A DNA stretch of 64,000 nucleotides from Streptomyces clavuligerus. Its GTDB lineage: Bacteria > Actinomycetota > Actinomycetes > Streptomycetales > Streptomycetaceae. The stretch lies in assembly GCF_005519465.1 (NCBI RefSeq), contig NZ_CP027859.1, positions 310,001-374,000 on the forward strand, written 5' to 3'. This document shows, one piece after another, positions 1 through 64,000 of the stretch. Below the pieces are notes generated by a model. The model ran no database searches and was not told the origin of the DNA. It worked only from the letters and a program-made list of their open reading frames with translations. Each line of letters begins with the position of its first letter. Within the stretch, counting starts at the first letter, position 1. The position numbers were made by a program, and so were the translations under genes.

Positions 1-1283
1 CCCAGGCCGAGCTGGTCCCGCTGCCAGGCGATGAACTGCGCGAAGCTGCGGCGGGACTGCACGACCCCCTTCGGGGCGCCCGTCGTTCCCGAGGTGAAGG
101 CGATGTACGCGGCCGACGAGTCCGCCGCGCGGGGAGCGGGCGGGGCGGTATGGCCGTCCGTCCCGGCTGTGCGGCTCCCCCTGATGGCTGCGGGCTCCGT
201 CCCCTCCGCCTCGGTCCGGGCGACCATGTACAGCCCGGTGGCGGCCCCGAGGGCGGCCGCGTAGGCACGCGACGACCCGTCGTGGAGCAGGACCTCGCAG
301 CCCGCGGCCGCCACCAGCGCGGTGTTCCGGCTGTGCGGCGCGTCGGGGTCGAGCATCACGAAGCAGCGGTCCGCGAACTGACAGGCCACCATCGCGAGCG
401 CGGCACCCTCGCTGTCGGAGGCGAGCACGGCGACCGGGCCGCCCCGCCCGGCACGTTCGAGCCGTGCCGCGAGCGAGTCGGCCAAGGCGCTCAGCTCCCG
501 GTAGCTCAGCGCGGAGCCGTCGGCCCCGAGGAGCGCCACCGCGTCGGGGGTGGCGACGGCCCAGGAACGCACCAGATCGCCCGGCATGAGGAGGTCACCG
601 GGGCCGGGGTCGGACGCCTGCCCCGGCAACTGTCCGATGGCGTCTTCCCACGACGGCCTCGTCACTTCCACGACCGGCCGGTCCGGCTCGGCCAGCAGGG
701 CGTCGAGAACGTCGAGAACGTGGTCGGCGAGCTGCCCGGCGGTCGACCGCTCGTACATCTGCTCCGCGTAGCGGACCGTCAGCTCTCCGCTTCCGCCGGT
801 CAGACCGAACACGAGATGGAGCTCCCCGGCCTCGGGCGCCGCGGACGCACCGGCCTCGCCGCGGTACACGGAGACGGCGCAGGGAAGGCGCTCCGTACCG
901 CCCGGCGCCCTCGGTGCCGGTTCCGGGCCCGGTCGCATCCGGTTCGCGACACGCGCGGTGAGGGTCCGCAGGGTTTCCTCTTCCCGGAGTTCCACGGAGA
1001 GTTCGACGGGTGCCCCACCCATCTCCGGCAACTCCGAGCCGCCGTACCGCGCACCGACTCGGAGGGTCCGGTTCCCGGAGAAGTCCGCCAAGGCCACGAG
1101 CGCGCCGGCGATCAGCACCGGGGGCACCGGGGCCGAGACGGGCGGCACGCCGGAGGCAACCGGCCCGACGTGCGCCCCGCGCAAGGGGCGGCCAACCGAT
1201 CCGAATGATTCCCCGACCCCGGGAAGGAGCATGAGATCACCGACTATTGATGTCGGCTCACAGGTCTCGACAGGGTTTTCCAT
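1..1283 (-). CDS. NRPS, condensation-domain tail plus adenylation domain (3' end outside window)
   Basis: Reading the minus strand from an ATG at 1283 gives about 427 codons with no stop before the window edge. GGAG lies 12 bases upstream of this ATG. Residues of roughly 130-210 resemble the last part of a condensation domain (LTVRYAEQMYERSTAGQL). An adenylation domain follows, with the A3 nucleotide-binding signature YIAFTSGTTGAPKG near the window edge. Adenylation domains activate an amino or aryl acid as acyl-AMP and load it on a carrier protein. The N-terminus lacks the HHxxxDG core of a condensation domain, so the C portion looks vestigial, as in some NRPS starter modules. Substrate cannot be read because the specificity pocket lies outside the window. 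The frame was read by hand and shows no interruption. Confidence 0.85.
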   Translation of the reverse strand, partial: MENPVETCEPTSIVGDLMLLPGVGESFGSVGRPLRGAHVGPVASGVPPVSAPVPPVLIAGALVALADFSGNRTLRVGARYGGSELPEMGGAPVELSVELREEETLRTLTARVANRMRPGPEPAPRAPGGTERLPCAVSVYRGEAGASAAPEAGELHLVFGLTGGSGELTVRYAEQMYERSTAGQLADHVLDVLDALLAEPDRPVVEVTRPSWEDAIGQLPGQASDPGPGDLLMPGDLVRSWAVATPDAVALLGADGSALSYRELSALADSLAARLERAGRGGPVAVLASDSEGAALAMVACQFADRCFVMLDPDAPHSRNTALVAAAGCEVLLHDGSSRAYAAALGAATGLYMVARTEAEGTEPAAIRGSRTAGTDGHTAPPAPRAADSSAAYIAFTSGTTGAPKGVVQSRRSFAQFIAWQRDQLGL

Positions 1284-1864
1284 TGAAGAAATCCACTCCT
1301 TTGCATGCGCCCAAGAGAGGATATTCAACAATCATCGTGTGATTTTTCTTTTCTCCTGTGAGGCAGAACGAGAGTCTAGGCCGAAAAACGATCAACACCC
1401 GCACGATGCCAGGTGATCTGAATCACAGGATCGATGTGTTTCACGAGCACGTCGCGCCGACCGACCCGTCACCGGACATCAGAAATGCGTCCGCACGGAC
1501 CCAATCGACCATGTGACCTCTCAATGCGGAAGCATGCCCCCATCCCCGGAAGATCGGACAGTATGGATTATTCCCAGCGAGCTGGTACCTGGCGTGGCAC
1601 TCGCACCATAACCACCTCTTCCGGAGGACGACCCACGCCAGACGGGTTCAGCGCAACTGCGCAGAACGACACTCCGCCCTCTTCGCAGATGCCGAGGCAC
1701 ATAGCTCTTCCACCCACCCCTCGGCACCGCCCCTTCCCGTTGCCTCACGACGGAGTCATAGATTTCGGCCACATATCACAGTCCACTGCCTCCGCCGGAT
1801 TTACGGAAATATTCGACGGGTGCGATCGAGCGGACTTTCGCCACTGGATATTTCCCGGAACCCG
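1284..1864. other. Intergenic region upstream of the NRPS gene
   Basis: No convincing gene. It is less GC-rich than its surroundings around 1325-1440 and lies upstream of the minus-strand NRPS, so it probably holds that gene's promoter. No operator or terminator was recognised. Confidence 0.4.
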
Positions 1865-1867
1865 CTA

Positions 1868-3022
1868 GAGATCTTCAATGGCCGAGGTTACGGTGGTCGG
1901 AAGTTGAGGCCGGTTTTGGTGATGAGGCCGTCGATGAAGCTGGGACGGTACTGCAGCCGCCTGAGCCGGGTCTTCACCAATGTGGTGAGCTGATCGAGGC
2001 TGTGCTTGGTGAGGTTGGCCAGAGATCTTTTCAGGTGTGACCACACGCCCTCGACGGATTGAGCTCGGGAGCGCAGGGCGGCAGCTGGTAGACGGTCAAC
2101 CATGGCCGGGTGTCGATCAGCTGCCGCATGGTGCGGCTGACGTGCGTGTTCAAGTTGTCGCAGACCAGGACGATGGGACCGCCGAGCTGCTGGTGCGCGG
2201 CATCCAGCAGGCGAGCGTAGCCGGTCTCGGTGAAGCCCTTGCGCCGGTTTTTGGCGGGGCCACGGCCGAGGTGGACGCGGTAGAGCAGCCGGGAGCGTTG
2301 ACCGGGTCTGGTGCAGATCAGCGCCGCCACGGAGACGCGTTTGGTGCCCGCGGCGGTAACCCGCACGACGGGTGTGCGGCCTCGCCGACCCCAGGTACGG
2401 CCTTTGGGCGGCCTCAGCCCTTGGCCTGCTTCGTCCTCGAAGCAGAGCCAGGCGCCCAGGTCCGCCGCCGTCTTTTTATGACGGGCCACTGCTCGTCCCT
2501 CCAGACGGCGATCCTCGCCTCGTCGCGCTCGGTTGCCTTACGAGAAGGAACCTGCACACTCCAGCCGATGCGGTGCAGCAGCAGGTCCAGCCCGGCCAGG
2601 GTGTACGCCACGCCGAACCGGCGCCGCACGACCTCGGCGATCCTCGCCGGAGTCCAGCACTGGTCGCTCCAGCCCTCCGCAGCCGGACCAGCATCCAGCA
2701 CCGCCCAGGAGACGCAGTTAACCCGCGTCAAGCTTGCAGCGGGCACCGCCTGGCCTTTTGGAGACCAGTGTCTGCCGACCACCCGCAGCCAACGCGCGCC
2801 GCCAGCGGTTCGCCGACATCCGCGTCGCTCTGAATCGCCGGGCCACCTCCCCGTCACTGACCCCCGCCTCGATCAGATCAGCAGCCGCCAACCGGACCCG
2901 CTCGCGCCGAGCCCGCTCCTCAGCCGTCAGCCCTCCACCATCGGGATACCTCATCCCTACGGCATAGCGCCGGCCCACCCCAACCGTCACGACCCCACGT
3001 AACCCAAACCCTTAAAGATCTC
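1868..3022 (-). mobile_element. Decayed IS630-family element with terminal inverted repeats
   Basis: The ends are inverted copies of CTAGAGATCTTCAA (1865-1878) and, read on the other strand, CTAGAGATCTTTAA (3025-3012), with one mismatch. Both ends sit at TA (1866-1867 and 3023-3024), the dinucleotide duplicated by IS630/Tc1-mariner-type insertion. The body, about 1.15 kb, holds one transposase broken in several frames. Length, TA target and transposase type agree with IS630. Confidence 0.85.
1894..2990 (-). pseudogene. IS630-family transposase, frameshifted
   Basis: The product is spread over four overlapping minus-strand frames. The N-terminal helix-turn-helix part (about 2954-2718) contains [21 protein letters not shown]. 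The middle part (2857-2480) contains WTPARIAEVVRRRFGVAYTL. The DDE catalytic part (2489-2060) contains the first aspartate in CFEDEAGQGLRPPKGRTWG and the second in IVLVCDNLNTHVS. The C-terminal part (2070-1894) has VEGVWSHLKRSLANL with the expected glutamate. Joining them needs shifts near 2720, 2480 and 2060, so no full-length transposase can be made. Confidence 0.9.
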
Positions 3023-3198
3023 TAGTACTCGAAACCCGCCAGTAATGGTCAGGGGTTGGGATCGGTGGGCGGAGGTGAGGGTGCCCTCGTTCTTCGTGAT
3101 TCCGTCGATGGTTCGGTAAGTGCCGAACTGTCCGGCCGGTAGCGTGCGGAGCCCTGGTGCGGGAGATGCCCGCGTTGGTAGGCACCGGAGGCGACCCG

Positions 3199-3798
3199 AT
3201 GTCGGAGACAGACCTGAAGCAGCAACTCGTCGAGCGATTCCGCGAGGTCAACGGCGCCCATCCGATGACCGATGCCGATGACGCATATGTCAGCGCACAG
3301 TTCGTTGTTCTGGAGGAACTGTGCGCAGCCCATGGCCGTGATGCCGATGCGGTCCGCCAGATGATGCTGGGGCAGTGTCTGCCGCTTCCGGGGTATCTGC
3401 GCTCCGACGGTGCGGAGATGGTGCCGGCCGACCTGTTCGCTCTTGCCGACGAGGCTGGCGGCGTAGAACGGCTCGAAGCGTGGTTCACCGCTCACTGGGC
3501 CGACCCGGTCACCGGGAGGGCGGAGTGGAATGCGTATCTCAGTGGACAGTACGTGTGTCTGCACTCGGTGACCCCGGCCGCCATTCAGCGCAAGGATTAC
3601 CTGACGACTGCGATCAGCGCCGCAGCGAACGAGCCGGATGCCGGTTCAGCACAGTGGTCGGAGCGGCTGCACGCGTCGGTCGACGAACTGGACACGCTGG
3701 AACCCGCGTTCACCGCCTACGACCGTCTTCGGTTTGACGGGCCCACGTCCCGGGACACCTGTATCGACGCCGTGCGCGCCCGCTTCCCGCACCCGTGA
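3199..3798 (+). CDS. DUF6058-family protein
   Basis: A 199-residue soluble protein. The ATG at 3199 is preceded by GGAGG at 3187-3191; the frame stays open upstream to 3157, but no ribosome site supports a longer product. The sequence resembles the actinobacterial DUF6058 family, often named as natural-product biosynthesis proteins although no biochemical role is known to me. Visible features are an acidic N-terminus, LPLPGYLRSDGAEMVPADLF near residues 60-80 and VCLHSVTPAAIQRK near 120. No signal peptide or membrane segment. The gene stands alone between the IS630 remnant and the broken HprK-like gene. Family assignment is from memory of the sequence type. Confidence 0.7.
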   Translation: MSETDLKQQLVERFREVNGAHPMTDADDAYVSAQFVVLEELCAAHGRDADAVRQMMLGQCLPLPGYLRSDGAEMVPADLFALADEAGGVERLEAWFTAHWADPVTGRAEWNAYLSGQYVCLHSVTPAAIQRKDYLTTAISAAANEPDAGSAQWSERLHASVDELDTLEPAFTAYDRLRFDGPTSRDTCIDAVRARFPHP

Positions 3799-4077
3799 CC
3801 CGGAGCCATGGCTTGCGTTCTGCGGATCGGTTGCCATCGCTCATGCCGCGCGGACTTCGGGATGTTCGGCGAGGTTGCCACGTTCGAAGCGGGCTCCGGC
3901 ACGGACGAGGGTGACGAGGTGGGGCACGTTCACGGCCCGCCACCCCGTTGGGCGGACTCGACGACGAGCTTCGCGCCAGACAGGGAGAATCCACCGGATT
4001 CCGCGGGGAAACCCCACAGAGATCACTCGCTCGGATGATCCCTGCGGGGGTCTCCGGGTATGGAGCGTCCCAGACCG

Positions 4078-5313
4078 TTATGCCTTGAGGACGGTCAGGG
4101 CGGTGAGAAGGGCGGTGTTGGCGGTGGTGTCGTGGCTGAGGGTGATGCCGTGCCAGGGCAAGGCGGACGAGGTGGGCACGGTGAGCGGTGCCGTGGTCCG
4201 GGGCGGGGAGGAGGCCGAAAACGTCCGGATAGCGGTCCTCGGTGCCCTCGGTGAAGAAGTCGGCAGCGGTCAGCTCGTGGCCGTCACCGACGACGGCCGG
4301 TGCGGCACCGGGGCTGATGCGGGGGGGGGAAGAGGACACGGGCGGCCCGGCCCTCGGTGGCCAGGGACGTCCCGAGCCAGGTTTCGAGCCGGTCGGGGAA
4401 GAACTGGGCCTTGAGTTCCCTGCCCTTCTCGCTGAACAGCGGGGCACGGGAGCCCTCTGCGAGGGCAGTGGTGAGGCGCTCCGTGCTGGGTCGGGTGCAG
4501 GCGCTGGCCGGACAGGGTCCGCTCGCGAACTCCGTCGGAGAGACCGAGCGCGTCCAGCAGACGAGGCCGATCGCGGCCGCCGCTGGCCACGGCGGGACCC
4601 GCGGTGTGCCGTCCTGGGGGTCGGGGCGGATGAAGACGCGGTCGTTGACCAGCAGCGACCAGCCCGCGCACCAGCAACACCGGTGATGCTCTTCCCCGCG
4701 CCCCTCCTCCCCCGAGCGTGAGAACCGTGTCCCCGTCCCTGTCGGCGGCGGAGGCGTGCAGGATCTGCCACCCGTCGGCCAAGAGCCAGCCGCGCAGGAG
4801 TTCACAGGCCAGACGGGCCGCGGCGGTCGCGACCGGGGTGCCCTGGTCCCCGGCGACCCGCAGGCGCCTGGTGGCGGGTCCGTAGCGGAAGGCGAGGTGC
4901 TGCCCCGGCTGGGCGGCGATCACGGTGCCGTCCACCTCACGCCGGTGCGCCAGCGCCGACCCCGCGTACAGGACCTGCTCGTGCGGCTGGTCGTGGACGA
5001 CCGCGGTGAGCTGGGCCCTTTCGGCCGGGTCGACGTCCGCCGTCACTACCGGCTCCCCGTACCCGGCGGCGACGTCGGCGGTGATGGTGTTCCACCAGGC
5101 GTCGAAGTAGCCGGCAGACCAGGCGGTCACCACAGACTGGTGGCTGGTGACGGTCACTGTGTGCCCGGCGGTGGTGATCCGGGTGGTGTACGGGGGCTGT
5201 TCGGTTTCGGTGTGGTGGCGGACGGTGGTGCAAGCGGCGCGGATCTTGCGGTCCGCGTCGGCGAGGAGGCGTTGCTCGGCGGGGTCGAGTCCTGGATCGA
5301 CCCCGGTGGGCAC
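4078..5313 (-). pseudogene. HprK-like P-loop ATPase, broken by several frameshifts
   Basis: The reading passes through three minus-strand frames. The start (about 5313-4710) is a clean frame with VTVTSHQSVVTAWSAGYFDA and LRGWLLADGWQILHASAADR. It loses phase inside the P-loop: one extra G is needed to connect DTVLTLGGG to GAGKSITGV near 4700. Later pieces include LLVNDRVFIRPDPQDGTPR, KGRELKAQFFPDRLETWLG, DFFTEGTEDRYPDVFGLL and the tail ANTALLTALTVLKA, ending with TAA at 4080-4078. Piece order and content match the intact HprK-like gene at 57502-58632 in this window, so it is a decayed paralogue. No partner genes of that operon remain beside it. Confidence 0.85.
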
Positions 5314-5561
5314 CCGGCGGTGAACCGCAAGGGCATTCCCCGGCAGGCGGTGCGGTCGAGGTTGACGACGGACAGTTCAGTGACCGTGTCGGCCGGGCCG
5401 AGCGCGGCTGTGAGCGCGACGAGGTCGGCTGCGGCCGGGCCAGAGCGAGCCCGCCTCAGCCCCGGGGTGATCCGGCGCGGGCGGGCGACCCAGTACCACC
5501 AGCACGGGCTGCCGGGCCGTGAACGGAACCGGCCGACCGGCCCCGGGTGTCCTGATGGGAT
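5314..5561. other. Region upstream of the broken HprK-like gene
   Basis: On the minus strand a short open stretch reads AADLVALTAALGPADTVTEL and then LDRTACRGMPLRF before losing phase. It looks like the tail of another decayed gene in the same direction, but the family was not recognised. The plus-strand gene at 5562 begins directly after it. Confidence 0.3.
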
Positions 5562-6806
5562 GTGAGAACCCCTTTATCCCTGCGTGAGAAGGGTCAGCGC
5601 GGGCTGCGTCTGTGGCCCGTCGGCGCCGTCCTCACGCTCGTCTTCGCCTCAGCCGTCCTCATCGCCGCGGCGGTGTTCGCCACCGCTTGGGGCCTCCTGG
5701 ACGCCCAAGGGCTCAAACGCGAACCCCGCCTCGACTCCAGAACCTTCTTCGACCTGGTGAAGCTCTCCTTCGGGGTGGTCGCCGGGGCCGGTGCCCTGGT
5801 CGCCCTCGTTGTCGCCTACCGACGCCAGCGGGTCGACGAGGACGGAGCCCTGCGGGAAGCCACCCGCCTGCACACCGAGCGCTTCACCGCGGCCGTCGGC
5901 CAGCTCGGCGACCCCTCCGCAGCTGTCCGCCTCGGCGGTGTCCACGCCCTGGCCGGACTCGCTGACGACGCCCCAACCCGCGCCCTGCGACAGACCTGCG
6001 TCGATGTCCTGTGCGCGTACCTGCGGCTCCCCTACATCACAGAAGCACACCTCCCCGGCGACGATGCCGACGCCCGGCACGCGTACCTGTCCCTGCGGGA
6101 AGTCCGGCACACCGTCATCCGCCTCATCCGTGACCACCTGCGGCTGGACGCCGACCACCCCCACTCCTGGCAGGGCCATGATTTTGACTTCACCGGAGTC
6201 GTCTTCGACGGCGGAGACTTCACCCGGGCGGTGTTCTCCGGCGGCATCGTCGACTTCGGCCGCGCGGTGTTCCGAGACGCCAGGGTCAGCTTCGAGAATG
6301 CGCTCTTCACCGGCGGCATCGTCGACTTCGGCCGCGCGGTGTTCCCGGACGGCACGGTCAGCTTCGAGAATGCGCTCTTCACCGGCGGCATCGTCGACTT
6401 CAGACGGGCGGTGTTCTCCGGCGGCACGGTCACCTTTGCGCGGGCAGTGTTCTCCGGCGGCGGCGTCGATTTCACGCGGGCAGTGCTCTCGCGCGGCGTG
6501 GTCGATTTCAAGGGCGCGGTGTTCTCCGGCGGCACGGTCGATCTGGTGCGCACGGTGCTCAGCGGCGGGTGGGCCGACTTCAGGCAGGCGGTCTTCAAAG
6601 GCGGCATCGTCGACTTCACGCAGGCCGTACTCTCGGGCGGCGTGATCGACTTCAGGAACGCCGTGTTCTCCGGCGGCACGGTCAAGCTGGCGCGCACGGT
6701 GTTCACCGGCGGCGCCATCGCATCCGAGGGGGCAGTGGGTGATCTCCCCCTCGGCCTGGTCGACCAGGCCGAGCCTCCGCTGCCGGACGACCCCTTTCCC
6801 GCGTGA
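5562..6806 (+). CDS. Membrane protein with tandem 12-residue (pentapeptide-like) repeats
   Basis: 414 residues in three parts. Two hydrophobic segments lie at about 18-45 (VGAVLTLVFASAVLIAAAVF) and 68-88 (GVVAGAGALVALVVAY). A charged cytoplasmic region follows, with AVGQLGDPSAAVRLGGVHAL, common in Streptomyces pentapeptide-type proteins. From about residue 210 there are roughly 14 copies of a 12-residue unit of the form F-S-G-G-x-V-D-F-x-x-A-V (36 bases per copy), predicted to form a right-handed beta-helix. The function of this class is unknown to me; a membrane-anchored binding or scaffold role is inference. Codon use is uniform and the repeats keep phase, so the gene appears intact. The ATG at 5562 is the first start, but no strong ribosome site is visible. 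Confidence 0.8.
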   Translation: MRTPLSLREKGQRGLRLWPVGAVLTLVFASAVLIAAAVFATAWGLLDAQGLKREPRLDSRTFFDLVKLSFGVVAGAGALVALVVAYRRQRVDEDGALREATRLHTERFTAAVGQLGDPSAAVRLGGVHALAGLADDAPTRALRQTCVDVLCAYLRLPYITEAHLPGDDADARHAYLSLREVRHTVIRLIRDHLRLDADHPHSWQGHDFDFTGVVFDGGDFTRAVFSGGIVDFGRAVFRDARVSFENALFTGGIVDFGRAVFPDGTVSFENALFTGGIVDFRRAVFSGGTVTFARAVFSGGGVDFTRAVLSRGVVDFKGAVFSGGTVDLVRTVLSGGWADFRQAVFKGGIVDFTQAVLSGGVIDFRNAVFSGGTVKLARTVFTGGAIASEGAVGDLPLGLVDQAEPPLPDDPFPA

Positions 6807-6899
6807 CGGTCATGAGGAGGATGACAGGGCCCGGACCTCGATTACGGCCTTCGTTCAAGGGACGAACGACGGTTCTCACCGCCACAGAGCCTTCAACCC

Positions 6900-7244
6900 G
6901 TGGCCCGGCTTCCGGCTGACCGAGCACAAGACGGCCCTGCCCGGCCGGTTACGTCCTTGGGCCCGTACGGCCCCGAGCGAATCTACGCTCCTCGGCGCGC
7001 TCCCGCAGAGAGAGCGAAGACGGAACCGGCCACGGAGGCGCAGGTGAAGTACCTGACCACGCTCGCGGAGAAGGTCGGCACGGAACGGTTCGACGCCGAG
7101 TTCGCCAAGGTGACCAAGATGACCAAGATGACCAAGGGCAGCGACATCGAACCGCGGACTCCCCGGCAACGGTGCTCGACCGCCGCGAAGCGGCTGACCA
7201 AGGCGAAGGCCCGCACGCTGATCAGCGCTCTGGTCGGCGGCTGA
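6900..7244 (+). CDS. Small lysine-rich hypothetical protein, possibly a fragment
   Basis: Open frame of 114 residues. Only the second half looks protein-like: ATEAQVKYLTTLAEKVGTER, then LTKAKARTLISALVGG. This arrangement (a helix starting QVKYL and a C-terminal LTKAxA helix) recalls C-terminal segments of Streptomyces proteins whose role I do not know. The first 45 codons look non-coding, so the true start is unclear. A 9-base tandem repeat, gaccaagat, at about 7111-7137 encodes VTKMTKMTK. Could be a truncated 3' end. Confidence 0.35.
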   Translation: MARLPADRAQDGPARPVTSLGPYGPERIYAPRRAPAERAKTEPATEAQVKYLTTLAEKVGTERFDAEFAKVTKMTKMTKGSDIEPRTPRQRCSTAAKRLTKAKARTLISALVGG

Positions 7245-7367
7245 CTCACTCCCGCTCGGCGCCGCCGTGGACACGCGCCCGGCACCACCCCGCTCCCTGC
7301 CAGCGCCCGCGCTCGGTGCGAACTCCGCCGCGGCGGAGCCTCCGTGAAGTACTGCGCAACGCCGCCC

Positions 7368-8146
7368 CCATGTTCGCCGCTCTCGAGGCGCTCACCGAAT
7401 TCCTCGGACCGGACACAAGCCCTTCCGGCGGAGAACACGTGATCATCGCCCCGCTGCGCGGACGGCGGCGCGTCATCGGCGTCGCCGTGCTCCTGCGGCG
7501 CCCCCCACCGGGCCCTCTTCCAGCACGGCGCCCTCCTCATCGCGGCCCAGCTCGCCTCCTCCCACACCGCGATCACGGCCGAGCGGACCGCCGTGCGCTG
7601 GCACGGCCTCCGCCAGCAGGCACAGCCCGACCTGCCCGAACACCCCAACATCACCCCCAGCATCCGCCGCTTCGCCGCCGAGCAGATCAAGCACGCGACC
7701 GCCTTCCTCGCCTGGCTCGGCGAGCGGGACACCGCCCTCGCCGCCTGCGGCCAGGCCGACATCGACGCCTGGTGGGCCGAGAACGGCGAGCACAACCGCA
7801 ACTGCCTGCGGGCCTTCCTCAACTGGGCCATACAGAGCCGCCACTGCCAACGCCCGCTCTCCATACCCGCGATGAGAATCACCCGACGGGCCGCACTCGG
7901 CGAAGACGAACGCCTGGACGTACTCGGCCGACTGCGGCACCACCGCGCTCGCGGCGTTCTGCCAGATCCTCACGCTGCGCTACCGTGCCAAGGATCGGCC
8001 TCGCCAACTACAAGGGCACCTACACCATGAAGTACTCGCTGTGGCCGCAGGTCTCCACGGAACCCCTGGGGATGCGCACGGTCGAGTGGACCTACAAGGT
8101 GGCCTCCACCACCAGGGAGACCGTCCCCGTCACCATCTCCGTGTAG
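7368..8146 (+). pseudogene. Cluster of gene fragments, including a site-specific-integrase remnant
   Basis: Three pieces lie head to tail in different frames. At 7368-7590 are fragments reading EFLGPDTSPSGGEHVIIAPL and, in another frame, HGALLIAAQLASSHTAITAE, perhaps a degraded GAF-like sensor region. At about 7593-7960 the frame reads AEQIKHATAFLAWLGERDTA, DIDAWWAENGEHNRNCLRAF and NWAIQSRH, typical of the core-binding domain of actinobacterial tyrosine-recombinase relatives; the catalytic domain is absent. At 8029-8146 a 39-codon tail reads MKYSLWPQVSTEPLGMRTVE and ends PVTISV. None forms a complete gene. Confidence 0.5.
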
Positions 8147-9150
8147 TCCGGTCCCCGTCGGCGAAGCCCACACCGCTCTCGCCGCCCGGCTCCACCAGTC
8201 CCGAATCCGGCACCTCCGCCACCGTGTTCGCCCTCGGTCCGATCGACCGACCACCATGGCCACCACGCACGGCACGCTCCCGGAACGGCTCCTTCCCGCC
8301 CGCCGGGCACGTTCGGCACGGCCCGGCGGCGGTGCCGGGCGCGGGCCCGCCTGATCAGGGCGGGGGACGTCGTCCGGAACGATGTCGTACTCGGGGAACG
8401 CGCGGAGGGACAGCTCACGCAGGGCGGCGGCTGGGTTCGCCCGGAGCGGCCGGGCCGCTTCCAAGTGCGCGGCGGACGCGCGGCGGTAGCCGGACGGCGA
8501 ATCCGCTGAGGCCCGCACATTCCACCCCGCCGGAGGCCGGTGAACCGCGCCGGTCCGGCTCGGCACGGTGCTCGGCGCCCTGATGCCCGGCTGCGGGCGG
8601 TGGTGAACGCGATACTGCCGCGGGCCTGCCCGACGAGAGCCGGGTCGGCCCGGCGTCCGGGCGGACGTCGTGGGCGCGGAGCACTGCCGGGGCCGTGGCG
8701 GCCGTGGCTTCCACGGGTCGCGGCCCGTCGCGCGTTCGCTGCCGCGGCCGGTCGTTCGGCGTGCTCGCGTGGCGCCCGCATCAGGGTGGCGGGTGCGGGG
8801 CGCCGGCCCTTCTCCGTGCCGGCATGTTCCCGACCGACGGGCCGGCTGCGGCCCCGCGCCGCTTCGCGACCGGCTTGCGGCCCTCGCCGTCGAGAGAGAG
8901 CACTCGCCTGATCCCGCGGCCCGGCACAACGTCTCCCTGATGCTCCGGGCGGATCACTGCTTCATGATCGTGACGCCTCTCCCTGGATGGCCCACTCGGA
9001 TCGGGAACCCAGCCGAACGGGAGAGGCACAGGGCTCCCCGCCGTTCCATCCGGGCGAGGCGCGCCGCGACACCATGGTGCCGGTGGGTGCCGGGCCCTGC
9101 GCGGCCGTCCAGGCCGACACGACGCGACCTCGTGGTCGTGTTCGGTCGAA
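8147..9150. other. 1-kb region without a recognisable gene
   Basis: All long open frames here are arginine- and proline-rich on both strands, with no family match and no convincing ribosome site. I see no promoter, terminator or repeat that I can support. It is probably decayed sequence. Confidence 0.4.
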
Positions 9151-9540
9151 TGAGTGGTTTTTAGGCAGAACGCTCTTGGCCAGGGGCGGCTGGCTGATCA
9201 CAGGATGGGGAATCAGCGGGTCCTGCGAGAAATGTCATTATATGTCGGGCGTAGAGGTGGAGTTCCACAGCAGCACCGGCCTGAGGGCTTCCTTCAAGGG
9301 GGTGGTGGAACCGGACGGGGTCACCGGCCACCGGTACTCCGGGACGGTCAGGGCCACCTGCATGCTCGACCGGTCCAGCCGCGACTTCGCCAACACAGTC
9401 GCCCTCGGCAGCGGCGGGACGTCCGCCCAGTACACCTACCTGGAGAACGAGACGGCGGACTTCAGGATCGGGATCAACACCGGCGCCGGCAACCAGTTCG
9501 AGTACGGGCAGAAGGCCACGGCCGCACCGGGCGGGCCGCC
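9151..9540 (+). pseudogene. Fragment of a hypothetical protein with a Cys-x-x-Cys
   Basis: The frame 8987-9646 (219 codons) is convincing only in its middle: ITGWGISGSCEKCHYMSGVE, TGHRYSGTVRATCMLDRSSR and YTYLENETADFRIGINTGAG. This part looks like a beta-rich exported or surface protein with a CxxC and a third cysteine. The upstream codons and the arginine/proline-rich tail look unrelated, so both ends appear lost. Family not recognised. Confidence 0.35.
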
Positions 9541-9589
9541 CCGGAGGATCACCAAGGAGTCAAGGAGTTCACGAGTTCCCACATCTTCA

Positions 9590-10090
9590 CAGCCCGCGGC
9601 CCATGACCCGCCGGCCAGAGCACGGACAGGACGGAACACGCGCTGATGCGGAGCACCTTCGGCTTCGCGTGTCGCGGTCATGGGACGGGACGGAACCTTT
9701 CGGCCGCACAGGGCCGTGGCCCGACCATAGGCCCCGAGCCGTGGAGTCGCCGTGCTGCTCCTCGCGGGCGATCGCGTTGGCGACCTCGCTGATCGAGCGG
9801 TTCTGATCGGTGGTGGAGGAGAGGGTGTCGGCCTCGGTGGTCTCCTCGGTGCCGGTGGCCCTGGTGGTGCCCTGCCCGTCGACGACCGCGACCTTGGTGC
9901 TCTCACCGGCGGCGAGGGCGAGGCTGTGCAAGAGGCGGCCGAGCGTGACGCCCTGGGCCGACCAGCTCTGCTCGGTGGTGACGATCATGCCCTCGGCCGG
10001 GCGGTCGTGGAACGGCAGGTTCTCCTCACCCAGGTCGATCGCGCCCGTCGGCTTCCGCGTCGGCTCGCGTTGGGGATGTCGGTGAGCACC
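9590..10090 (-). pseudogene. Internal fragment of a large Streptomyces protein, family not named
   Basis: A minus-strand frame contains GEENLPFHDRPAEGMIVTTE, SWSAQGVTLGRLLHSLALAA, GESTKVAVVDGQGTTRATGT and SSTTDQNRSISEVANAIARE. Such a run occurs within long (about 1,000-residue) Streptomyces proteins of unknown role. Both flanks lose coding character, and the piece has neither a proper start nor end. It lies just upstream of, and antisense to, the secreted protein gene at 10381. Confidence 0.4.
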
Positions 10091-10380
10091 ACCGAGCAAT
10101 ACCGGGTTGTCTCCGTCGGGTGGTTCCGGGTGGCGGGAAGCAGATCCTTCGGCGTCGCGCCGTCGAGCATCGCCTTGTCCACTCACCAGAGCACCCGCCC
10201 ACCCGTCACCCTCACGGAGACCATCGACCCGCCGCCCGCGGTGCCCGCGACGCTGAGATCGCCGCGCCCGCAGGCATCAGGCATTTGCGCCGTCCAGGTG
10301 GACCCCGTATCCGGGCGGGCTGACCCTGACCACAGGAACCCGGTCGCCGTCGGTGACCGGGCCGATTCCCGGGAGGAACC

Positions 10381-10911
10381 ATGAGGATCAGAACCGTCCT
10401 GCTCGCCGCCGTCCTCGCTGCGGTCACCGCCGCCGGGCTGCCGATCACGGCCAGTACGGCCCACGCGGTCGGGGACGACCTGGTGTGCACCCAGCAGCAG
10501 ACGGCCGACTACAACCCCCCGCTGCGTCTGGGCCTGCCCCGGCCGCAGCACGCGACGGTCACCGGGGATGTGGGCACCTGCGCGGACCTGTCGGGCAGCA
10601 CCCCGTATGTGGTGTCCGGGTCCTACACCGGATCTGTGGACGGCAATCTCAGCTGCCTCGCGGGCTCCGGCAGCGGAACGCTCCACTTCACCTGGAACCT
10701 CAGCGACGGCACCCACGACACCAGCACCGTCGCGCTCGACGTGGTGGAACGCGGCGTCATCGTCGCCCATGTCACCAGTGGCAGGTTCACCGGCGACACC
10801 GTCCCGGACGCCTACATCCTGGACCCCTCACTCCACCTCCTCGACTGCGCCGGGCCCACCGGGCTGGCCAGCCTCATGCAGACCGGCACCCTGACCTTCG
10901 CCACGGTCTGA
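10381..10911 (+). CDS. Secreted beta-rich hypothetical protein
   Basis: 176 residues. The ATG at 10381 is preceded by GGGAGGAACC, a clear ribosome site. A Sec signal peptide covers about residues 1-29 (MRIRTVLLAAVLAAVTAAGL to AHA). The mature part has four cysteines (LVCTQQ, GTCADL, LSCLAG, LDCAGP), probably forming two disulfides outside the cell, and alternating hydrophobic strands such as GTLHFTWNLSDGTHDTSTVA. The closest general type is a small exported beta-sandwich protein of streptomycetes; no function is known to me. No operon partner. Confidence 0.75.
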   Translation: MRIRTVLLAAVLAAVTAAGLPITASTAHAVGDDLVCTQQQTADYNPPLRLGLPRPQHATVTGDVGTCADLSGSTPYVVSGSYTGSVDGNLSCLAGSGSGTLHFTWNLSDGTHDTSTVALDVVERGVIVAHVTSGRFTGDTVPDAYILDPSLHLLDCAGPTGLASLMQTGTLTFATV

Positions 10912-11304
10912 CCCTCTCGCCGCAGAACCGGGGCCAGTGGTGTCGTCGATGGCACCCAGGACGGGGCGGGGACGAGCATGACTGACTCGGACCCTGCGAC
11001 GACCCGACCCGACAGCTTCACCGCCTCGTCCAGCACTTCGCCGCTGACGGCGACCACCACGTCGGGACAGTCGGGTCATGTGCCCCTCGACGGTGAGCGA
11101 GTTCTTGTTCAGCTGTGTCTGATGAGGGAAATGACCCATTCCCGTTCGCGTCCTGAACGGTCCGCGCGCCCTGCGCGAAAGGAGCCCCGGCGGTGCTCCC
11201 GCGCCCGCTGGGCTCCTGGCGGTGGTGACCGGGCGGTGCGGGCGTCAACGGATCGGGGGCGGTCCTGCGGCTGTGCGATGTTGCCGTCCCATCACATCGT
11301 CATA
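10912..11304. other. Intergenic region before the amidase gene
   Basis: No supported gene. Short open stretches occur on both strands but show no family similarity. It ends at the perfect palindrome at 11305. Confidence 0.4.
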
Positions 11305-11328
11305 GACCCGTGATCATGATCACGGGTC
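11305..11328. promoter_or_regulatory. Perfect 24-bp palindrome upstream of the amidase
   Basis: The sequence gacccgtgatcatgatcacg with its completion gggtc reads identically on both strands with no spacer. It lies 60 bases before the amidase start. A dimeric repressor operator is the simplest reading; an RNA hairpin in the leader is possible but would have no loop. Confidence 0.6.
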
Positions 11329-11387
11329 ATGTTGGAGCCCATGGCGATCTCCTGCAACAGCAGTGCGGCAACCGGCGTCGACACGAG

Positions 11388-12095
11388 ATGTCCATGACGG
11401 GTACTCATCGGCGACCGACCCGGCGCGGCGTCCTCGCCCTCGGCGCGGGGCTGGCTCTCGCTCCGGTGCCGGTGGCGCTCCTCCTCGGAACGGGGCGGAC
11501 CTCCGTACGGCAGCCTCCGGCCGTGCCGCAGCCACGGACCGTCCGGAAGTTCCGTGCGACGTCGGCCTCCCCCGTCCCCGTGCCGCCGGGATGGATGGCG
11601 GGTGTCCTCCGAAAGCCGATCGGTGTGAACTTCCGCAGGGGAGGCCGGGGCGGGCAACGGGGGCTGATACTTCACGTCCAGGAAGGGGAAGGATCGCTGT
11701 TCGAGCGGTTCTCCCATCCGATGACGCGGAGTTCGGCTCATTTCTGGGTCTCACAGGCGGGCGAGATCGAGCAGTATGTGTCGGTCCACGACCGCGCCTG
11801 GACGCAGAGCGCGGGCAATCCCGACTGGGTGTCGGTCGAGACGTCCGGCTTCGCCACCGAACCGCTCACCGCGCCGCAGGTCGAAGCCGTCGCGCGGGTC
11901 TACGTCTGGGGCGCCCGCGAGCACGGCTGGCCGCTTGAGGTGACGGACTCCCCGGAGGGCAGAGGTCTGGGCACCCATGCCATGGGCAAAGGTGCCTGGG
12001 GCGGGCACGCGTGTCCCGGAACCCTACGGGCGCGGCAGCGTGACACCGTCATGGACCGCGTACGGCACTCTCTGCTCAGCAGCCGGACACCATGA
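11388..12095 (+). CDS. Exported N-acetylmuramoyl-L-alanine amidase (Amidase_2 type)
   Basis: 235 residues from the ATG at 11388; a second in-frame ATG lies at 11394, and the frame stays open upstream to 11310. The N-terminus has a twin-arginine-like signal, RRPTRRGVLALGAG followed by a hydrophobic stretch, so export in folded form is likely. The catalytic domain (about residues 75-225) has GLILHVQEGEGSL with a zinc-ligand histidine, SSAHFWVSQAGEIEQYVSVH typical of peptidoglycan-recognition/Amidase_2 folds, DWVSVETSGF and a C-terminal ligand region GGHACPG. Such enzymes cleave the bond between MurNAc and L-Ala of peptidoglycan outside the membrane. No partner gene is next to it; the palindrome at 11305 may control it. 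Confidence 0.8.
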   Translation: MSMTGTHRRPTRRGVLALGAGLALAPVPVALLLGTGRTSVRQPPAVPQPRTVRKFRATSASPVPVPPGWMAGVLRKPIGVNFRRGGRGGQRGLILHVQEGEGSLFERFSHPMTRSSAHFWVSQAGEIEQYVSVHDRAWTQSAGNPDWVSVETSGFATEPLTAPQVEAVARVYVWGAREHGWPLEVTDSPEGRGLGTHAMGKGAWGGHACPGTLRARQRDTVMDRVRHSLLSSRTP

Positions 12096-12433
12096 CCGAA
12101 CCGCAGGTCAAGCGCGAGTGGTTTCCGGCTTCGGCTCGTCAGGGTGATGGTGGGTCGCCAAGGGTCGGGCCGGTGCCTGCCATGAAACGTTGAGTGTGCC
12201 GGGCCGGTGTCGACGGTGTTCGGTCCGGTTGCGGACGACGGCTTCGAGGCGGTCGAGGGCCATGACGGCGAGGCTGGCCAGGCTGCGCGTCCGGCATGTG
12301 CCCGGACACCTTCGACCGGGTCCAGGGCAGGTGCGCAGGCGGGCAGGCCCGCGCACCCCGGTGCGGCGGTCCTCACCCGGGATCGAGGAGTGCGCGGCTT
12401 CCCCTCGGCACCACCACCGTCTCAGGAACCGTC
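12096..12433. other. Gap between the amidase and the P450 3' end
   Basis: Convergent 3' ends flank this 338-bp stretch. On the minus strand about 50 codons read LASLAVMALDRLEAVVRNRT, which may be a decayed gene tail, but no family was recognised. No clear terminator hairpin was found. Confidence 0.35.
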
Positions 12434-13780
12434 TCAGGAACCGTCGCCGGAGTCCGCCGGGCGGGAGCGGCGGCTGACGGTCATGGTGACGGGCTCGGGG
12501 CCGAGTGTGGCGGCTGCCACGGGGCGGGGGCGGCTGCCCGGTGCCAGGTCCAGGTTCCACTTGGCTGTGAGGGTGGCGGCGAGCAGGGTGAGTTCCGCGA
12601 GGGCGAAGTCGCCCCCGGGGCAGCCGTGGACACCGGCGGCGAAGGGGATGTAGGCGCCGCGCGGGGGCTGTTCATGGCGGTCCGGGTCCCATCGGTCGGG
12701 TTCGAAGGTGTCGGGCCGGAAGTACCAGCGGGGGTCGCGGTGCAGGGCGTAGGGGCTGTAGAAGAGCTGGGTACCGCGCATGATCGGGTACCCGTCCAGC
12801 CGGAGATCGTCGGCGGCGCGCCGGGGGAACAGCCAGACGGGCGGGTAGAGCCGCAGGGTCTCCTGCACCACGCGGCGGGTGTGGACCAGCGCGGGAAGGT
12901 CCGCCGGGGTGGCGGAGCGTCCGCCGAGAACGCGGTCGACCTCCTGGTGGAGGCGTCGGCGGGCCTCCGGGTGCCGGCTGAGGAGGATGAACAGCCAGGA
13001 GGCCGCCGCTCCGCTGGTGTGGGAACCGCCGATGAGGAGGGAGGTCACATCGTCGTGGAGCTGGCGCTCGTCGATTCCCTCGGACAGTGCGGTCATGGTG
13101 GGGGTGTCCCGGTTGGCGGCGATGAGGGTGTCCACCACGTCGTGAATGCGGGTGAGGGCACTTCGGTACTTCGTGCGTTCGGGGTTGGGGACCCGGTCGA
13201 GGAGGACCGCCGCCGGTCCGTAGGCCCGGCGTGCCAGCCCGGCGACGACGAGGGGGAGCTGGTGGTGGATGACGGAGCCGAACCCGGCCGGGAGGCTCTG
13301 TCCGAAGACGGTGGCGGCGACGACGTTCATGGTGACATCGGCCATCTCGGCGTTGAGGTCGATCCGCCGGCCGTCGCTCCAGCCGTCCGCCCGGGCGGCG
13401 GCCAGCTCCGCCATGCTCTCCAGATAGGTTTCCAGGCGGCTGTGGCTCAGCAGCGGCTGGACCGCGCGTCGGCGGTCGCGGTGGTGATCGCCGTTGGCCA
13501 CGGCGACGCCGTTCCCGAACAAGGGGGAGGCGATGGCGAAGATCTCGCCGCGGTCGAAGCGCCGGCGGGACCCGGTCAGCAGGGACTGGACGAGATCGGG
13601 ATGGTTGAGGATGTAGGCAGGCTGGCGTCCTATGCGGAACTCCACGACGTCCCCGCGGCCGCGCTGCTCGTCGAGGAAGGCCAGCGGCTTTCCGATCAGG
13701 CGCACCGCGTGGCCCAGGAAGGGAAGACAGCCGGGGGCGAGGGGGATGGGGCGGGCCGTGTGTCCGGGGGGTGCCGTCAT
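12434..13780 (-). CDS. Cytochrome P450 of the terpene locus
   Basis: 448 residues from the ATG at 13780, one base after the terpene synthase stop, so the two are translationally coupled. Visible P450 signatures: I-helix SLLIGGSHTSGA (G-G-x-x-T-S, oxygen activation) near residue 262; ETLR of the ExxR motif in the K-helix; PFAAGVHGCPGG with the heme-ligand cysteine near residue 387. The heme loop starts PFAAG rather than the usual FGxGxH pattern, which also occurs in class-II-like CYP families. No membrane anchor, as expected for a soluble bacterial P450 needing ferredoxin. Context says it oxidises the product of the adjacent terpene synthase; the site is unknown. The long antisense frame on the plus strand is a shadow. 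Confidence 0.95.
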   Translation of the reverse strand: MTAPPGHTARPIPLAPGCLPFLGHAVRLIGKPLAFLDEQRGRGDVVEFRIGRQPAYILNHPDLVQSLLTGSRRRFDRGEIFAIASPLFGNGVAVANGDHHRDRRRAVQPLLSHSRLETYLESMAELAAARADGWSDGRRIDLNAEMADVTMNVVAATVFGQSLPAGFGSVIHHQLPLVVAGLARRAYGPAAVLLDRVPNPERTKYRSALTRIHDVVDTLIAANRDTPTMTALSEGIDERQLHDDVTSLLIGGSHTSGAAASWLFILLSRHPEARRRLHQEVDRVLGGRSATPADLPALVHTRRVVQETLRLYPPVWLFPRRAADDLRLDGYPIMRGTQLFYSPYALHRDPRWYFRPDTFEPDRWDPDRHEQPPRGAYIPFAAGVHGCPGGDFALAELTLLAATLTAKWNLDLAPGSRPRPVAAATLGPEPVTMTVSRRSRPADSGDGS

Positions 13781-13781
13781 G

Positions 13782-14765
13782 TCAGTCCGTTCCCGTCCCG
13801 GTGGTTCCGGGTCGATAGCGCGGTGTCTCCAGGCCCCATTCCAGATGGCCGCGGACCCAGACGAGGAGGGAGGCCGCACAGTCGTCGGCATGCGTCCGTA
13901 CGGTGTCGGGCAGGCCGAGTGCGGCGGTGAGGCCGGTGAGATCCCGGCGGGCGGAGGTATGGGCGCGCATCCGCTGTTCGCAGGCGGCCGACACCGCGGC
14001 GCTCGCGGTCCGCCGGTCCTGGTGCCGGTCGTGTTCGGTGACGAGCACGAGGTTGTGGAGGTCTCCGTGCGCGGCCTCCTTGTCCACCGTCATCAGGTCG
14101 TTGGTCCAGCACACCAGGTCCGCCGCGGCGGTCAGGAGGCTCTGGTAGGGGCGGGAGTAGTAGACGCACGACGGCAGTGCGCCGCCGTCCGTTCTCTCGA
14201 TCAGGTCGAACGACGGCATGATCGCGCCGAACGCGCGGCGCCAGTGGGGGAACACCTCGGGGTCGGGGAACTCTCCGGCCTGTCGGTGGGCTGCCTGCCA
14301 GACACAGGCGAGGAGGTAGTCGCTGATGTTGCGGCGGAATCTGAGCTGCCAGGCGTCTCCCATCCCGGCCGACGCCTGCGTGATGATCTCTTCCAGTGCC
14401 CGGCTCATCGGGCCGGAGGCGGTGCGGATGCCCAGGGCCACCCCCTGGAGGTCTTGAAGGTGTCCGTCGAGGAGGTCGGCGTCCCGGCCCAGGTCGCTCT
14501 CGTCGATCCGGTCGTCGAGGAGGAAGAGCCAGGCCATCCACTTCGTTATCAGGGTGAGGTCGTCCTCGGTGGCCTTCGGATGGCAGAAGGCGGCCAGCAG
14601 GCCGGGCCGGATGCGGGCCAGGTTCGCCGACTCCGCCGTGTCGTGCCCGCAGAGTTCACCCGCCTCCACCCAGACGAGCGTCTTGCCGTCGGCCGCGGCG
14701 GCGTGGGGGCTGTGCGGGGAGAGGACGTCCCAGATCGCCGATCCCTCAACCGGTCTGGTCGACAC
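13782..14765 (-). CDS. Class I terpene synthase
   Basis: 327 residues from a GTG at 14765 preceded by GGAGG four bases upstream; a longer form from the ATG at 14804 would overlap the methyltransferase by 59 bases. The aspartate-rich motif DDRIDE lies at about 84-89, and the NSE triad NDLMTVDKE at about 222-230; both bind the three Mg ions holding the substrate diphosphate. A C-terminal PRYRPG supplies the conserved Arg-Tyr pair. Length is typical of bacterial mono/sesquiterpene synthases. These cyclise a prenyl diphosphate by ionisation. The preceding methyltransferase gene makes a methylated precursor or methylated product possible. Product cannot be told from sequence alone. Confidence 0.95.
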   Translation of the reverse strand: MSTRPVEGSAIWDVLSPHSPHAAAADGKTLVWVEAGELCGHDTAESANLARIRPGLLAAFCHPKATEDDLTLITKWMAWLFLLDDRIDESDLGRDADLLDGHLQDLQGVALGIRTASGPMSRALEEIITQASAGMGDAWQLRFRRNISDYLLACVWQAAHRQAGEFPDPEVFPHWRRAFGAIMPSFDLIERTDGGALPSCVYYSRPYQSLLTAAADLVCWTNDLMTVDKEAAHGDLHNLVLVTEHDRHQDRRTASAAVSAACEQRMRAHTSARRDLTGLTAALGLPDTVRTHADDCAASLLVWVRGHLEWGLETPRYRPGTTGTGTD

Positions 14766-15603
14766 CGTGCCTCCGTTCCCCGGGTCGGCCCGCCGGGCGG
14801 ACACCCCACATGCCGATCATCGCGTGGGCCACATCGGCGAACTCCGGATGCTCCAGGTGCGCGAGGGCTTCAACGGTGTCCGCCTCCGGCAGGACGCCCA
14901 GCCGGTCCATGACCGGCAGCAGCTCGGCCACCGAGAGCCGCCAAGCGGTTCCCGCCGCGTTCTTCGAGGTCAGTGTGGGGCAGTGGACACGCATTCCCAC
15001 CTCGGCGAGTCCCAGGCCGAGGAGCGGTGCGGGAAAGGACCGCGCCCATCCGTCCACATCGCTCCCGAGCGTCCCGGCCAGGGTCGCGATGACCGCGCCC
15101 CCCAGGCGCCGTACCACCGGATCGGCCGAGGACGCGGCGGGGAAGAAGGAAGGATCTTCGACATGGAGGCGTCCCCCCGGTCTCAGCCAGGACACCATCC
15201 TGGCCAGTACCGCCTCCCGCTCGGGCAGATGGCACAGAACGCTGCGGGCCACGATCAGATCAAACGTTTCTTCAGGGAATCCCTGGGTTCGCACATCATG
15301 CTGAAGAACCCGCAGGGCGGGGTGCTGAAGCCCGGCCATGAACCGGATATCGGTATCGGTGGCCGTGACCTCGCCGCCCGTGCACCGCCCGGCGAGCCAC
15401 AGGGCCACGGTCCCGGCACCCGCGCCGATCTCCAGACACCGCGCTCCCGGCGGTAAGGCCCATTCCGACAGACTGGCTTTCGTCACAGGGTCGCACACGG
15501 CGGCCAGGGCTCTGAGGCGATCCATCTGTGCGGGGTGGCCGGAGGCGAATATCTCATCACCGTAATCCGGAGGATCGCTGTCGGCCGAGCATCTCCTGCG
15601 CAT
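14746..15603 (-). CDS. Class I SAM-dependent methyltransferase
   Basis: 285 residues from the ATG at 15603, preceded by AAGGAAG with about 6 bases spacing. The open frame continues upstream to 15780, but that part contains the tandem repeat at 15689-15732 and looks non-coding. SAM-binding motif I is CLEIGAGAGTVALWLA at about 56-71; the acidic motif II is ATDTDIRFM; the post-II region is EETFDLIVARSVLCHLPERE. The 3' end overlaps the terpene synthase start by 20 bases, indicating co-translation. It may methylate the prenyl diphosphate before cyclisation, as in 2-methylisoborneol and sodorifen pathways, or decorate the terpene afterwards; the sequence does not decide. Confidence 0.9.
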   Translation of the reverse strand: MRRRCSADSDPPDYGDEIFASGHPAQMDRLRALAAVCDPVTKASLSEWALPPGARCLEIGAGAGTVALWLAGRCTGGEVTATDTDIRFMAGLQHPALRVLQHDVRTQGFPEETFDLIVARSVLCHLPEREAVLARMVSWLRPGGRLHVEDPSFFPAASSADPVVRRLGGAVIATLAGTLGSDVDGWARSFPAPLLGLGLAEVGMRVHCPTLTSKNAAGTAWRLSVAELLPVMDRLGVLPEADTVEALAHLEHPEFADVAHAMIGMWGVRPAGRPGERRHGVDQTG

Positions 15604-16038
15604 CCGACACTTCCTTCTCGATAAAAGGAACATATGCCTGGTGCTCTGAATCCCTGGCGCGTATGCCGGGGGTACCGACGGCGCGCCGCGCTGGTCTTCG
15701 TGGTGCGGTGCGCTGGTCTTCGTGGTGCGGTGCGGTAACGCCCGGGCGCCGCCATGTTCCCGGGTGTGCCGCATCGCCAAGGGGTGAGTCCCTGTCGATC
15801 AGACCAGGGCAGTCGATCCGTGTCAATGGCATCTATCTTGTTCCCGCCCGCGGGCAGCCGGGGTGATGTTCGGTCATTCCGGACATTGCTCGGTGAGTGG
15901 CGGGTATCGCAGCCGTGCTCCGCGCGACAGGGGCGTCATTGACAGGGAACCTGCGCAGGTGCATGGTCATGCTGCTGCCGGACTCCATGGCCTTTGCGCA
16001 AGCACCCAAGACATCAGGGACGCCCGAGGAGGCGCTGA
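15604..16038. other. Divergent promoter region of the terpene locus
   Basis: This stretch separates the minus-strand methyltransferase operon from the plus-strand FAD enzyme. It contains the 22-bp tandem duplication at 15689-15732. Short arginine-rich frames are present but not convincing as genes. Confidence 0.5.
15689..15732. repeat. Perfect 22-bp tandem duplication
   Basis: The unit cgctggtcttcgtggtgcgg plus tg occurs twice without spacer (15689-15710, 15711-15732), followed by a partial third start (cgg). It lies about 90-130 bases upstream of the methyltransferase start. Confidence 0.9.
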
Positions 16039-17424
16039 ATGACAGCGAGCGCACAGACGAGGAAAGCGGTCGTCGTCGGCTCCGGAATAGCGGGAACAGC
16101 CGCCGCATACCGGCTCCGGCAAGCAGGCTACGACATTCTGCTGCTGGAACAGGAGAATCACCTCGGTGGCCGCATGTCCTCGTACACCAAGGACGGCGAC
16201 GGCGCCCAATACCGTATCGACCGGGGCGCGAGCTGGCTTTCCCACAATTACCGGCCCATGATCGAACTGCTGGAGGAGACGGGACTCGCCTCCCGCATGC
16301 TGCCCTGCTCCAATGAACTGGGCGTACTCCGTGACGGAAGAGTCCACCGCCTGTCCTTCGTCCGGCCATCCGATCTGCTCCGGACCCGGCTGTTCGGATG
16401 GCGGTCCAAACTGAAGGCCGTGAACCTCCTGCGTGACCTCGGGACGGCACGCCGCGTGCTGCGCTGGCACGACATGTCGAAGGCCGCCGGAATCGACACC
16501 GAAAACGCCCGGGACTACGCCCTGCGCCGACTCGACCGGCCCCTGCTCGACTATCTGGTGGAACCCCTGTGCAGCACCCAGTTCCTCGTCCCGGCCGAGG
16601 AGGTCGCGGCCGTCGGGACCTTCTGCATCATGTGGGGCACCTTCGGCGCGGCGAGCTTCACCTTCGACGGCGGCATCGGCCAACTGCCCACCCTCCTGCT
16701 CGACCTGCCCCTCATGCGCACAGAGCGGACCCGTGTCGAGACGAACGCACAGGTGACCGACGTCAGGCCCGACGGGGACGGCGTTCGCGTCACCTGGGAG
16801 AGCGGCGGAACCCGCCATACCGAGAACACTGACGCCTGTGTCGTGGCCGTCCCCGGACCGGCCGCGGCCGGGATCGTCGCCTCCCTCACCGACGACCAGC
16901 GCTCCTACCTCGACGGACTCCGCTACACCAGCGACGTCCACGTCACCTTCGGACTTCGCGAGGCACCCCGGGAAACCGCCCTGGGCATCTCCGTTCCCCG
17001 GGTGGAACATCCCGACCTCTGCGTCGTGCTGTTCGAACACAACCTCGGCCCCGGCCGGGCCCCTGCGGGCCGGGGCCTGGTCACCCTCCTCTTCCGCCAC
17101 CACTGGAGCGCCGAACGTCTCGCCCTCGACGACACCCGGATCGTCGACGACTCCCTCACCGCTCTCCGGGAGACGCTCCCCGGCCTCGCCGCCCATATCG
17201 TCGGGCACCGCGACATGACCACTGTCCAGCGGTGGGACAGAGCCGTCCTCGCCCGCCCCGCAGGCGGCTACCGCGACCTCGCCCGTTTCACCGGCAGCCT
17301 GGACCCCCGGTCGCCGATCCAGCTCGCGGGGGACCACTTCTCGTACAGCACCACCAACGCGTCGATGACCACAGGGGAACAGGCCGCCCGGCGTATCATC
17401 TCCGCCGCCGGTCCGACGACATGA
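16039..17424 (+). CDS. FAD-dependent amine-oxidase-like oxidoreductase of the terpene locus
   Basis: 461 residues; GAGGAGG lies just before the ATG at 16039. The N-terminal Rossmann dinucleotide motif VVVGSGIAGTAAAYRL is at about 11-26, followed by the flavin motif LLLEQENHLGGRMSSY, as in monoamine oxidases, phytoene desaturases and protoporphyrinogen oxidases. The C-terminal FAD motif reads IQLAGDHFSYSTTNASMTTG near 430-450. No signal peptide. It is divergent from the methyltransferase-terpene synthase-P450 operon and is therefore likely to act on the same terpenoid as a dehydrogenase or oxidase; this is inference from position. A long antisense open frame is a shadow of GC bias. Confidence 0.9.
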   Translation: MTASAQTRKAVVVGSGIAGTAAAYRLRQAGYDILLLEQENHLGGRMSSYTKDGDGAQYRIDRGASWLSHNYRPMIELLEETGLASRMLPCSNELGVLRDGRVHRLSFVRPSDLLRTRLFGWRSKLKAVNLLRDLGTARRVLRWHDMSKAAGIDTENARDYALRRLDRPLLDYLVEPLCSTQFLVPAEEVAAVGTFCIMWGTFGAASFTFDGGIGQLPTLLLDLPLMRTERTRVETNAQVTDVRPDGDGVRVTWESGGTRHTENTDACVVAVPGPAAAGIVASLTDDQRSYLDGLRYTSDVHVTFGLREAPRETALGISVPRVEHPDLCVVLFEHNLGPGRAPAGRGLVTLLFRHHWSAERLALDDTRIVDDSLTALRETLPGLAAHIVGHRDMTTVQRWDRAVLARPAGGYRDLARFTGSLDPRSPIQLAGDHFSYSTTNASMTTGEQAARRIISAAGPTT

Positions 17425-17850
17425 ACCCCGGCTCGGGGACCGGCCGGCCGACGACAGAACCACGCCTGGGGGCCGGTGGGAGTACCAGCGGGCGGGTCCT
17501 GCTCAGGCACCGGCGCCGTGGGTGAGGCCGCGGAGAGCGAGCAGACCGGGGCGGTCCGGGCCCGGATTCGCGGCGGCCAGCGCTCCGTGCGCGGTACCGG
17601 GCTGGTACCCGCCCGGTCACGGTTCACGGTTCCCACAGCGGCCGGCGCGGCCGGTGCCCCCGCGGTGGAAGCACACGCCGGCCCCCGATGCGCGATGAGC
17701 ACCGACGGTGTCGGGTCCGCCGGACGCCGGCCGGGCTTTCGTCTCCCGGGGTGAAGGAGTGCGCCCGTTGAACCGCGAGGCAGGACACAACGCCCGGTAT
17801 CAGCGTGCGTGACGGGTGCCATCAGATCGGTGTATTGGTCTATTCACCGT
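17425..17850. other. Intergenic region before the PKS remnant
   Basis: No supported gene in about 430 bp. The last 200 bp before the PKS start (to 18057) carry the direct repeats noted at 17851-17884. Confidence 0.4.
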
Positions 17851-17884
17851 CGGGTGCAAAGACTGGGTCGGGTGCAAAGACTGG
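17851..17884 (+). promoter_or_regulatory. Direct repeat with 18-bp period upstream of the PKS remnant
   Basis: The 16-mer cgggtgcaaagactgg occurs at 17851-17866 and again at 17869-17884. Period 18 equals a heptamer (gtgcaaa) plus 11 bases, the spacing known for SARP-family activator sites. It lies about 175 bases before the ketosynthase start. Binding is inference. Confidence 0.45.
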
Positions 17885-18057
17885 TCGGCGTCCCCTCGGG
17901 GGGAGGCGGCGGGAAGAGGGCCACGCCGGGAGCTGGTTGGTGGAGGCCAATGCGCCCGAATCACTCCTTCCTCAGGGGCGGTCGGGACTTCGGTGGATGT
18001 TCGAGCCGGGCGGTGAAGGTGTGTGGTCCGTCCGGAACAACCTCGGTGGGGAGTCTC

Positions 18058-19913
18058 ATGCGTGACACCACAGGTGGCGGCACCGAACCGGCGGACGAGC
18101 CCATTGCCGTCATCGGTCTGTCCTGCCGTTTTCCCGGCGCCCGCGACACCGACGCGTTCTGGCGGCTGCTCAGCACCGGAACCGACGCGGTCGATCAGGG
18201 CCCCGTGGAACGCACGGGCGGCGGGGCGAGCCGCGCCCGGGGTGGATTCCTGGACCAGGTCGATCGGTTCGATCCCGCGTTCTTCGGGATGAGCCCGCAG
18301 GAGGCCGACGCCACCGATCCGCAGCAGCGGCTCGTCCTGGAGGTCGGCTGGGAGGCGCTGGAGAACGCCGGTGTCCGGCCGGACGGCACCGGACGCCTCG
18401 GTGTGTTCGTGGGTGCCATGTAGGACGAGTACGCGTCCTTGACACGGGCGGCGGGACCCGACGGCCTCACCCGCCACACGGCCCCCGGGGTCCACCGTGG
18501 CGCCATCGCCAACCGGCTCTCGCACGTGCTCGGCGCGAGCGGCCCGAGTCTGGTGGTGGACACCGGTCAGTTCTCCTCCCTTGTCGCCGTCCATCTGGCC
18601 TGCGCGAGTCTGCGCGGCGGTGAGTGCGACACAACCCTCGCCGCGGGCGTCAACCTGCTGCTGGGGCCGGACAACTCCCGACTGCTGGCCGAGTGGGGCG
18701 ACCTCTCACCCGATGGTGTCTGCCGTACCTTCGACGCCCGGGCCGACGGATTCGTACGCGGTGAGGGAGCCGCCGCGCCGCTGCTCAAACCGCTCTCCTC
18801 CGCGATCGGCGACGGCGACACCGTCCTGGCGGTCATCCTGGGGTCCGCGGTGAACCGGGGCGGCGATGACCCTTCACCACGCCCGGCACCGAAGCGCAGC
18901 GCGCCGTTCTCCGCGGTGCCCGCCGGGCGGCCGGGGTCAGTGCCGGTGACATCCAGTACGTCGAGCTCCACGGCACCGGTACCCCGGTCGGTGACCCCGC
19001 CGAGGCCGCCGCGCTCGGCGCCGAACTGGGTACGTCGCGAAGCGCCGACGCCCCGGTGGTGGTGGGCTCGGTGAAGACCACCATCGGTCATCTCGGAGCC
19101 GCCGCCGGTGTGGCCGGCCTGGTCAAGACCGTGTTGGCGCTGCGCCATCGCGCGATCCCCCGCGACCCTCCACCATGAGGTGCCGCACCCGGACATCCCC
19201 CTCGACGAGCTGCGGCTGACCTTCCCGGGCGGTTACGGCCCTGGCCGCACCCCGAGCGGCGGCTCGTGGCGGGCGTCAGCTCCTTCGGCATGGGCGGCGC
19301 CAACTGCCATCTGATCCTCGCGGAGGGCCCCCCGTCGTATCCGGAGCCGGACCCAACCCCGGCCCGCGAAGACGCCGTCTCCTGCCGTGCCCTGGGTGGT
19401 GAGCGGCCACACCAGTCGGCTCTGCGCGCGCAGGCGGACCGGCTGTCCTCCTTCGTGGCCGGCTCCGCCGAACCGCCCCCCGCACGACCGGTCTGCACCC
19501 CTCGGCAACGGCCGCCTTCGCCCCCACAGCGGCCGCGCTCGCGACCCACCTCGACACCCTCCTCGTCGACCGGACCGGCGGCCCGGACGGCCCGGCAGAC
19601 GCCGGTCCCGCCGCCCGGACGTCCCCCATGGCTCCCGACGACCACCGCGTCGCACACGCCGACGGCCCCTCCGCCCCCGACCGCACACCGTTGCCCGGGG
19701 ACCGGCCCCGCCCGGACGGCCACCCGTCCGGGCCGCTGACGACGCTGTTCCGGGAGGCCGTCGCAGCGGGCAGGACGGGTTCCGCACTGCGACTGCTCGC
19801 CGGCGGCGGATCTGCGCGCCCCACCGGCCGGTGCGGCGCCGACACCCCGCCGTACGCGCCTCACCGACGGCCCGGCGGAGCCCCGGCTCGTGTGCTTCCC
19901 CTCGCTCGTCTAA
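18058..19913 (+). pseudogene. Collapsed modular PKS: KSQ ketosynthase fused to ACP tail and thioesterase start
   Basis: The ATG at 18058 follows GGGGAG. The frame starts as a normal ketosynthase: [60 protein letters not shown] at 18421-18423 interrupts GVFVGAM before DEYA, where relatives have Trp (TGG). The same frame continues with VDTGQFSSLVAVHLACAS: the active-site Cys is Gln, as in decarboxylating KSQ loading domains. A shift near 18870 leads to VELHGTGTPVGDPAEAAALG and KTTIGHLGAAAG; another near 19180 leads to [20 protein letters not shown] and the post-KS linker. After about 19480 the text jumps to an ACP C-terminus ([16 protein letters not shown]) and a thioesterase N-terminus ([37 protein letters not shown]), ending with TAA at 19911. 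All intervening modules are missing. Confidence 0.9.
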
Positions 19914-19966
19914 GCCCTCGCCCGGCCGGAAGCGCGCGCCGACGACACGAGCGCACTCCGAGACGG

Positions 19967-19990
19967 TCCTTCGAGGCATGCCTCGAAGGA
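19967..19990. promoter_or_regulatory. Perfect 24-bp palindrome after the PKS remnant
   Basis: tccttcgaggcatgcctcga followed by agga is self-complementary over 24 bases with no loop. It lies between the thioesterase remnant and the DUF5995 gene. It may be an operator for the downstream gene or part of a terminator; there is no T-run. Confidence 0.5.
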
Positions 19991-20167
19991 TCATCAGCTA
20001 CAGGTCCCTGTGAGCTAGAATTACAAATGGCACGGGCTGGATCCCCTGCACTGGCACATCCCGGCACAGACCCCCTGCCCCCAGTGCCCCGAGGCGAGCA
20101 GTCCCGCCGCCCCGGAACGACTGGTCCCGGTCGCCGCGACCGGCGACACAACCGCGGCGGAGCCTGC

Positions 20168-20986
20168 GTGCCGATCACGACCGAGGACATCAACTGGCAG
20201 CCCCGCACGGCCCTCCAGGCCCTCGCGGCGTTAGAATTGCTCAGCAGCCGCCTGCGCGAGAGCGGGGACCAGCGTGCCGTCTTCATCGACGTCTACGCGG
20301 TCATCACCCGCCGGGTGGTCAACGTGATGCACACCGAGGACCACGCCGGATTCCTCAACCCGCAATGGCTCTCCGAAGTGACCGGCCTGTTCGCCGAGGA
20401 GGCCCTGGTCGCCACCCGTCGCTCTCTGCGCGGCGAGCCCGTCACCGCTTCCTCGTGGCGCTTCGCCACCCACTACGCCGCACACCGGCTGACGCTGCCG
20501 TGCCAGAGCGCGTTGCTGGGCATCAACGCGCACATCAACCACGACCTGGGCTTGGTCGTCCACAACTACCTGCGGTCCCACCACGAACGGATCGACGAGG
20601 CCCAGATGCGCCGCTACCACCACGACTACCAGCAGGTGAACCGACTCCTGGAGCAGTCCCTCGTCGAGTGCGCCCAGCTGCTGATCGACCGCTACCACTG
20701 CCAGGTCACCACCGGTGTCCGACGCCTGCCCGGCGTCCGGCAGGCGGGATTGCACGCATTCATGTCGATGCTCGTGTCCTGGCGCAACCAGGGCTGGCGG
20801 GACGTCCTCGCCCTGTGGCACGACCCGGACGAGCAAACGCAGTCCCGCACCCTGCAACGGATCGACCAGCGGGCGGGGCGGATCGCCCAGGCCATCGTCC
20901 TGGGACCCGCGGCGGGTCAGTGGGTACGTGGCCGCCGTCCACCCGTGTCCCTGCACAGCGCGTCCTTCTCCACCGTCCCCTGGTGA
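20168..20986 (+). CDS. DUF5995-family protein
   Basis: 272 residues from a GTG at 20168 preceded by GGCGGAG; the frame is open further upstream but reads into decayed PKS sequence. The protein is largely helical and soluble. Family-like features: IDVYAVITRRVVNVM (about 40-55), conserved RFATHYAAHRLTLPCQSALL and GINAHINHDLGLVVHNYL (about 100-140), whose histidines and Asp could bind a metal, and LVSWRNQGWRDVLALWHDPD near 205. DUF5995 proteins are common in actinobacteria and have no established function known to me. No neighbour suggests a role; the adjacent PKS is dead. Confidence 0.7.
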   Translation: MPITTEDINWQPRTALQALAALELLSSRLRESGDQRAVFIDVYAVITRRVVNVMHTEDHAGFLNPQWLSEVTGLFAEEALVATRRSLRGEPVTASSWRFATHYAAHRLTLPCQSALLGINAHINHDLGLVVHNYLRSHHERIDEAQMRRYHHDYQQVNRLLEQSLVECAQLLIDRYHCQVTTGVRRLPGVRQAGLHAFMSMLVSWRNQGWRDVLALWHDPDEQTQSRTLQRIDQRAGRIAQAIVLGPAAGQWVRGRRPPVSLHSASFSTVPW

Positions 20987-22215
20987 TCGATCCCCGCGAC
21001 TGAACAGACCAAGGGCGGCCAGGGACGGCAGACAGAGGTCACCATGTCCCTGCTGCGGCCACCGGATCACACAGGGCCCCCATCGCCGGGCAATTCCGGC
21101 AACAAGAAGCCGTGCCGAACATGCTGCCGTACAAACGGCGAGAGGCGGGCGGCGTCTTGGCCCCGGACCCCGGGTGGACTGTTGAGCCGATCTCCAGCAC
21201 GGCGCTCCCCGGCACCCGCTGAAGGCAGTACCGCAGCACCCCCCGTACCGTCTCCCCGGCCGGTGCGGCGGAGCCGGAGGCGGCGGTGGGGCGAGGACCA
21301 GTCCAACGCGGCGTGAGCGGGCGATGTCGGCCCGAGAGCTGGTCCATGCAGGGCGTTGTTCCCACGGGGCGAAGGTACGGTGCAGTGCCTGGTCCGGGTT
21401 GAACGGGGGGGTTGATACCGCGGTGTCCGATCCGGCCGCCGGTGTACTCCAGCTCTCCGTCGCGGGTGCGGAAGTACAGGACGCCGTCGCCGCGTTGCAC
21501 GGCCGCGATGTCCTCTTCCAGTTGCGCCGGTTCGTCCTCGTCGCCGGGTTCCCCGTCGTATTCGCTCCAGGTGAAGGTACTGACGGAGACGAGGGTGGCG
21601 CGTCTCCCGGGCTGTTGGTGTGGACGGGACCGGCTGTGAGCAGGCTGTCGCAGAGACGCGGGATACCGGCGGGGCGACCCAGCGAGGCCGGGGGCCGGTT
21701 CACCGGGCAGAGCTGGAAGAGTTCTTGAGGTCCGCGGCCTGCGGGAGGACGGGCGGCACGGGCCTGGTCCGGGCCGGGGAGGCTGGGGGCCTTCGCCCGG
21801 CACGGCTGCGGGGCGGCATGGCGGACCGGCCGGTTGGGGGTGTCACACGAAGTGGCCCAGGCGCTGGTGGACGCCGCCCGGAAACACAGGGTCCGGCCAA
21901 CGCCGGGACGGACCGCCTTCACCAGCAGCAGGAGAGCACCGAGCAACGGATGGCCCGCAGGAGGATCATCCCGGTGTGCCGCCCCGCTGGCCGACGCACC
22001 GGCTGAAGGAAGATCAGCGGGGAATGGCCGGGCTGCCTTGTCCACGGCGGCCACCACGGGACGCCCGGAACGACCCGCCCGGTGACGGAAGATGACGGCG
22101 GCGGCGGGAAGGAGGACAACGGCGAAACCGCCGGCAGCCCCGACCAGGGCCCTGACCCTCGTCCAGGCCGCCGCTGACCAGCTTCAGCCCACAGCGGGCG
22201 GTTCGGCGTCCGCCC
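20987..22215. other. 1.2-kb region with weak minus-strand gene fragments
   Basis: No complete gene. On the minus strand at about 21360-21590 an acidic stretch reads VSTFTWSEYDGEPGDEDEPA, QLEEDIAAVQRGDGVLYFRT and RDGELEYTGGRIGHRG, which looks like real protein but has no start or stop of its own. Around 21900-21990 the minus strand encodes a hydrophobic run, HPLLGALLLLVKAVRPG. Both are probably decayed genes of unrecognised families. Confidence 0.35.
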
Positions 22216-22480
22216 GTGACCGTTTCGGCCTCACCACCACGCCCAGCCGGATCGAACGCGGACCCTGCCCTGCTGGCGATGGTGAGCGACTCGCTGGAGC
22301 GGGTCGTGGACCGCTGCGAGGCTCTGGGGCCGCGGCCTTCCGGTGGGCGGGACCCGGCTGCGGCGGAACCTGCTGCAGACCCTCGTCGCCGGGCAGCAGC
22401 CGCCCCGGGCCCGCGACCAGCTGTTCCGGCTCGCCGCCCGGGCCACGCGGATGATCCGGCCGCCGGGGAACCCGGCTGTG
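22216..22480 (+). pseudogene. Fragment of an HTH/TPR-type Streptomyces regulator
   Basis: Two overlapping frames together read PALLAMVSDSLERVVDRCEA then LRRNLLQTLVAGQQPPRARD and QLFRLAARAT. The last segments resemble the middle of XRE-type regulators whose C-terminal half is helical repeats. A shift near 22340 is needed, and both the DNA-binding start and the C-terminus are missing. Confidence 0.4.
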
Positions 22481-22756
22481 CCGTTGTCGCCCGTGCCGCC
22501 GTTCGCGCCGGGTCCGACCCACCCATACCCCGGCTCGGCACGCCGCAGGGCAGGTCCGGGACCCGGCCTTGCGGCGGGACGGCGAGGCGGCGGGGGCCCG
22601 AAGGGATCACACTGTCCGGAAGGACAGAGACCTGATGATCCGTCAGTGTTGTGGCGGCGAGGCGGCGGGCTGTGAACCTGAGCCGGATCAGGCCCGTGGA
22701 AAGGTGCGGCCCCCTCGGGCACGCACAGTCCACGCGACCTCCTTCGAAGGACAGCC

Positions 22757-23146
22757 ATGCTTCAGCGACTCGTCCCGGCCGCGCTCACGACGGCGGCGGC
22801 CGGCCTCTCCCTCGTACTCGGCGCGGCAGGCACCGCGGACGCGACCCCCGCACACGAACGGATCGGCGTCGGCGCGTTCCGAGTGGCCATCGTGTACGAG
22901 CACGCGAACTTCGAGGGGGCCGCTCTCTCGCTCTACGCCAGCGACTGCGTGTTCAGCCGGTCCTGGCGCAACCTCCCGCACGAGTGGAACGACCGGATCA
23001 GCTCGATCAGCATCGAGCACGGCTGCTCGATGGTGGCCTACGAGCACTGGGACATCAGCGGCGCGCTCACCCGCTACCGGCTGCTGGCTCCCAACCTCGG
23101 CACCGAATGGAACGACCGGATCAGCTCCCTCGCGTTCATGCCATGA
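22757..23146 (+). CDS. Secreted beta/gamma-crystallin-like protein
   Basis: 129 residues; GAAGGA precedes the ATG at 22757. A Sec signal peptide spans about 1-30 (MLQRLVPAALTTAAAGLSLV to ADA). The mature part holds two Greek-key-like repeats: VYEHANFEGAALSLYASD with EWNDRISSISI, and AYEHWDISGALTRYRLLA with EWNDRISSLAF. NDRISS in each copy fits the (N/D)(N/D)xx(S/T)S calcium-binding motif of microbial beta/gamma-crystallins. Two cysteines (SDCVF, EHGCSM) may pair. A calcium-stabilised extracellular structural or inhibitor role is plausible, since peptidase-inhibitor I36 proteins share this fold. The gene is monocistronic with its own terminator. Confidence 0.85.
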   Translation: MLQRLVPAALTTAAAGLSLVLGAAGTADATPAHERIGVGAFRVAIVYEHANFEGAALSLYASDCVFSRSWRNLPHEWNDRISSISIEHGCSMVAYEHWDISGALTRYRLLAPNLGTEWNDRISSLAFMP

Positions 23147-23152
23147 CGACTC

Positions 23153-23192
23153 GGGCGCACCTCCCCACGCACGCGGTTCGGGGGGTGCGCCC
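23153..23192 (+). terminator. Hairpin terminator of the crystallin-like gene
   Basis: Arms gggcgcacctcccc and ggggggtgcgccc pair with one G-T type mismatch around a 13-base loop, 6 bases after the stop. No T-tract, which is usual in streptomycetes. Confidence 0.7.
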
Positions 23193-23376
23193 GCGAGGTG
23201 CTTCCCGCGCCAAACAGAGCCCGCCGAACACGCCGCAGCCGCCCGGGCCCTGGACACCACCCACCCCACCGCCCCCAACCACCACCTGCTCCGCGCCCTC
23301 CTCGACGACGGCCGCGGGCAGTTCGAGGACGCCCTGGCCACCCTGACCGACCAGACGCACCCCTCGCCACTGCGGA

Positions 23377-23898
23377 TCACCCCCGGCTACCTCCCCACAG
23401 CCCTGACCGGCGCTCCGCCCCGGCCCGGCGGCGTCCTGTGGTGGTGGTGCCGGGCAGGGCGTGGGGGGCAGTGAAGGCCCAGGTGTCCAGGGCGGGCAGG
23501 AGCCGGGCGGGGTTGAACGGGGCGTGGGGCGGGGATGGGGTGCCGGGGTGGTGGGTGACGTGTGCGGTGGTGGCCTGGGCGAGGTCGGTCAGGAGTTCGG
23601 CGGGGCCGCGGTAGCGGGTGAGGTCGCCGGGGTCGGGCTGGGCGAGTCCGAGGTCGGCGGCGGTGAGGTGGTGGCCGCACCGGTCGGACAGGACGGCGGC
23701 GATCAGGTCGGGGACGGGCGGGCGGGGGCGTTTACCGCCCAGCCAGCGGCGTACCCGTGATCCGTCGGTGCGGATCTGGGGGTGCCCGGTGCGTACCGCG
23801 TGGGCGTTGACGGCTGCGGCGAGGCCCTTCTTCGTGAATCCGGACCGGTCGAACCAGTAGGTGAGCGTCGGCTCTCCACCCGGGTGCTGAGGCGGCAT
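23377..23898 (-). pseudogene. N-terminal half of an HTH regulator, truncated
   Basis: From the ATG at 23898 the frame encodes LTYWFDRSGFTKKGLAAAVN, AHAVRTGHPQIRTDGSRVRR and LIAAVLSDRCGHHLTAADLG, an N-terminal DNA-binding region of the type found in large Streptomyces regulators of the NsdA-like group. It continues to ALDTWAFTAPHALPG and then degrades to RRRAGAERRSGL, stopping at 23377 after 173 residues. The usual C-terminal helical-repeat half is missing. Nearby on the plus strand (about 23215-23400) is another fragment, HHLLRALLDDGRGQFEDALA. The truncation lies 0.3-0.8 kb from the IS982-type element. Confidence 0.6.
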
Positions 23899-24169
23899 TG
23901 GTCGGGGCCCTCCACCGTGCGTGACCAGCGTGCTGGGGCACTGCCGACGGTAGCCCACCCGAGACTGCCCCGGGGCGCTTCCCGTGGTGCGCTCCCCTTC
24001 GCTCCCCCCCGGTGCGCCCCGTCGCGCGCGGGGCGAGTGCCCCGGGCCCGCTCCCTGTCTTCGCTCGCCGGGGCCGGTCGAGACTGCTGGTCCAGGCCGG
24101 GCACGGCGCACTCCCCCACAACACCTGGCGCCGCCAGGGCGGTCTGGAGTACGCGGCACCTGTTCACCT

Positions 24170-24192
24170 CTAGATGATCAATTCCAAGGGGT
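24170..24192 (+). repeat. Left terminal inverted repeat of the IS982-type element
   Basis: ctagatgatcaattccaagg followed by ggt; exact inverse of 25691-25713. Confidence 0.95.
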
Positions 24193-24248
24193 CGCCGGAC
24201 GCTCGTAAACGGTTTTGCTCCGGCGGATCGGCCTGCGAGATTGTGGCC

Positions 24249-24722
24249 ATGAGTGACGCGGTTATCCGTCGGGCCGAGTTCGACGACGCGCCTGCGCTGG
24301 CAGCCATGCGCTGGCGGTTCAAGGTGGAGGACGGCGGAGATGAAGTCCCGCAGGACGAGGAGGGGTTCACCGCTGGATGCGAGCGGTGGCTGCGTTCCCG
24401 GATGGCCGGGCCGTGGCGTGTCTGGCTCGCGGAAGTGGACGGACGGCCTTGTGGTCACGTGTTCGTGTGTCTCGTGGAGAAGGTCCCGAGTCCCTACCCT
24501 GGCTCCGACGCCCTCGGTTACGTGACGAACTTCTACGTCACCCCGGAACAGCGCAACCGGGGCCTGGGCAAGGCCCTGCTCGACGAGGTCACCCGCTATG
24601 CGCGCACGCACGGCCTGGATACGTTGATCGTGTGGCCATCCGAGCGCAGTGCGCCTCTGTACCGGCGCTGTGGCTTCGATGGACCGGACGAGCTCCTCGA
24701 ACAGCCTGTGGCGCCCAGCTGA
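24249..24722 (+). CDS. GNAT-family N-acetyltransferase, passenger of the IS element
   Basis: 157 residues from the ATG at 24249. It has a complete GNAT fold: N-terminal IRRAEFDDAPALAAMRWRF, a central strand GYVTNFYVTPEQ and the acetyl-CoA pyrophosphate loop QRNRGLGKALLDE (motif A, Q/R-x-x-G-x-G/A), then TLIVWPSERSAPLYRRCGF typical of motif B. The WPSERSxPLYxRxGF ending is common in small-molecule acetyltransferases. Substrate unknown; antibiotic or toxin modification is possible but unproven. It lies inside the inverted repeats, 53 bases before the transposase, in the same direction, so it would move with the element. It appears intact, unlike many nearby genes. Confidence 0.9.
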   Translation: MSDAVIRRAEFDDAPALAAMRWRFKVEDGGDEVPQDEEGFTAGCERWLRSRMAGPWRVWLAEVDGRPCGHVFVCLVEKVPSPYPGSDALGYVTNFYVTPEQRNRGLGKALLDEVTRYARTHGLDTLIVWPSERSAPLYRRCGFDGPDELLEQPVAPS

Positions 24723-24775
24723 GCGATCTCTCGCAGTGACTGCGCGGACGATGCGAGGGCGCCCAAAGTCAGTCT

Positions 24776-25690
24776 GTGACGAACAACCTGGACACCCTCG
24801 CGACCGCACTCTATGTGAAGACCGACAACCTGCTGAAGGACTCGCCGCAATTCGCCCCGCAGCGTCCGACCGTGGGCATCATGCCGCAGCTCAGCGACGC
24901 GGAGCTGGTGACACTGGCGATGATGCAGGCGATGCTGGGCTTCACCTCCGAGGCCCGCGGGCTGCGTCACGCCGGCGCCCACCTCCGCCACCTGTTCCCG
25001 TACCTGCCCCAGCAGCCCGGCTACAACAAGCGGCTACGCAAGGCCGCCGAACTGATCCGCTGCGTCACCCGGACACTGGCCCGCGACACCACGCTGTGGA
25101 GCGACGACGTGTGGGTGGCCGACTCCACGCCCGTCGAGTGCGGACGCTCCCGAGAGACCGTCAAACACTCCGACCTGGCCGGATGGGCCCAGTACGGGTA
25201 CTGCGCCAGCCACTCGCGTTACTTCTGGGGGCTGCGGCTGCACCTGGTCTGCACCCTTCACGGTCTGCCGGTCGCCTTCGCACTCTCCGGGGCCAAGGCG
25301 GACGAGCGCGAGACCCTGCTCGACCTGCTCGCTGTCGAGCCCCGTCTCACCGCCGAGCACCCAGGACAGACACTGATTGGAGACAAGAACTACTTCGGCC
25401 GCGAGTTCGAGCAGCGGCTCGCCGACTTGGGCATCCGCCTCCTGCAGCCGGCCCGCGAGGGGGAGCCCCAGCGGGCCGGATCAGAGCTGTTCAAACCACT
25501 GCGGCAGGTCATCGAGTCGGTCAACGAGACCTTCAAGGGCCAGCTCGACCTCGAACGACACCGAGGCCGAACCCCCGGCGGGGTAGCCGTCCGAGTCCTG
25601 CAACGCATCCTCGCGCTCACCACCGCCGTCTGGCACAACGACCGCACTGGCCAGCCGACCATGCGCGCGCTCACCGCCTACGACCACTGA
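24776..25690 (+). CDS. IS982-family transposase
   Basis: 304 residues from a GTG at 24776. Catalytic acids are visible: first Asp in DDVWVADSTPVECGRS, second in TLIGDKNYFGREFE, Glu in QVIESVNETFKGQLDLERHR. The N-terminal part LATALYVKTDNLLKD and MPQLSDAELVTLAMMQAMLG is typical of IS982 transposases. The C-terminal segment RVLQRILALTTAVWHND is also as in the family. Length is complete and no frame break is seen, so the element may be active. Confidence 0.95.
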   Translation: MTNNLDTLATALYVKTDNLLKDSPQFAPQRPTVGIMPQLSDAELVTLAMMQAMLGFTSEARGLRHAGAHLRHLFPYLPQQPGYNKRLRKAAELIRCVTRTLARDTTLWSDDVWVADSTPVECGRSRETVKHSDLAGWAQYGYCASHSRYFWGLRLHLVCTLHGLPVAFALSGAKADERETLLDLLAVEPRLTAEHPGQTLIGDKNYFGREFEQRLADLGIRLLQPAREGEPQRAGSELFKPLRQVIESVNETFKGQLDLERHRGRTPGGVAVRVLQRILALTTAVWHNDRTGQPTMRALTAYDH

Positions 25691-25713
25691 ACCCCTTGGA
25701 ATTGATCATCTAG
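25691..25713 (-). repeat. Right terminal inverted repeat of the IS982-type element
   Basis: accccttggaattgatcatc followed by tag; starts directly after the transposase stop and exactly mirrors 24170-24192. Confidence 0.95.
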
Positions 25714-25812
25714 TAGGGGCGGAATGGGGAGGCGGAACGACGGACCGGATTCGATTGGATCGGCGGCCGGTTCCGGCAGGTCGGCGGGCTGAGCTGATGG
25801 GATCTGCAGCCA

Positions 25813-25838
25813 GGGGCGGAATCGACCGATTCCGCCCC
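25813..25838 (-). terminator. Hairpin downstream of the second P450
   Basis: ggggcggaatcg and cgattccgcccc are exact inverted arms with a 2-base centre. It lies 48 bases beyond the P450 stop on the minus strand and probably ends that transcript. Confidence 0.65.
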
Positions 25839-25885
25839 CGCTCGCCGATTGATCGGGAGGAGCGCCTCAGAACAAGTGGGCAGGG

Positions 25886-27079
25886 TCAGTTTCTGGTCGG
25901 GGACGAGGTGACCAGGAGGCTGCTGACCAGACGCTGGGTGGTGTACGGGCGCCAGACAGGGGCGCTGGCGAGTGCGAGGTCCGGTATCCGGTCCACCAGC
26001 GTGGTCAGGGCGATGGCGAGTTCCATGCGGGCGAGCTTCGCGCCGATGCAGGTGTGGATGCCTTCACCGAAGGTGAGGTGGCGGGGCATAGCGGGACGGT
26101 CCGGGTCGAAGGTGTCGGCGTCCGGGAAGGCCTCGGGGTCGCGGTTCATCGAGGAGATGAGGAAGCGGACAGGGGTCTGCGCCGGAACGGACACGGTACC
26201 GATGGTCATCGGCCGGCTGGTGGTGAGGTTCGCCGAGTTGATGACGTGTGGGCTGCGGTAGCGCAGCGCTTCCTTGACCCAGGCGTCGGGCCGTTCCCGC
26301 AGGGCCTGGATGGTGTGGGGGTGTTCGAGGAGGGTGAGCACCGCCAGGTCGATCGCGGCCAGGGACGAGGTGTACGACGCCCACCACAGCAGCCAGCACA
26401 GCCGGACCAGGTCGTCCATGGAGGCGGTGTCCTGCATGCGGGCAAGGCGGTCGAAGCCGGAGTCCGGGGTGAAGCGCCGCCGGCGCAGGCCGTCTTCCAC
26501 GTACGCGGCCAGGGCGCGGGAGGCGTCGTCGGCATCCGCGAGGGTGGCGGGGTCGGCCTTGGGGTAGAGCGCGGAGAACATGCGCCCGGGAAGGGCTGCC
26601 AGCAGGTCGAAGTCCTCGTCGGGGATGCCGAAGACGATCGCCGCGGTCCGCTGCGTGAACGGCAGCGAGTACATGCTGTGCAGATCCGCCGCGTCGCCGT
26701 GGGCCGGCTTCTCGGCCACCTGGTCCGCGAGGTGCCCGGCTGTTTCCCGGACCTGGGCGCCGGCTCGCTTCAGCAGGTCGGGGTCGAAGGCGACAGCTCC
26801 CATCCGGCGCAGGTCCGTGTGCTGCGGGGGCACAGTTTTGATCAGGCTCTGGTTGTACGTGTTCAGGGTGTGGGAGCTGCCGTCGCCTTCGGCGGCGTCG
26901 CGGATGTCGGGGTTTTTGAGAAGCGCGGAGTCGCGGTAACAGGATAGGTACACCGTGCCGTCGGGGTCGAGATGGACGGGACGGTTCGCCCGCAGCCAGT
27001 CGTAGAAGGGGTAGGGGTCGCTGAGCTGCTCGGGGCGGGCAAGGGTATCGAACAAGTCGAGTGCATCTAAGGAAGACAT
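25886..27079 (-). CDS. Cytochrome P450, stand-alone
   Basis: 397 residues from the ATG at 27079, with GGAG five bases upstream. The heme loop HLTFGEGIHTCIGAKLAR matches FGxGxHxCxG fully; the K-helix has KEALRYRSP (ExxR). The I-helix reads LLWWASYTSSLAAID, where most bacterial P450s have (A/G)GxxT: the Gly is Ser and the preceding residues are aromatic, which may alter oxygen activation or signal an unusual reaction. Length and start (LARPEQLSDPYPFYDWLRAN) are typical of soluble streptomycete P450s. No ferredoxin or biosynthetic gene adjoins; it sits between a mobile element and a Tn3 remnant and may be a stray from a lost cluster. Confidence 0.9.
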   Translation of the reverse strand: MSSLDALDLFDTLARPEQLSDPYPFYDWLRANRPVHLDPDGTVYLSCYRDSALLKNPDIRDAAEGDGSSHTLNTYNQSLIKTVPPQHTDLRRMGAVAFDPDLLKRAGAQVRETAGHLADQVAEKPAHGDAADLHSMYSLPFTQRTAAIVFGIPDEDFDLLAALPGRMFSALYPKADPATLADADDASRALAAYVEDGLRRRRFTPDSGFDRLARMQDTASMDDLVRLCWLLWWASYTSSLAAIDLAVLTLLEHPHTIQALRERPDAWVKEALRYRSPHVINSANLTTSRPMTIGTVSVPAQTPVRFLISSMNRDPEAFPDADTFDPDRPAMPRHLTFGEGIHTCIGAKLARMELAIALTTLVDRIPDLALASAPVWRPYTTQRLVSSLLVTSSPTRN

Positions 27080-27139
27080 GTGGACTCCGTATCTGCTGTC
27101 AGGTCGCGGGCGGGCCGTCTGCTGCGGGCTCATCGCGTA

Positions 27140-27476
27140 CCGCCCACCGTTCCAAGTCCGCCCAGGTCGGCATGGCCGATCTCCAGGCGGGAGGCGAGGC
27201 TGAGCTTGGCCTCGCCGTAGGGGCGTACGTGGCCCCAGAACAGCGGGGTCAGGCCGCGCCGGTCGGCCGGCCCGAGCAGGCCGGACCATTCGGGTTCGGC
27301 CAGGACGCCTGCAGCATCAGGGTGTTCACGTAGACCAGGCTGGCCTGGAGGATGCGCAGGCACAGCGCGGCCATCTCGAACTCCTCGCGCCGGTTGCTGG
27401 AGATCTCCCCGCCCTTGCCGTAGCAGATCACCGCGTTGGCGCGGTTCCATGCGCACCGGCTGCCGCCCCATGGCCC
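27140..27476 (-). pseudogene. C-terminal remnant of a Tn3-family transposase
   Basis: Two minus-strand frames together give [40 protein letters not shown] and, after a shift near 27310, [37 protein letters not shown] and RLEIGHADL. This is the last ~110 residues of actinobacterial Tn3-type TnpA. The other ~90 percent is missing. Confidence 0.8.
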
Positions 27477-27729
27477 CGCATCATGCCGGACAACCTCAGG
27501 TCACCGCGGACAAACGGCCAAAGATCACCCGCATTTGAGGCTCATAACACGGTCGTTAACGGCACCCCAGTAGGCGCGCAAACTCCTCAGCGGCGACCGC
27601 AGACCCGGAGCCCACTGGATGCCCCACGTCATCGGCGTTCTCGGGCTCGGCCAGGGGGCCGGTGCCCCCTGCCCGCCGGGCGCTGCGGTCGATACTGTGG
27701 AATCGATCCTGGCCCTTGGGAGGAACGGA

Positions 27730-28758
27730 ATGGACCGTCGCAGCTTCCTGACCGCCTCGGGCGGCGGGGCCCTCGCCTTCCTCGGCGTGCCCGACGCCGA
27801 CGCCGTCACCCGCCGAGTCCGCTCCGCCCCGAAGACCGCCGTGAAAGTCGGCCGGGGCGAAGTCGCCGCCATCGGGCAGATGGTCACCGTCCTCGGCGAC
27901 AGCTCCGCCGAGTACGGCGGCGGCCACGCCCGCCACCTCGCCGTCAGCTACCTCACCCACAACGTCGGCCCCTGGCTGAACGGCCGCTACACCGAAACCA
28001 CCGGCCGCGGCCTGTACGCGGCCACCTCCCGTCTCGCCCACCTCATCGGCTGGATGAGCCAGGACGAGGACAACGAAGCCGCCGCCCGCGACTACTACGT
28101 CCACGCCTGGCGGCTCGCCGAGGAGGCCGGTGACGCCGAACTCGCCGCCATCGCCCTGCGCGGCCTGACCGTCCTCGCCGTCGGCCAGGGACCCCGCCGC
28201 TCCGGCCGGGCACTCGCACTGGCGCACAAATGCATGGACAGTGCCCGGGGCCTGAGCGACCCGCGGGCCACCGCCTACTACGAGGCGACCCTCGCCGAGG
28301 CCGCCGCCCTCGACGGCGACCACCGCCTCGCCACCCGCGCCCTCTCCGCCTCCCAGACCCACATCGAGACCGCCACCAGCGCACCCACCGGCACGTCCTG
28401 GGCCTCCTACTTCACCATCGGCCGCTGGCACCAAGACGCCGGACTCATCCTCGCCGGCATGGGCGACCTGAACGGCGCCCAGGCCCAGCTCCACCAGGCC
28501 CTCGCCGTCCACGGCCTCGACCGGCGCCGCAGCCGCGCCAATGTCCTCGGGCACCTCGGATCAATCCGCCTGCGCCAGGGCGACCTCGACGGCGCCCTCA
28601 CCGCCTGGAACCAGTTCCTCGACACCGCCGACGGCGTCCGCTCCGCCCGCGTCCGCGACAGCGCCGACGACCTGCGCACCCGCCTCGCCCGCTACCCCCA
28701 CGACCCCGACGCCCGCAGCCTCACCGAACGCGCAGCCCACCTCCTCGCCCGCCCGTAG
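27730..28758 (+). CDS. Helical-repeat (TPR-like) protein, C-terminal half of an HTH-regulator type
   Basis: 342 residues from the ATG at 27730, which has GGGAGG seven bases upstream; the frame is open back to 27619. The sequence begins [19 protein letters not shown], which resembles a Tat signal but in this family lies in the middle of cytoplasmic regulators, after an HTH. The rest is alpha-helical: [60 protein letters not shown] and a TPR-like end, [20 protein letters not shown]. Full-length relatives carry an N-terminal DNA-binding domain, absent here, so either the gene was shortened or this form works without DNA binding. A comparable N-terminal half lies at 23377-23898. Confidence 0.7.
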
Positions 28759-28888
28759 CGACCCGGGGCCGGGATGGGGGTCGGCGGGCAGGCCGTGCGC
28801 GGCTGCGTGCCTGCGGCGGCGGCCGGTTGCCAGTGGGGCCGGGTAGCGTGCCGGTTCCGCTGCCGTGCGAGTGTCCTGGAGGAGAGTC

Positions 28889-29834
28889 ATGTCCTTTCCC
28901 GTGCTGCCCCGGTCCGCTGCCGGTGAGGTGCTGATGGTCTGCGCGTGCTACGAGCACGGCGCGCCTTCATGGGGTGAACTGTTGGACGGGATCGGGGGCC
29001 GCCGGGACGGTGATGTCCTGGTGGCACCGGACGGTGGTGTGCGGCTGCGGCTGCGGCTGGTCGAGGGCGAGGGCTGGGACTTTCTCCACGGCGGCCATGT
29101 ACCGGCGCTCGCTCCCGGGGGCGGCTTCACCGCTCCCGTGGTCGTCGTGGCGGACACCCCCGTGGTGTACGGCGCGAGCGGGCCGCTGCTGGTGGACCTC
29201 GCGCAGATACCGGGGCGCGGCGTGCGGGTGCCGGCGGAGCGGCTCGGTGGGGGTCCTGGCCGCCGTGCTGGAGGGCACGCTCTCGTTCGGGGACCTCGTG
29301 AGCGGTGTGGACACACACGGCACCTATCAGGGAGGCAGAGGCCGTCCCGCGTTCACCCCGTCCGTCCCGGTGCGTGGGGTGTTCCCGGCGCTGCCCGCCG
29401 CCGACGCCGCACTGCTGGTGCGCACGGAGTTCGGCGACGAGGCAGGCTGGCGCGCCCTGCTGGTCTCGCTGGGCGGGGTGGACGAGGACAGTTGGATCGG
29501 CGCCGACGGGGCTGCGGACGAACCCCCCGGGGGCGGCTATCCGTTGCGGGCTCTGGTCGTCGACGACCCCGTCTTCGACGGGCTCGCCCCGGGCCAGGTA
29601 CCCGCGCTGGTCCCGCCCGGGAAGCACACCCCCCTCGTCACGCTCGCCGACGTGCGGACCTTCACCGAGCCCGGCCGCCCGCTGACCGCCGTCGACCTCT
29701 ACGACGCACCCGGCCACATCGCCGTCCTGCCCGCCCGCATGGCCGGCTCGATGGCATGCAACCTGGAGATCAGCAACATGGACTTCCACTCCTACGTCCT
29801 CGAAGACGGCACCGAGCCCTGGTGGGACAACTGA
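28889..29834 (+). pseudogene. DUF6924-domain protein, one-base frameshift
   Basis: The ATG at 28889 follows GGAGGAGA. The first frame runs to about residue 120 (VLMVCACYEHGAPSWGELLD, GGHVPALAPGGGFTAPVVVV, LLVDLAQIPGRGVRVPAERL). It then needs removal of one G from the run at 29249-29253 to continue as LGGVLAAVLEGTLSFGDLVS and the conserved domain: ALLVRTEFGDEAGWRALLVS, YPLRALVVDDPVFDGLAPGQ, GHIAVLPARMAGSMACNLEI, SNMDFHSYVLEDG, ending at 29834. The second half matches DUF6924 proteins, whose role is unknown to me. Because the break is a single base in a homopolymer, a sequencing error is possible and the gene may be intact (about 315 residues). Confidence 0.75.
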
Positions 29835-29984
29835 CCGACCACCTGCCGCGCCGCCGCCCGTGCGGGCGGGCGGTCACGGTCCAGACGACCGTACGGCTGC
29901 AAACGGTCCCGGTCTCCCGCGGGAGTCGGAGGTGAACCTCCGGGCCCGGCCCGCGGCAGTGTCCAGAACCAGGCCGTCATGCGG

Positions 29985-30175
29985 CGGGCCCGAGCGGACC
30001 CGCTCTCCCATGCCACTCGGCCGTCGCGTCCTTCGACCGCTCTTCGCCGCGGAACCCGGTGATCGTCAGCAGGAGTCGCCGAAGAGCACCGGGCGTTGTC
30101 GTTGTAGGTGTTCACCAGGTTGCAGTGCTGTCTGTATGAGTAAACGACTGCGGGGCCGTAGATCTTCATGTGGTG
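29985..30175 (-). pseudogene. Partial duplicate of the I36-type gene at 32328
   Basis: About 190 bases are nearly identical to 32236-32425, including the region past the stop. On the minus strand it encodes GPAVVYSYRQHCNLVNTYND, matching the C-terminus of the intact gene (GPADVYSYRQHHNLVNTYND), then loses the end. The rest of the gene is absent. Confidence 0.85.
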
Positions 30176-30189
30176 GCCGCTGTCTGGCG

Positions 30190-30693
30190 TCACCAGCGGG
30201 CGACAAGCGTCTCCTCTTTGTCCCGGTTGCGAAATAGCCAGGTGGTCCCCGGCGCGATGACCCCGGTCAGATAGCCGACGATGGGGTCCCGCTGCGTTGC
30301 GCTGTCCAGCTTGCCGAGCAGCTTCAGGGCGTCAGGCAGAGGGAAGAAGGCGGCCTGTTCGATGTCGTCGTCCTCCGGCGCAACGTCTCCCGACCACTCA
30401 TCGATCTCGAAGGCAACGGCCAACGCCGAAGGGTGCTGCTCGGAGTCGATGTGCATGAGAAATGCGGTCCGCGCCGGGTTGCCCACCAGCAGCCCTGTCT
30501 CCTCCCGGAGTTCGCGCCGGAGAGCTTCGTTCATGAGCTCGCCATCCTCGACTCCACCGCCGGGGAGGGACCAGAGAATCTCGCCGTTGACGCCGAGGCT
30601 CTCACGCACGAGCAGGACCTCGTCGCCTTGGCGGATGATGCCAATGACCAACTGCACACGGGGCGCTGGGGCCTTCGAACTCTCTGCTGTCAT
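30190..30693 (-). CDS. Nudix hydrolase
   Basis: 167 residues from the ATG at 30693; the frame continues upstream without support. A full Nudix box is present: GGGVEDGELMNEALRRELRE followed by ETGLL, matching Gx5Ex7REUxEExGU. The N-terminal strand VQLVIGIIRQGDEVLLVRES is typical. Nudix enzymes hydrolyse nucleoside-diphosphate-X compounds with Mg. The C-terminal part, FFPLPDALKLLGKLDSATQR, does not identify the substrate; house-cleaning of oxidised nucleotides or sugar nucleotides is a general guess. No operon partner; it follows the I36 fragment closely. Confidence 0.9.
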   Translation of the reverse strand: MTAESSKAPAPRVQLVIGIIRQGDEVLLVRESLGVNGEILWSLPGGGVEDGELMNEALRRELREETGLLVGNPARTAFLMHIDSEQHPSALAVAFEIDEWSGDVAPEDDDIEQAAFFPLPDALKLLGKLDSATQRDPIVGYLTGVIAPGTTWLFRNRDKEETLVARW

Positions 30694-30800
30694 GCCGCAG
30701 ACCGTATGTGATGGCAGGTTCGCCGGTGGCCCGGACCGCCGCGGACACAGGTGACGGCCACCGTTGGTCATCGTGAGTTGTATGGACTGACGAAGAGACA

Positions 30801-31030
30801 TTGGCCGCAGGTCACAGCATAGATCCCGGTCGTTGGCGGGACGCGTTCGAGGTGGCCATGGGCCGTATCTCGGGCCGGTTCGCCCGGGTCGGACCCCGCC
30901 TACGGGCCGGGCGGCTGGTACTGGGGCTGCTGTCGGACCTACCGCGCAAAAACTGCTGGACGATCGCGGAGTGGGCCGGGGAGAAGACCCCGCACGGCAT
31001 GCAGCACCTGCTGTGCCGGGCCGGTGACCG
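30801..31030 (+). pseudogene. N-terminal fragment of an IS701-family transposase
   Basis: The frame reads RWRDAFEVAMGRISGRFARV, GPRLRAGRLVLGLLSDLPRK, NCWTIAEWAGEKTPHGMQHL. This is the N-terminal signature of streptomycete IS701-type transposases. After about 31030 coding similarity stops; the catalytic part is absent. Confidence 0.8.
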
Positions 31031-31325
31031 TCGTGGCGTTCGGGAAACGACCGGGCGGAGCGACGGCAGCGCACTGGGTCCTGTCACTGCCTCGATGAAG
31101 TGCCACGCCTTCTTCTCACTCCGGGACCCCATGGGTGCCCCCGTGGGGTCCCGGGGCGCGGAAACGGGTTTCCGCGGGGCCCGGTCAGGTGGCAGGGTGG
31201 CCCAGGACAATCCGACCGCCTGCCGCACGGGACGACTTCCTGCCTGTATCGCCGTGGTGATCCCGCGGGAGCCAGGTGAAACGTTCCCTTCGCCCTGATG
31301 CCGCACCCGCACCACTGGAGTTCCC
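31031..31325. other. Gap before the RNA-ligase-like gene
   Basis: No gene recognised. A G/C-rich symmetrical stretch near 31150-31180 could form a hairpin. The ribosome site of the next gene (ggag, six bases before 31326) lies at its end. Confidence 0.35.
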
Positions 31326-32093
31326 ATGACCCTGCTGCGCACCGTCGACCTCACAGCCCTCAACTCGGCGACCAAGTACCCGTCCATCCCCACCTACCAC
31401 GAACTCGATCCGAGGAACGGCGGCCTGCTCGACACCGTCACACCCTTCACCGGCGACGTCCTGCTGACCGAGAAGATCGACGGCACCAACGCCCGCATCA
31501 TCACCTTCGCCGGAGGCGACTACGTCATCGGCAGCCGCGAGGAACTCCTCCACGCACGCGGCGACCTGATCCACAACCCCGCACTCGGCATCGTGGAGAC
31601 TCTGCGCCCCCTCGCCGACCGCATCACCCCGCCCCAGAACGGTATCCGTGTCCACTACGTGGAGGTGTACGGCGGAAAGGTCGGCAGCGCGAGCCGCCAG
31701 TACACCGGCGACCAGCGCCTGGGCCACCGCCTGTTCGACGTCGCCACCATCCCCCTCGACATCCTGGAACACCCGCTCACCGCCATCTCCACCTGGCGGG
31801 ACAACGGCGGACAGCACTACCACACCGAGGACGAACTCACCCTGCTGGCCCAGACCGACACCATCGCGACCGTCCCCCGCCTCGCCACCCTCCCCGCCAC
31901 CGCGCTGCCCACCGGGATCGACGAGACCCACGCATTCTTCCTCCACCACCTCACCGGAACACAGGCCGCCCTGGACGACGGCGCGGGAGGCCGCGCCGAG
32001 GGCATCGTCCTGCGCACCACCGACCGGTCAGCGACCGCCAAGGCCCGCTTCCAGGACTACAACCGCACCATCAAACGCCGCAACAAGCACTGA
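31326..32093 (+). CDS. RNA-ligase-family (nucleotidyltransferase-fold) protein
   Basis: 255 residues; GGAG precedes the ATG at 31326. Motifs of covalent nucleotidyltransferases are visible: motif I VLLTEKIDGTNARIITF with the candidate AMP-attachment lysine in EKIDGTN (about residue 50); a motif III-like HYVEVYGGKVGSASRQY; motif IV AEGIVLRTTD; motif V TAKARFQDYNR. This resembles the RNA ligase family that includes T4 Rnl2-like enzymes, which join or repair RNA ends using ATP. No OB-fold or separate C-terminal domain is present. A DNA-ligase-like or RNA-capping use cannot be excluded. It is a single gene next to transposase debris, consistent with transfer; such genes are often phage-linked. 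Confidence 0.8.
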   Translation: MTLLRTVDLTALNSATKYPSIPTYHELDPRNGGLLDTVTPFTGDVLLTEKIDGTNARIITFAGGDYVIGSREELLHARGDLIHNPALGIVETLRPLADRITPPQNGIRVHYVEVYGGKVGSASRQYTGDQRLGHRLFDVATIPLDILEHPLTAISTWRDNGGQHYHTEDELTLLAQTDTIATVPRLATLPATALPTGIDETHAFFLHHLTGTQAALDDGAGGRAEGIVLRTTDRSATAKARFQDYNRTIKRRNKH

Positions 32094-32327
32094 CCCCAGC
32101 CCTCAGACACACCCCACGTATACGGCCACGTGCCCGCACACCCAACTGCCGGAGGGGTGCCCGGTACCGGGGGCAGCCGGTGCGGCGCGGTCGCCGGCGC
32201 GGCGGTGACCCGGTCCGCAGCGGGCCCCGGACCGGGCCGTCATGCGGTGGGCCCGAGTGGCCGGGCAGCTCTCCCGTACCCCTCGGCCACCGGTACCTCT
32301 ACCGCTCTTCGCCGCGGCCCCCGATCG
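32094..32327. other. Convergent gap after the RNA-ligase-like gene
   Basis: No gene. From 32236 on it is the 3' flank that is duplicated at 29985. Confidence 0.4.
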
Positions 32328-32711
32328 TCAGCAGGAGTCGACGAAGAGCACCGAGGCGTTGTCGTTGTAGGTGTTCACCAGGTTGTGGTGCTGTCTGTAT
32401 GAGTAAACGTCTGCGGGGCCGCTGTAGTGGGAGTTGAAGTAGACGACGACTGAGCAGATGACCAGGCTGTGAGCGGAGGCTGCGTTGTTCTTCACTCTCT
32501 GTCCCTGTCCGGCGCCGGCGGTGGTGAAGGTGTATCCCGCCAGGTCGGGCACGCTGCGGACCAGGCTGATGTGAGAACCTCCGAGATTCGAGTTGTAGTA
32601 GAGGCAGAATCCTTCCCGGCAGGCGGCTGCATGGGCCGGGGTGGCCGCGAGAGGAACCGTCAGAGCGGCACCCAAGGCCGCGGCAACGAGGGAGAGAACA
32701 CGCTTCTTCAT
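32328..32711 (-). CDS. Secreted peptidase-inhibitor-I36-type protein
   Basis: 127 residues from the ATG at 32711 (a weak purine-rich site lies just before it). The signal peptide is MKKRVLSLVAAALGAALTVP through AHA. The mature protein has REGFCLYYNSNLGGSHISLV and VVVYFNSHYSGPADVYSYRQ, the paired Y/F-x-N-x-x-x-G-G/S patterns of I36 (beta/gamma-crystallin-related) inhibitors, and ends TYNDNASVLFVDSC. Four cysteines (AACRE, GFCLY, VICSV, DSC) suggest two disulfides. Members such as SMPI inhibit metalloproteases; inhibitory activity here is inference from family. Monocistronic. Its last third and 3' flank are duplicated at 29985. Confidence 0.85.
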   Translation of the reverse strand: MKKRVLSLVAAALGAALTVPLAATPAHAAACREGFCLYYNSNLGGSHISLVRSVPDLAGYTFTTAGAGQGQRVKNNAASAHSLVICSVVVYFNSHYSGPADVYSYRQHHNLVNTYNDNASVLFVDSC

Positions 32712-32845
32712 CTCACTGTCCAATCTGTGGGGTCACGGGAGAAACAGAGTTGACCCATGACACAGGAGCGGTTGATCCGGATTTCCCGGCCGGTCCGCGC
32801 GATATGTGCAGTGATGAGGCACCCGATCGTTTTCTGGCGCTCTCG

Positions 32846-33748
32846 TCAGGATTTCCGGGATGCGGCGGCGGCCTGGGTGAGTTGTGATTGCTTCGCCTTG
32901 CGTGCAGTGTCGAAATCTTCCGGGTTCCGCGCGATCAGTTCTTTCTGGACGGCGGTCTCGGCGGCGAACCAGACACCGATGAGATCGGTCTCCTTCTTGC
33001 AGGAGACGTCGGCAGCGGCCACCTCGCGCTCCAGTGGCGTGGCGGTCTTTCCCCGGAACCGGGGGTCGCTCATCGCGGCGAGCGGGTCGGGATACTCGTA
33101 CTTCTTCCTCTTCATGCAGGCCGACCAGGCGTCGAGGGCCTGGGTGACGCGGGGGTGGTTCCTGGAGCCGGTGAAGCCGCGGAAGTTGAGCTGCCGGGCC
33201 GACTCTGTGGGGCCGATCGCCCCCTTCGGACCGGCCAGCGCCCGGTCCGCCTCCCCTATACATCCGCCTTCCGGGATCTTTGCGTGTCCGTCCCGGCCCG
33301 CTTCCCCGTGCAACAGCCCTGCGAGCTGTGCGTCCGGCTGCCTGGGCCGGGTGCCCGCGGGACGGGAGCTCGGGTCGTCGCGGAGGTGATAGCCGTGCGC
33401 CCTCGCCCCGGCCGCGTCGGTCACCCCGTATCTGCGGTCCATGACATCGGGCGCACCGGTGGGCGCACCCGGCAGCGCGAACCCCTCCTTCTGTCCGAGT
33501 CTTCGCAGACAGCGGTCCACCAGGGCGGACCTGCCCCGGTCGAGCTGTTCCTGCTCGGCTGACGAGAAGAGATATTCCTGCATGGGAAGTCTCAGTTCCG
33601 CGCTCTCCAGCAGGACCGGAGCCTGTTTCTCCGAATGCTTTTCCGTACCGGCCTTGCCGGCCGAGCAGCCGACCAGGAACAGCAGCGATATCCCGGCCAC
33701 GCCGACCGGCCGCAAACCTGTCGGCCAACCGGAAAAGAAGCGCTCCAT
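32846..33748 (-). CDS. Lipoprotein of unknown function
   Basis: 300 residues from the ATG at 33748, with AAGGG 12 bases upstream; a GTG at 33805 in frame is an alternative. A lipoprotein signal is clear: VGVAGISLLFLVGCSAGKAG, with the lipidated cysteine in LVGC at about residue 28. The mature part is helical and charged, with LPMQEYLFSSAEQEQLDRGR, LVDRCLRRLGQKEGF, ALDAWSACMKRKKYEYPDPL and VAAADVSCKKETDLIGVWFA. The conserved cysteines (about four) may pair outside the membrane. I know similar surface lipoproteins from streptomycetes but no function. No partner genes are adjacent. Confidence 0.75.
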   Translation of the reverse strand: MERFFSGWPTGLRPVGVAGISLLFLVGCSAGKAGTEKHSEKQAPVLLESAELRLPMQEYLFSSAEQEQLDRGRSALVDRCLRRLGQKEGFALPGAPTGAPDVMDRRYGVTDAAGARAHGYHLRDDPSSRPAGTRPRQPDAQLAGLLHGEAGRDGHAKIPEGGCIGEADRALAGPKGAIGPTESARQLNFRGFTGSRNHPRVTQALDAWSACMKRKKYEYPDPLAAMSDPRFRGKTATPLEREVAAADVSCKKETDLIGVWFAAETAVQKELIARNPEDFDTARKAKQSQLTQAAAASRKS

Positions 33749-34170
33749 AGATCGAAACACCCTTCGCTGAAGAAATGAATCAATGCCGTCAGAACGTGAT
33801 TCCACGGAACGGGGATGCGGTGCGCGGAGAGACGCACCCTCTCAGCCGAGTACGCTCGATATCGAAGCATGTGCATGACCGCCCGTTCAACCTCCTCTCC
33901 GTTATCACTGGCCGATCGCATTCCGTATGAATCATGAGGCTGAGCTTCCGGTTACTCGATCAGTCAACACCGCAGGGGTGGGTGTCGGGGCTGACGGCCT
34001 CTTGCCGACCGCGAGCGACAGTTCCTGACCAGCGCTCCGTCCGGCGGCGGATACCAGCCCTGGCGGTCACCCTTCGGTCAGGATTCCGGGGCCGGGCGCA
34101 GGTGCAGGAACGCGGTTTCCCGGAAACGATCGCACGGTACCCGTGTCCGGCCGTCCCCTGGAGTGCTTCT
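33749..34170. other. Divergent gap between lipoprotein and secreted protein genes
   Basis: About 420 bp with promoters for the two divergent genes presumably inside. I see no clear gene or operator. Around 33830-33930 it is less GC-rich. Confidence 0.4.
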
Positions 34171-34725
34171 GTGCGTGCGCAGTGTCTGTTCATGGCCGTC
34201 TCCGTGCTGCTGGCCGCCGGTACCGCCACGCCTGCCCGGGCGCTGGGACTGCTGCCGGACATCTCCCGGGCCGGGTCCGTGGACGTGTTCCAGACCGGAG
34301 GTGACGCGGTGCACTACTCCAGCACGCCACCGCCGACCATCTCGGCGCACGGGTGGTGGCTGGACAGGGACAGCGGGAGTACGAAGGCGAGGGTCACGGT
34401 GGAGCTGCAGATCCGCAGCGGTGGGAGCTGGCGCACCGTGGCCACAGGGTCCAAGACCGTCAAGCAGGGCGGCGGAAGCGCCCGGCGGGCCAACGCACGC
34501 AGAACGTGCGCCGGCACCCGTGCGACACGGTGGCGCAGCCGTGTCGACGTGGATGTCGTCGGGGTCGCCGATTCCTCCAGCAGACTGGAGACTCCCCCGA
34601 CGGTGCCTTGTGACGGTAGCGGGGCTGGGGCCAGCAGCCGACATCTCCCTTGCGGTCCGGAGCCACCGGCTGTGTGCCGAAGGGGTGGGCGCTCACGTCC
34701 GACCGGATGGACAGGACATAGGTGA
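34171..34725 (+). CDS. Secreted small protein with altered C-terminus
   Basis: Begins at a GTG (34171) with GGAG eight bases upstream. The signal peptide is VRAQCLFMAVSVLLAAGTAT to ARA. The mature part reads VHYSSTPPPTISAHGWWLDR, ARVTVELQIRSGGSWRTVAT and RRANARRTCAGTRATRWRSR, ending in a region (TPPTVPCD) where related exported proteins normally finish. Here the frame runs on for about 37 codons into the IS701-type remnant on the other strand, giving a 184-residue product with an unrelated tail. Insertion of that element probably removed the stop codon. Function unknown. Confidence 0.6.
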   Translation: MRAQCLFMAVSVLLAAGTATPARALGLLPDISRAGSVDVFQTGGDAVHYSSTPPPTISAHGWWLDRDSGSTKARVTVELQIRSGGSWRTVATGSKTVKQGGGSARRANARRTCAGTRATRWRSRVDVDVVGVADSSSRLETPPTVPCDGSGAGASSRHLPCGPEPPAVCRRGGRSRPTGWTGHR

Positions 34726-35410
34726 GTCCTCGCTCCGACAGCGCGGCCCGCAGGTGTGCGTTGGTGCCGTAGGCGGCGTCGGCCACCACCGCTGGCGGTG
34801 TCATGCCCCAGTCCGCGAGGCTGTCGAGCATGTCCAGGGCCAGCCGCCATTTCTCCTGGTGTGTGACCTCGGGCGGAACCAGGGTCCGGGTGCGGCGGTG
34901 GCTGTCCGCGGCCCACTCCCCGGGCAGGAACAGCCTCCACTGCAGCGGGCACGAGGCAGTGTCGCTGGCGGCGTGGACACTGACGGCGACCTGGCAGTTC
35001 GCGCGTTTGCCCAACGCTCCGCAGTACTGCGGAGCCACCCCGACCGACATCCGGCCGTCCTTGGGGACCGACACATCGTCGATCACCCAGGCCAGCGGGC
35101 GGATCAGCGGCAGCAGGCGTTCGTTGATCCGCCGCTGCACGGGCACCGGATCCCAGGTCGACTGGTTCACGAACTGCTGCAGGTTCTGCTCGTTTCCGTC
35201 CGGCAGTCGTTCAGCCATCGCCTGAATCGACTTGCGGCGGCCGTCCAGCATGAGTCCCCGCAGATAGCAGTCGCCCTTGGCCCGCTGGTCCTTCCGCGGC
35301 ACCGAAGCCAGCACATCGGCAACAAGCAACGCCAACGTCGCCCGAACACGCCTCACTTCATGCAAGTCCACACATTCAACATGCTCTTGATCAGCACAAA
35401 CAGGAAGACC
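34640..35410 (-). pseudogene. IS701-family transposase, C-terminally truncated
   Basis: The frame begins near 35370 with HEVRRVRATLALLVADVLAS and VPRKDQRAKGDCYLRGLMLD. It keeps the first catalytic Asp in WVIDDVSVPKDGRMSVGVAP and the second in AVVADAAYGTNAHLRAALSE, then reads YVLSIRSDVSAHPFGTQPVA and departs from the family near 34650. Normal members are about 400 residues; here about 240 remain, without the catalytic Glu region. It abuts both the altered secreted protein and the GNAT gene. Confidence 0.85.
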
Positions 35411-35420
35411 TAACGGAGTC

Positions 35421-36407
35421 CTATGAGGGGCGGTTGTGGAGTGGCTGTTCGGCGACCACGTAGTCGAAGTGACGGTGGAAGCCGCAGCGGGCGTACAGCT
35501 CCGTGGCTCGGGTGGAGCCACTCGCGTCGACCATGAGGTGGGCGGTGCGCAGGCCGCGAGCCGCCAGGTGGTGCAGGGCGGTATGGACGAGTGCTTCGGC
35601 GATGCCGCGGCGGCGATGGCCGGGGTGGGTGCCGACCACTTCGATGAACCCGGCGGCCCCCGCACCGGCCGTCCCCGCACCGGCCGCCCCAGCATCGGCG
35701 GCCCCCAGACCAGCCGCCCTCGCAGTGACCCGGGCGAGTAGCACCCCGGCGGGTTCCGAGTGGCGTAGGGCCAGTATCTCCAGGCCCTGGTGACCGGTGG
35801 CCGCGAGGCGCTGTCGCCAGCGTTCGGCGGTCCAGGGCTGGTAGCCGCCCCAGTGTTCGGCGAAGGCGCTGTTGATGAGGTTGACCCAGGTCGAGTCGGC
35901 GAGCGCACGGCCTGTGTCGTCGGTGTACGACAGGAAGGTGAGGTCCGGGCGCACGGGCCGGGCGGCGGCGGGTGGGGTCAACGCGGTGTCCATCCGCCAG
36001 ATCCGTCGTACCTCGGTGAACCCCGCGGGCACGGCCACGGCCGCTCCGCGCAGGGTGCGCAGGGTGTGGTGTCCGGAGTGGGTCGTGGCGGCGGTGTCAT
36101 GGGCCCAGCGGGTCAGTGACGCCTCCAGCGGTCCGTCCGACGGGTCCTCGACGACCAGGTCGCAGAACAGTGCCTCCGTGGACGGCGGGCCGACCAGTCC
36201 GGTCGGTCCCACGGTCACGAAGCCCACGGTCCGGCCGCCGACACGGGCCACCCGCGCGTCGCCCGCGCGCTGGCCGAGTACCGCTTCGAGGCGTTCCGGG
36301 GCCGGTGTGGTGTCGTACTGGCCCCGGTGGCGGGCGGTGGTGAGCAGGGCGGTGATCCTGGGCAGGTCGTCGGTGTGTACGCGGTCCAGGGTCGCGGTGG
36401 CCGTCAC
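35421..36407 (-). CDS. GNAT acetyltransferase, two-domain
   Basis: 328 residues from a GTG at 36407 that overlaps the permease stop by 4 bases (GTGA), so it is co-translated with it. The C-terminal half has the acetyl-CoA site GFIEVVGTHPGHRRRGIAEA followed by LVHTALHHLAARGLRTAHLM and ELYARCGFHRHFDY. The N-terminal half (DLPRITALLTTARHRGQYDT, VGGRTVGFVTVGPTGLVGPP) looks like a degenerate GNAT repeat. A low-complexity Ala/Gly stretch (about residues 235-262) links strands near the active site. As the last gene of the MBL-FAH-permease operon it may acetylate the transported compound or an intermediate; this is inference. Confidence 0.85.
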   Translation of the reverse strand: MTATATLDRVHTDDLPRITALLTTARHRGQYDTTPAPERLEAVLGQRAGDARVARVGGRTVGFVTVGPTGLVGPPSTEALFCDLVVEDPSDGPLEASLTRWAHDTAATTHSGHHTLRTLRGAAVAVPAGFTEVRRIWRMDTALTPPAAARPVRPDLTFLSYTDDTGRALADSTWVNLINSAFAEHWGGYQPWTAERWRQRLAATGHQGLEILALRHSEPAGVLLARVTARAAGLGAADAGAAGAGTAGAGAAGFIEVVGTHPGHRRRGIAEALVHTALHHLAARGLRTAHLMVDASGSTRATELYARCGFHRHFDYVVAEQPLHNRPS

Positions 36408-37915
36408 CGGGCGGGCTCCGTTCCCTGCTCCGTCTTGAGTGCCGCTTCTGGCTGGGGTGCTGTCAGGACGTCTTCGGTCGTCGCGCCCGTGCCGATGGTG
36501 TCGATGGCTTCGGGGCGGCGTCGGCGCAGATGGGCGTAGTACGCGATGCCGCAGGCCAGCCAGGCGGCGACGATCCACGGGGCCAGGCTGAGCGGCCAGG
36601 CCAGGGGCGCTATGCCGAGGCCCGCGAAGTCGATGCCGAGGGCGGCGACGAACACCGGGACGAAGATGCCGATGCCCAGCAGGGGGCAGATCAGGTGGAC
36701 GAACGGTCGGAACTCCGCGCGGCGCTTGCGCCAGTAGTACAGGGTGCTGCTGGCGCAGGTGCCCATGTAGACGAGGATCAGCATCAGGGTCAGGACGGTG
36801 CCGAGCAGGGCGAACGCCTTGAGGGGGGAGCCGAGCAGCAGGGGCAGGACGAGTGCGAGGGCGATGGAGACCGCGCCGAGGGTGAGGATGGCGGTGGCGG
36901 GGGTGCGGTGGACGGGGTGGACGCGGTCGAAGGGGCCGGGGACGAGCTTGGCGCGGGAGAGGGCGAAGAGGACGCGGGTGGGCGGGTTGATGGAGGCGTT
37001 GACATTGGCGGCCTGTCCGCTCCACACCGCCAGGGAGCCGAGGATGGCCGCGCCGCCCCAGACGAGGGTGGTGAGTCCGCCCCAGGGGTCTCCGCCGCCG
37101 AGCAGGGCGAATTGGGCGCCGCCGAAGCCGTCGGGGCCGAAGTACACGGTGGCGGCGTAGTAGCACAGGATGTAGAAGGCGCCCGCGACCAGGCAGGAGC
37201 CGATGACGGCCTTGGGGATGGTGCTGCGCGGCAGGTCGGCCTCCTCGGCGAGGGTGACCGAGGACTCGAAGCCGATGAAGTTGAGCACGATGAAGATCAT
37301 CGCGGGGAAGACGCCGCTGCCCTCGGGCAGGAAGACGGAGGCGGCGTTGGCGGAACCGGCCTCGAAGATGAGGGTGAGGGCGATGGCGGCGAACACGACC
37401 AGCTCGAACAGTCCGAGTGCGATGCCGACCCGGCTGGACTGCTTGATGCTGCGGTAGGCGAGGGCGAGCGCGAGGAGGGTGCTGACGACCACGATGGGCG
37501 CCCAGGTCCAGGACGGGAAGCCGAAGCGGTGCTCCAGGTAGCTGCCCAGGCCGTAGCCGAAGATGAGGGCGGCGATGGTGGGCAGCAGGAGGTAGGCCAG
37601 GAGGTAGATCCAGCCGACCAGGAATCCGGCCGCGCGGCCCAGTCCGGCGACGTTGTAGGTGTAGAGCCCTCCGGCGGACGGAAGGTGGCGGGCGAGCTGG
37701 CCGATGCTGGTGGCCACCATCAGACAGGCGACGAGGCTGAGGACCACGGCGAACGGGGTGCTGCCCCTGCCGTAGGGGGCCACCAGCAGCATTCCGGCGT
37801 AGAGGCTGGCGGCCGGTGCGATGGTGGCGACGGAGACGAAGGCGACCGGGATGATTCCGACGGCGCCGGAGCGCAGACCGGGTCTGGAGGTGGTACGGGG
37901 AGGCTGGTCGGGCAT
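36404..37915 (-). CDS. APC-family amino-acid/amine permease
   Basis: 503 residues from the ATG at 37915. About 12 hydrophobic helices are visible. TM1 carries the APC signature GIIPVAFVSVATIAPAASLY; the stretch SIGQLARHLPSAGGLYTYNV is the TM2-TM3 PSAGGxYxY motif; TM6 region is IFIVLNFIGFESSVTLAEEA, where conserved GFE binds substrate amines in APC carriers. The C-terminal tail is cytoplasmic and acidic. It likely imports an amino acid or related cationic compound in symport with protons. It overlaps the GNAT gene by 4 bases and is preceded by the FAH-family gene 62 bases upstream, so it feeds the same catabolic set. Confidence 0.93.
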   Translation of the reverse strand: MPDQPPRTTSRPGLRSGAVGIIPVAFVSVATIAPAASLYAGMLLVAPYGRGSTPFAVVLSLVACLMVATSIGQLARHLPSAGGLYTYNVAGLGRAAGFLVGWIYLLAYLLLPTIAALIFGYGLGSYLEHRFGFPSWTWAPIVVVSTLLALALAYRSIKQSSRVGIALGLFELVVFAAIALTLIFEAGSANAASVFLPEGSGVFPAMIFIVLNFIGFESSVTLAEEADLPRSTIPKAVIGSCLVAGAFYILCYYAATVYFGPDGFGGAQFALLGGGDPWGGLTTLVWGGAAILGSLAVWSGQAANVNASINPPTRVLFALSRAKLVPGPFDRVHPVHRTPATAILTLGAVSIALALVLPLLLGSPLKAFALLGTVLTLMLILVYMGTCASSTLYYWRKRRAEFRPFVHLICPLLGIGIFVPVFVAALGIDFAGLGIAPLAWPLSLAPWIVAAWLACGIAYYAHLRRRRPEAIDTIGTGATTEDVLTAPQPEAALKTEQGTEPAR

Positions 37916-37977
37916 GGCGTGGCCCTTCTGGGCTGGCGGTGGGTGCGGGGGAGGGGAGAGGAGGGGAGAGGGTGGGG

Positions 37978-38945
37978 CTAGGCGCGGTGTTCGGGGGTGA
38001 GGGTGCGTAGGGGATGGGGGGCGGGGCTGGGCAGGATGGTCTGGCGGGTGTGGCCCAGTTCCTGGACCTCCAGCCGCACCACGTCCCCGGGCTGGAGCCA
38101 GCCCCGGAAGGCGGCGGGACGCTGGACGAACGCCTCCAGGAGACACCCGGAGGGCACGGTCCCGGAACCGATCAGCTCACCGGGGAGCAGGGTGGTGCCG
38201 CGTGACATGTAGGCGATCATGTCGGCGAACGTCCAGTCCATCGCGGAGAGCCGGCCGCTGCTCGTGAGAACGCCGTTGACCTCGGCGACCATCTCCAGAT
38301 CGTAGGTGTCGTAGGTGTCAGGGCTGCCATGGCTGCCATGGGAGCTTGTGGCGCGGTGGTGTTCGAGGACGTCCGGGGTGACCAGGTAGGGCCCGAGGGT
38401 GTTGGCGCCGTCCTTACCCTTCGCGGGGCCCAGGCCGAGGCCCATCTCGTGGAGCTGGAGGTCCCGGGCGCTCCAGTCGCAGAAGAGTATGTACCCGGCG
38501 ATGTGCCGGTGTGCGTGCTCGGGCTTGACGTCCCGCGCCGGGAGGCCGATGACCGCGCCGACCTCCAGTTCGTAGTCGAAGCGTTCGGTGCCGGGGAAGA
38601 GCGGGATGTCGGTGTAGGGGCCGGTGACGGCGGCGGGGTTGGAGAAGTAGAACGGCGGGAACTCGGTGAAGCGCGGGTCGAGGGCCCGGGTGGGGCTGGT
38701 GTTGCGGACGTGGTCGAGGAATCCGACGCTCTCGCGGATGGACGGGGGCCGCAGCGGGGGGCCGGTGCGGGCGGGGTCGGGGGTGACGATGTCGGCCGGG
38801 TCGGTGAGGGCCTGTTCGGCGGCGGCGCTGAGGCGTTCGCCGTCGTCGCCGAGGAGGTCGAGGAGCGTGGTGGTGCCGGGCAGGAGGTGAAGTTCGTCCC
38901 CGGACAGGAGCCCGGTCCGCGGTCCGGTGCGGGGGCAGTCGTACG

Positions 38946-38958
<13 letters not shown>
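37978..38958 (-). CDS. Fumarylacetoacetate-hydrolase-family protein
   Basis: 326 residues from the ATG at 38958, overlapping the MBL-fold gene by 13 bases. The fold shows in PPSIRESVGFLDHVRNTSPT, FYFSNPAAVTGPYTDIPLFP, FDYELEVGAVIGLPARDVKP with the metal-binding ExE pattern, ILFCDWSARDLQLHEMGLGL and AKGKDGANTLGPYLVTPDVL, and SRGTTLLPGELIGSGTVPSG near the C-terminus. Family members cleave carbon-carbon bonds of beta-diketo acids or hydrate/decarboxylate 2-oxo acids using Mg. With the neighbouring amidohydrolase and permease, a ring-opening degradation pathway is suggested; exact substrate unknown. Confidence 0.92.
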
Positions 38959-39929
<971 letters not shown>

Positions 39930-39937
39930 ACCATCTC

Positions 39938-40001
39938 CCGAATTTCGGAGGCGTCGGTCCGAATCTCGGCCGACGAGTGGAAGGTAAGGGCCGTATTTCG
40001 G
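39938..40001. promoter_or_regulatory. Three-copy operator array between divergent catabolic operons
   Basis: CCGAATTTCGG (39938-39948), CCGAATCTCGG (39959-39969) and CCGTATTTCGG (39991-40001) are near-identical 11-mers with 5-bp inverted arms. Starts are 21 and 32 bases apart, about two and three helical turns, putting all three on one DNA face. Lrp/AsnC proteins bind such phased sites. A further pair, ttcggtcgatg, lies at 40027 and 40040. Confidence 0.7.
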
Positions 40002-40188
40002 GGCCGTCAAGGGGGTGGGTGGCGTATTCGGTCGATGGTTTCGGTCGATGTGCCCGGCGACGCATTCCTCCGCGTCGGCCTCTTCCGTCGCCGCTTCCTG
40101 TCCCCTAGGGTCCGAGAAGCGGACTGTGGGCGCCGGAATGGGTCCGATAATCGGCGCGCGAGGGAGTGAGGGAGGGTAGGGTCGGCGC

Positions 40189-41169
40189 ATGCTGGACACC
40201 ATCGACCAGGAACTCGTGCGCTGCCTCGAGCAGGACGCCCGGATGACCAATGTCGCCCTCGCCCGCCGTCTGGGCGTCTCGGAGAAGACCGTACGGACCC
40301 GGATCGCCCGGCTGCTCGGCAGCAAGGCGGTACGCCTCGAAGTCGTGGTCGCCGAGGGCGCCGGGGAGCGGCCCAGCCGGATGCTGTACCTGGTGCACGC
40401 CGAGCCGGGACACCGGTTCGAGGTGGCGCGGTCGCTGGCCCGCAGGAGCGAGGTGGACAGCGTCCACCTGTCCACCGGCGCCTACGACCTGACCGTGCTG
40501 GCGGCCTTCCCCGACGACGCGAGCGCGCTGGAGTTCTTCGTCCGGGAGGTCGAGGGCCACCCGCAGGTGCGGGCCGCGCAGTCCTGCCACCTCATCTCCG
40601 AGGTGGCCGCCGACGGTTCGCCCCCGCAGACGGAGGGGGACCCGGACGTCGACACCGAGCAGATCACCGCCTTCCTGCTGCGCCGCCCCGCGCCCGGCGG
40701 CGCCGAGGAACTCCTCGACGAGGCATGCCGGCTGGCGACCGAGGCACTCTCCGCCGACCGCGCGCTCGCCTCGATCCTCGACCCCGAGGGCGAGGAACTG
40801 CGCAGCACACGCGCCCGGGGGCTGTCGGCGTCGTACGTGGACGCGACGATCAGCCGGGCCAAGGAGCAGCGCGGACTGCCGGTCGTGCAGAAGGTGATCG
40901 AGACCCGGCAGCACGTCCTCGTGCCCGACGCCCGCACCGACCGGCTGATGGCCTGGGCGCACGACCTGGTGCGGGACGAGGGGTATGTCACCTTCCTGAC
41001 CCTGCCGATGCTCTCCGGGGAGCGGGTGGTGGGCGTCCTCTCCCTCTATCTCGACCGCCCGACGGCCCTCAGTGACAGCTATGTCGCCACCGCCCAGGCC
41101 CTCGCCGACCATCTGGGCATGGCGTGGGGACGCCTGGAGCGGACGGCACCACCGGTGTCCGGGGACTGA
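40189..41169 (+). CDS. Lrp/AsnC regulator fused to a GAF-like domain
   Basis: 326 residues; a purine-rich site (gagggagggtaggg) precedes the ATG at 40189. The N-terminal HTH is typical of AsnC: LDTIDQELVRCLEQDARMTN and VALARRLGVSEKTVRTRIAR (about 1-45). An AsnC effector-type region follows (VHLSTGAYDLTVLAAFPDDA, about 88-125). The C-terminal half (about 150-318) looks like a GAF domain: ELLDEACRLATEALSADRAL and ASILDPEGEEL through TLPMLSGERVVGVLSLYLDR. Ordinary Lrp proteins are about 150 residues, so the GAF extension is unusual and probably senses a small molecule. It is divergent from the MBL-FAH-permease operon and followed by the amidohydrolase, and is the likely controller of both. Confidence 0.9.
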   Translation: MLDTIDQELVRCLEQDARMTNVALARRLGVSEKTVRTRIARLLGSKAVRLEVVVAEGAGERPSRMLYLVHAEPGHRFEVARSLARRSEVDSVHLSTGAYDLTVLAAFPDDASALEFFVREVEGHPQVRAAQSCHLISEVAADGSPPQTEGDPDVDTEQITAFLLRRPAPGGAEELLDEACRLATEALSADRALASILDPEGEELRSTRARGLSASYVDATISRAKEQRGLPVVQKVIETRQHVLVPDARTDRLMAWAHDLVRDEGYVTFLTLPMLSGERVVGVLSLYLDRPTALSDSYVATAQALADHLGMAWGRLERTAPPVSGD

Positions 41170-41239
41170 CAGCGGGGCGTACACCAGGGCCCGGCCGGTC
41201 GGGCCGGGCTCATCACACCGAGCGGAAGGCAGCACACCC

Positions 41240-42490
41240 ATGCGCAGCGTCCTGTACGGAGCCACGGTCTTCGACGGCACCGGGGCCGCCCCGTTCGCCG
41301 CCGACATCGTGGTCGACGGCGCCACCGGGCTGATCACGGCCCTCGCGTCCGCCGGTACGGGGGACGGCGACCTCGCCTTCGACCTCGCCGGCATCACCGT
41401 GCTGCCCGGCCTCATCGACACCCATGTGCACAGCGTGCTCTCCGGCGCCGACACGCTGGCCCGGCTGGACGAGCCGTTCTCGTACCAGTTCTACGCGGCC
41501 GGATGGAACCTGGAACGCACTCTGGACCGGGGCATCACCACCGTGCGGGACGCGGGCGGCGCCGACCTCGGGGTGCGGCAGGCCGTCGCCGACGGGCTGA
41601 TATCCGGCCCCGATCTGCGGATCGCGGTGACCATGCTGAGCCAGACCGGCGGGCACGCGGACGGCTGGCTGGTCACCGGCGGCTGTCTCCCGCTGTTCGC
41701 CGCCCACCCCGGCCGCCCGGAGCCGGTCGTGGACGGACCGGAGGACATGCGGCGCCGGGTACGGGAGTTGGTGCGCGCGGGCGCGGACGTCATCAAGGTG
41801 TGTGCCAGCGGCGGTGTCCTGTCGCCCCGCGACGACCCCAGGCATCCGCAGTTCAGCGCCGAGGAACTGACCATGTGCGTGACGGAGGCGGCGGCGGCCG
41901 GACTGTCCGTCATGGCCCACGCCCAGGGCGCGGCGGGCATCAAGAACGCGCTGCGCGCCGGGGTGCGCTCCATCGAGCACGGGGTGTTCCTGGACAACGA
42001 ATGCATCGAACTGCTGCTGGAGAAGCGGGCGTGGCTGGTGCCGACGCTGCTGGTCGCCACCTCCCTCGTGGAGGCCATCGACGCGGGCGCCCGCCTGCCC
42101 GCCGCGGTCGCCGAGAAGGCCCGCGCGGTGCGGGACGTGCACCTCCGCTCGGTCGAACGGGCCGTCGCCGCGGGCGTCCGGATCGCCATGGGCACCGACA
42201 GCGGTGTGGTGGCCCACGGCGACAATCTCCGCGAACTGACCCTCATGCGCGGTGTGGGCCTCACCCCGCAGCAGACCCTGTACGCGGCCACCGCGTCCGC
42301 GGCCGACCTGCTCGGCCTCGCCGCCGACCGCGGCGAGATCAGCGAGGGCCGACGCGCCGACCTGACCCTGATCACCGGAGACCCGTACGATTTCGACGGC
42401 TACGCGGAGCGGATCACCGGGGTGATGAAGGCGGGGAAGTGGGTACGGGGCGGTGTGCCGGTGGGTGGTGCCGTGGACGGGCTGCCGTAG
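41240..42490 (+). CDS. Metal-dependent amidohydrolase
   Basis: 416 residues from the ATG at 41240, 70 bases after the regulator. The amidohydrolase-superfamily ligands are visible: PGLIDTHVHSVLSGAD (HxH), DVIKVCASGGVLS with the lysine that is usually carboxylated, SVMAHAQGAAG and RSIEHGVFLDNECI with two further histidines, and RIAMGTDSGVVAHGDNLREL with the catalytic Asp. The family includes imidazolonepropionase-like, prolidase-like and cyclic-amide hydrolases; it opens ring amides or cleaves peptide-like bonds. With the permease, FAH and MBL enzymes it would form a full import-and-degrade route. Substrate not predictable from sequence alone. Confidence 0.92.
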   Translation: MRSVLYGATVFDGTGAAPFAADIVVDGATGLITALASAGTGDGDLAFDLAGITVLPGLIDTHVHSVLSGADTLARLDEPFSYQFYAAGWNLERTLDRGITTVRDAGGADLGVRQAVADGLISGPDLRIAVTMLSQTGGHADGWLVTGGCLPLFAAHPGRPEPVVDGPEDMRRRVRELVRAGADVIKVCASGGVLSPRDDPRHPQFSAEELTMCVTEAAAAGLSVMAHAQGAAGIKNALRAGVRSIEHGVFLDNECIELLLEKRAWLVPTLLVATSLVEAIDAGARLPAAVAEKARAVRDVHLRSVERAVAAGVRIAMGTDSGVVAHGDNLRELTLMRGVGLTPQQTLYAATASAADLLGLAADRGEISEGRRADLTLITGDPYDFDGYAERITGVMKAGKWVRGGVPVGGAVDGLP

Positions 42491-42630
42491 CCGAGTGCGT
42501 TTCCGGCGCGGCGCCTTCCCCGGCTGCCCGCTGCATCAGCGGCGTGTCAGTCGGCCCCCGTAGCACCGGGAGCCGGTCAGGTACCGCTGTCCAGCCGCGA
42601 CGGCTCCGGCAGGGTGAGGAGTGCAGCGCG

Positions 42631-42957
42631 ACCGATCCCGACGGGCGGTCCATACCCACGCGGATGGGCAACGGCGAACTCGCCTGGAACCACTTCACGG
42701 GCAAACACAACGTCAAGAAGTGCGACCTCGTGAACATCCCGCTCTCCGGCACAGTCGACAGCGTCGACGGGCACAACATCCAGTACTGGGGATGGGCGAC
42801 GAACCGCGCGTACGGGCGAGCGAAGATCGTCGTCAAGGCCCGCCACGCCCGCAGGACCGCCGACCGGCGCTACGATGCCGGCCCCGGTGAGGTGATCGGC
42901 GCCATCACCGCCTACTGCAAAGGCATACGGAAGTGTCCCGACCGGGTGAACGAATGA
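42631..42957 (+). pseudogene. 5'-truncated gene for a secreted-type small protein
   Basis: The frame reads CSATDPDGRSIPTRMGNGEL, AWNHFTGKHNVKKCDLVNIP, LSGTVDSVDGHNIQYWGWAT and ends IGAITAYCKGIRKCPDRVNE. Related streptomycete proteins have an N-terminal signal peptide and extra domain before this point; here the upstream sequence does not encode them in frame. Four cysteines suggest an exported protein. The stop overlaps the next ATG (ATGA at 42954-42957), indicating that it once was, or still is, co-translated with it. Confidence 0.55.
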
Positions 42958-43604
42958 ACACGAGCGACGAGGACGACGAGGTCACAGAACTCCAGACCGA
43001 GATCACCCGTCTCCTCCTGGAGTTCGTCCACGCCCCGCTGCTGGAGGACCAGTACGTCCGCAGCGTCCTGCCCGCCCCCGCCGGCGCCCCGGCGGTGCGA
43101 GGTGTGCTCGGCGGCCGGGGCGAACACGTGCCCGCCCGGCTCACCACCTACGAGATCCCCCTCGGCCAGGGCGAGGATCTGCTCACCCCGCACGACGTCG
43201 TCGCCCTGCTGCGCGCCGTCCACACCGGCACCCACATCTACCCCGCGGACCGGGTCACCACCGTCATGGGGATGGACCTCTACCTCGCCGACCCGGCCCA
43301 TCTCCAGCCCGCCCCGTTCACCACCGACGACTAGACCACCACCCTCCTCACCTGCCTCACCCACCCCTCCGAGGAACAAGGACCGCTCCGCCTGCGCGGC
43401 TTCCTCCACCGCGAGAACGGCCTCCTGCGCCTCTACCTGAGCAGCGACGACACCGCCGGGGTCACCGCCGCCGACATCCGACCCGGCGGCGCGCTCACCG
43501 CCCTCCTCGCGGCGCTGCCCGACCTGATCACCGAAGACGAGCGCGCCACCGCCACCCCGGACGACCCGCACTGCGAACGCCTGGTGGACCTCACCGACTG
43601 GTAG
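42954..43604 (+). pseudogene. Hypothetical protein interrupted by an in-frame TAG
   Basis: The ATG at 42954 overlaps the preceding stop. The frame gives 126 residues (VTELQTEITRLLLEFVHAPL, TTYEIPLGQGEDLLTPHDVV, VTTVMGMDLYLADPAHL) up to TAG at 43332-43334. The same frame then continues with normal codon use for 89 more residues: LLTCLTHPSEEQGPLRLRGF, LHRENGLLRLYLSSDDTAGV, LTEDERATATP-like tail and CERLVDLTDW, ending with TAG at 43602. The unbroken product would be 216 residues. One base change (for example from CAG) explains the interruption. Family not recognised; no signal peptide or membrane part. Confidence 0.7.
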
Positions 43605-43767
43605 CGCCCTCGGGCGTTCAACCCCCGCAGGCCCCGGATTGTGTTCGCCGTGGTGGCCGTCGGTGTATCCGGCGGACCGGGCCGGGGTGCTGCGCGGCCG
43701 GAAGGCGCCGGGCCCGGGCAGTGGGTGGGCAAGGCGGTGCCCGTACCGCGGGTGCCAGGTGGGTTGT

Positions 43768-44640
43768 TCAGGCCGTGCGTCTGGTGATGTAGTCGGTCCA
43801 GGTGTCGGCGGCCTGGGCGATGGAGGCGGCCGTGGGCACCCGCTCGGTGGCGAGGTCGTGCCAGCGCCGGGCTTCGGCCCGGGCGAACACGGCCAGGGCT
43901 TTCGGATTGGCCATGCTCCAGCCCGGCACGCGGGCCGCCCATCGCCACGCCTGCTCGGGAGTATGACCGCCCGTGGAGATCAGGCGCATGCCCCACAGTG
44001 CCGCGTCGATCCACGACGGGCCGGCCGCGACCCACGACCAGTCGACAAACCGTGCACGACCGTCGTCCACGAGGACGTTGGTCGACGCGGGGTCGGTGTG
44101 CAGGAGCCAGGTCCCGTGGAGCAGTTCCTTCTCCTCCGGGGTGCAGTAGTAGCCCCACCGGTCCCAGGCGGACGGCATCCGTACATCCGGCGGGGCGGAC
44201 AGCGCCGCGAGCTCGGCCAGGGCGGCGGCGACCGGCGCCAGGTCGGGCGAGGCGGGTGTGTAGTCGGCGTCCCGGCCCGAAAGGCCCTCGAAGGCGAGCA
44301 GGTGCCAGCCGTCGCCGTCCAGCCGCCACAGGATGCGCGGCGCGCTCGCGGGCAGATGGGGGTTCACCGCCTGCTCCAGGTCGAGTTCGTCCACCGGCGA
44401 CCAGTCAGGGCCCCACCAGTCCCCATCCTCGCCCACGGGGACCGCCTCGGGGGCAGGTCCGCGCTCGCGCTGCCCCTTCACGAAGACCCTGTCTCCCGAG
44501 GACAGGGTGAGCAGCGCGGTCACCCCGGCCGCTGCCGAGTGCTCGGTGTCCGTCGCGGTGAACGGCACACCGAGCCGCGCCCCGACAGCCGCCAACACGG
44601 CGTGCGGGAGCTGTGCCCAGCGGATGCGCCCTGCCGTCAC
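43768..44640 (-). CDS. Phosphotransferase (APH fold)
   Basis: 290 residues from a GTG at 44640 overlapping the small upstream reading frame by 4 bases. The kinase-like catalytic loop is LLHTDPASTNVLVDDGRARF (HxDxxxxN; the usual G before D is T), followed by the metal-binding segment VDWSWVAAGPSWIDAALWG. The N-terminal nucleotide-binding part includes DRVFVKGQRERG. APH-fold enzymes phosphorylate aminoglycosides, macrolides, choline or small metabolites. No resistance-gene hallmark identifies the substrate. Its immediate upstream partner is the 47-residue Pro-rich reading frame at 44637-44780. Confidence 0.85.
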   Translation of the reverse strand: MTAGRIRWAQLPHAVLAAVGARLGVPFTATDTEHSAAAGVTALLTLSSGDRVFVKGQRERGPAPEAVPVGEDGDWWGPDWSPVDELDLEQAVNPHLPASAPRILWRLDGDGWHLLAFEGLSGRDADYTPASPDLAPVAAALAELAALSAPPDVRMPSAWDRWGYYCTPEEKELLHGTWLLHTDPASTNVLVDDGRARFVDWSWVAAGPSWIDAALWGMRLISTGGHTPEQAWRWAARVPGWSMANPKALAVFARAEARRWHDLATERVPTAASIAQAADTWTDYITRRTA

Positions 44641-44780
44641 TGCGCGGGAGCCGCCGGCGGGGTGGGCGGATTCGGCGGGAAAGGAGGGTTTTTGTCCGGA
44701 GTTACGGGGCCCCGGGGACGTCCGCGCGGTGTCGGTGTCACAGGTCCCCTGGGCGGCTTCTTGGCCTCCACGCTCGTCAT
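44637..44780 (-). CDS. Very small proline-rich protein, coupled to the phosphotransferase
   Basis: 47 residues from the ATG at 44780: MTSVEAKKPPRGPVTPTPRG and so on to PPNPPTPPAAPAQ. Nearly a third of residues are Pro; PRGPVTP occurs twice. Its stop overlaps the GTG start of the next gene, the arrangement expected of a real upstream cistron. No strong ribosome site is visible and an extension to 44840 is possible. No family known to me. Confidence 0.5.
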   Translation of the reverse strand: MTSVEAKKPPRGPVTPTPRGRPRGPVTPDKNPPFPPNPPTPPAAPAQ

Positions 44781-44913
44781 ACCAGCAGCATAGGCAGCAG
44801 GGCCCGCAGCCACGTCGGTTTGTCCCGGCACGACCGACAACGGTCAGGAAGTGACCGGTTCTTCACGGAACCCGCCCGGGTTACGGGCAGTCGTCCGACG
44901 GGCGCCTGGTCGT

Positions 44914-45000
44914 CTAGGGTCTCGATGCGGCTTCGAGCCGTCCGTAGGTGTCGTGGAGGTAGTGCTCGTTCTCCTCGTACGCGCCTGAGGCCCGCCTCGC
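44914..45000 (-). pseudogene. C-terminal fragment of the family at 56502
   Basis: The minus strand reads YEENEHYLHDTYGRLEAASR, almost the same as YEENERYLHDTYGRLEAAPR of the intact gene, and the DNA downstream (44870-44960) also matches 56450-56540. The rest of the gene is missing here. Confidence 0.8.
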
Positions 45001-45038
45001 GGTGCGGCGGGCCCGGACGGGGCCGCCGCACCGCGCTC

Positions 45039-45527
45039 TCACAGCGCGCGATGCATGATGTGCAGCCCCACATACCCGTGCACGGGGTGGTGGAACCCCT
45101 CTGGCAAGGTGCCCAGCACATCGAAGCCGAGCGACCGGTACAGGCTCACCGCCCGTACGTTCGTCTCCACGACCGCGTTGAACTGTATGGCCCGGAAGCC
45201 GGCTCCCCGGGCCCATTCGATGGTGTACTCGCCGAGCGCACGGCCCGCTCCCCGCCCCTCGTGGGCCGAGGCGGCCATGAAGCTGGCACTGGCAATGTGT
45301 CCGGCATTGCCCATGTGGTTCCGGTTCATCTTGGCCATGCCCAACACCGTGCCGGTGTCATCCACGGCGACCACCGTCCGGGCCGGCTCGGATAACAGCC
45401 ACCAGTCACGTCCTTCCTCTTTTCCCAGGTCCACGGGATAGGTGAAGGTCTCTCCCGCGGCCACGATCTGGTGGAAGAAGGGCCAAACGGCAGGCCAGTC
45501 CGAGCTGTCGGCTTCCCTGATCAACAT
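45039..45527 (-). CDS. GNAT N-acetyltransferase (phosphinothricin-acetyltransferase-like)
   Basis: 162 residues from the ATG at 45527; an in-frame ATG at 45539 is equally possible and no clear ribosome site decides. The sequence starts MLIREADSSDWPAVWPFFHQ. Motif A is EGRGAGRALGEYTIEWARGA and the following FNAVVETNVRAVSLYRSLGF with DVLGTLPEGFHHP is characteristic of the PAT/YhhY-like subgroup (IAFR..E..). These acetylate amino-acid-like small molecules. The 3' side carries the family fragment at 44914; no operon partner. Confidence 0.9.
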   Translation of the reverse strand: MLIREADSSDWPAVWPFFHQIVAAGETFTYPVDLGKEEGRDWWLLSEPARTVVAVDDTGTVLGMAKMNRNHMGNAGHIASASFMAASAHEGRGAGRALGEYTIEWARGAGFRAIQFNAVVETNVRAVSLYRSLGFDVLGTLPEGFHHPVHGYVGLHIMHRAL

Positions 45528-45692
45528 GCGGGCCAGCATGGCAGATGTACCAGACGTGGCCGGGCAGTGGAGCATGGCTGCCAACCCTCTGACAACGATC
45601 GCCAAGGCGATGTTGCCCGCCACAGGCTCTGTGGCAAGCAGACGCCGGCCGGCTCTGCGATCAACGAGCCGGCCGCGCTCACGGGTAGAACG

Positions 45693-45740
45693 CCGAAGCC
45701 CCCGGGGAGGGAAAAAGCGTTCCCTCCCCGCGGGCTTCGG
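45693..45740 (-). terminator. Long hairpin between GNAT and hypothetical gene
   Basis: ccgaagcccccggggaggga on one side and ttccctccccgcgggcttcg on the other pair over about 20 bp with one bulge around aaagcg. It directly follows the stop of the minus-strand gene at 45744 and would end its transcript. Confidence 0.85.
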
Positions 45741-45743
45741 TGC

Positions 45744-46193
45744 TCAGGCCTGCGGCCAGAACTGAAGTACGTAGACCTCGATGCCGTCGGCCACGTCGTC
45801 CGCGTCGTCCGCCTGCGCCACCTCGGCCCGACCGGCGCAGTACGCACGGACCCTCCAGGTGCCCGGAGCGAGCAACGTCAGCTCGTGGTGACGTCCGTCG
45901 GACCAGATCGCTGCCACACCCGACGCCGAGACGAAGACCGCCTCCGCCACTTCGTCCCAGACCGTCCGACGGTCAGGCTCGGGCTCGGCACCCCAGTGCT
46001 CCACCGTGACCACGGCATAGTGGGTATGCCCCGCGCTGCAGAAATCGAGCCGCCGCTCGAACTGGGCCAGAAAGCCACCGGCCGGGGAGTCATCCGGGAA
46101 CGGCACCGGCACCAGCGCCTCATCCGACTCCTGGACACACCACCCGTGAGACACCACACGGACCTTGAACTCATCCGCTCGCACCGGCTCCAT
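45744..46193 (-). CDS. Hypothetical protein
   Basis: 149 residues from the ATG at 46193, preceded by GGAGGGG. Soluble and acidic toward the end. Beta-strand-like segments alternate: FKVRVVSHGWCVQESDEALV, GHTHYAVVTVEHWGAEPEPD, AIWSDGRHHELTLLAPGTWR and VRAYCAGRAEVAQADDADDV, ending IEVYVLQFWPQA. I do not recognise the family with certainty; similar proteins are single genes in streptomycetes. It has its own terminator (45693) and no partner. Confidence 0.7.
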   Translation of the reverse strand: MEPVRADEFKVRVVSHGWCVQESDEALVPVPFPDDSPAGGFLAQFERRLDFCSAGHTHYAVVTVEHWGAEPEPDRRTVWDEVAEAVFVSASGVAAIWSDGRHHELTLLAPGTWRVRAYCAGRAEVAQADDADDVADGIEVYVLQFWPQA

Positions 46194-46457
46194 GCGCCGC
46201 CCCTCCAGGCCAGACATCCTCATGCCAGCAGACAGACCCCTGCAACGGCTCCCCCACGATCCCACCATTCCACGCCAACCTCCACACAAGCCAAAGAGCG
46301 CCCACCAGGCGGCAGCAACGGTTCAGTCATATCCGCAGCACGGACCCCGCCCCCAACAGCCGTGCGCGAGACCGCTGTGCCCAACGCGGAGTTCCAGACC
46401 GCACAAGCAGCACCCACCGCCCGCGAAAACCAGGCCGCGATCGTGGAGAATGGGCGC

Positions 46458-46775
46458 ATGCGGAAGCTGTGGGTCCCCGTGGCCGTGAACCTGCTCCTGG
46501 GGATTCCGGCGGTCATCCCGCTGTTCCTGGCCTGGTACATCCTCACCAACGGCCCGCTCGCAGCCCTGGGCTGGACCATGCAGAACCCCAACGAGAACGA
46601 CGGCATGCTGCTCTGGCTGGTCATCGCGGCCCCGGTATTCTGCCTCTTCGGCCTCGCCTGGGCACTGGCCAACGCCTCGCTGCGACGCCGGACCCCGGTC
46701 CGGCCCTCCCGCTACTGGCCGGTGTGCGCCGTCGCCTCCCTCGCCCCCTTCTTCGTAATCTTCGGTCTGTTCTGA
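46458..46775 (+). CDS. Small three-helix membrane protein
   Basis: 105 residues from the ATG at 46458 with GGAG nine bases upstream. Three hydrophobic segments are visible: KLWVPVAVNLLLGIPAVIPL (about 3-30), MLLWLVIAAPVFCLFGLAWA (about 50-70) and YWPVCAVASLAPFFVIFGLF (about 86-105). The upstream 300 codons of the same open frame are not protein-like. Function unknown. It is divergent from the hypothetical gene at 45744. Confidence 0.65.
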   Translation: MRKLWVPVAVNLLLGIPAVIPLFLAWYILTNGPLAALGWTMQNPNENDGMLLWLVIAAPVFCLFGLAWALANASLRRRTPVRPSRYWPVCAVASLAPFFVIFGLF

Positions 46776-46849
46776 CAACGGTCAAAGAGAGACAGGAAGT
46801 ATCAATTGAGGCTGATCCTTCGGAGTGGACACTCTGACAGTGGATCTTG

Positions 46850-47200
46850 ATAGTCGAGGGAGGGGTGTCCAGGTGGGACGCAGGTCTCGGTATCACCGCG
46901 GAGTCGCTGCGGACGTGGGCCCGCAAGGACGGGGCACAGGCCGCGCCTGCTCGCCGCGACGGCAGCGTCAGCGCGGCGGAGGAGCTTGCCTGCCCGCGCC
47001 CGGCTGCCCAAGGCCAGGCAGGAGTGGCGCCTGGAGCACGAGATCCTGCGCCGGACAGCCCCGTATTTCGCCGCAGAGGTGAAGTGGGCTCCCGCCGCTG
47101 GGCCTTCACCTCCAACAACCGCGCCGACTTGGCGTCAAGCGGATGTGCCGGGTGCTCGGGGTGTCCCGTGCGCCCCGGCCTGCCGGCCACCCGCAAGGCA
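46850..47200 (+). pseudogene. IS3-family remnant
   Basis: Two frames give GITAESLRTWARKDGAQAAP, LPKARQEWRLEHEILRRTAP and YFAAEVKWAPAAG, the OrfA region of IS3 elements, and then RWAFTSNNRAD and RMCRVLGVSRA, the start of OrfB. At least two frame breaks; the catalytic DDE part is missing. Confidence 0.75.
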
Positions 47201-47301
47201 CTGATCACCCGAGAGCTGGAGCGGGCCGAAGCCGTTTGTCGGCATACACGTGAAGGCCCGTACGCCGACACCGTTCTCACCAAGGTTCGCGAGGGGACGC
47301 C

Positions 47302-47454
47302 GTGACCGCACCGCACAACCGCTCTCTCACCGAAGACGGGCCTTGGCCCAAGGCCCGTCCAGCGGATCTCCCCCTCGTCCGCACTGGAATCCCCCGGGTA
47401 TCCGACTCACCGGAGACGCACGGCGCGGGCCGGACCGGCGCCGCATGCGTGTAG
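47302..47454 (+). CDS. Possible 50-residue small protein
   Basis: From a GTG at 47302 (GAGGGGA just upstream) the frame reads VTAPHNRSLTEDGPWPKARP and ends GAACV. Its start overlaps the stop of a short upstream frame that ends RELERAEAVCRHTREGPYAD to REGTP. The overlap suggests a coupled pair of small genes left after the IS3 remnant, but neither matches a family I know. Confidence 0.3.
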   Translation: MTAPHNRSLTEDGPWPKARPADLPLVRTGIPRVSDSPETHGAGRTGAACV

Positions 47455-47635
47455 GTGGAGCCAGTAGCGGTGATTGCGGCGAGGAGAGCGGCTGCCGTAC
47501 GCGGGCGCGGCATGGCCAAGTGGGAACCCTTTCGGAGGCTGGGTCTGTTCAGCGCTGGTCATGCGGCGGCCCGGCGGTGTACGTCCGGCGTGGGGTCCGT
47601 AGATCCGTTGTGCTCACTGTGCCGTGCACGGGCTG
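47455..47635. other. Gap with no recognised gene
   Basis: Short frames only; the minus-strand regulator ends at 47636. No terminator hairpin identified. Confidence 0.35.
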
Positions 47636-48478
47636 TCACCTGGCGGATCGATGGGCGCGGTTCGCTGTGGCGTGCACGGAGCCGAGCAGGCTGAGTGCCT
47701 CGGCGCTGGGGCTGCGGTGTTCGGCATGGTAGATGATTAACTGCTGGCCGGGGGCGTCCCGTACGTCGAATGCGTGGTGGGTGAGGGTCAGACCGCCGAC
47801 GTCCGGGTGGTGGAAGTGCTTGTTCTCCCGGGTCTTGCCGCGCACGGTGTGGGTGTTCCACAGCCGGGGGAATTCCGTGCTGTGCGTGCTGAGTTCGCCT
47901 ACGAGATCCCGTAGGCGCGGACTGCGCGGGTCGATGCCGTATGCCTGGCGCAGGTGCCCCACCACCGTCTCGGCTGTCCGGTCCCATCGGGGGTGGAACG
48001 GCCGACCTGCTGGGTCGAGGAAGACCATGCGGGCCAGGTTGTCCATCGTTTCAAAAGGGGAGTACAGGGTCTCGGCCGGGGCGTTGGCGGCGAGGATGTC
48101 CAGGACCGGGTTGATGACGAACGCCGGAGTGCCGGGGTAGCCGTCCAGCAGGACGCGCAGGGCGGGGGCGACCTGGTCGGTGGCGGTGAGGGGTCGCTGG
48201 GACGGTGCGGTTGCGGACAGTTGGTGAAGGTGCGCCTGGGCGTCGGTATCCAGCAGCAGCGCTCGGCTGAGCGCATCCACCACCTGCGCGGACGGGTGGC
48301 GTTCGCGGCCCTGCTCCAGTCGGGTGTAGTAGTCCGCGTTCACCCCTGCCAGGACGGCGACCTCTTCGCGGCGCAGCCCGGTGACCCTGCGCACGCCGTG
48401 GCTCGGCATCCCGACGTCGTGCGGCTGCACGGCCGCACGGCGCGCCCGGAGGAACTCGCCCAGTTGGTTGTCGGTCAT
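47636..48478 (-). CDS. XRE-family regulator with MmyB-type ligand-binding domain
   Basis: 280 residues, ATG at 48478. The N-terminal HTH reads LGEFLRARRAAVQPHDVG, RVTGLRREEVAVLAGVNADY and YTRLEQGRERHPSAQVVDAL (about 5-70). The C-terminal PAS-like MmyB domain follows: FVINPVLDILAANAPAETLY, NLARMVFLDPAGRPFHPRWD, AETVVGHLRQAYGIDPRSPR and GLTLTHHAFDVRDAPGQQLI. MmyB-like regulators are thought to bind fatty-acid-like ligands. The gene is divergent from the SDR gene, and the 12-bp-arm palindrome at 48508-48536 lies between them, so it most likely represses the SDR-NTF2 pair and itself. Confidence 0.95.
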   Translation of the reverse strand: MTDNQLGEFLRARRAAVQPHDVGMPSHGVRRVTGLRREEVAVLAGVNADYYTRLEQGRERHPSAQVVDALSRALLLDTDAQAHLHQLSATAPSQRPLTATDQVAPALRVLLDGYPGTPAFVINPVLDILAANAPAETLYSPFETMDNLARMVFLDPAGRPFHPRWDRTAETVVGHLRQAYGIDPRSPRLRDLVGELSTHSTEFPRLWNTHTVRGKTRENKHFHHPDVGGLTLTHHAFDVRDAPGQQLIIYHAEHRSPSAEALSLLGSVHATANRAHRSAR

Positions 48479-48507
48479 GTGCCCAGGCTAGGCCGCGGGC
48501 CCGGTGT

Positions 48508-48536
48508 GCTGCCTGGGTGCGGTACACCCAGGCAGC
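48508..48536. promoter_or_regulatory. Operator-like inverted repeat between XRE regulator and SDR gene
   Basis: gctgcctgggtg, spacer cggta, cacccaggcagc: exact 12-bp arms. It lies 30 bases before the regulator start and 68 before the SDR start. This is the pattern seen upstream of many MmyB-type regulators facing SDR genes. Confidence 0.8.
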
Positions 48537-48603
48537 GCACGGCCTGGGCCATCTGGAACACCTGGCCCAGACTCGGTGCCCTACCAAGGGATAAGGGGCA
48601 GTC

Positions 48604-49341
48604 ATGCCGGACCAGAGAATCAAGGCCGTTGCGATCACCGGTGCCAGCAGTGGGATCGGCGAGGCGACCGCCCGTCGGCTCGCCGCCGACGGCCACCGCC
48701 TGTTCCTGGGAGCACGGCGCACCGACCGGCTGGACCGACTCGTCGGGGAGATCACCTCCGGGGGCGGCACGGCGGCGGTCCAGCGCCTGGACGTGACCGA
48801 GGCCGCCGACGTGCGGGACTTCGTGGCAGCGGTCGAGGAGCGATACGGTCGCGTGGACGTGATGGTCAACAACGCCGGGGTGATGCCGCTGTCGCCGTTG
48901 GCGGCGCTCAGGACGGAGGAGTGGGACCGCATGATCGACGTGAACATGCGGGGTGTCCTGCACGGTATCTCCGCCGCCTTGCCTGTGATGCGCGCCCAGG
49001 GTGGCGGGCATATCGTGAATATCGCCTCCGTCGGCGCCCACGAGGTCTCTCCCACCGCTGCCGTGTACTGCGCCACGAAGTTCGCGGTCCGTGCGATCTC
49101 GGAGGGCCTGCGTCAGGAGTCCGCCGGTGACGTCCGGGTCACGCTGGTCTCGCCGGGCGTCACGGAGTCGGAACTCGCTGACGGCATCGCGGACCCGGCC
49201 GCCCGGGCGGCCATGCGGACCTATCGCGCCGTGGCTCTGCCGGCGTCCGCGATCGCGGACGCCGTCGCCTACGCGATCTCCCAGCCGGCGCACGTCGACG
49301 TGAACGAGATCGTCGTACGACCTGCGGCGAGCGCCCAGTGA
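48604..49341 (+). CDS. Short-chain dehydrogenase/reductase
   Basis: 245 residues from the ATG at 48604. The NAD(P) motif TGASSGIGEATARRLA (TGxxxGxG) is at about 12-27, with RRTDRL after strand 2 suggesting NADPH preference. NNAGVMPLSPLAAL (NNAG), NIASVGAHEVSPTAAVYCAT with Ser, and YCATKFAVRAISEGLRQE giving the Y-x-x-x-K catalytic pair. C-terminal SPGVTESEL is typical. It resembles SDRs often regulated by a divergent XRE/MmyB regulator in actinobacteria. The NTF2-like gene follows 14 bases downstream. Substrate unknown. Confidence 0.95.
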   Translation: MPDQRIKAVAITGASSGIGEATARRLAADGHRLFLGARRTDRLDRLVGEITSGGGTAAVQRLDVTEAADVRDFVAAVEERYGRVDVMVNNAGVMPLSPLAALRTEEWDRMIDVNMRGVLHGISAALPVMRAQGGGHIVNIASVGAHEVSPTAAVYCATKFAVRAISEGLRQESAGDVRVTLVSPGVTESELADGIADPAARAAMRTYRAVALPASAIADAVAYAISQPAHVDVNEIVVRPAASAQ

Positions 49342-49355
49342 CGGAAGGAACCGGA

Positions 49356-49832
49356 ATGCTGCCCACCCCCGCTCTGGACGCCCTGACGCGCAGAGTGCGG
49401 GACCTGGAGGACCGGGACGCCCTGCACGCCCTCATGATCCGCGGCTGGCGGGCGCTGGACCGCAAGGACTGGCGGGCCTGGTCCGCCTGCTGGGCCGAAG
49501 ATGCCGTGCTGGAGTTCGGGCCCTGGCAGCGAATCCAGGGAAGGGCGGCCATCCGCGCGAAGGTGGAGGAGGCCGAGTCGCCTTACACGAGTATCCAGCA
49601 CCATATCCTCAACATGCAGGTGGACGTGGCGGGCGACCGAGCGACCGGCATCGGGTACATGTGGTTCGTCGCCGTCACTGCTCCGGGGAGGGCATCTGCC
49701 CCCTATTCCATGGGCGGTCCCTACGACTGGGAGTTCCGCCGTGACGGGGATGGATGGCTCTTGGCCCGGCAGCGGCTCGGGATCTTGTGGACCGACGGCG
49801 AGGACACCCTGCGAGCCTTCGAAGCGGAGTGA
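49356..49832 (+). CDS. NTF2-like (SnoaL-type) protein
   Basis: 158 residues from the ATG at 49356, with GGAAGGA seven bases upstream; a GTG at 49338 overlapping the SDR stop is the alternative. The fold shows in LEDRDALHALMIRGWRALDR, WSACWAEDAVLEFGPWQRIQ, GRAAIRAKVEEAESPYTSIQ, HHILNMQVDVAGDRATGIGY and DWEFRRDGDGWLLARQRLGI. SnoaL-type proteins include cyclases, isomerases and dehydratases with a cone-shaped pocket; activity here is open. Co-transcribed with the SDR and presumably under the same regulator. Confidence 0.9.
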   Translation: MLPTPALDALTRRVRDLEDRDALHALMIRGWRALDRKDWRAWSACWAEDAVLEFGPWQRIQGRAAIRAKVEEAESPYTSIQHHILNMQVDVAGDRATGIGYMWFVAVTAPGRASAPYSMGGPYDWEFRRDGDGWLLARQRLGILWTDGEDTLRAFEAE

Positions 49833-50139
49833 CCGGAACTACGTTGTCGACTGCTCGGTGGCGTCCGGCGGGAGCTGAACAGGGCCGGGCCCGCGGACGG
49901 ACGTGCCTGCGGGTACCCGCTCCCGGGCATCGCGGACCCCGGCCGGAATCCGTCCCGCGCACGTCACCGGGCCGACGACGTACGGCTCCGGCACCCCGGC
50001 GAGCCTGCCCCCGGGAACCGTCGTGGAACCCGGCGTCTTCGGCAGGCACTGGATGGTCCTGGGGGGGGACAGGTGAGGCCGAGATCGCGGCTGCCGGGCG
50101 CCTTTCGCATGGTGCTGAACCAGCGTCCCGCATCAGGAT
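49833..50139. other. Convergent gap
   Basis: No gene recognised in about 300 bp. A proline/arginine-rich minus-strand frame is a shadow. It separates the SnoaL-type gene from the 3' end of the WD40 gene. Confidence 0.4.
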
Positions 50140-53100
50140 TCACGCGTCCCGCCGTTCGGGGATTCCCGGCCCAGGGCAGCAGGACGGAGCAGCGGAAGTG
50201 GCGATGGTCGCCGTGACTGCCCGGAGGTCCGCCACAGGGCGTCGCGGGGTGCGTCTACGGGGATCGTGGGCCGTGCGGTTGTTTCGGCTCTGTGTGGGGA
50301 AGGGGGCCGGGGGCATGCGGAGTTGGGGGCATCCAGGTCTCCGGGGGCCTCGGTGTCTTTCAGGAATGGATGGGTCGTAAATGGCCTGGCAGAGCCGGGT
50401 GACGGCGGTCCTTTTGTCGGGCAGGTCGGTATTCCAGAATTGAACGGTTCCGTCGCTGATGCCGACGGCGAGGGTGGGAGTGTCAGAGCTGAAGGCGAGG
50501 GAGAGGAACCGCTTGCTGCTGTCGCTGAGGGTTTGACGCAGGGTTCCGGTCTCCGTGTCCCAGAGGCGGATGCGGGATCCGGTGGTTCCGGCTGTGGCCA
50601 GGGTTCTTCCGTCCGGGCTGAAAGCGACTGAGCTGACAGTGCCGTCAAGGCTGGTGATGGTGCGGTGCTCTTTGAAGGTTGTGGTATTCCACAGCCTCAC
50701 GGATCCGCTTCCCGCTCCGGCTGCGAGGAGTCCGTCAGAGCTGAGGGGCAGCCGGTCGCTGTCGTGCTGGCCCGTTCCGAGGGTGCCACGGAGTTTGCCG
50801 GTGGCGACATCTCTCAGTTGCACCTCGGCGCCGTCGCTGTTCATCACGACCAGAGAGGCTCCGTCGGGACTGAAGGCGAGTGAGCTTACGGCCACGTTGC
50901 GGGTGTTGATGGTGCGGAGCGGTTTTCCCGTGTGGGTGTTCAGCAGCATCGTGCGGTCGGACCCTGCGATGGCGAGGATGGTCCCGTCAGGGCTGAAGGC
51001 GAGCGCTTGAACGAAAGGCTGATCCGAGGGGGCATCACGCACCTCGGCGGGAATGGTGAGGCGGGTTCGTCCAGTGCGGGTTTCCCGCAGGTCGACGGAG
51101 CCGTCACTGCTGCTGGTGGCAATGGCCATGCCGTCCGGACTCAGGTCGAATGGCGCCATCACATCGTTGATCGTCAGGCGCCGCCGGTGGGACGGTAGGT
51201 TCCAGATATGCAGGGTGTGTTTGGACAGCAGTCTCAAGAAAGGGTCCCTGGGCCCTTCGGTGCCGAAGGCTGTGGCGAGGGTTCTTCCGTCCTGGGCAAA
51301 GTCCATGGAGACGATGCCGGTGGCGTGGCCGCTGCGGAGAGTGCGCCGGACCGGGTGGCTGGAGGCCCACTGGCGGATTCCTAATCGGTCGACGGTGACC
51401 AGGACGCTGCTGTCCTTGCTGAAGGCGAGCGCGGAGATGAGGTCGAAGTACGCGGTGAGGGTGGTGTGGACCGCTCCTTTGGCGAGGTCCCACAGACGTA
51501 TCGTCGTGTCCTGGTCATCAGTGGTGGCGAGGGTCTTTCCGTCGGGGCTGAAGTGCACCCGTCGCACCTGTCCGCGGTGGCCGACCAAAACCCGTCGTAG
51601 CGTGCGGGTGGCAATGGCCCACAGGCCTACGGTGCCGTCCCGCTGGCTGACCGCTAGGGTCTCTCCGTCCGGGCTGAAGCCGATCAGGGATGTGTGCAGT
51701 GGCAGTCTGTGGCCGTCATACTCTGGCTCAGCGGTCTGGTCGATGCCCTGAGCCTTGCGGGTGAGCATTCTGTGGCTGCCGGTCGTGGTGTTCCACAGAC
51801 GTACGGTGCCGTCCTTGGCGCTGCTGGCGAGGGTGGTGCCGTCCGGGGCGAAGGTGACCGTGTGGATGGCGTTCGAGTGACCGGCGAGAGTCCGGGCACT
51901 GCCTGAGCGGATGTCCCACAGCCGGATCACTCCCTGAGTGTCGCCCGTGGCCAGGACATGGCCGTCGGGGCTGTAGGCGAGGGCGGTCACGTCCTTGCGG
52001 TGGCCGGTGAATGTGGCGCGCAGCTTGCCGGACAGCGCGTCGCGGAGGAGCACTCTGGGTCCGATGTTGCCGGCGAGTGTGGTGCCGTCGGGGCTGTAGG
52101 ACAGTACGGAGGCGGCCTCGGACCTCTTCGGGGCAGAGTGGTTCAGTGTCCTGTCGCCGCTGACGGTGCCCAGCAGAACGGTCTTGTGGCCGTCCTGAGA
52201 GAAGGCCACGGTCCGCAGATCCGGGCTGATTGCGGCCGCTCTGCTGGAGAAGATACGTCTTGGGCGGCCGTCGAAGCCCGCTTCCACTGAAGCGGAGCGC
52301 TCGGTTCTGAGGGGTAGCGTGGCTGCACGGTAGAGATTGCCCACCGCTTCGGCGGTGGCGGCGGTGTGGTGTGCCTGGACGGCGAGGCGAGTCGCTTGTT
52401 TCGGGTCGCCTTCGAACAGGGAGGCTGACTCGGCGGCGAGTTGGCGGGAGTGGGCGGTCCGTTCGGAGGCGCGGGCCCGGTCGCGTTCCCGGGTGCTGGT
52501 GCGGTTCTGGTGCCAGGCGGTCAGGCTCGCCAGGAGCGAGAGGGTGAGGAGGACGGAGAGCCCGGCGGTGGAGCGGCGCAGGCGGCGGGTGGTGCGGGCG
52601 CGGGCCTGCTGTTCCTCGTCCTGGGCGGTGGTGGCGGCAGTGAGGAAGGCGTGTTCGGTGGGGGTGAGGTCGTGGTGTGGGCGGGGGAAGGCGTCCTGGG
52701 CGGTGGCGAGGCGGGTGCCGCGGTAGAGGGCGCCGGGGTCGTGGTCGAGTTCGGTCCAGGTGGCAGTGTCGGTGGTGAGGCGGCGGTGGACGATGAGACG
52801 GGTGCGTTCTTCGTCGATCCAGGTGCGCAGGCGTGGCCAGGCGGTGATGAGGGCTTCGTGGGCGAGGTCGGCGGTGTCGTCGTCGAGGGTGATGAGGCGG
52901 GCGCGGGTGAGGTGTTCGAGGACGGTCGCGGTCTCCTGGGGGGCGGCGGCTTCGAGTTCGGTCCGGGGTGCGGGGCGGCGGGTGTCCTGGGCGCCCTGTC
53001 CGGGGGTGATGAGGCGGAGCATGATGCGACGAGCATGATCAGCTTGTTGGGGGGTGAGTTGGTTGTAGGTGTGTTCGGCGGTGTCGGCGACGGCGCCGTG

Positions 53101-54195
53101 GATGCCGCCGATGGCCTCGTAGGCGGCGAGGGTGAGGGTGCGGCCCCGGCGCCGTCGCCAGACCTCCAGGAGAGCGTGGGACATCAGGGGCAGCCCGCCG
53201 GGTTCCGCGGCGGTCTCCTCGACGATGCGGGCGGTCAGCTCCCGTTCCACGATCAGTCCGGCGGCCCGTGCCGGGCCGACCACCGCCTGGCGGAGATCGG
53301 CCGCCGTCATGGGGCCGAGGGCCAGGTGCGCCGTCCGCAGCACCTCCACCAGACCGGGATGTCCGGTGCAGTGGCCGTAGAAGTCGGCGCGGACCCCGAT
53401 CACGACCCGCAGCCGGCTGTCCGGCGCCTGGGCCGCTAGGAGCAGCCCGACGAACCGGGCCCGCTCGTCCGCGTCCTGGCAGAGAGTGAAAACCTCCTCG
53501 AACTGATCCACCACCACGACCGTGTCCCCACCTCCACCCCCGGCTCTGGCTTCGGCGGCTCCGGCCGCTTCCGGCACGGCAACCGCCTCGCCAGGGGTGC
53601 CCGATGCGGGGACGAGGACGTGGGCGTGGGTGGCGGCGGGGCGGGATCCCGGCGTGATGACCCGGATCGCCACGCAGTCCACCGGCCGGTTCGCCGGGTC
53701 CTGAAGCACGGGGATGAGGCCGGCGCGCAGCAGGGATGATTTGCCGCTGCCGGAGGCTCCGGCGAGGAGGACGAGGCGGTGTTCGGCGAGCAGGCCGGTG
53801 AGGCGGAAGAGGAGTTGCTCGCGGCCGAAGAAGAGGTCGCGGTCGCCGGGCTCGAAGCGGGCCAGTCCCCGGTACGGCGCGTCCCAGGCCGGGCGGTCGT
53901 CGACGACACGAGCTGCTTTCAGTTCTTCCAGCGCACGGGCGGTCTCCCGCCAGCGGGCCTCCCACTCCCCCCGGTCCCCTCCGCAGACCGTCACATACGC
54001 GAGGGCCAGTGGGAGCGACGGCAGTTCGTCCCCCCGCGCGGCGGCGGCGAGCATGCTCACCGAATACCCCGCACGGGTCGCCAAGGCCCGGTACGTCGGA
54101 CCACCCGCTGCTCTACGTAACTCCCTCAGTTCGTGTGCGAACCGTTCCACCGGACCCGCCTCCGGGTCCAGCGGACGCTCCCGGCGACCCGCCAT
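50140..54195 (-). CDS. Large HTH - nSTAND ATPase - transmembrane - WD40 protein
   Basis: 1,351 residues from the ATG at 54195 (GGAG nine bases upstream). Domain order: XRE-type HTH (about 15-75, ELRELRRAAGGPTYRALATR); nSTAND NTPase with Walker A LLAGASGSGKSSLLRAG (about 143-159), Walker B VVVVDQFEEVFTL and the sensor-like RVVIGVRADFYGHC; winged-helix part; one hydrophobic segment STAGLSVLLTLSLLASLTAW (about 550-570) predicted to span the membrane; then about 13-14 WD40 blades (repeated FSPDG and (L/R)W(D/N)), enough for two propellers. Such proteins act as ATP-driven signal switches or anti-phage/conflict sensors. The C-terminal 60 residues are basic and low in complexity, unlike typical family ends, so the 3' end may have lost phase. 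Confidence 0.92.
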   Translation of the reverse strand: MAGRRERPLDPEAGPVERFAHELRELRRAAGGPTYRALATRAGYSVSMLAAAARGDELPSLPLALAYVTVCGGDRGEWEARWRETARALEELKAARVVDDRPAWDAPYRGLARFEPGDRDLFFGREQLLFRLTGLLAEHRLVLLAGASGSGKSSLLRAGLIPVLQDPANRPVDCVAIRVITPGSRPAATHAHVLVPASGTPGEAVAVPEAAGAAEARAGGGGGDTVVVVDQFEEVFTLCQDADERARFVGLLLAAQAPDSRLRVVIGVRADFYGHCTGHPGLVEVLRTAHLALGPMTAADLRQAVVGPARAAGLIVERELTARIVEETAAEPGGLPLMSHALLEVWRRRRGRTLTLAAYEAIGGIHGAVADTAEHTYNQLTPQQADHARRIMLRLITPGQGAQDTRRPAPRTELEAAAPQETATVLEHLTRARLITLDDDTADLAHEALITAWPRLRTWIDEERTRLIVHRRLTTDTATWTELDHDPGALYRGTRLATAQDAFPRPHHDLTPTEHAFLTAATTAQDEEQQARARTTRRLRRSTAGLSVLLTLSLLASLTAWHQNRTSTRERDRARASERTAHSRQLAAESASLFEGDPKQATRLAVQAHHTAATAEAVGNLYRAATLPLRTERSASVEAGFDGRPRRIFSSRAAAISPDLRTVAFSQDGHKTVLLGTVSGDRTLNHSAPKRSEAASVLSYSPDGTTLAGNIGPRVLLRDALSGKLRATFTGHRKDVTALAYSPDGHVLATGDTQGVIRLWDIRSGSARTLAGHSNAIHTVTFAPDGTTLASSAKDGTVRLWNTTTGSHRMLTRKAQGIDQTAEPEYDGHRLPLHTSLIGFSPDGETLAVSQRDGTVGLWAIATRTLRRVLVGHRGQVRRVHFSPDGKTLATTDDQDTTIRLWDLAKGAVHTTLTAYFDLISALAFSKDSSVLVTVDRLGIRQWASSHPVRRTLRSGHATGIVSMDFAQDGRTLATAFGTEGPRDPFLRLLSKHTLHIWNLPSHRRRLTINDVMAPFDLSPDGMAIATSSSDGSVDLRETRTGRTRLTIPAEVRDAPSDQPFVQALAFSPDGTILAIAGSDRTMLLNTHTGKPLRTINTRNVAVSSLAFSPDGASLVVMNSDGAEVQLRDVATGKLRGTLGTGQHDSDRLPLSSDGLLAAGAGSGSVRLWNTTTFKEHRTITSLDGTVSSVAFSPDGRTLATAGTTGSRIRLWDTETGTLRQTLSDSSKRFLSLAFSSDTPTLAVGISDGTVQFWNTDLPDKRTAVTRLCQAIYDPSIPERHRGPRRPGCPQLRMPPAPFPTQSRNNRTAHDPRRRTPRRPVADLRAVTATIATSAAPSCCPGPGIPERRDA

Positions 54196-54449
54196 CACAC
54201 CCCACCCCACTCCCTGATATCGGTTCCTGTCCGTGCTGCGCGGCCGGGATATCTGCCCGGCACCTCTATCGAACCGCCCCCGGGCATTGTGCGGACAGCA
54301 CGGAACAGGCTTTCCGCACAATGCCCGGCCCGCTGGAATCAAGGTGTCTGCCCCGGCAGGCGCCCAGTCCGCAGAGCCGGACGACCGGACGCCACCGCCG
54401 GCGCAAGACCGAAGCGAACAAGATCACAACCACTGAGAGGAGTACGACA

Positions 54450-54776
54450 ATGTCGTTACGCAAAGTTCTCACCACCGCGGCCGTGTCTGCGGCCATCATC
54501 GGGGCCGGAGTGATGACCGCCCCCGTCACCCAGGCCGCGGAGAAGCCCTCCACCACCGCAACGGCCCCCACTTCGGTGGCGGCACACGAGTCCGCTCAGG
54601 CAGCCCTCATCTGGCAGCCCACTGGCGAGAGCTACACCCGCCTCAGCCTCTGCAACTCCAGCGGGCGCTACTGGTCCAACAACCGCCCCGATGTGGTTAC
54701 TTGGGACTGCCGACTGCGCGGTGGCAACTACTACCTCTACCTCCTGATCGACACCGAGCGCTTCGCACGAGTCTGA
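54450..54776 (+). CDS. Small secreted protein
   Basis: 108 residues from the ATG at 54450, with GAGAGGAG upstream. The signal peptide is MSLRKVLTTAAVSAAIIGAG to TQA. A Ser/Thr/Ala-rich linker follows, then a short globular part with two cysteines: WQPTGESYTRLSLCNSSGRY and VVTWDCRLRGGNYYLYLLID. It may form one disulfide outside the cell. No family known to me. Divergent from the HTH-WD40 gene and ended by the hairpin at 54928. Confidence 0.75.
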   Translation: MSLRKVLTTAAVSAAIIGAGVMTAPVTQAAEKPSTTATAPTSVAAHESAQAALIWQPTGESYTRLSLCNSSGRYWSNNRPDVVTWDCRLRGGNYYLYLLIDTERFARV

Positions 54777-55299
54777 CCCCACTGCACGGCCGGGCGGAGA
54801 ACGCCTACGAAAACGGAAACCGGCAACGGCCACCCGAGTGGTTCGCCGAGCGGACCACACCTCAAGCCACAGCGTCAGCCACTGGCCGCCGCTGAGCACG
54901 AAACCTGAGGACCCGGCCGCACCACGGGTGGTGGCCCGGGCGTAGCGACCCGGGCCACCACTCGCCATCACACCCAGCCCTTCTCCGCCCGGCCGCGTGC
55001 CTGCCTGGACCAGAGATCACCGGCTTCCGGGAAAACGCCGGCGTCGATGCGGGAAGCACCGGCCGTAGCCGGCGGGCATGACCTGGCCTCGGACCAACTC
55101 GATCTCGTCGAGCCTGTGCGCGCTCAGCATCCACAGGGCCCGGATGGCCAGAATCAGGGCCGGGACCGCGTCCGCCGCGAGCACCCGCTCGGGCGCGCGG
55201 GTGGTTGGGCGAAACCGGCCCCCACCGGACGCCGCGGGATGGGTCCTCGCCCGGCGGGGACAGTGACCAGGCCGGTGCCCGCCCAGACGTGGACGGAGC
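54777..55299. other. Gap containing a terminator; otherwise no gene
   Basis: Apart from the hairpin at 54928-54961, no gene or regulatory site was recognised. Arginine-rich frames are shadows. Confidence 0.4.
54928..54961 (+). terminator. Perfect hairpin downstream of the small secreted protein gene
   Basis: gtggtggcccggg, loop cgtagcga, cccgggccaccac: exact 13-bp stem, 150 bases after the stop. Confidence 0.75.
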
Positions 55300-55309
55300 C
55301 TCCCCGTAC

Positions 55310-55696
55310 GCGCCGTGGTGGCCGTCGACGTAGCCGGTGGACCAAGGGATGGGGCAGGCGCCGTTGTGGCCGGGGTCCGGGCACAGGACGCGGGCGAGAC
55401 CTGCGCGGAGCCGGTCCATCTCCTTTCGGGACGGCAGGAGCACGCCGATGCGGAACTCGTGGATGCTCCGGGTGCCGGGGTCCTTGCCGGGCCAGTGGCC
55501 GGTCCACTGGGAGGGGAGCTCGTCGTAGAACTCGGCGAGCGTCATCTCCCCGTCCCGGGTCGTCCGGTCCCCGGTCCAGCACGGCGAGCTCGTACCGGAC
55601 CGTCCTCTCGTCCAGGACGCGCCGGAGCCCCCGTTCGGTGTCCTCCACACCAGCGGGGGTGGCGTAGACACCGATCTGGATCTCGAAGAGAGGCAC
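55310..55696 (-). pseudogene. Decayed paralogue of the gene at 56502
   Basis: The ATG at 55696 starts MPLFEIQIGVYATPAGVEDT and ERGLRRVLDERTVRYELAVL, then one frameshift near 55570 is needed to reach TRDGEMTLAEFYDELPSQWT, GHWPGKDPGTRSIHEFRIGV, LLPSRKEMDRLRAGLARVLC and STGYVDGHHGAYGE. It breaks off before the last 20 residues. Otherwise about 90 percent like the intact copy. Confidence 0.85.
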
Positions 55697-55874
55697 AGCA
55701 GGCTCCGCCTTCCGGCTCTGAGGTGACTACCGCCCGCCGGGTGTCTTTCACCGCGTAAATGTACGGGCTGATACCCGCCTGTTCGGTCTACGACGAGGAC
55801 GAGGCCCTCGTCCAGCGGCTCCCCGGGCCCCCTCGAGCGCGTGCAATATGCCCCCGCCGACGGGTTCCGTGGGG

Positions 55875-56413
55875 TCACCCGGTGTTCTTGGTGGCGGTGT
55901 CCAGGGCGGCGAGGCGGGCCCAGTGCTCCCCGATGGTGGTCCCGGGCTTCTCCCTCGGGGCGCGGGTGGGGTCGGTCGCCGCGAGGTCGGGGGTCTCCCG
56001 GGGGCGGGTCTCGGCGAGGACGGCGTGGCCGTCGCGTCCGGGGTCGGCCCAGGGCACGGTGGGAAGGACGTACCGCTTCCCGGGCTCAAGCGCGGGCTTC
56101 GACGCGCTCTGGGTGACCGTGACCGTTCCGGTCATCGTGCCCTTGAAGACCCGGCCCACCCTCACCTCGTACAGCACCTGGGGCAGGTGCTCGACCGTCC
56201 GGGTCCCGGTCCGGCGCAGCACGGTGCCGTGCCAGACGGCGGTGGCAGCACGGGTGACGGCCTGGTCGTCGGTGGGATCGAAGAAGGTGAGGCGTTCGGT
56301 CGTGGTTGTTGTGGTGGGGGTGGTGAGGTGGTCGTACACGCGGTCCAGGCCGCAGCCGTGAGGACGGTGGTTGCCGTGAGGGCCACCAGGGCGGTGCGGG
56401 CGGAGACGGGCAT
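55875..56413 (-). pseudogene. Secreted hypothetical protein, frameshifted after the signal peptide
   Basis: The start (ATG at 56413) encodes an export signal, MPVSARTALVALTATTVLTA ending near AAWTAC. A shift near 56335 then leads to VYDHLTTPTTTTTTERLTFF, DPTDDQAVTRAATAVWHGTV, TVEHLPQVLYEVRVGRVFKG and TMTGTVTVTQSASKPALEPG, YVLPTVPWADPGRDGHAVL. In frame this would be a secreted beta-rich protein of about 178 residues. It lies between the two copies of the 56502 family. Confidence 0.75.
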
Positions 56414-56501
56414 GTCATTCTTTCTGGCCGGACCGTACCCACCCGGGCCCGCTCGGTTACGGGCAGTCGTCCGGCGGGCGCCGGGTGGTGCGAGGATGCC
56501 T

Positions 56502-56954
56502 TTACGGTCTCGGTGCGGCTTCGAGCCGGCCGTAGGTGTCGTGGAGGTAGCGCTCGTTCTCCTCGTACTCTCCGTGGTGGCCGTCGACGTATCCGGTGGA
56601 CCAGGGGATGGGGCAGGCGCCGTCGTGGCCGGGGTCCGGGCACAGGACGCGGGCGAGACCTGCGCGAAGCTGGTCCATCTCCTTCCGGGACGGCAGCAGT
56701 ACGCCGATGCGGAACTCGTGGACGCTCCGGGTGCCGGGGTCCTCGCCGGGACGGTGGCCGGTCCACTGGGAGGGGAGCTCGTCGTAGAACTCGGCGAGCG
56801 TCATCTCCCCGTCCCGGGTCTTCCGGTCCTCATCCAGCACGGCGAGCTCATACCGGACCGCCCGCTCCTCCAGAAGGCGCCGCAGCCCCCGTTCAGTGTC
56901 CTCGACGCCGCCGGGGGTGGCGTAGACGCCGATCTGGATCTCGAAGAGGTGCAT
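56502..56954 (-). CDS. Conserved hypothetical protein, intact copy of a locally multiplied family
   Basis: 150 residues from the ATG at 56954 with GGGAACC-type purines upstream. Sequence: MHLFEIQIGVYATPGGVEDT, ERGLRRLLEERAVRYELAVL, EMTLAEFYDELPSQWTGHRP, VHEFRIGVLLPSRKEMDQLR, VLCPDPGHDGACPIPWSTGY and ENERYLHDTYGRLEAA. The two cysteines and histidine in CPDPGHDGAC could hold a metal. No signal or membrane part. Function unknown to me. A decayed copy lies just downstream (55310-55696) and a C-terminal fragment at 44914-45000. Confidence 0.8.
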   Translation of the reverse strand: MHLFEIQIGVYATPGGVEDTERGLRRLLEERAVRYELAVLDEDRKTRDGEMTLAEFYDELPSQWTGHRPGEDPGTRSVHEFRIGVLLPSRKEMDQLRAGLARVLCPDPGHDGACPIPWSTGYVDGHHGEYEENERYLHDTYGRLEAAPRP

Positions 56955-57501
56955 GGCCGGGGTTCCCTTCGCTCATGTACCGATGACCGGCCTTCTCCTG
57001 CGGCGCGGACACGAGGAGGGCGGCCCGGACGGTTTCGACGCCGCGGTCGATGCGGAGCTCGCCCGCCGTGGGATGCCGGTCCTGGGCAGGCTGCCGCACC
57101 GGCCCCGTGGCGGCCCTCACCGCACCGTGCTCGATTATCTCGCGGACGAGCAGCGCGCGTTCGTGATCCAGCAGAGCATCCGGGTACGCCAGGGTCTTGG
57201 TCCAGCGCGCGCTGACGCGTCGGTGTTCCTCACTGCCCCGCGCGAGTACGTCGAGTTCTGCCCCTGGCCCTGGGGCCGGGCCGGTGATCCCTTTCACCGC
57301 GCCCGGCCGAGGCTGCGGTGAAGCGGTAGGAAGCTGTGAGAGAACTTTCTGATTGCTCCGCTTGAGGGTGGGCTGGGGTGTTGTGACCAGCTCTGAGGTA
57401 CGCCGTCGACGCCGGGTTCAGGCCGTTTTGCAGCTGAGACGCTACCGCCCCACGGGCGCCATCTGACTCGACCGTGCGGCAGCCCGGGTGGGTTCCGGGT
57501 C
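56955..57501. other. Gap before the HprK-like operon end
   Basis: A plus-strand frame 56953-57321 (122 codons) reads FDAAVDAELARRGMPVLGRL and LDYLADEQRAFVIQQSIRVR, which looks partly protein-like, but its start overlaps the intact gene on the other strand and no family matches. It may be a gene fragment. From 57322 to 57501 nothing is recognised. Confidence 0.35.
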
Positions 57502-58632
57502 TCACTCGGGCAGGGCGCACGGTGTGCTCGCCTGGTGGATGAGCTGGGCGTTGGTGCCGTGGTGGTGGCCGAGGGCGAGACCATGGCGGGGCAGCAGGCG
57601 AAGGCGGTGCAGCGTCCGGTGCTGGTGGGCGGTCACCGGATGACGGATCAGGCCGAGGAAGTCGGGGTACCGGTCGGGGCCGGTGGTGAAGACATCGGGC
57701 GCGGGCGGTTCGCACGGGCCGGGTCCAGGGGTGCCGGTGGCGGAATCGATTCGGGTCTGGAGGACCCGGTCAGCGGTGGCCTGGGTCGCGAGGGTGAGGC
57801 CGAACCAGTGCTGGAGGTGGTGGGGCCAGAGCTGGGCTTTGCGTTCGCGGCCGTCGGGGCCGTGCAGCGGGTCCAGACTGGTGCCGGTGGTGAGGGCGTG
57901 GGTGACGGTGGGGTGTTGGGTGGGGTGGGGTGGTGTTCCGTTGTTGAGGTGGTGGCGGATGGTGGGGGTCCAGCCGAGGGCGTCGAGGAGGCCGAGGCCG
58001 ATGGTGGTGGCGGAGGGCCAGGGCAGGAGGTCGAGGGTGCCGTCCGGGTTGGGGCGGGTGTAGCAGCAGTCGGTGGCGAGGAGGGTGGCTCCGGTGGTGG
58101 CGAGGGTGAGGGCGGTGGTGGTTTTGCCGGCGCCGGGGCTGCCGAGGGTGAGGATGCCGTGTCTGTGGGGCGGGGTGGCGGCGGAGGCGTGGAGGAGGGT
58201 CCATCCGTCGGTGGTGAGCCGGGTGTGGAGGAGGTGGCGGGTGAGGCGGGTGGCGGTGGTCGCGAGGGCGCAGGGGTGCCGGTGTTCGGGGTGGTCGGGT
58301 CCGGTGTGGGTGATCTCCAGGTGCTGGTGGGTGGGGGTGTAGCGGTAGGTGAGGGCGGGGTGGGTGAGGTTGCGGGCGGTGACGGTGCCGTCGGGGTGGG
58401 GGGTGTAGGCGAGGTGGTCGCGGGCGTAGACGGCGCGGTGGGTGTGGGGGTGGTCGTGGTCGAGGGGCGGTCCGTCGTGGAGGGCGGTGACGCGGGGCCC
58501 GGCGGGCGTGGTGGGTGTGGGGGTTTCGGGCCAGTGCGGGGTGAAGTAGGTGCGGGCCCAGTCGGTGATGTGGGTGGTGTCGGAGTTGAGGGTGATGGGG
58601 TGTCCGCCGGTGGTGAGGGTGAGGGTGGTCAC
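57502..58632 (-). CDS. HprK-like P-loop ATPase (second of the operon, last gene)
   Basis: 376 residues from a GTG at 58632 that overlaps the previous stop by 4 bases (GTGA). The N-terminal third (TGGHPITLNSDTTHITDWAR, YFTPHWPETPTPTTPAGPRV) is beta-rich. The kinase-like core follows: TRLTTDGWTLLHASAA, then GILTLGSPGAGKTTTALTLA (P-loop), LLATDCCYTRPNPDGTLDLL (Walker B-like DD/DC region) and GPDGRERKAQLWPHHLQHWF. This arrangement matches HPr-kinase-like proteins of actinobacteria, some of which act in peptide or small-molecule pathways rather than on HPr. The broken gene at 4078-5313 is a paralogue. Very high GC and Pro/Thr-rich, but frame is intact. Confidence 0.85.
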   Translation of the reverse strand: MTTLTLTTGGHPITLNSDTTHITDWARTYFTPHWPETPTPTTPAGPRVTALHDGPPLDHDHPHTHRAVYARDHLAYTPHPDGTVTARNLTHPALTYRYTPTHQHLEITHTGPDHPEHRHPCALATTATRLTRHLLHTRLTTDGWTLLHASAATPPHRHGILTLGSPGAGKTTTALTLATTGATLLATDCCYTRPNPDGTLDLLPWPSATTIGLGLLDALGWTPTIRHHLNNGTPPHPTQHPTVTHALTTGTSLDPLHGPDGRERKAQLWPHHLQHWFGLTLATQATADRVLQTRIDSATGTPGPGPCEPPAPDVFTTGPDRYPDFLGLIRHPVTAHQHRTLHRLRLLPRHGLALGHHHGTNAQLIHQASTPCALPE

Positions 58633-60335
58633 GGGCGGTCTCCGTCTGGGTGGTCGGGCGACTGGTGGGGGGTGCGGGTGTGGAGGCGTCCGGTAGTGCC
58701 GTAGCCGACGACCGCTGCCCGCCCGGGGCGCCGGCCGGGCACGGCGCCCGGTACGGGACCACCCGTCGGCGCGGCGGCGGTGGCGGGGTGGTTGGTGCAG
58801 TGGAGGGTGTAGTAGGCGTCCCACAGGCCGGCGGCCTGGATGGCGGTGTCGGCCCAGGCGGTGTGCACGCCCGGCGGCGGGGGTGTCTTCGTGGTGGTGA
58901 GGGCGTGGGCGGCGATGAGGGTGGCGGCGCGGTAGGCGTCGTAGCCGCCGGTGGGGATGGAGTCGGCTTCGTAGAGGTTGAGGGAGCGGCCGTCGCCGAG
59001 GAGGGTGATCGTGCGGGGGCCGGGGAGTGTGAAGCGGACCCCGAGGCCGGGGACGGTCGTCCGGCTGTACCTGGGGTGTTCGGTGAGGTGGGAGAAGTCG
59101 GCGGTGGCGAAGGGTGCCAGAAGTACTTGGTCGGGGAGGAGGGGGATGTCGTCCGCGGTGAGGGCCTGTTCGCCGGTGGTGCCGATGATCACCGTGGGGG
59201 TGGTGGCCAGGAGGGCGTCGGTGAGGGTGCGGCAGGTGGTGTATCCGTCTTCAGCGGCGCCGATGAGGGTGGGCAGGTCGGTGTCGACGACCGTGAGTCG
59301 GCAGCCCAGGGCGCGCAGTTGGGCGGCGAGGCGGGAGCCGAGGACGCCGTAGCCGAGGAGGACGATCGGGCGGCCGATGAGTTTGCGGTCCGGGAGGATC
59401 GTGCGCAGGCGGCGCAGGCAGGAGTCGGCGATCTCCCGGTACCCGAGCCTGGTTTTGGCCTGGGAGCGGGCGAGGTTGAGGACGGGGATGGCGAGCGGCG
59501 GGGCGGCGGCGATGCGTTTGAGGCCGCTGACGGTGAGCTCCAGCGCGGCGTCCGCCCGGTGGCGCGCGGCGTGGGTGCCGTAGCCGCGGGCCAGCAGTCC
59601 GCCGTCGTCGACCACCAGGACCCGGCGCCCCGCCCGGTGGGCGGCGTCGATGAACGCGTCGACCGTCTCCCCAACGGCCGCGAGCTCGGGGGTGTGGGCG
59701 GCCGGGTTGTTGACGTGGGCGTTGTCGAGGAGGGTGGAGGTGTAGCCGCGGGCGGTGAAGGTGGCGTGGACGCGGTCACGGCCAAGCGTGCGGTCGCCCT
59801 TGTCCAGGGTGAGTATCCACCGCGCGGGAATCCCGGCGCGTTCCATCGCGGTCACGAAGCCGACGCTGTGCTTCAGGTAGTGGTCGCGGAAGATCATCGC
59901 CCAGCCGGTGAGCGGCGGGGCGGGGGTGCTGTAGTGGTTGAGGAGCGGCATCCCGGTCCGGATGCCGTTGAGTTCGGCGGGGGTATATGGCAGGGCGTGG
60001 TGGTCGGTGAGGTGCCGGTGCAGCGCCTCGGCCGGTAACCGGCCTTCCGGGCGGGGCTCGATCAGGACCTCCGTCCCGGCGCCGCTCTGCGGGGACTGCC
60101 TGATGGTGAACGGTTCGGCGGGCGCGGCTGGTTTCCACCGGACGTCCGCCATCGGCTCGCCCGCCTCCGTCCGCAGCCACAGGGTGCGAGGACCCGCCAG
60201 GTCGGCGGTGAACCCGTGGGCGTGGGCGAACACCGTCACCGCATCCCGGATCTCCTCGCAGGGCAGGGGAACACGGACCGTGGTCCACCGGTCGTCGGGC
60301 TGCTCGTTCGTGGTCGCCGTACTGGTCACACTCAT
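58629..60335 (-). CDS. SAH-hydrolase-like NAD-binding protein with long N-terminal domain
   Basis: 568 residues from the ATG at 60335 (GGAG 7 bases upstream). The first about 130 residues are a unique domain (WTTVRVPLPCEEIRDAVTVF, GPRTLWLRTEAGEPMADVRW). Then comes a region similar to S-adenosylhomocysteine hydrolase: FRDHYLKHSVGFVTAMERAG, RVLVVDDGGLLARGYGTHAA, NLARSQAKTRLGYREIADSC and the NAD motif RPIVLLGYGVLGSRLAAQLR (GxGxxG) with VVDTDLPTLIGAAEDGY. SAHase has GFGDVGKG here, so cofactor binding is likely, while classical SAH-binding residues are not evident. It may be an oxidoreductase- or hydrolase-like enzyme on a nucleoside or sugar derivative. Central member of the operon. Confidence 0.75.
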   Translation of the reverse strand: MSVTSTATTNEQPDDRWTTVRVPLPCEEIRDAVTVFAHAHGFTADLAGPRTLWLRTEAGEPMADVRWKPAAPAEPFTIRQSPQSGAGTEVLIEPRPEGRLPAEALHRHLTDHHALPYTPAELNGIRTGMPLLNHYSTPAPPLTGWAMIFRDHYLKHSVGFVTAMERAGIPARWILTLDKGDRTLGRDRVHATFTARGYTSTLLDNAHVNNPAAHTPELAAVGETVDAFIDAAHRAGRRVLVVDDGGLLARGYGTHAARHRADAALELTVSGLKRIAAAPPLAIPVLNLARSQAKTRLGYREIADSCLRRLRTILPDRKLIGRPIVLLGYGVLGSRLAAQLRALGCRLTVVDTDLPTLIGAAEDGYTTCRTLTDALLATTPTVIIGTTGEQALTADDIPLLPDQVLLAPFATADFSHLTEHPRYSRTTVPGLGVRFTLPGPRTITLLGDGRSLNLYEADSIPTGGYDAYRAATLIAAHALTTTKTPPPPGVHTAWADTAIQAAGLWDAYYTLHCTNHPATAAAPTGGPVPGAVPGRRPGRAAVVGYGTTGRLHTRTPHQSPDHPDGDRP

Positions 60336-60405
60336 CGGAACGCTCCGGACGAAGAGGAAAGATGAGGAGGAAGTGCTCGGCGCCTGCGGGGCGGGCGCCC
60401 CGCGG

Positions 60406-61473
60406 CTACTGGGGCCCGGCCGCTTCGGCGAGGGCCTGTTCGACGTCAGGCAGCTGGTCCAGGAGGCGGGTCGCGGCCTCGTGCCGCAGAAGCCAGAACG
60501 CGTCGAGGTCGTCCTGGAGCAGACCGGGCTTGAGGTAGTGGTCCTTCACCCCGTACAGGCTCGTCGTGAGCTGGATCAGCGCGATGCGGGCGCAGCCGGT
60601 GGTGTCGGCAGCCGTGTGGTGGGGGTTGGCACGCCGGTAGGCGTCGACAAGGCGGACGCCTGCGCCGATCCAGTCGGGGTCGTGGACAACGGTGCGTGGG
60701 TCGAAGGCGATCCGTCCCAGCTCGTACGCGATGAGTTCGGGTGCGGGCGGGAGGAAGTCGAGAACACCCGTCAGGGTGTCACCGTCGAAATGGAGGTTGA
60801 CGGCCGAGTAGTCGCCGTGGAGAACCTGAGTCGTCATCCCGTCGGGCAGTCCCGCGATCAGCCCGGGCAGGTGTCCGAGTGCGGCGCGGCGCTCGGTCAA
60901 CGTGCGGACCGCCTCGGTGTCGAAGCTGTCCGGGGTGGGGCGGTCGGCGATGGAGTCGAGGAGCTGATCGACGGTCGCCGTGGCCTTGGCCGCCGGGTCG
61001 GTGGTGCGCCACTTGGCCAGCCGCCGCGATTCGCCCCCTGCTGCGGCGGGATGATCGGCGAAGGCCGTGTGGAGGAGGCCGAGCGTGCGGCCGGCGGCCT
61101 CCTGCTGCCCCGGGGTCAGCCCGTCTTCGACGGTGCGGCCGGGCATCCACTCCCAGACCGATACGGCGAGCTGGTCGGTGGTGGCGATGGTGCCGCCGGT
61201 CCGGGTGGGGCGCGGAACGGCGACGGGGACGCCGTGCTCACCGGCGAGACGGCTCTGGCCGATCGCCTCGCGCTCCGCTGCGAGGTCTGTCCCGGGCAAG
61301 TAGTGCTTCACGAACAGCACCCCACCGGCATCGTCGGCACGGTAGTTGATGGTGTTCTGCCCGGCAGGAAGACGGGTGAGGCGGACACCGTCCAGGTCGT
61401 AGGCGGTCTCCAGCAGCGCGCCGAGTTCTGTGGCCGGGTCCGGAGCGGCAGTGTGAGCGGTCGGGGTGGGCAC
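60406..61473 (-). CDS. Phosphotransferase (APH/homoserine-kinase-like)
   Basis: 355 residues from a GTG at 61473, GAGGAG seven bases upstream. The N-terminal ATP part reads RLPAGQNTINYRADDAGGVL with FVKHYLPGTDLAAEREAIGQ. The catalytic loop is MTTQVLHGDYSAVNLHFDGD (HGDxxxxN) followed by TGVLDFLPPAPELIAYELGR, the metal-binding D. The last 100 residues are helical. The family phosphorylates alcohols of small molecules such as aminoglycosides, choline or sugar-like compounds. Lying between the TIM-barrel and the NAD-binding proteins, it probably phosphorylates the shared intermediate. Confidence 0.85.
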   Translation of the reverse strand: MPTPTAHTAAPDPATELGALLETAYDLDGVRLTRLPAGQNTINYRADDAGGVLFVKHYLPGTDLAAEREAIGQSRLAGEHGVPVAVPRPTRTGGTIATTDQLAVSVWEWMPGRTVEDGLTPGQQEAAGRTLGLLHTAFADHPAAAGGESRRLAKWRTTDPAAKATATVDQLLDSIADRPTPDSFDTEAVRTLTERRAALGHLPGLIAGLPDGMTTQVLHGDYSAVNLHFDGDTLTGVLDFLPPAPELIAYELGRIAFDPRTVVHDPDWIGAGVRLVDAYRRANPHHTAADTTGCARIALIQLTTSLYGVKDHYLKPGLLQDDLDAFWLLRHEAATRLLDQLPDVEQALAEAAGPQ

Positions 61474-61484
61474 GGGCTGGCTCC

Positions 61485-62300
61485 TCAAGGCGTGTGGATG
61501 GGGGACGAACACCCTAGGCCCGCGGGCGGGGTGGTGGTGACGAGGTTCGTCCACCAGGTGACGGCCTTGCGGTATCGGGCCAGGCACGCGGCCGGGGTGC
61601 GGGGGTGGCCGGTCCACTCGAAAGCGGTCTCCACCATCTGCCCGGCCCGGATCCGCGCGAGGACGCGGGCGGCCACGGACCGCGAGCCGGGGCTGGTCAA
61701 TCCGGTGCCGGGGTCGGACAGGTGCAGCACCCGCACCGCGCCAAACACCCGTGCGAGCACGGCATCCTCCTGGGCGTCCGGGAGGGCGGGGGCGAGCTGA
61801 GCGGTGTCTGCCAGCAGACCGAGCCCGCCTTCGAGCAGCGGCCGGAGCTCTGTGTGCGGGGTGGGGGTGAGCCAGGCGGGGTGGTGGAGTTCGGCGAGCA
61901 GCGGCACGGCGACCGCGGGCAGCATTTGGTCCGCCCAGGCGCCGGGTGTGTCCGGTGGGTGGGCGGCGAGGAGCCGCACCCAGTCGGCGCCGAGCCGGAC
62001 GGCGGCGTCCGCCAGGCGCTCCAGCTCTGCGCGGGACGAGTTGCGTACGGCGGGGTCGGGGTGGAGGAGGTCGGCGAGGTCGAGGTCCGCGGTCACCCCC
62101 GTGATCGGCACCGTCTCTGCCGCGGCCCGCGCCCAAGCGTCCAGCTCCGGGCCGGGCCGGCGGGTGAGGTCGTATCCGCGCGGGCCGCCGCGCAGGTGCA
62201 CGAACCCGATCCCCGCCCGGTGGGCGACGTTCAGGAGGCCCGGTACGTCCAGGCCGCGAATGCCGATGCTGTAGAGCCCGACCGGCGGCACCATCGTCAT
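61485..62300 (-). CDS. TIM-barrel isomerase/epimerase-like protein
   Basis: 271 residues from the ATG at 62300, overlapping the MDR gene stop by 4 bases (ATGA). Sequence features of the sugar-phosphate isomerase / xylose-isomerase-like TIM barrel: VGLYSIGIRGLDVPGLLNVA, AGIGFVHLRGG, VPITGVTADLDLADL, RLADAAVRLGADWVRLLAAH-like beta4, LLAELHHPAWLTPTP (LxExHxx, metal ligand region), GLGLLADTAQLAPALP (the D of strand 6) and VRVLHLSDPGTGLTSPGSRS (HxxD/SDP). Members epimerise or isomerise sugars and inositols with a divalent metal. Eleven bases before the phosphotransferase gene. Confidence 0.8.
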   Translation of the reverse strand: MTMVPPVGLYSIGIRGLDVPGLLNVAHRAGIGFVHLRGGPRGYDLTRRPGPELDAWARAAAETVPITGVTADLDLADLLHPDPAVRNSSRAELERLADAAVRLGADWVRLLAAHPPDTPGAWADQMLPAVAVPLLAELHHPAWLTPTPHTELRPLLEGGLGLLADTAQLAPALPDAQEDAVLARVFGAVRVLHLSDPGTGLTSPGSRSVAARVLARIRAGQMVETAFEWTGHPRTPAACLARYRKAVTWWTNLVTTTPPAGLGCSSPIHTP

Positions 62301-63214
62301 CGGGTCGTCCAGTCGAAGACGATGACCGGATCAGCGGGCCGGGACGGGGAGTTCAGCAGGGCGTAGACCCCGGGGGCCTTGTCGCCGGGTACGATCCGGC
62401 ACCAGGCGGCCAGCAGACCCGGGTCCACCACCTGCGTGATCCACTCTACGCACTCCGTGAACGCCTCCCCGTACACGCCCGGCGGGGCCGGGGCGAGCTC
62501 GTGCATCCCGACGACCACGATGCCGTTGCGGTGCGCCTCCCGTACGGGCAGGACCGTCTCAGGGCCGGGGGTGCCGAGCAGGCCGAGGACCCCGCCGGGC
62601 GCGGTCAGCTCCAGTGCCTGCCCGGGCTCCCCGGTCGCATCGACCACCAGCCCCGCAGGGCGCGCCGCGTCCGGTGCGGTGAGGGTGACGTAGGGGGCGC
62701 GGCCGATCGGCGGATGGCGGCGGCCGGTGACCACGGTGACGCGGTCGGCGCCGCGGCGGTGGAGCTCCAGGACGCAGCCGAGCGCGACGGCCCCTGACCC
62801 GACCACCACCGGCCGGTCGAAGTCCGCGGCAGCTGGGAGGCGGTCGAGGGCGAGGCGGGCGATGTGCTGGAACCGCGCGACGGCGAGCGCGGTGACCGGC
62901 ACGGTGCCGGGGGCGGTGAGCGTGCCGGGGGCGGCCGGGTCGAAGGCGGCGCCGTGCGGGGCCGGGGCCAGCACCCACCTGCCCGGTCCGTCACCGGCTC
63001 CCAGGGTGCGGCCGATCGCCATGTAGCCGGCGTCCCGGCCGGGCCCTGCGAGGTGACGGCGCTCCGTCCCCGGACTCAGTACGCTGAACAGGCCCTGTAC
63101 CCATCCGTCCGGGAGCCGTTTCGCCGGTGGTGGGCGGAGGAGGGCGTGGCCGTGGGCGAGGTGGACCCGGGCACCGTGGTATCGGGGCCGGGCGGGCGGT
63201 TCGGGTGTTATCAC
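62297..63214 (-). CDS. MDR-type oxidoreductase, zinc ligands not evident
   Basis: 305 residues from a GTG at 63214 that overlaps the HprK-like stop by 4 bases. The fold of medium-chain dehydrogenases is visible: a short GroES-like part (GLFSVLSPGTERRHLAGPGR, GPGRWVLAPAPHGAAF), then the Rossmann part FDRPVVVGSGAVALGCVLEL (GxGxxxxG), ATGEPGQALELTAPGGVLGL and GIVVVGMHELAPAPPGVYGE. No catalytic Cys/His zinc site or structural four-cysteine loop is present, so it acts without zinc or has lost redox activity. It could oxidise or reduce a cyclitol or sugar alcohol in the operon's pathway. Confidence 0.85.
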   Translation of the reverse strand: MITPEPPARPRYHGARVHLAHGHALLRPPPAKRLPDGWVQGLFSVLSPGTERRHLAGPGRDAGYMAIGRTLGAGDGPGRWVLAPAPHGAAFDPAAPGTLTAPGTVPVTALAVARFQHIARLALDRLPAAADFDRPVVVGSGAVALGCVLELHRRGADRVTVVTGRRHPPIGRAPYVTLTAPDAARPAGLVVDATGEPGQALELTAPGGVLGLLGTPGPETVLPVREAHRNGIVVVGMHELAPAPPGVYGEAFTECVEWITQVVDPGLLAAWCRIVPGDKAPGVYALLNSPSRPADPVIVFDWTTR

Positions 63215-64000
63215 GACGGGCCTCCGACAGGGGCGTGGGTGAGGTGTTCGATCTGGTCGGCCAGTTGGCGGGGCGTGCCGCGGGCGGTGTGGAGCGGGGC
63301 CCGGTCGGCGAGCGCGCGGACCAGGAGGAGACGGCGGTTGGCGAGCGGTTCCGTTTCGAGGGTTCGCAGGACGAGGTCGCCGTGGTCGAGGACCCGGTCG
63401 AGGAGGTGGGAGCTGGCCCGCCACCACACGGACACCGCGGTGTGGGCGTCCAGGAGCTCCGGGGCGGCGCGGGCCCGGGGGTCGCCGTCGACGTCTACCG
63501 CCACGGCGGCGGTGAGCGGCACCGGCCCGCCGGGGGCCCGGCCCCGGAGGCCGGGGTGGCCGGCCAGGTCGACCCGGTCCCCGGGGCTGGCGGGCAAGGG
63601 AAGGTGGGGAAACCAGCGGCGCAGGGCGCCGGGGCGGACGCTGAACGCGCTCGTCCCGCCCACCACCTCGTATCCGGTGCTGCCGGGGCGTGGGGTGTCG
63701 AGGAGGGTCACGTCCCCGGCGAGGACCCGCCAGCCGTGCCCGGCGAGGGCGAGCGCCGTCATGGTCTTGCCCGCCCCGTGCCCGCCGAGCAGCAGCACCG
63801 CCGCCCCGGCCCGCTCGACGGCCACAGCGTGCAGGGCCAGAGTGCCGCCGGCCAGATGGAGAAGGTGCAGATGGGCGTTGACCAGCCGCCGCCTATCCCC
63901 CACTCCAGCGCCTTTGGGCAGCCGCGCCACGGCACCGGCACGGTCCGGGCAGGGTTGTGGTGAGGCGGTGACGCCGGGAAGGTGCGGAAGGTCCGCCTCC
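63211..64000 (-). CDS. HprK-like P-loop ATPase (first of the operon in window; 5' end probably outside)
   Basis: The frame is open to the right edge; a GTG at 63930 is possible, but no stop occurs upstream and EADLPHLPG precedes it in phase. At least 239 residues lie in the window. The core reads RLVNAHLHLLHLAGGTLALH, AVAVERAGAAVLLLGGHGAG and KTMTALALAGHGWRVLAGDV (P-loop GGHGAGKT), then GTSAFSVRPGALRRWFPHLP and DRVDLAGHPGLRGRAPGG. This is the compact HprK-like type, different from the one at 57502, so the operon carries two. The C-terminal helices contain RLLLVRALADRAPLHTARGT. Confidence 0.75.
   Translation of the reverse strand, partial: EADLPHLPGVTASPQPCPDRAGAVARLPKGAGVGDRRRLVNAHLHLLHLAGGTLALHAVAVERAGAAVLLLGGHGAGKTMTALALAGHGWRVLAGDVTLLDTPRPGSTGYEVVGGTSAFSVRPGALRRWFPHLPLPASPGDRVDLAGHPGLRGRAPGGPVPLTAAVAVDVDGDPRARAAPELLDAHTAVSVWWRASSHLLDRVLDHGDLVLRTLETEPLANRRLLLVRALADRAPLHTARGTPRQLADQIEHLTHAPVGGPS

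Follow-up and report, generated by a model that had tools for sequence, protein, structure and literature searches.

Our results showed that a seven-gene operon on the minus strand of the Streptomyces clavuligerus megaplasmid pSCL4 belongs to a gene set that recurs in 26 tabulated actinobacterial loci, with its order mostly kept, and that the S. clavuligerus copy has lost, in frame, a Gfo/Idh/MocA oxidoreductase domain carried by its closest relatives. Secondary-metabolite clusters are known on this plasmid. The cassette is sharply defined and uncharacterized, and it combines an unusual fusion of two oxidoreductases with up to three HprK-like paralogues. Judging from sequence comparison, we give roughly even chances that it would be devoted to a small-molecule pathway, most probably one of biosynthesis, whose substrate is a sugar, a cyclitol or a nucleoside-like polyol and whose chemistry passes through a transient ketone.

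The window is the whole 64,000-nucleotide stretch of pSCL4 that was analyzed. Six of the ORFs touch it, and the seventh, K1 (HprK-like; 64113 to about 65213), lies beyond base 64000. K1 is followed by K2, an HprK-like P-loop protein of 301 aa (63211..64000 in the window, full gene to 64116); MDR, a medium-chain dehydrogenase/reductase-like oxidoreductase (62297..63214); TIM, a xylose-isomerase-like (AP_endonuc_2) TIM barrel of 271 aa (61485..62300); APH, a phosphotransferase (kinase; 60406..61473); a truncated, divergent SAHase-like protein of 568 aa (58629..60335); and K3, an HprK-like P-loop protein of 376 aa (57502..58632). Four junctions overlap by 4 bases: K1/K2 (64113/64116) and three that a first-pass annotation had already read in the sequence (63214/63211, 62300/62297 and 58632/58629), together with the gaps of 11 bases (TIM/APH) and 70 bases (APH/SAHase-like). 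The six ORFs that touch the window have no internal stops, and their GC content at the third codon position is 0.87-0.92. That annotation had counted six genes, two of them HprK-like. The six minus-strand ORFs are real, but extension past base 64000, which it had proposed, completed K2 and uncovered K1, so that the operon has seven genes and three HprK-like proteins. The overlaps, the short gaps and the conserved grouping agree with its view of one coupled operon, and profile matches agree with the enzyme types that it had named (HprK-like, MDR-like, TIM-barrel, APH-type, SAHase-like). Promoter and terminator scans at both operon ends returned nothing useful, and a search of the main text of a pSCL4 transcriptome study (PMC5702194) found no SCLAV_p02/p03 tags and no mention of HprK, phosphotransferase or oxidoreductase.

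The search for this gene order in actinobacterial genomes, also suggested earlier, revealed a recurring arrangement that we call type I: K1-K2-(HAD)-MDR-TIM-(GT4)-APH-[SAHase-like + Gfo fusion]-(K3). TIM, APH and the SAHase-like gene were present in 26/26 type I loci, K2 and MDR in 25/26, Gfo in 24/26 and K1 in 21/26. The co-located relatives of K1, K2, MDR, TIM and APH are 34-63% identical to the S. clavuligerus copies, and their grouping in other actinobacteria is not what chance would produce. K2 (E <= 1e-15) was found in 4/394 sampled genomes, including that of S. clavuligerus, and all four had the type I cluster; several cluster copies are plasmid-borne. Fuller clusters elsewhere have an extra GT4 glycosyltransferase (13/26 loci) and often a HAD phosphatase, neither of which the first reading had foreseen. 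The S. clavuligerus operon has neither, and a scan run without a positive control found no GT4 elsewhere in its genome. Families outside the core, transporters included, recur in at most 4/28 loci (ORFs of at least 70 aa). A second, kinase-free arrangement (type II) has Gfo after the SAHase-like gene in 33/33 loci. The first-pass annotation could match the operon to no named pathway; among the literature matches listed, in which subscription journals are thinly covered, no title or abstract describes this gene set.

For the 26-locus counts, L043 and L056 were dropped from the 28 tabulated loci as incomplete clusters; L072 (a frameshifted assembly with Gfo present), L110, L115, L143 and L145 were also left outside. 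Apparent same-contig pairs were each counted once (L009/L041, L062/L042, L077/L144, L072/L055, L110/L043 and L115/L056). A HAD mark in L063 was ignored as a weak match distant from the core. APH is split over two frames in L067 and L044, as is GT4 in L071.

The closest relatives of the SAHase-like protein are fusions of 908-909 aa, in which a divergent SAHase-like domain is joined to a Gfo/Idh/MocA oxidoreductase. The first reading had placed the protein in the correct family (PF00670, E 3.5e-8; ahcY, E 3.3e-13) but missed that it is a truncated form of this fusion. About 340 residues have been lost in frame. A protein-level comparison with three NPDC relatives (NPDC000594, NPDC059816 and NPDC088789) showed that 17 residues from the start of the Gfo domain (58671..58721) run on in frame into 13 residues matching the very last part of the fusion. 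Apart from these approximately 17 start residues, the Gfo domain is absent from the protein, and a genome search that included two positive-control genomes found no second copy. Since the Gfo half is lost and no replacement was found, the S. clavuligerus operon should halt at the Gfo step or bypass it, and its pathway is probably blocked, altered or rerouted. The missing domain is a concrete possible reason for a silent S. clavuligerus copy, and in a search for the product the intact relatives, such as the type I clusters of Streptomyces sp. NBC_01216 (L009) and NBC_01456 (L010), would be preferable.

It could also be that the S. clavuligerus operon is a decaying, nonfunctional remnant, to which we give a little less than an even chance. 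The in-frame loss without a second copy fits this, as does the retention of a Gfo domain or gene in 24/25 other type I loci that could be judged (L083, which stops at a contig edge, was not judged). The lone exception, Streptomyces niphimycinicus (L043/L110), has neither a Gfo nor a K3 match in the ~15 kb of contig past its SAHase-like gene; as the contig continues this far, the missing Gfo cannot be put down to the contig ending there. Against decay, the seven genes are otherwise open, with high third-codon GC and intact overlaps, and the loss left the reading frame undisturbed and the truncated gene still overlapping K3 by 4 bases. In addition, S. niphimycinicus is a second lineage that keeps the SAHase-like part without Gfo, so this part may serve a separate function; free-standing SAHase-like proteins also occur in type II, though next to a Gfo gene.

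The SAHase-like protein scores 49.2 bits against the adenosylhomocysteinase (AdoHcyase) equivalog, below the cut-off of 497.6, and the canonical AdoHcyase is the single PF05221 match of the genome, on the other contig. The family aligns with AdoHcyase in the NAD-binding domain, the GxGxxG and DDGG motifs and the catalytic-Lys and first-His positions. However, it has no equivalents of D190, H301, H353 and the C-terminal KPDHYRY of AdoHcyase. Most members also differ from AdoHcyase in an extra N-terminal region of ~115 aa, and the close relatives in their fusion to Gfo. EKP and GYEW.HM are conserved in the Gfo half of all 13 aligned sequences (types I and II), and the nearest solved relatives of this half are 8qc2/8qc3, a distant match (profile E 1.6e-9).

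The HprK-like proteins were described earlier as a pair of domains. There are three, and none reaches a curated cut-off. K2, with its sequence cut at the window edge, matched PF07475 at E 1.3e-4 (21.9 bits, cut-off 33.3), K3 matched it at E 0.021 (14.8 bits), and K1 had no Pfam match at E 0.01; TIGR00679 gave 18.6 bits for K2 and 13.4 bits for K3 (cut-off 240). Across the genome, PF07475 matched in four places, none of which reached the cut-off. The K2 family profile found HPr kinase 1jb1 (E 0.0024), whereas for the K1 profile a PDB search at E 1 turned up no HPr kinase. The K3 family matched K1 (98.5%, E 3.2e-15) and K2 (97.7%, E 2e-12) in profile-profile comparison, and the P-loop G....GK[ST] is kept in all three family alignments; in the K2 family the Asp downstream of it is invariant. 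The P-loop region and the following Asp are what K1-K3 have in common with HPr kinase/phosphorylase and the HprK-related kinases A/B, but the match to these spans just ~30-60 residues. What we say of the HprK fold draws on sequence and profile comparison only. A further difference from HPr kinase systems is that here three paralogues lie inside a metabolic operon. The operon has no HPr partner, as had been noted, but the genome does encode one HPr, on the other contig. If K1-K3 were small-molecule kinases, this would be a new role for the HprK fold.

For the remaining enzymes, the MDR assignment comes from sub-threshold Pfam matches and the family alignment, and the family profile found alcohol dehydrogenase 8wwd (E 5.3e-6). 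Its start is probably at 63214, which gives 305 aa; the 376-aa ORF would be merely the longest open frame. TIM falls just under the PF01261 cut-off (28.9 bits against 31.1; E 1.1e-6), and its profile found no significant solved relative. The family-invariant residues E137, H139, D165, H193 and E228 may form a metal site. APH matched PF01636 at E 2.5e-20 (73.7 bits, above the cut-off of 23.2) and keeps HGDYS, the following Asn and the downstream Asp, in agreement with the HGD..N..D pattern.

In the transient-ketone scheme, the NAD domains of Gfo and the SAHase-like part would oxidize a hydroxyl to a transient ketone, allowing elimination or epimerization of a neighboring group. MDR and TIM, the latter as eliminase or isomerase, would work on keto intermediates. 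Phosphorylation would fall to APH and perhaps also to the HprK-like proteins, and GT4 and HAD, where those genes occur, would glycosylate and dephosphorylate. This scheme is based on the recurring gene set, on the SAHase-like/Gfo pair that is also found in type II, and on three described systems. AgmF of angustmycin is likewise a SAHase-like enzyme of a small-molecule pathway, an NAD+-dependent nucleoside dehydratase that requires H56, D129, K184, D188 and H299 (PMC8599513); three of these five have equivalents here, and D188 and H299 do not, by numbering against a SAHase. The structures 8qc2/8qc3 appear in a paper on NAD+-dependent (GH188) sulfoquinovosidases, which transiently oxidize C3 (PMC10755693), a mechanism that serves as a model for the Gfo half, although the relation is distant, no sulfoquinovose genes were seen in the core, and S. 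clavuligerus lacks this half. In Agrobacterium, an operon for beta-elimination of 3-keto-glycosides encodes a Gfo oxidoreductase and proteins annotated as sugar phosphate isomerases, one of them a solved TIM barrel; a putative isomerase with this fold performs the elimination (PMC10628242). The likeness is by description, and the available part of that report names no SAHase-like or HprK-like gene. The AdoHcyase and AgmF residues without equivalents, the TIM match below threshold and without a significant solved relative, the lack of GT4 and HAD in S. clavuligerus, and the SAHase-like part kept without Gfo in S. niphimycinicus speak against the keto scheme. A more specific version, which we think unlikely, would make the intact fusion a single-chain tandem NAD enzyme passing a ketone between its domains and working with HprK-fold kinases whose target is a small molecule and not HPr. 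Such natural-product pathways would form a class not described before in actinobacteria, and S. clavuligerus would be a natural deletion mutant of it.

The same comparisons could suit a catabolic cassette, in which a rare glycoside is opened or cleaved through 3-keto intermediates and the sugar is phosphorylated and fed to metabolism. The sulfoquinovosidases nearest to the Gfo half, the pairing of a Gfo oxidoreductase with sugar phosphate isomerases in the oxidation-elimination operon of PMC10628242, and the APH-type kinase are all in keeping with it. We nevertheless regard it as rather improbable, given the scarcity of transporters or other noncore families, the glycosyltransferase in half of the loci, and the patchy, partly plasmid-borne occurrence.

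The earlier proposal of cyclitol, sugar or peptide modification holds in that a small-molecule pathway is likeliest; its peptide part fared poorly. Among the literature matches listed, papers that mention HPr kinase together with biosynthetic gene clusters mostly concern lasso peptides, but a ribosomal peptide modified by HprK-like kinases is very doubtful here: small ORFs of 20-110 aa, sought up to 800 bases from either end of the operon, were common to at most 4/17 loci, those four from Streptomyces, the S. clavuligerus gaps leave just 11 and 70 bases, and the core has no peptide-maturation enzyme. An anti-phage defense operon is the least credible alternative, since plasmid-borne P-loop proteins, two weak PADLOC matches (35-38 residues, E 0.002-0.004) and one GT4 that matches GT4-conflict below threshold (E 0.006) stand against mostly metabolic enzymes, with PADLOC matching 0/10 proteins at E 0.001 or better and PHROGs 0/7 at E 0.001.

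The window spans bases 310001-374000 of a 1,795,495-base plasmid contig of Streptomyces clavuligerus. All six minus-strand genes, with the overlaps and gaps described in the first-pass annotation, were found in the sequence, but the operon does not start at position 64000: K2 reaches 64116. Past 64000 lies a third HprK-like gene, K1, which overlaps K2 by four bases. The operon thus reads, on the minus strand, K1, K2, an MDR-type dehydrogenase/reductase-like gene, a xylose-isomerase-like TIM barrel, the phosphotransferase APH, a divergent SAHase-like gene and K3. None of the seven frames is interrupted, and their third-codon GC is 0.87-0.92.

The search for this gene order in other actinobacterial genomes, proposed as a check, showed that the cluster (type I) recurs. 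A scan of genome contigs gave 57 loci, which tblastn classed as 23 type I (APH present, plus HprK-like genes where the contig permits), 33 type II and one other. We tabulated 26 type I loci: that of S. clavuligerus, four plasmids, twenty scan loci and L044. TIM, APH and the SAHase-like gene were present in all 26, K2 and MDR in 25, a Gfo/Idh/MocA (Gfo) domain in 24, K1 in 21, a glycosyltransferase (GT4) in 13, K3 in 11 and a HAD phosphatase in 10; GT4 and HAD were identified by Pfam on example proteins. One locus (L066) starts mid-cluster at a contig edge, and the contig of another (L083) stops within the SAHase-like part. Gene order was the same in most loci and rearranged in L073 and L082, the latter (Kitasatospora mediocidica) encoding SAHase-like and Gfo parts as two genes; at the K1 position, L064 and L065 have a K3-type gene. 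K3 and GT4 did not co-occur in any of the 26 loci. Among these, K3 was found only in Streptomyces (11 of 12 loci), and GT4 occurred in 12 of the 14 non-Streptomyces loci and one Streptomyces locus (L044). A relative of the L010 regulator was found in 12 of 26 stretches, and both examples examined were NsdA-family. No non-core family appeared in more than four of 28 loci.

Type II clusters (L045-L054, L078-L079, L084-L109, L111-L114, L116; domains assigned from L045 and L046) had Gfo immediately downstream of the SAHase-like gene in 33/33, a B12-type radical SAM relative in 32/33 and usually a second Gfo. They also encoded a beta-lactamase-like protein (12/33) and an O-methyltransferase (16/33, one at 31% identity). 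By tblastn, none of the 33 matched K1, K2, K3, MDR, TIM or APH. Clavibacter and Rathayibacter also carry type II clusters.

Among 394 genomes of the class, 9 had a match to the profile of the SAHase-like/Gfo fusion (E 1e-30) and four a match to K2 (E 1e-15). All four K2-positive genomes, S. clavuligerus included, carry type I; of the other five, G714 has type II, and in G530, G558, G738 and G484 the sole match is a distant one, to SAHase-like or Gfo. SAHase-like matches (1e-20) occurred in 25 of 392 Streptomyces genomes, counting both cluster types and distant matches.

The SAHase-like gene of S. clavuligerus encodes a truncated protein. The three relatives closest to it (81-84% identity) have 908-909 residues, 340-341 more than the window protein, and all carry a Gfo domain downstream of the SAHase-like part. 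The window protein is colinear with them up to the first Gfo-domain residues and then aligns to their last 13; frame and K3 overlap are retained. A short HTRT/RTRT repeat may have had a role in the Gfo loss. Two S. clavuligerus plasmid records, one of them pSCL4, match the window protein at 100% over residues 1-562 of 568, the junction region included. The Gfo half had no match in the S. clavuligerus genome at E 0.001; the same query obtained matches in two other genomes. Gfo loss is not unique to this species. The S. niphimycinicus locus (L043/L110) has a SAHase-like frame that ends just past the linker, and the remaining contig after it has no Gfo or K3 match; another protein, P0013 (620 residues), ends within the Gfo domain. 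The S. niphimycinicus case fits either decay or a separate role for the SAHase-like part alone, and because it cuts both ways the odds of the readings are unchanged.

The APH kinase motif is intact, TIM keeps its invariant acidic and His residues, and MDR weakly matches an alcohol dehydrogenase. The SAHase-like family retains the first catalytic His, the DDGG Asp, the Lys and GxGxxG and has no equivalents of D190, H301 and H353 (SAHase numbering) and no C-terminal tail. The protein is SAHase-derived and not a SAHase; the S. clavuligerus SAHase is encoded on the other contig. K1-K3 are mutually related (87%; profile-profile matches of 98.5% for K3-K1 and 97.7% for K3-K2, the K3 alignment including paralogues from outside the cluster). 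Their likeness to HPr kinase is confined to the P-loop surroundings, and a K1 profile detected no HPr kinase relationship in PDB at E 1. PF07475 gave weak matches at four places in the genome, three within this operon. The best-scoring of the four lies outside it, on the other contig (L146, G000:C1:6435917-6436078), with a weak radical SAM match and no cassette member nearby.

The literature provides precedents for SAHase-like dehydration in the angustmycin dehydratase AgmF (PMC8599513) and for transient ketones in sulfoquinovosidases (PMC10755693) and keto-glycoside eliminases (PMC10628242). Gfo, SAHase-like protein, TIM and MDR might jointly run such transient-ketone and dehydration chemistry; by analogy this is the best reading, with about an even chance of being right. 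Biosynthesis is favoured, not strongly, over a catabolic cassette: GT4 occurs in 13 of the 26 clusters, no transporter recurs and the distribution is patchy. Among the matches listed, in a search mostly outside subscription journals, no publication described the cluster in its title or abstract.

Two adjacent related ORFs (window 55154-55696 and 56502-56954) start with M[PH]LFEIQIGVYATP.GVEDTERGLR; on visual inspection the first seems to carry a frameshift when set against the second, which had no NCBIfam match. An ORF of 1400 aa at 50140-54342 appears, by eye, to combine HTH, ATPase and WD-repeat-like parts. Upstream of K1, in the stretch holding the operon, a divergent regulator region (L006:13702-15115) holds an HTH fragment and, in a different frame, a longer ORF; the two may be a single gene with a frameshift. 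The region does not match the regulator that adjoins K1 in other loci. Also upstream of the operon (L006:15896-17364) lie thioredoxin-reductase-like and isochorismatase-like ORFs, both below cut-offs.
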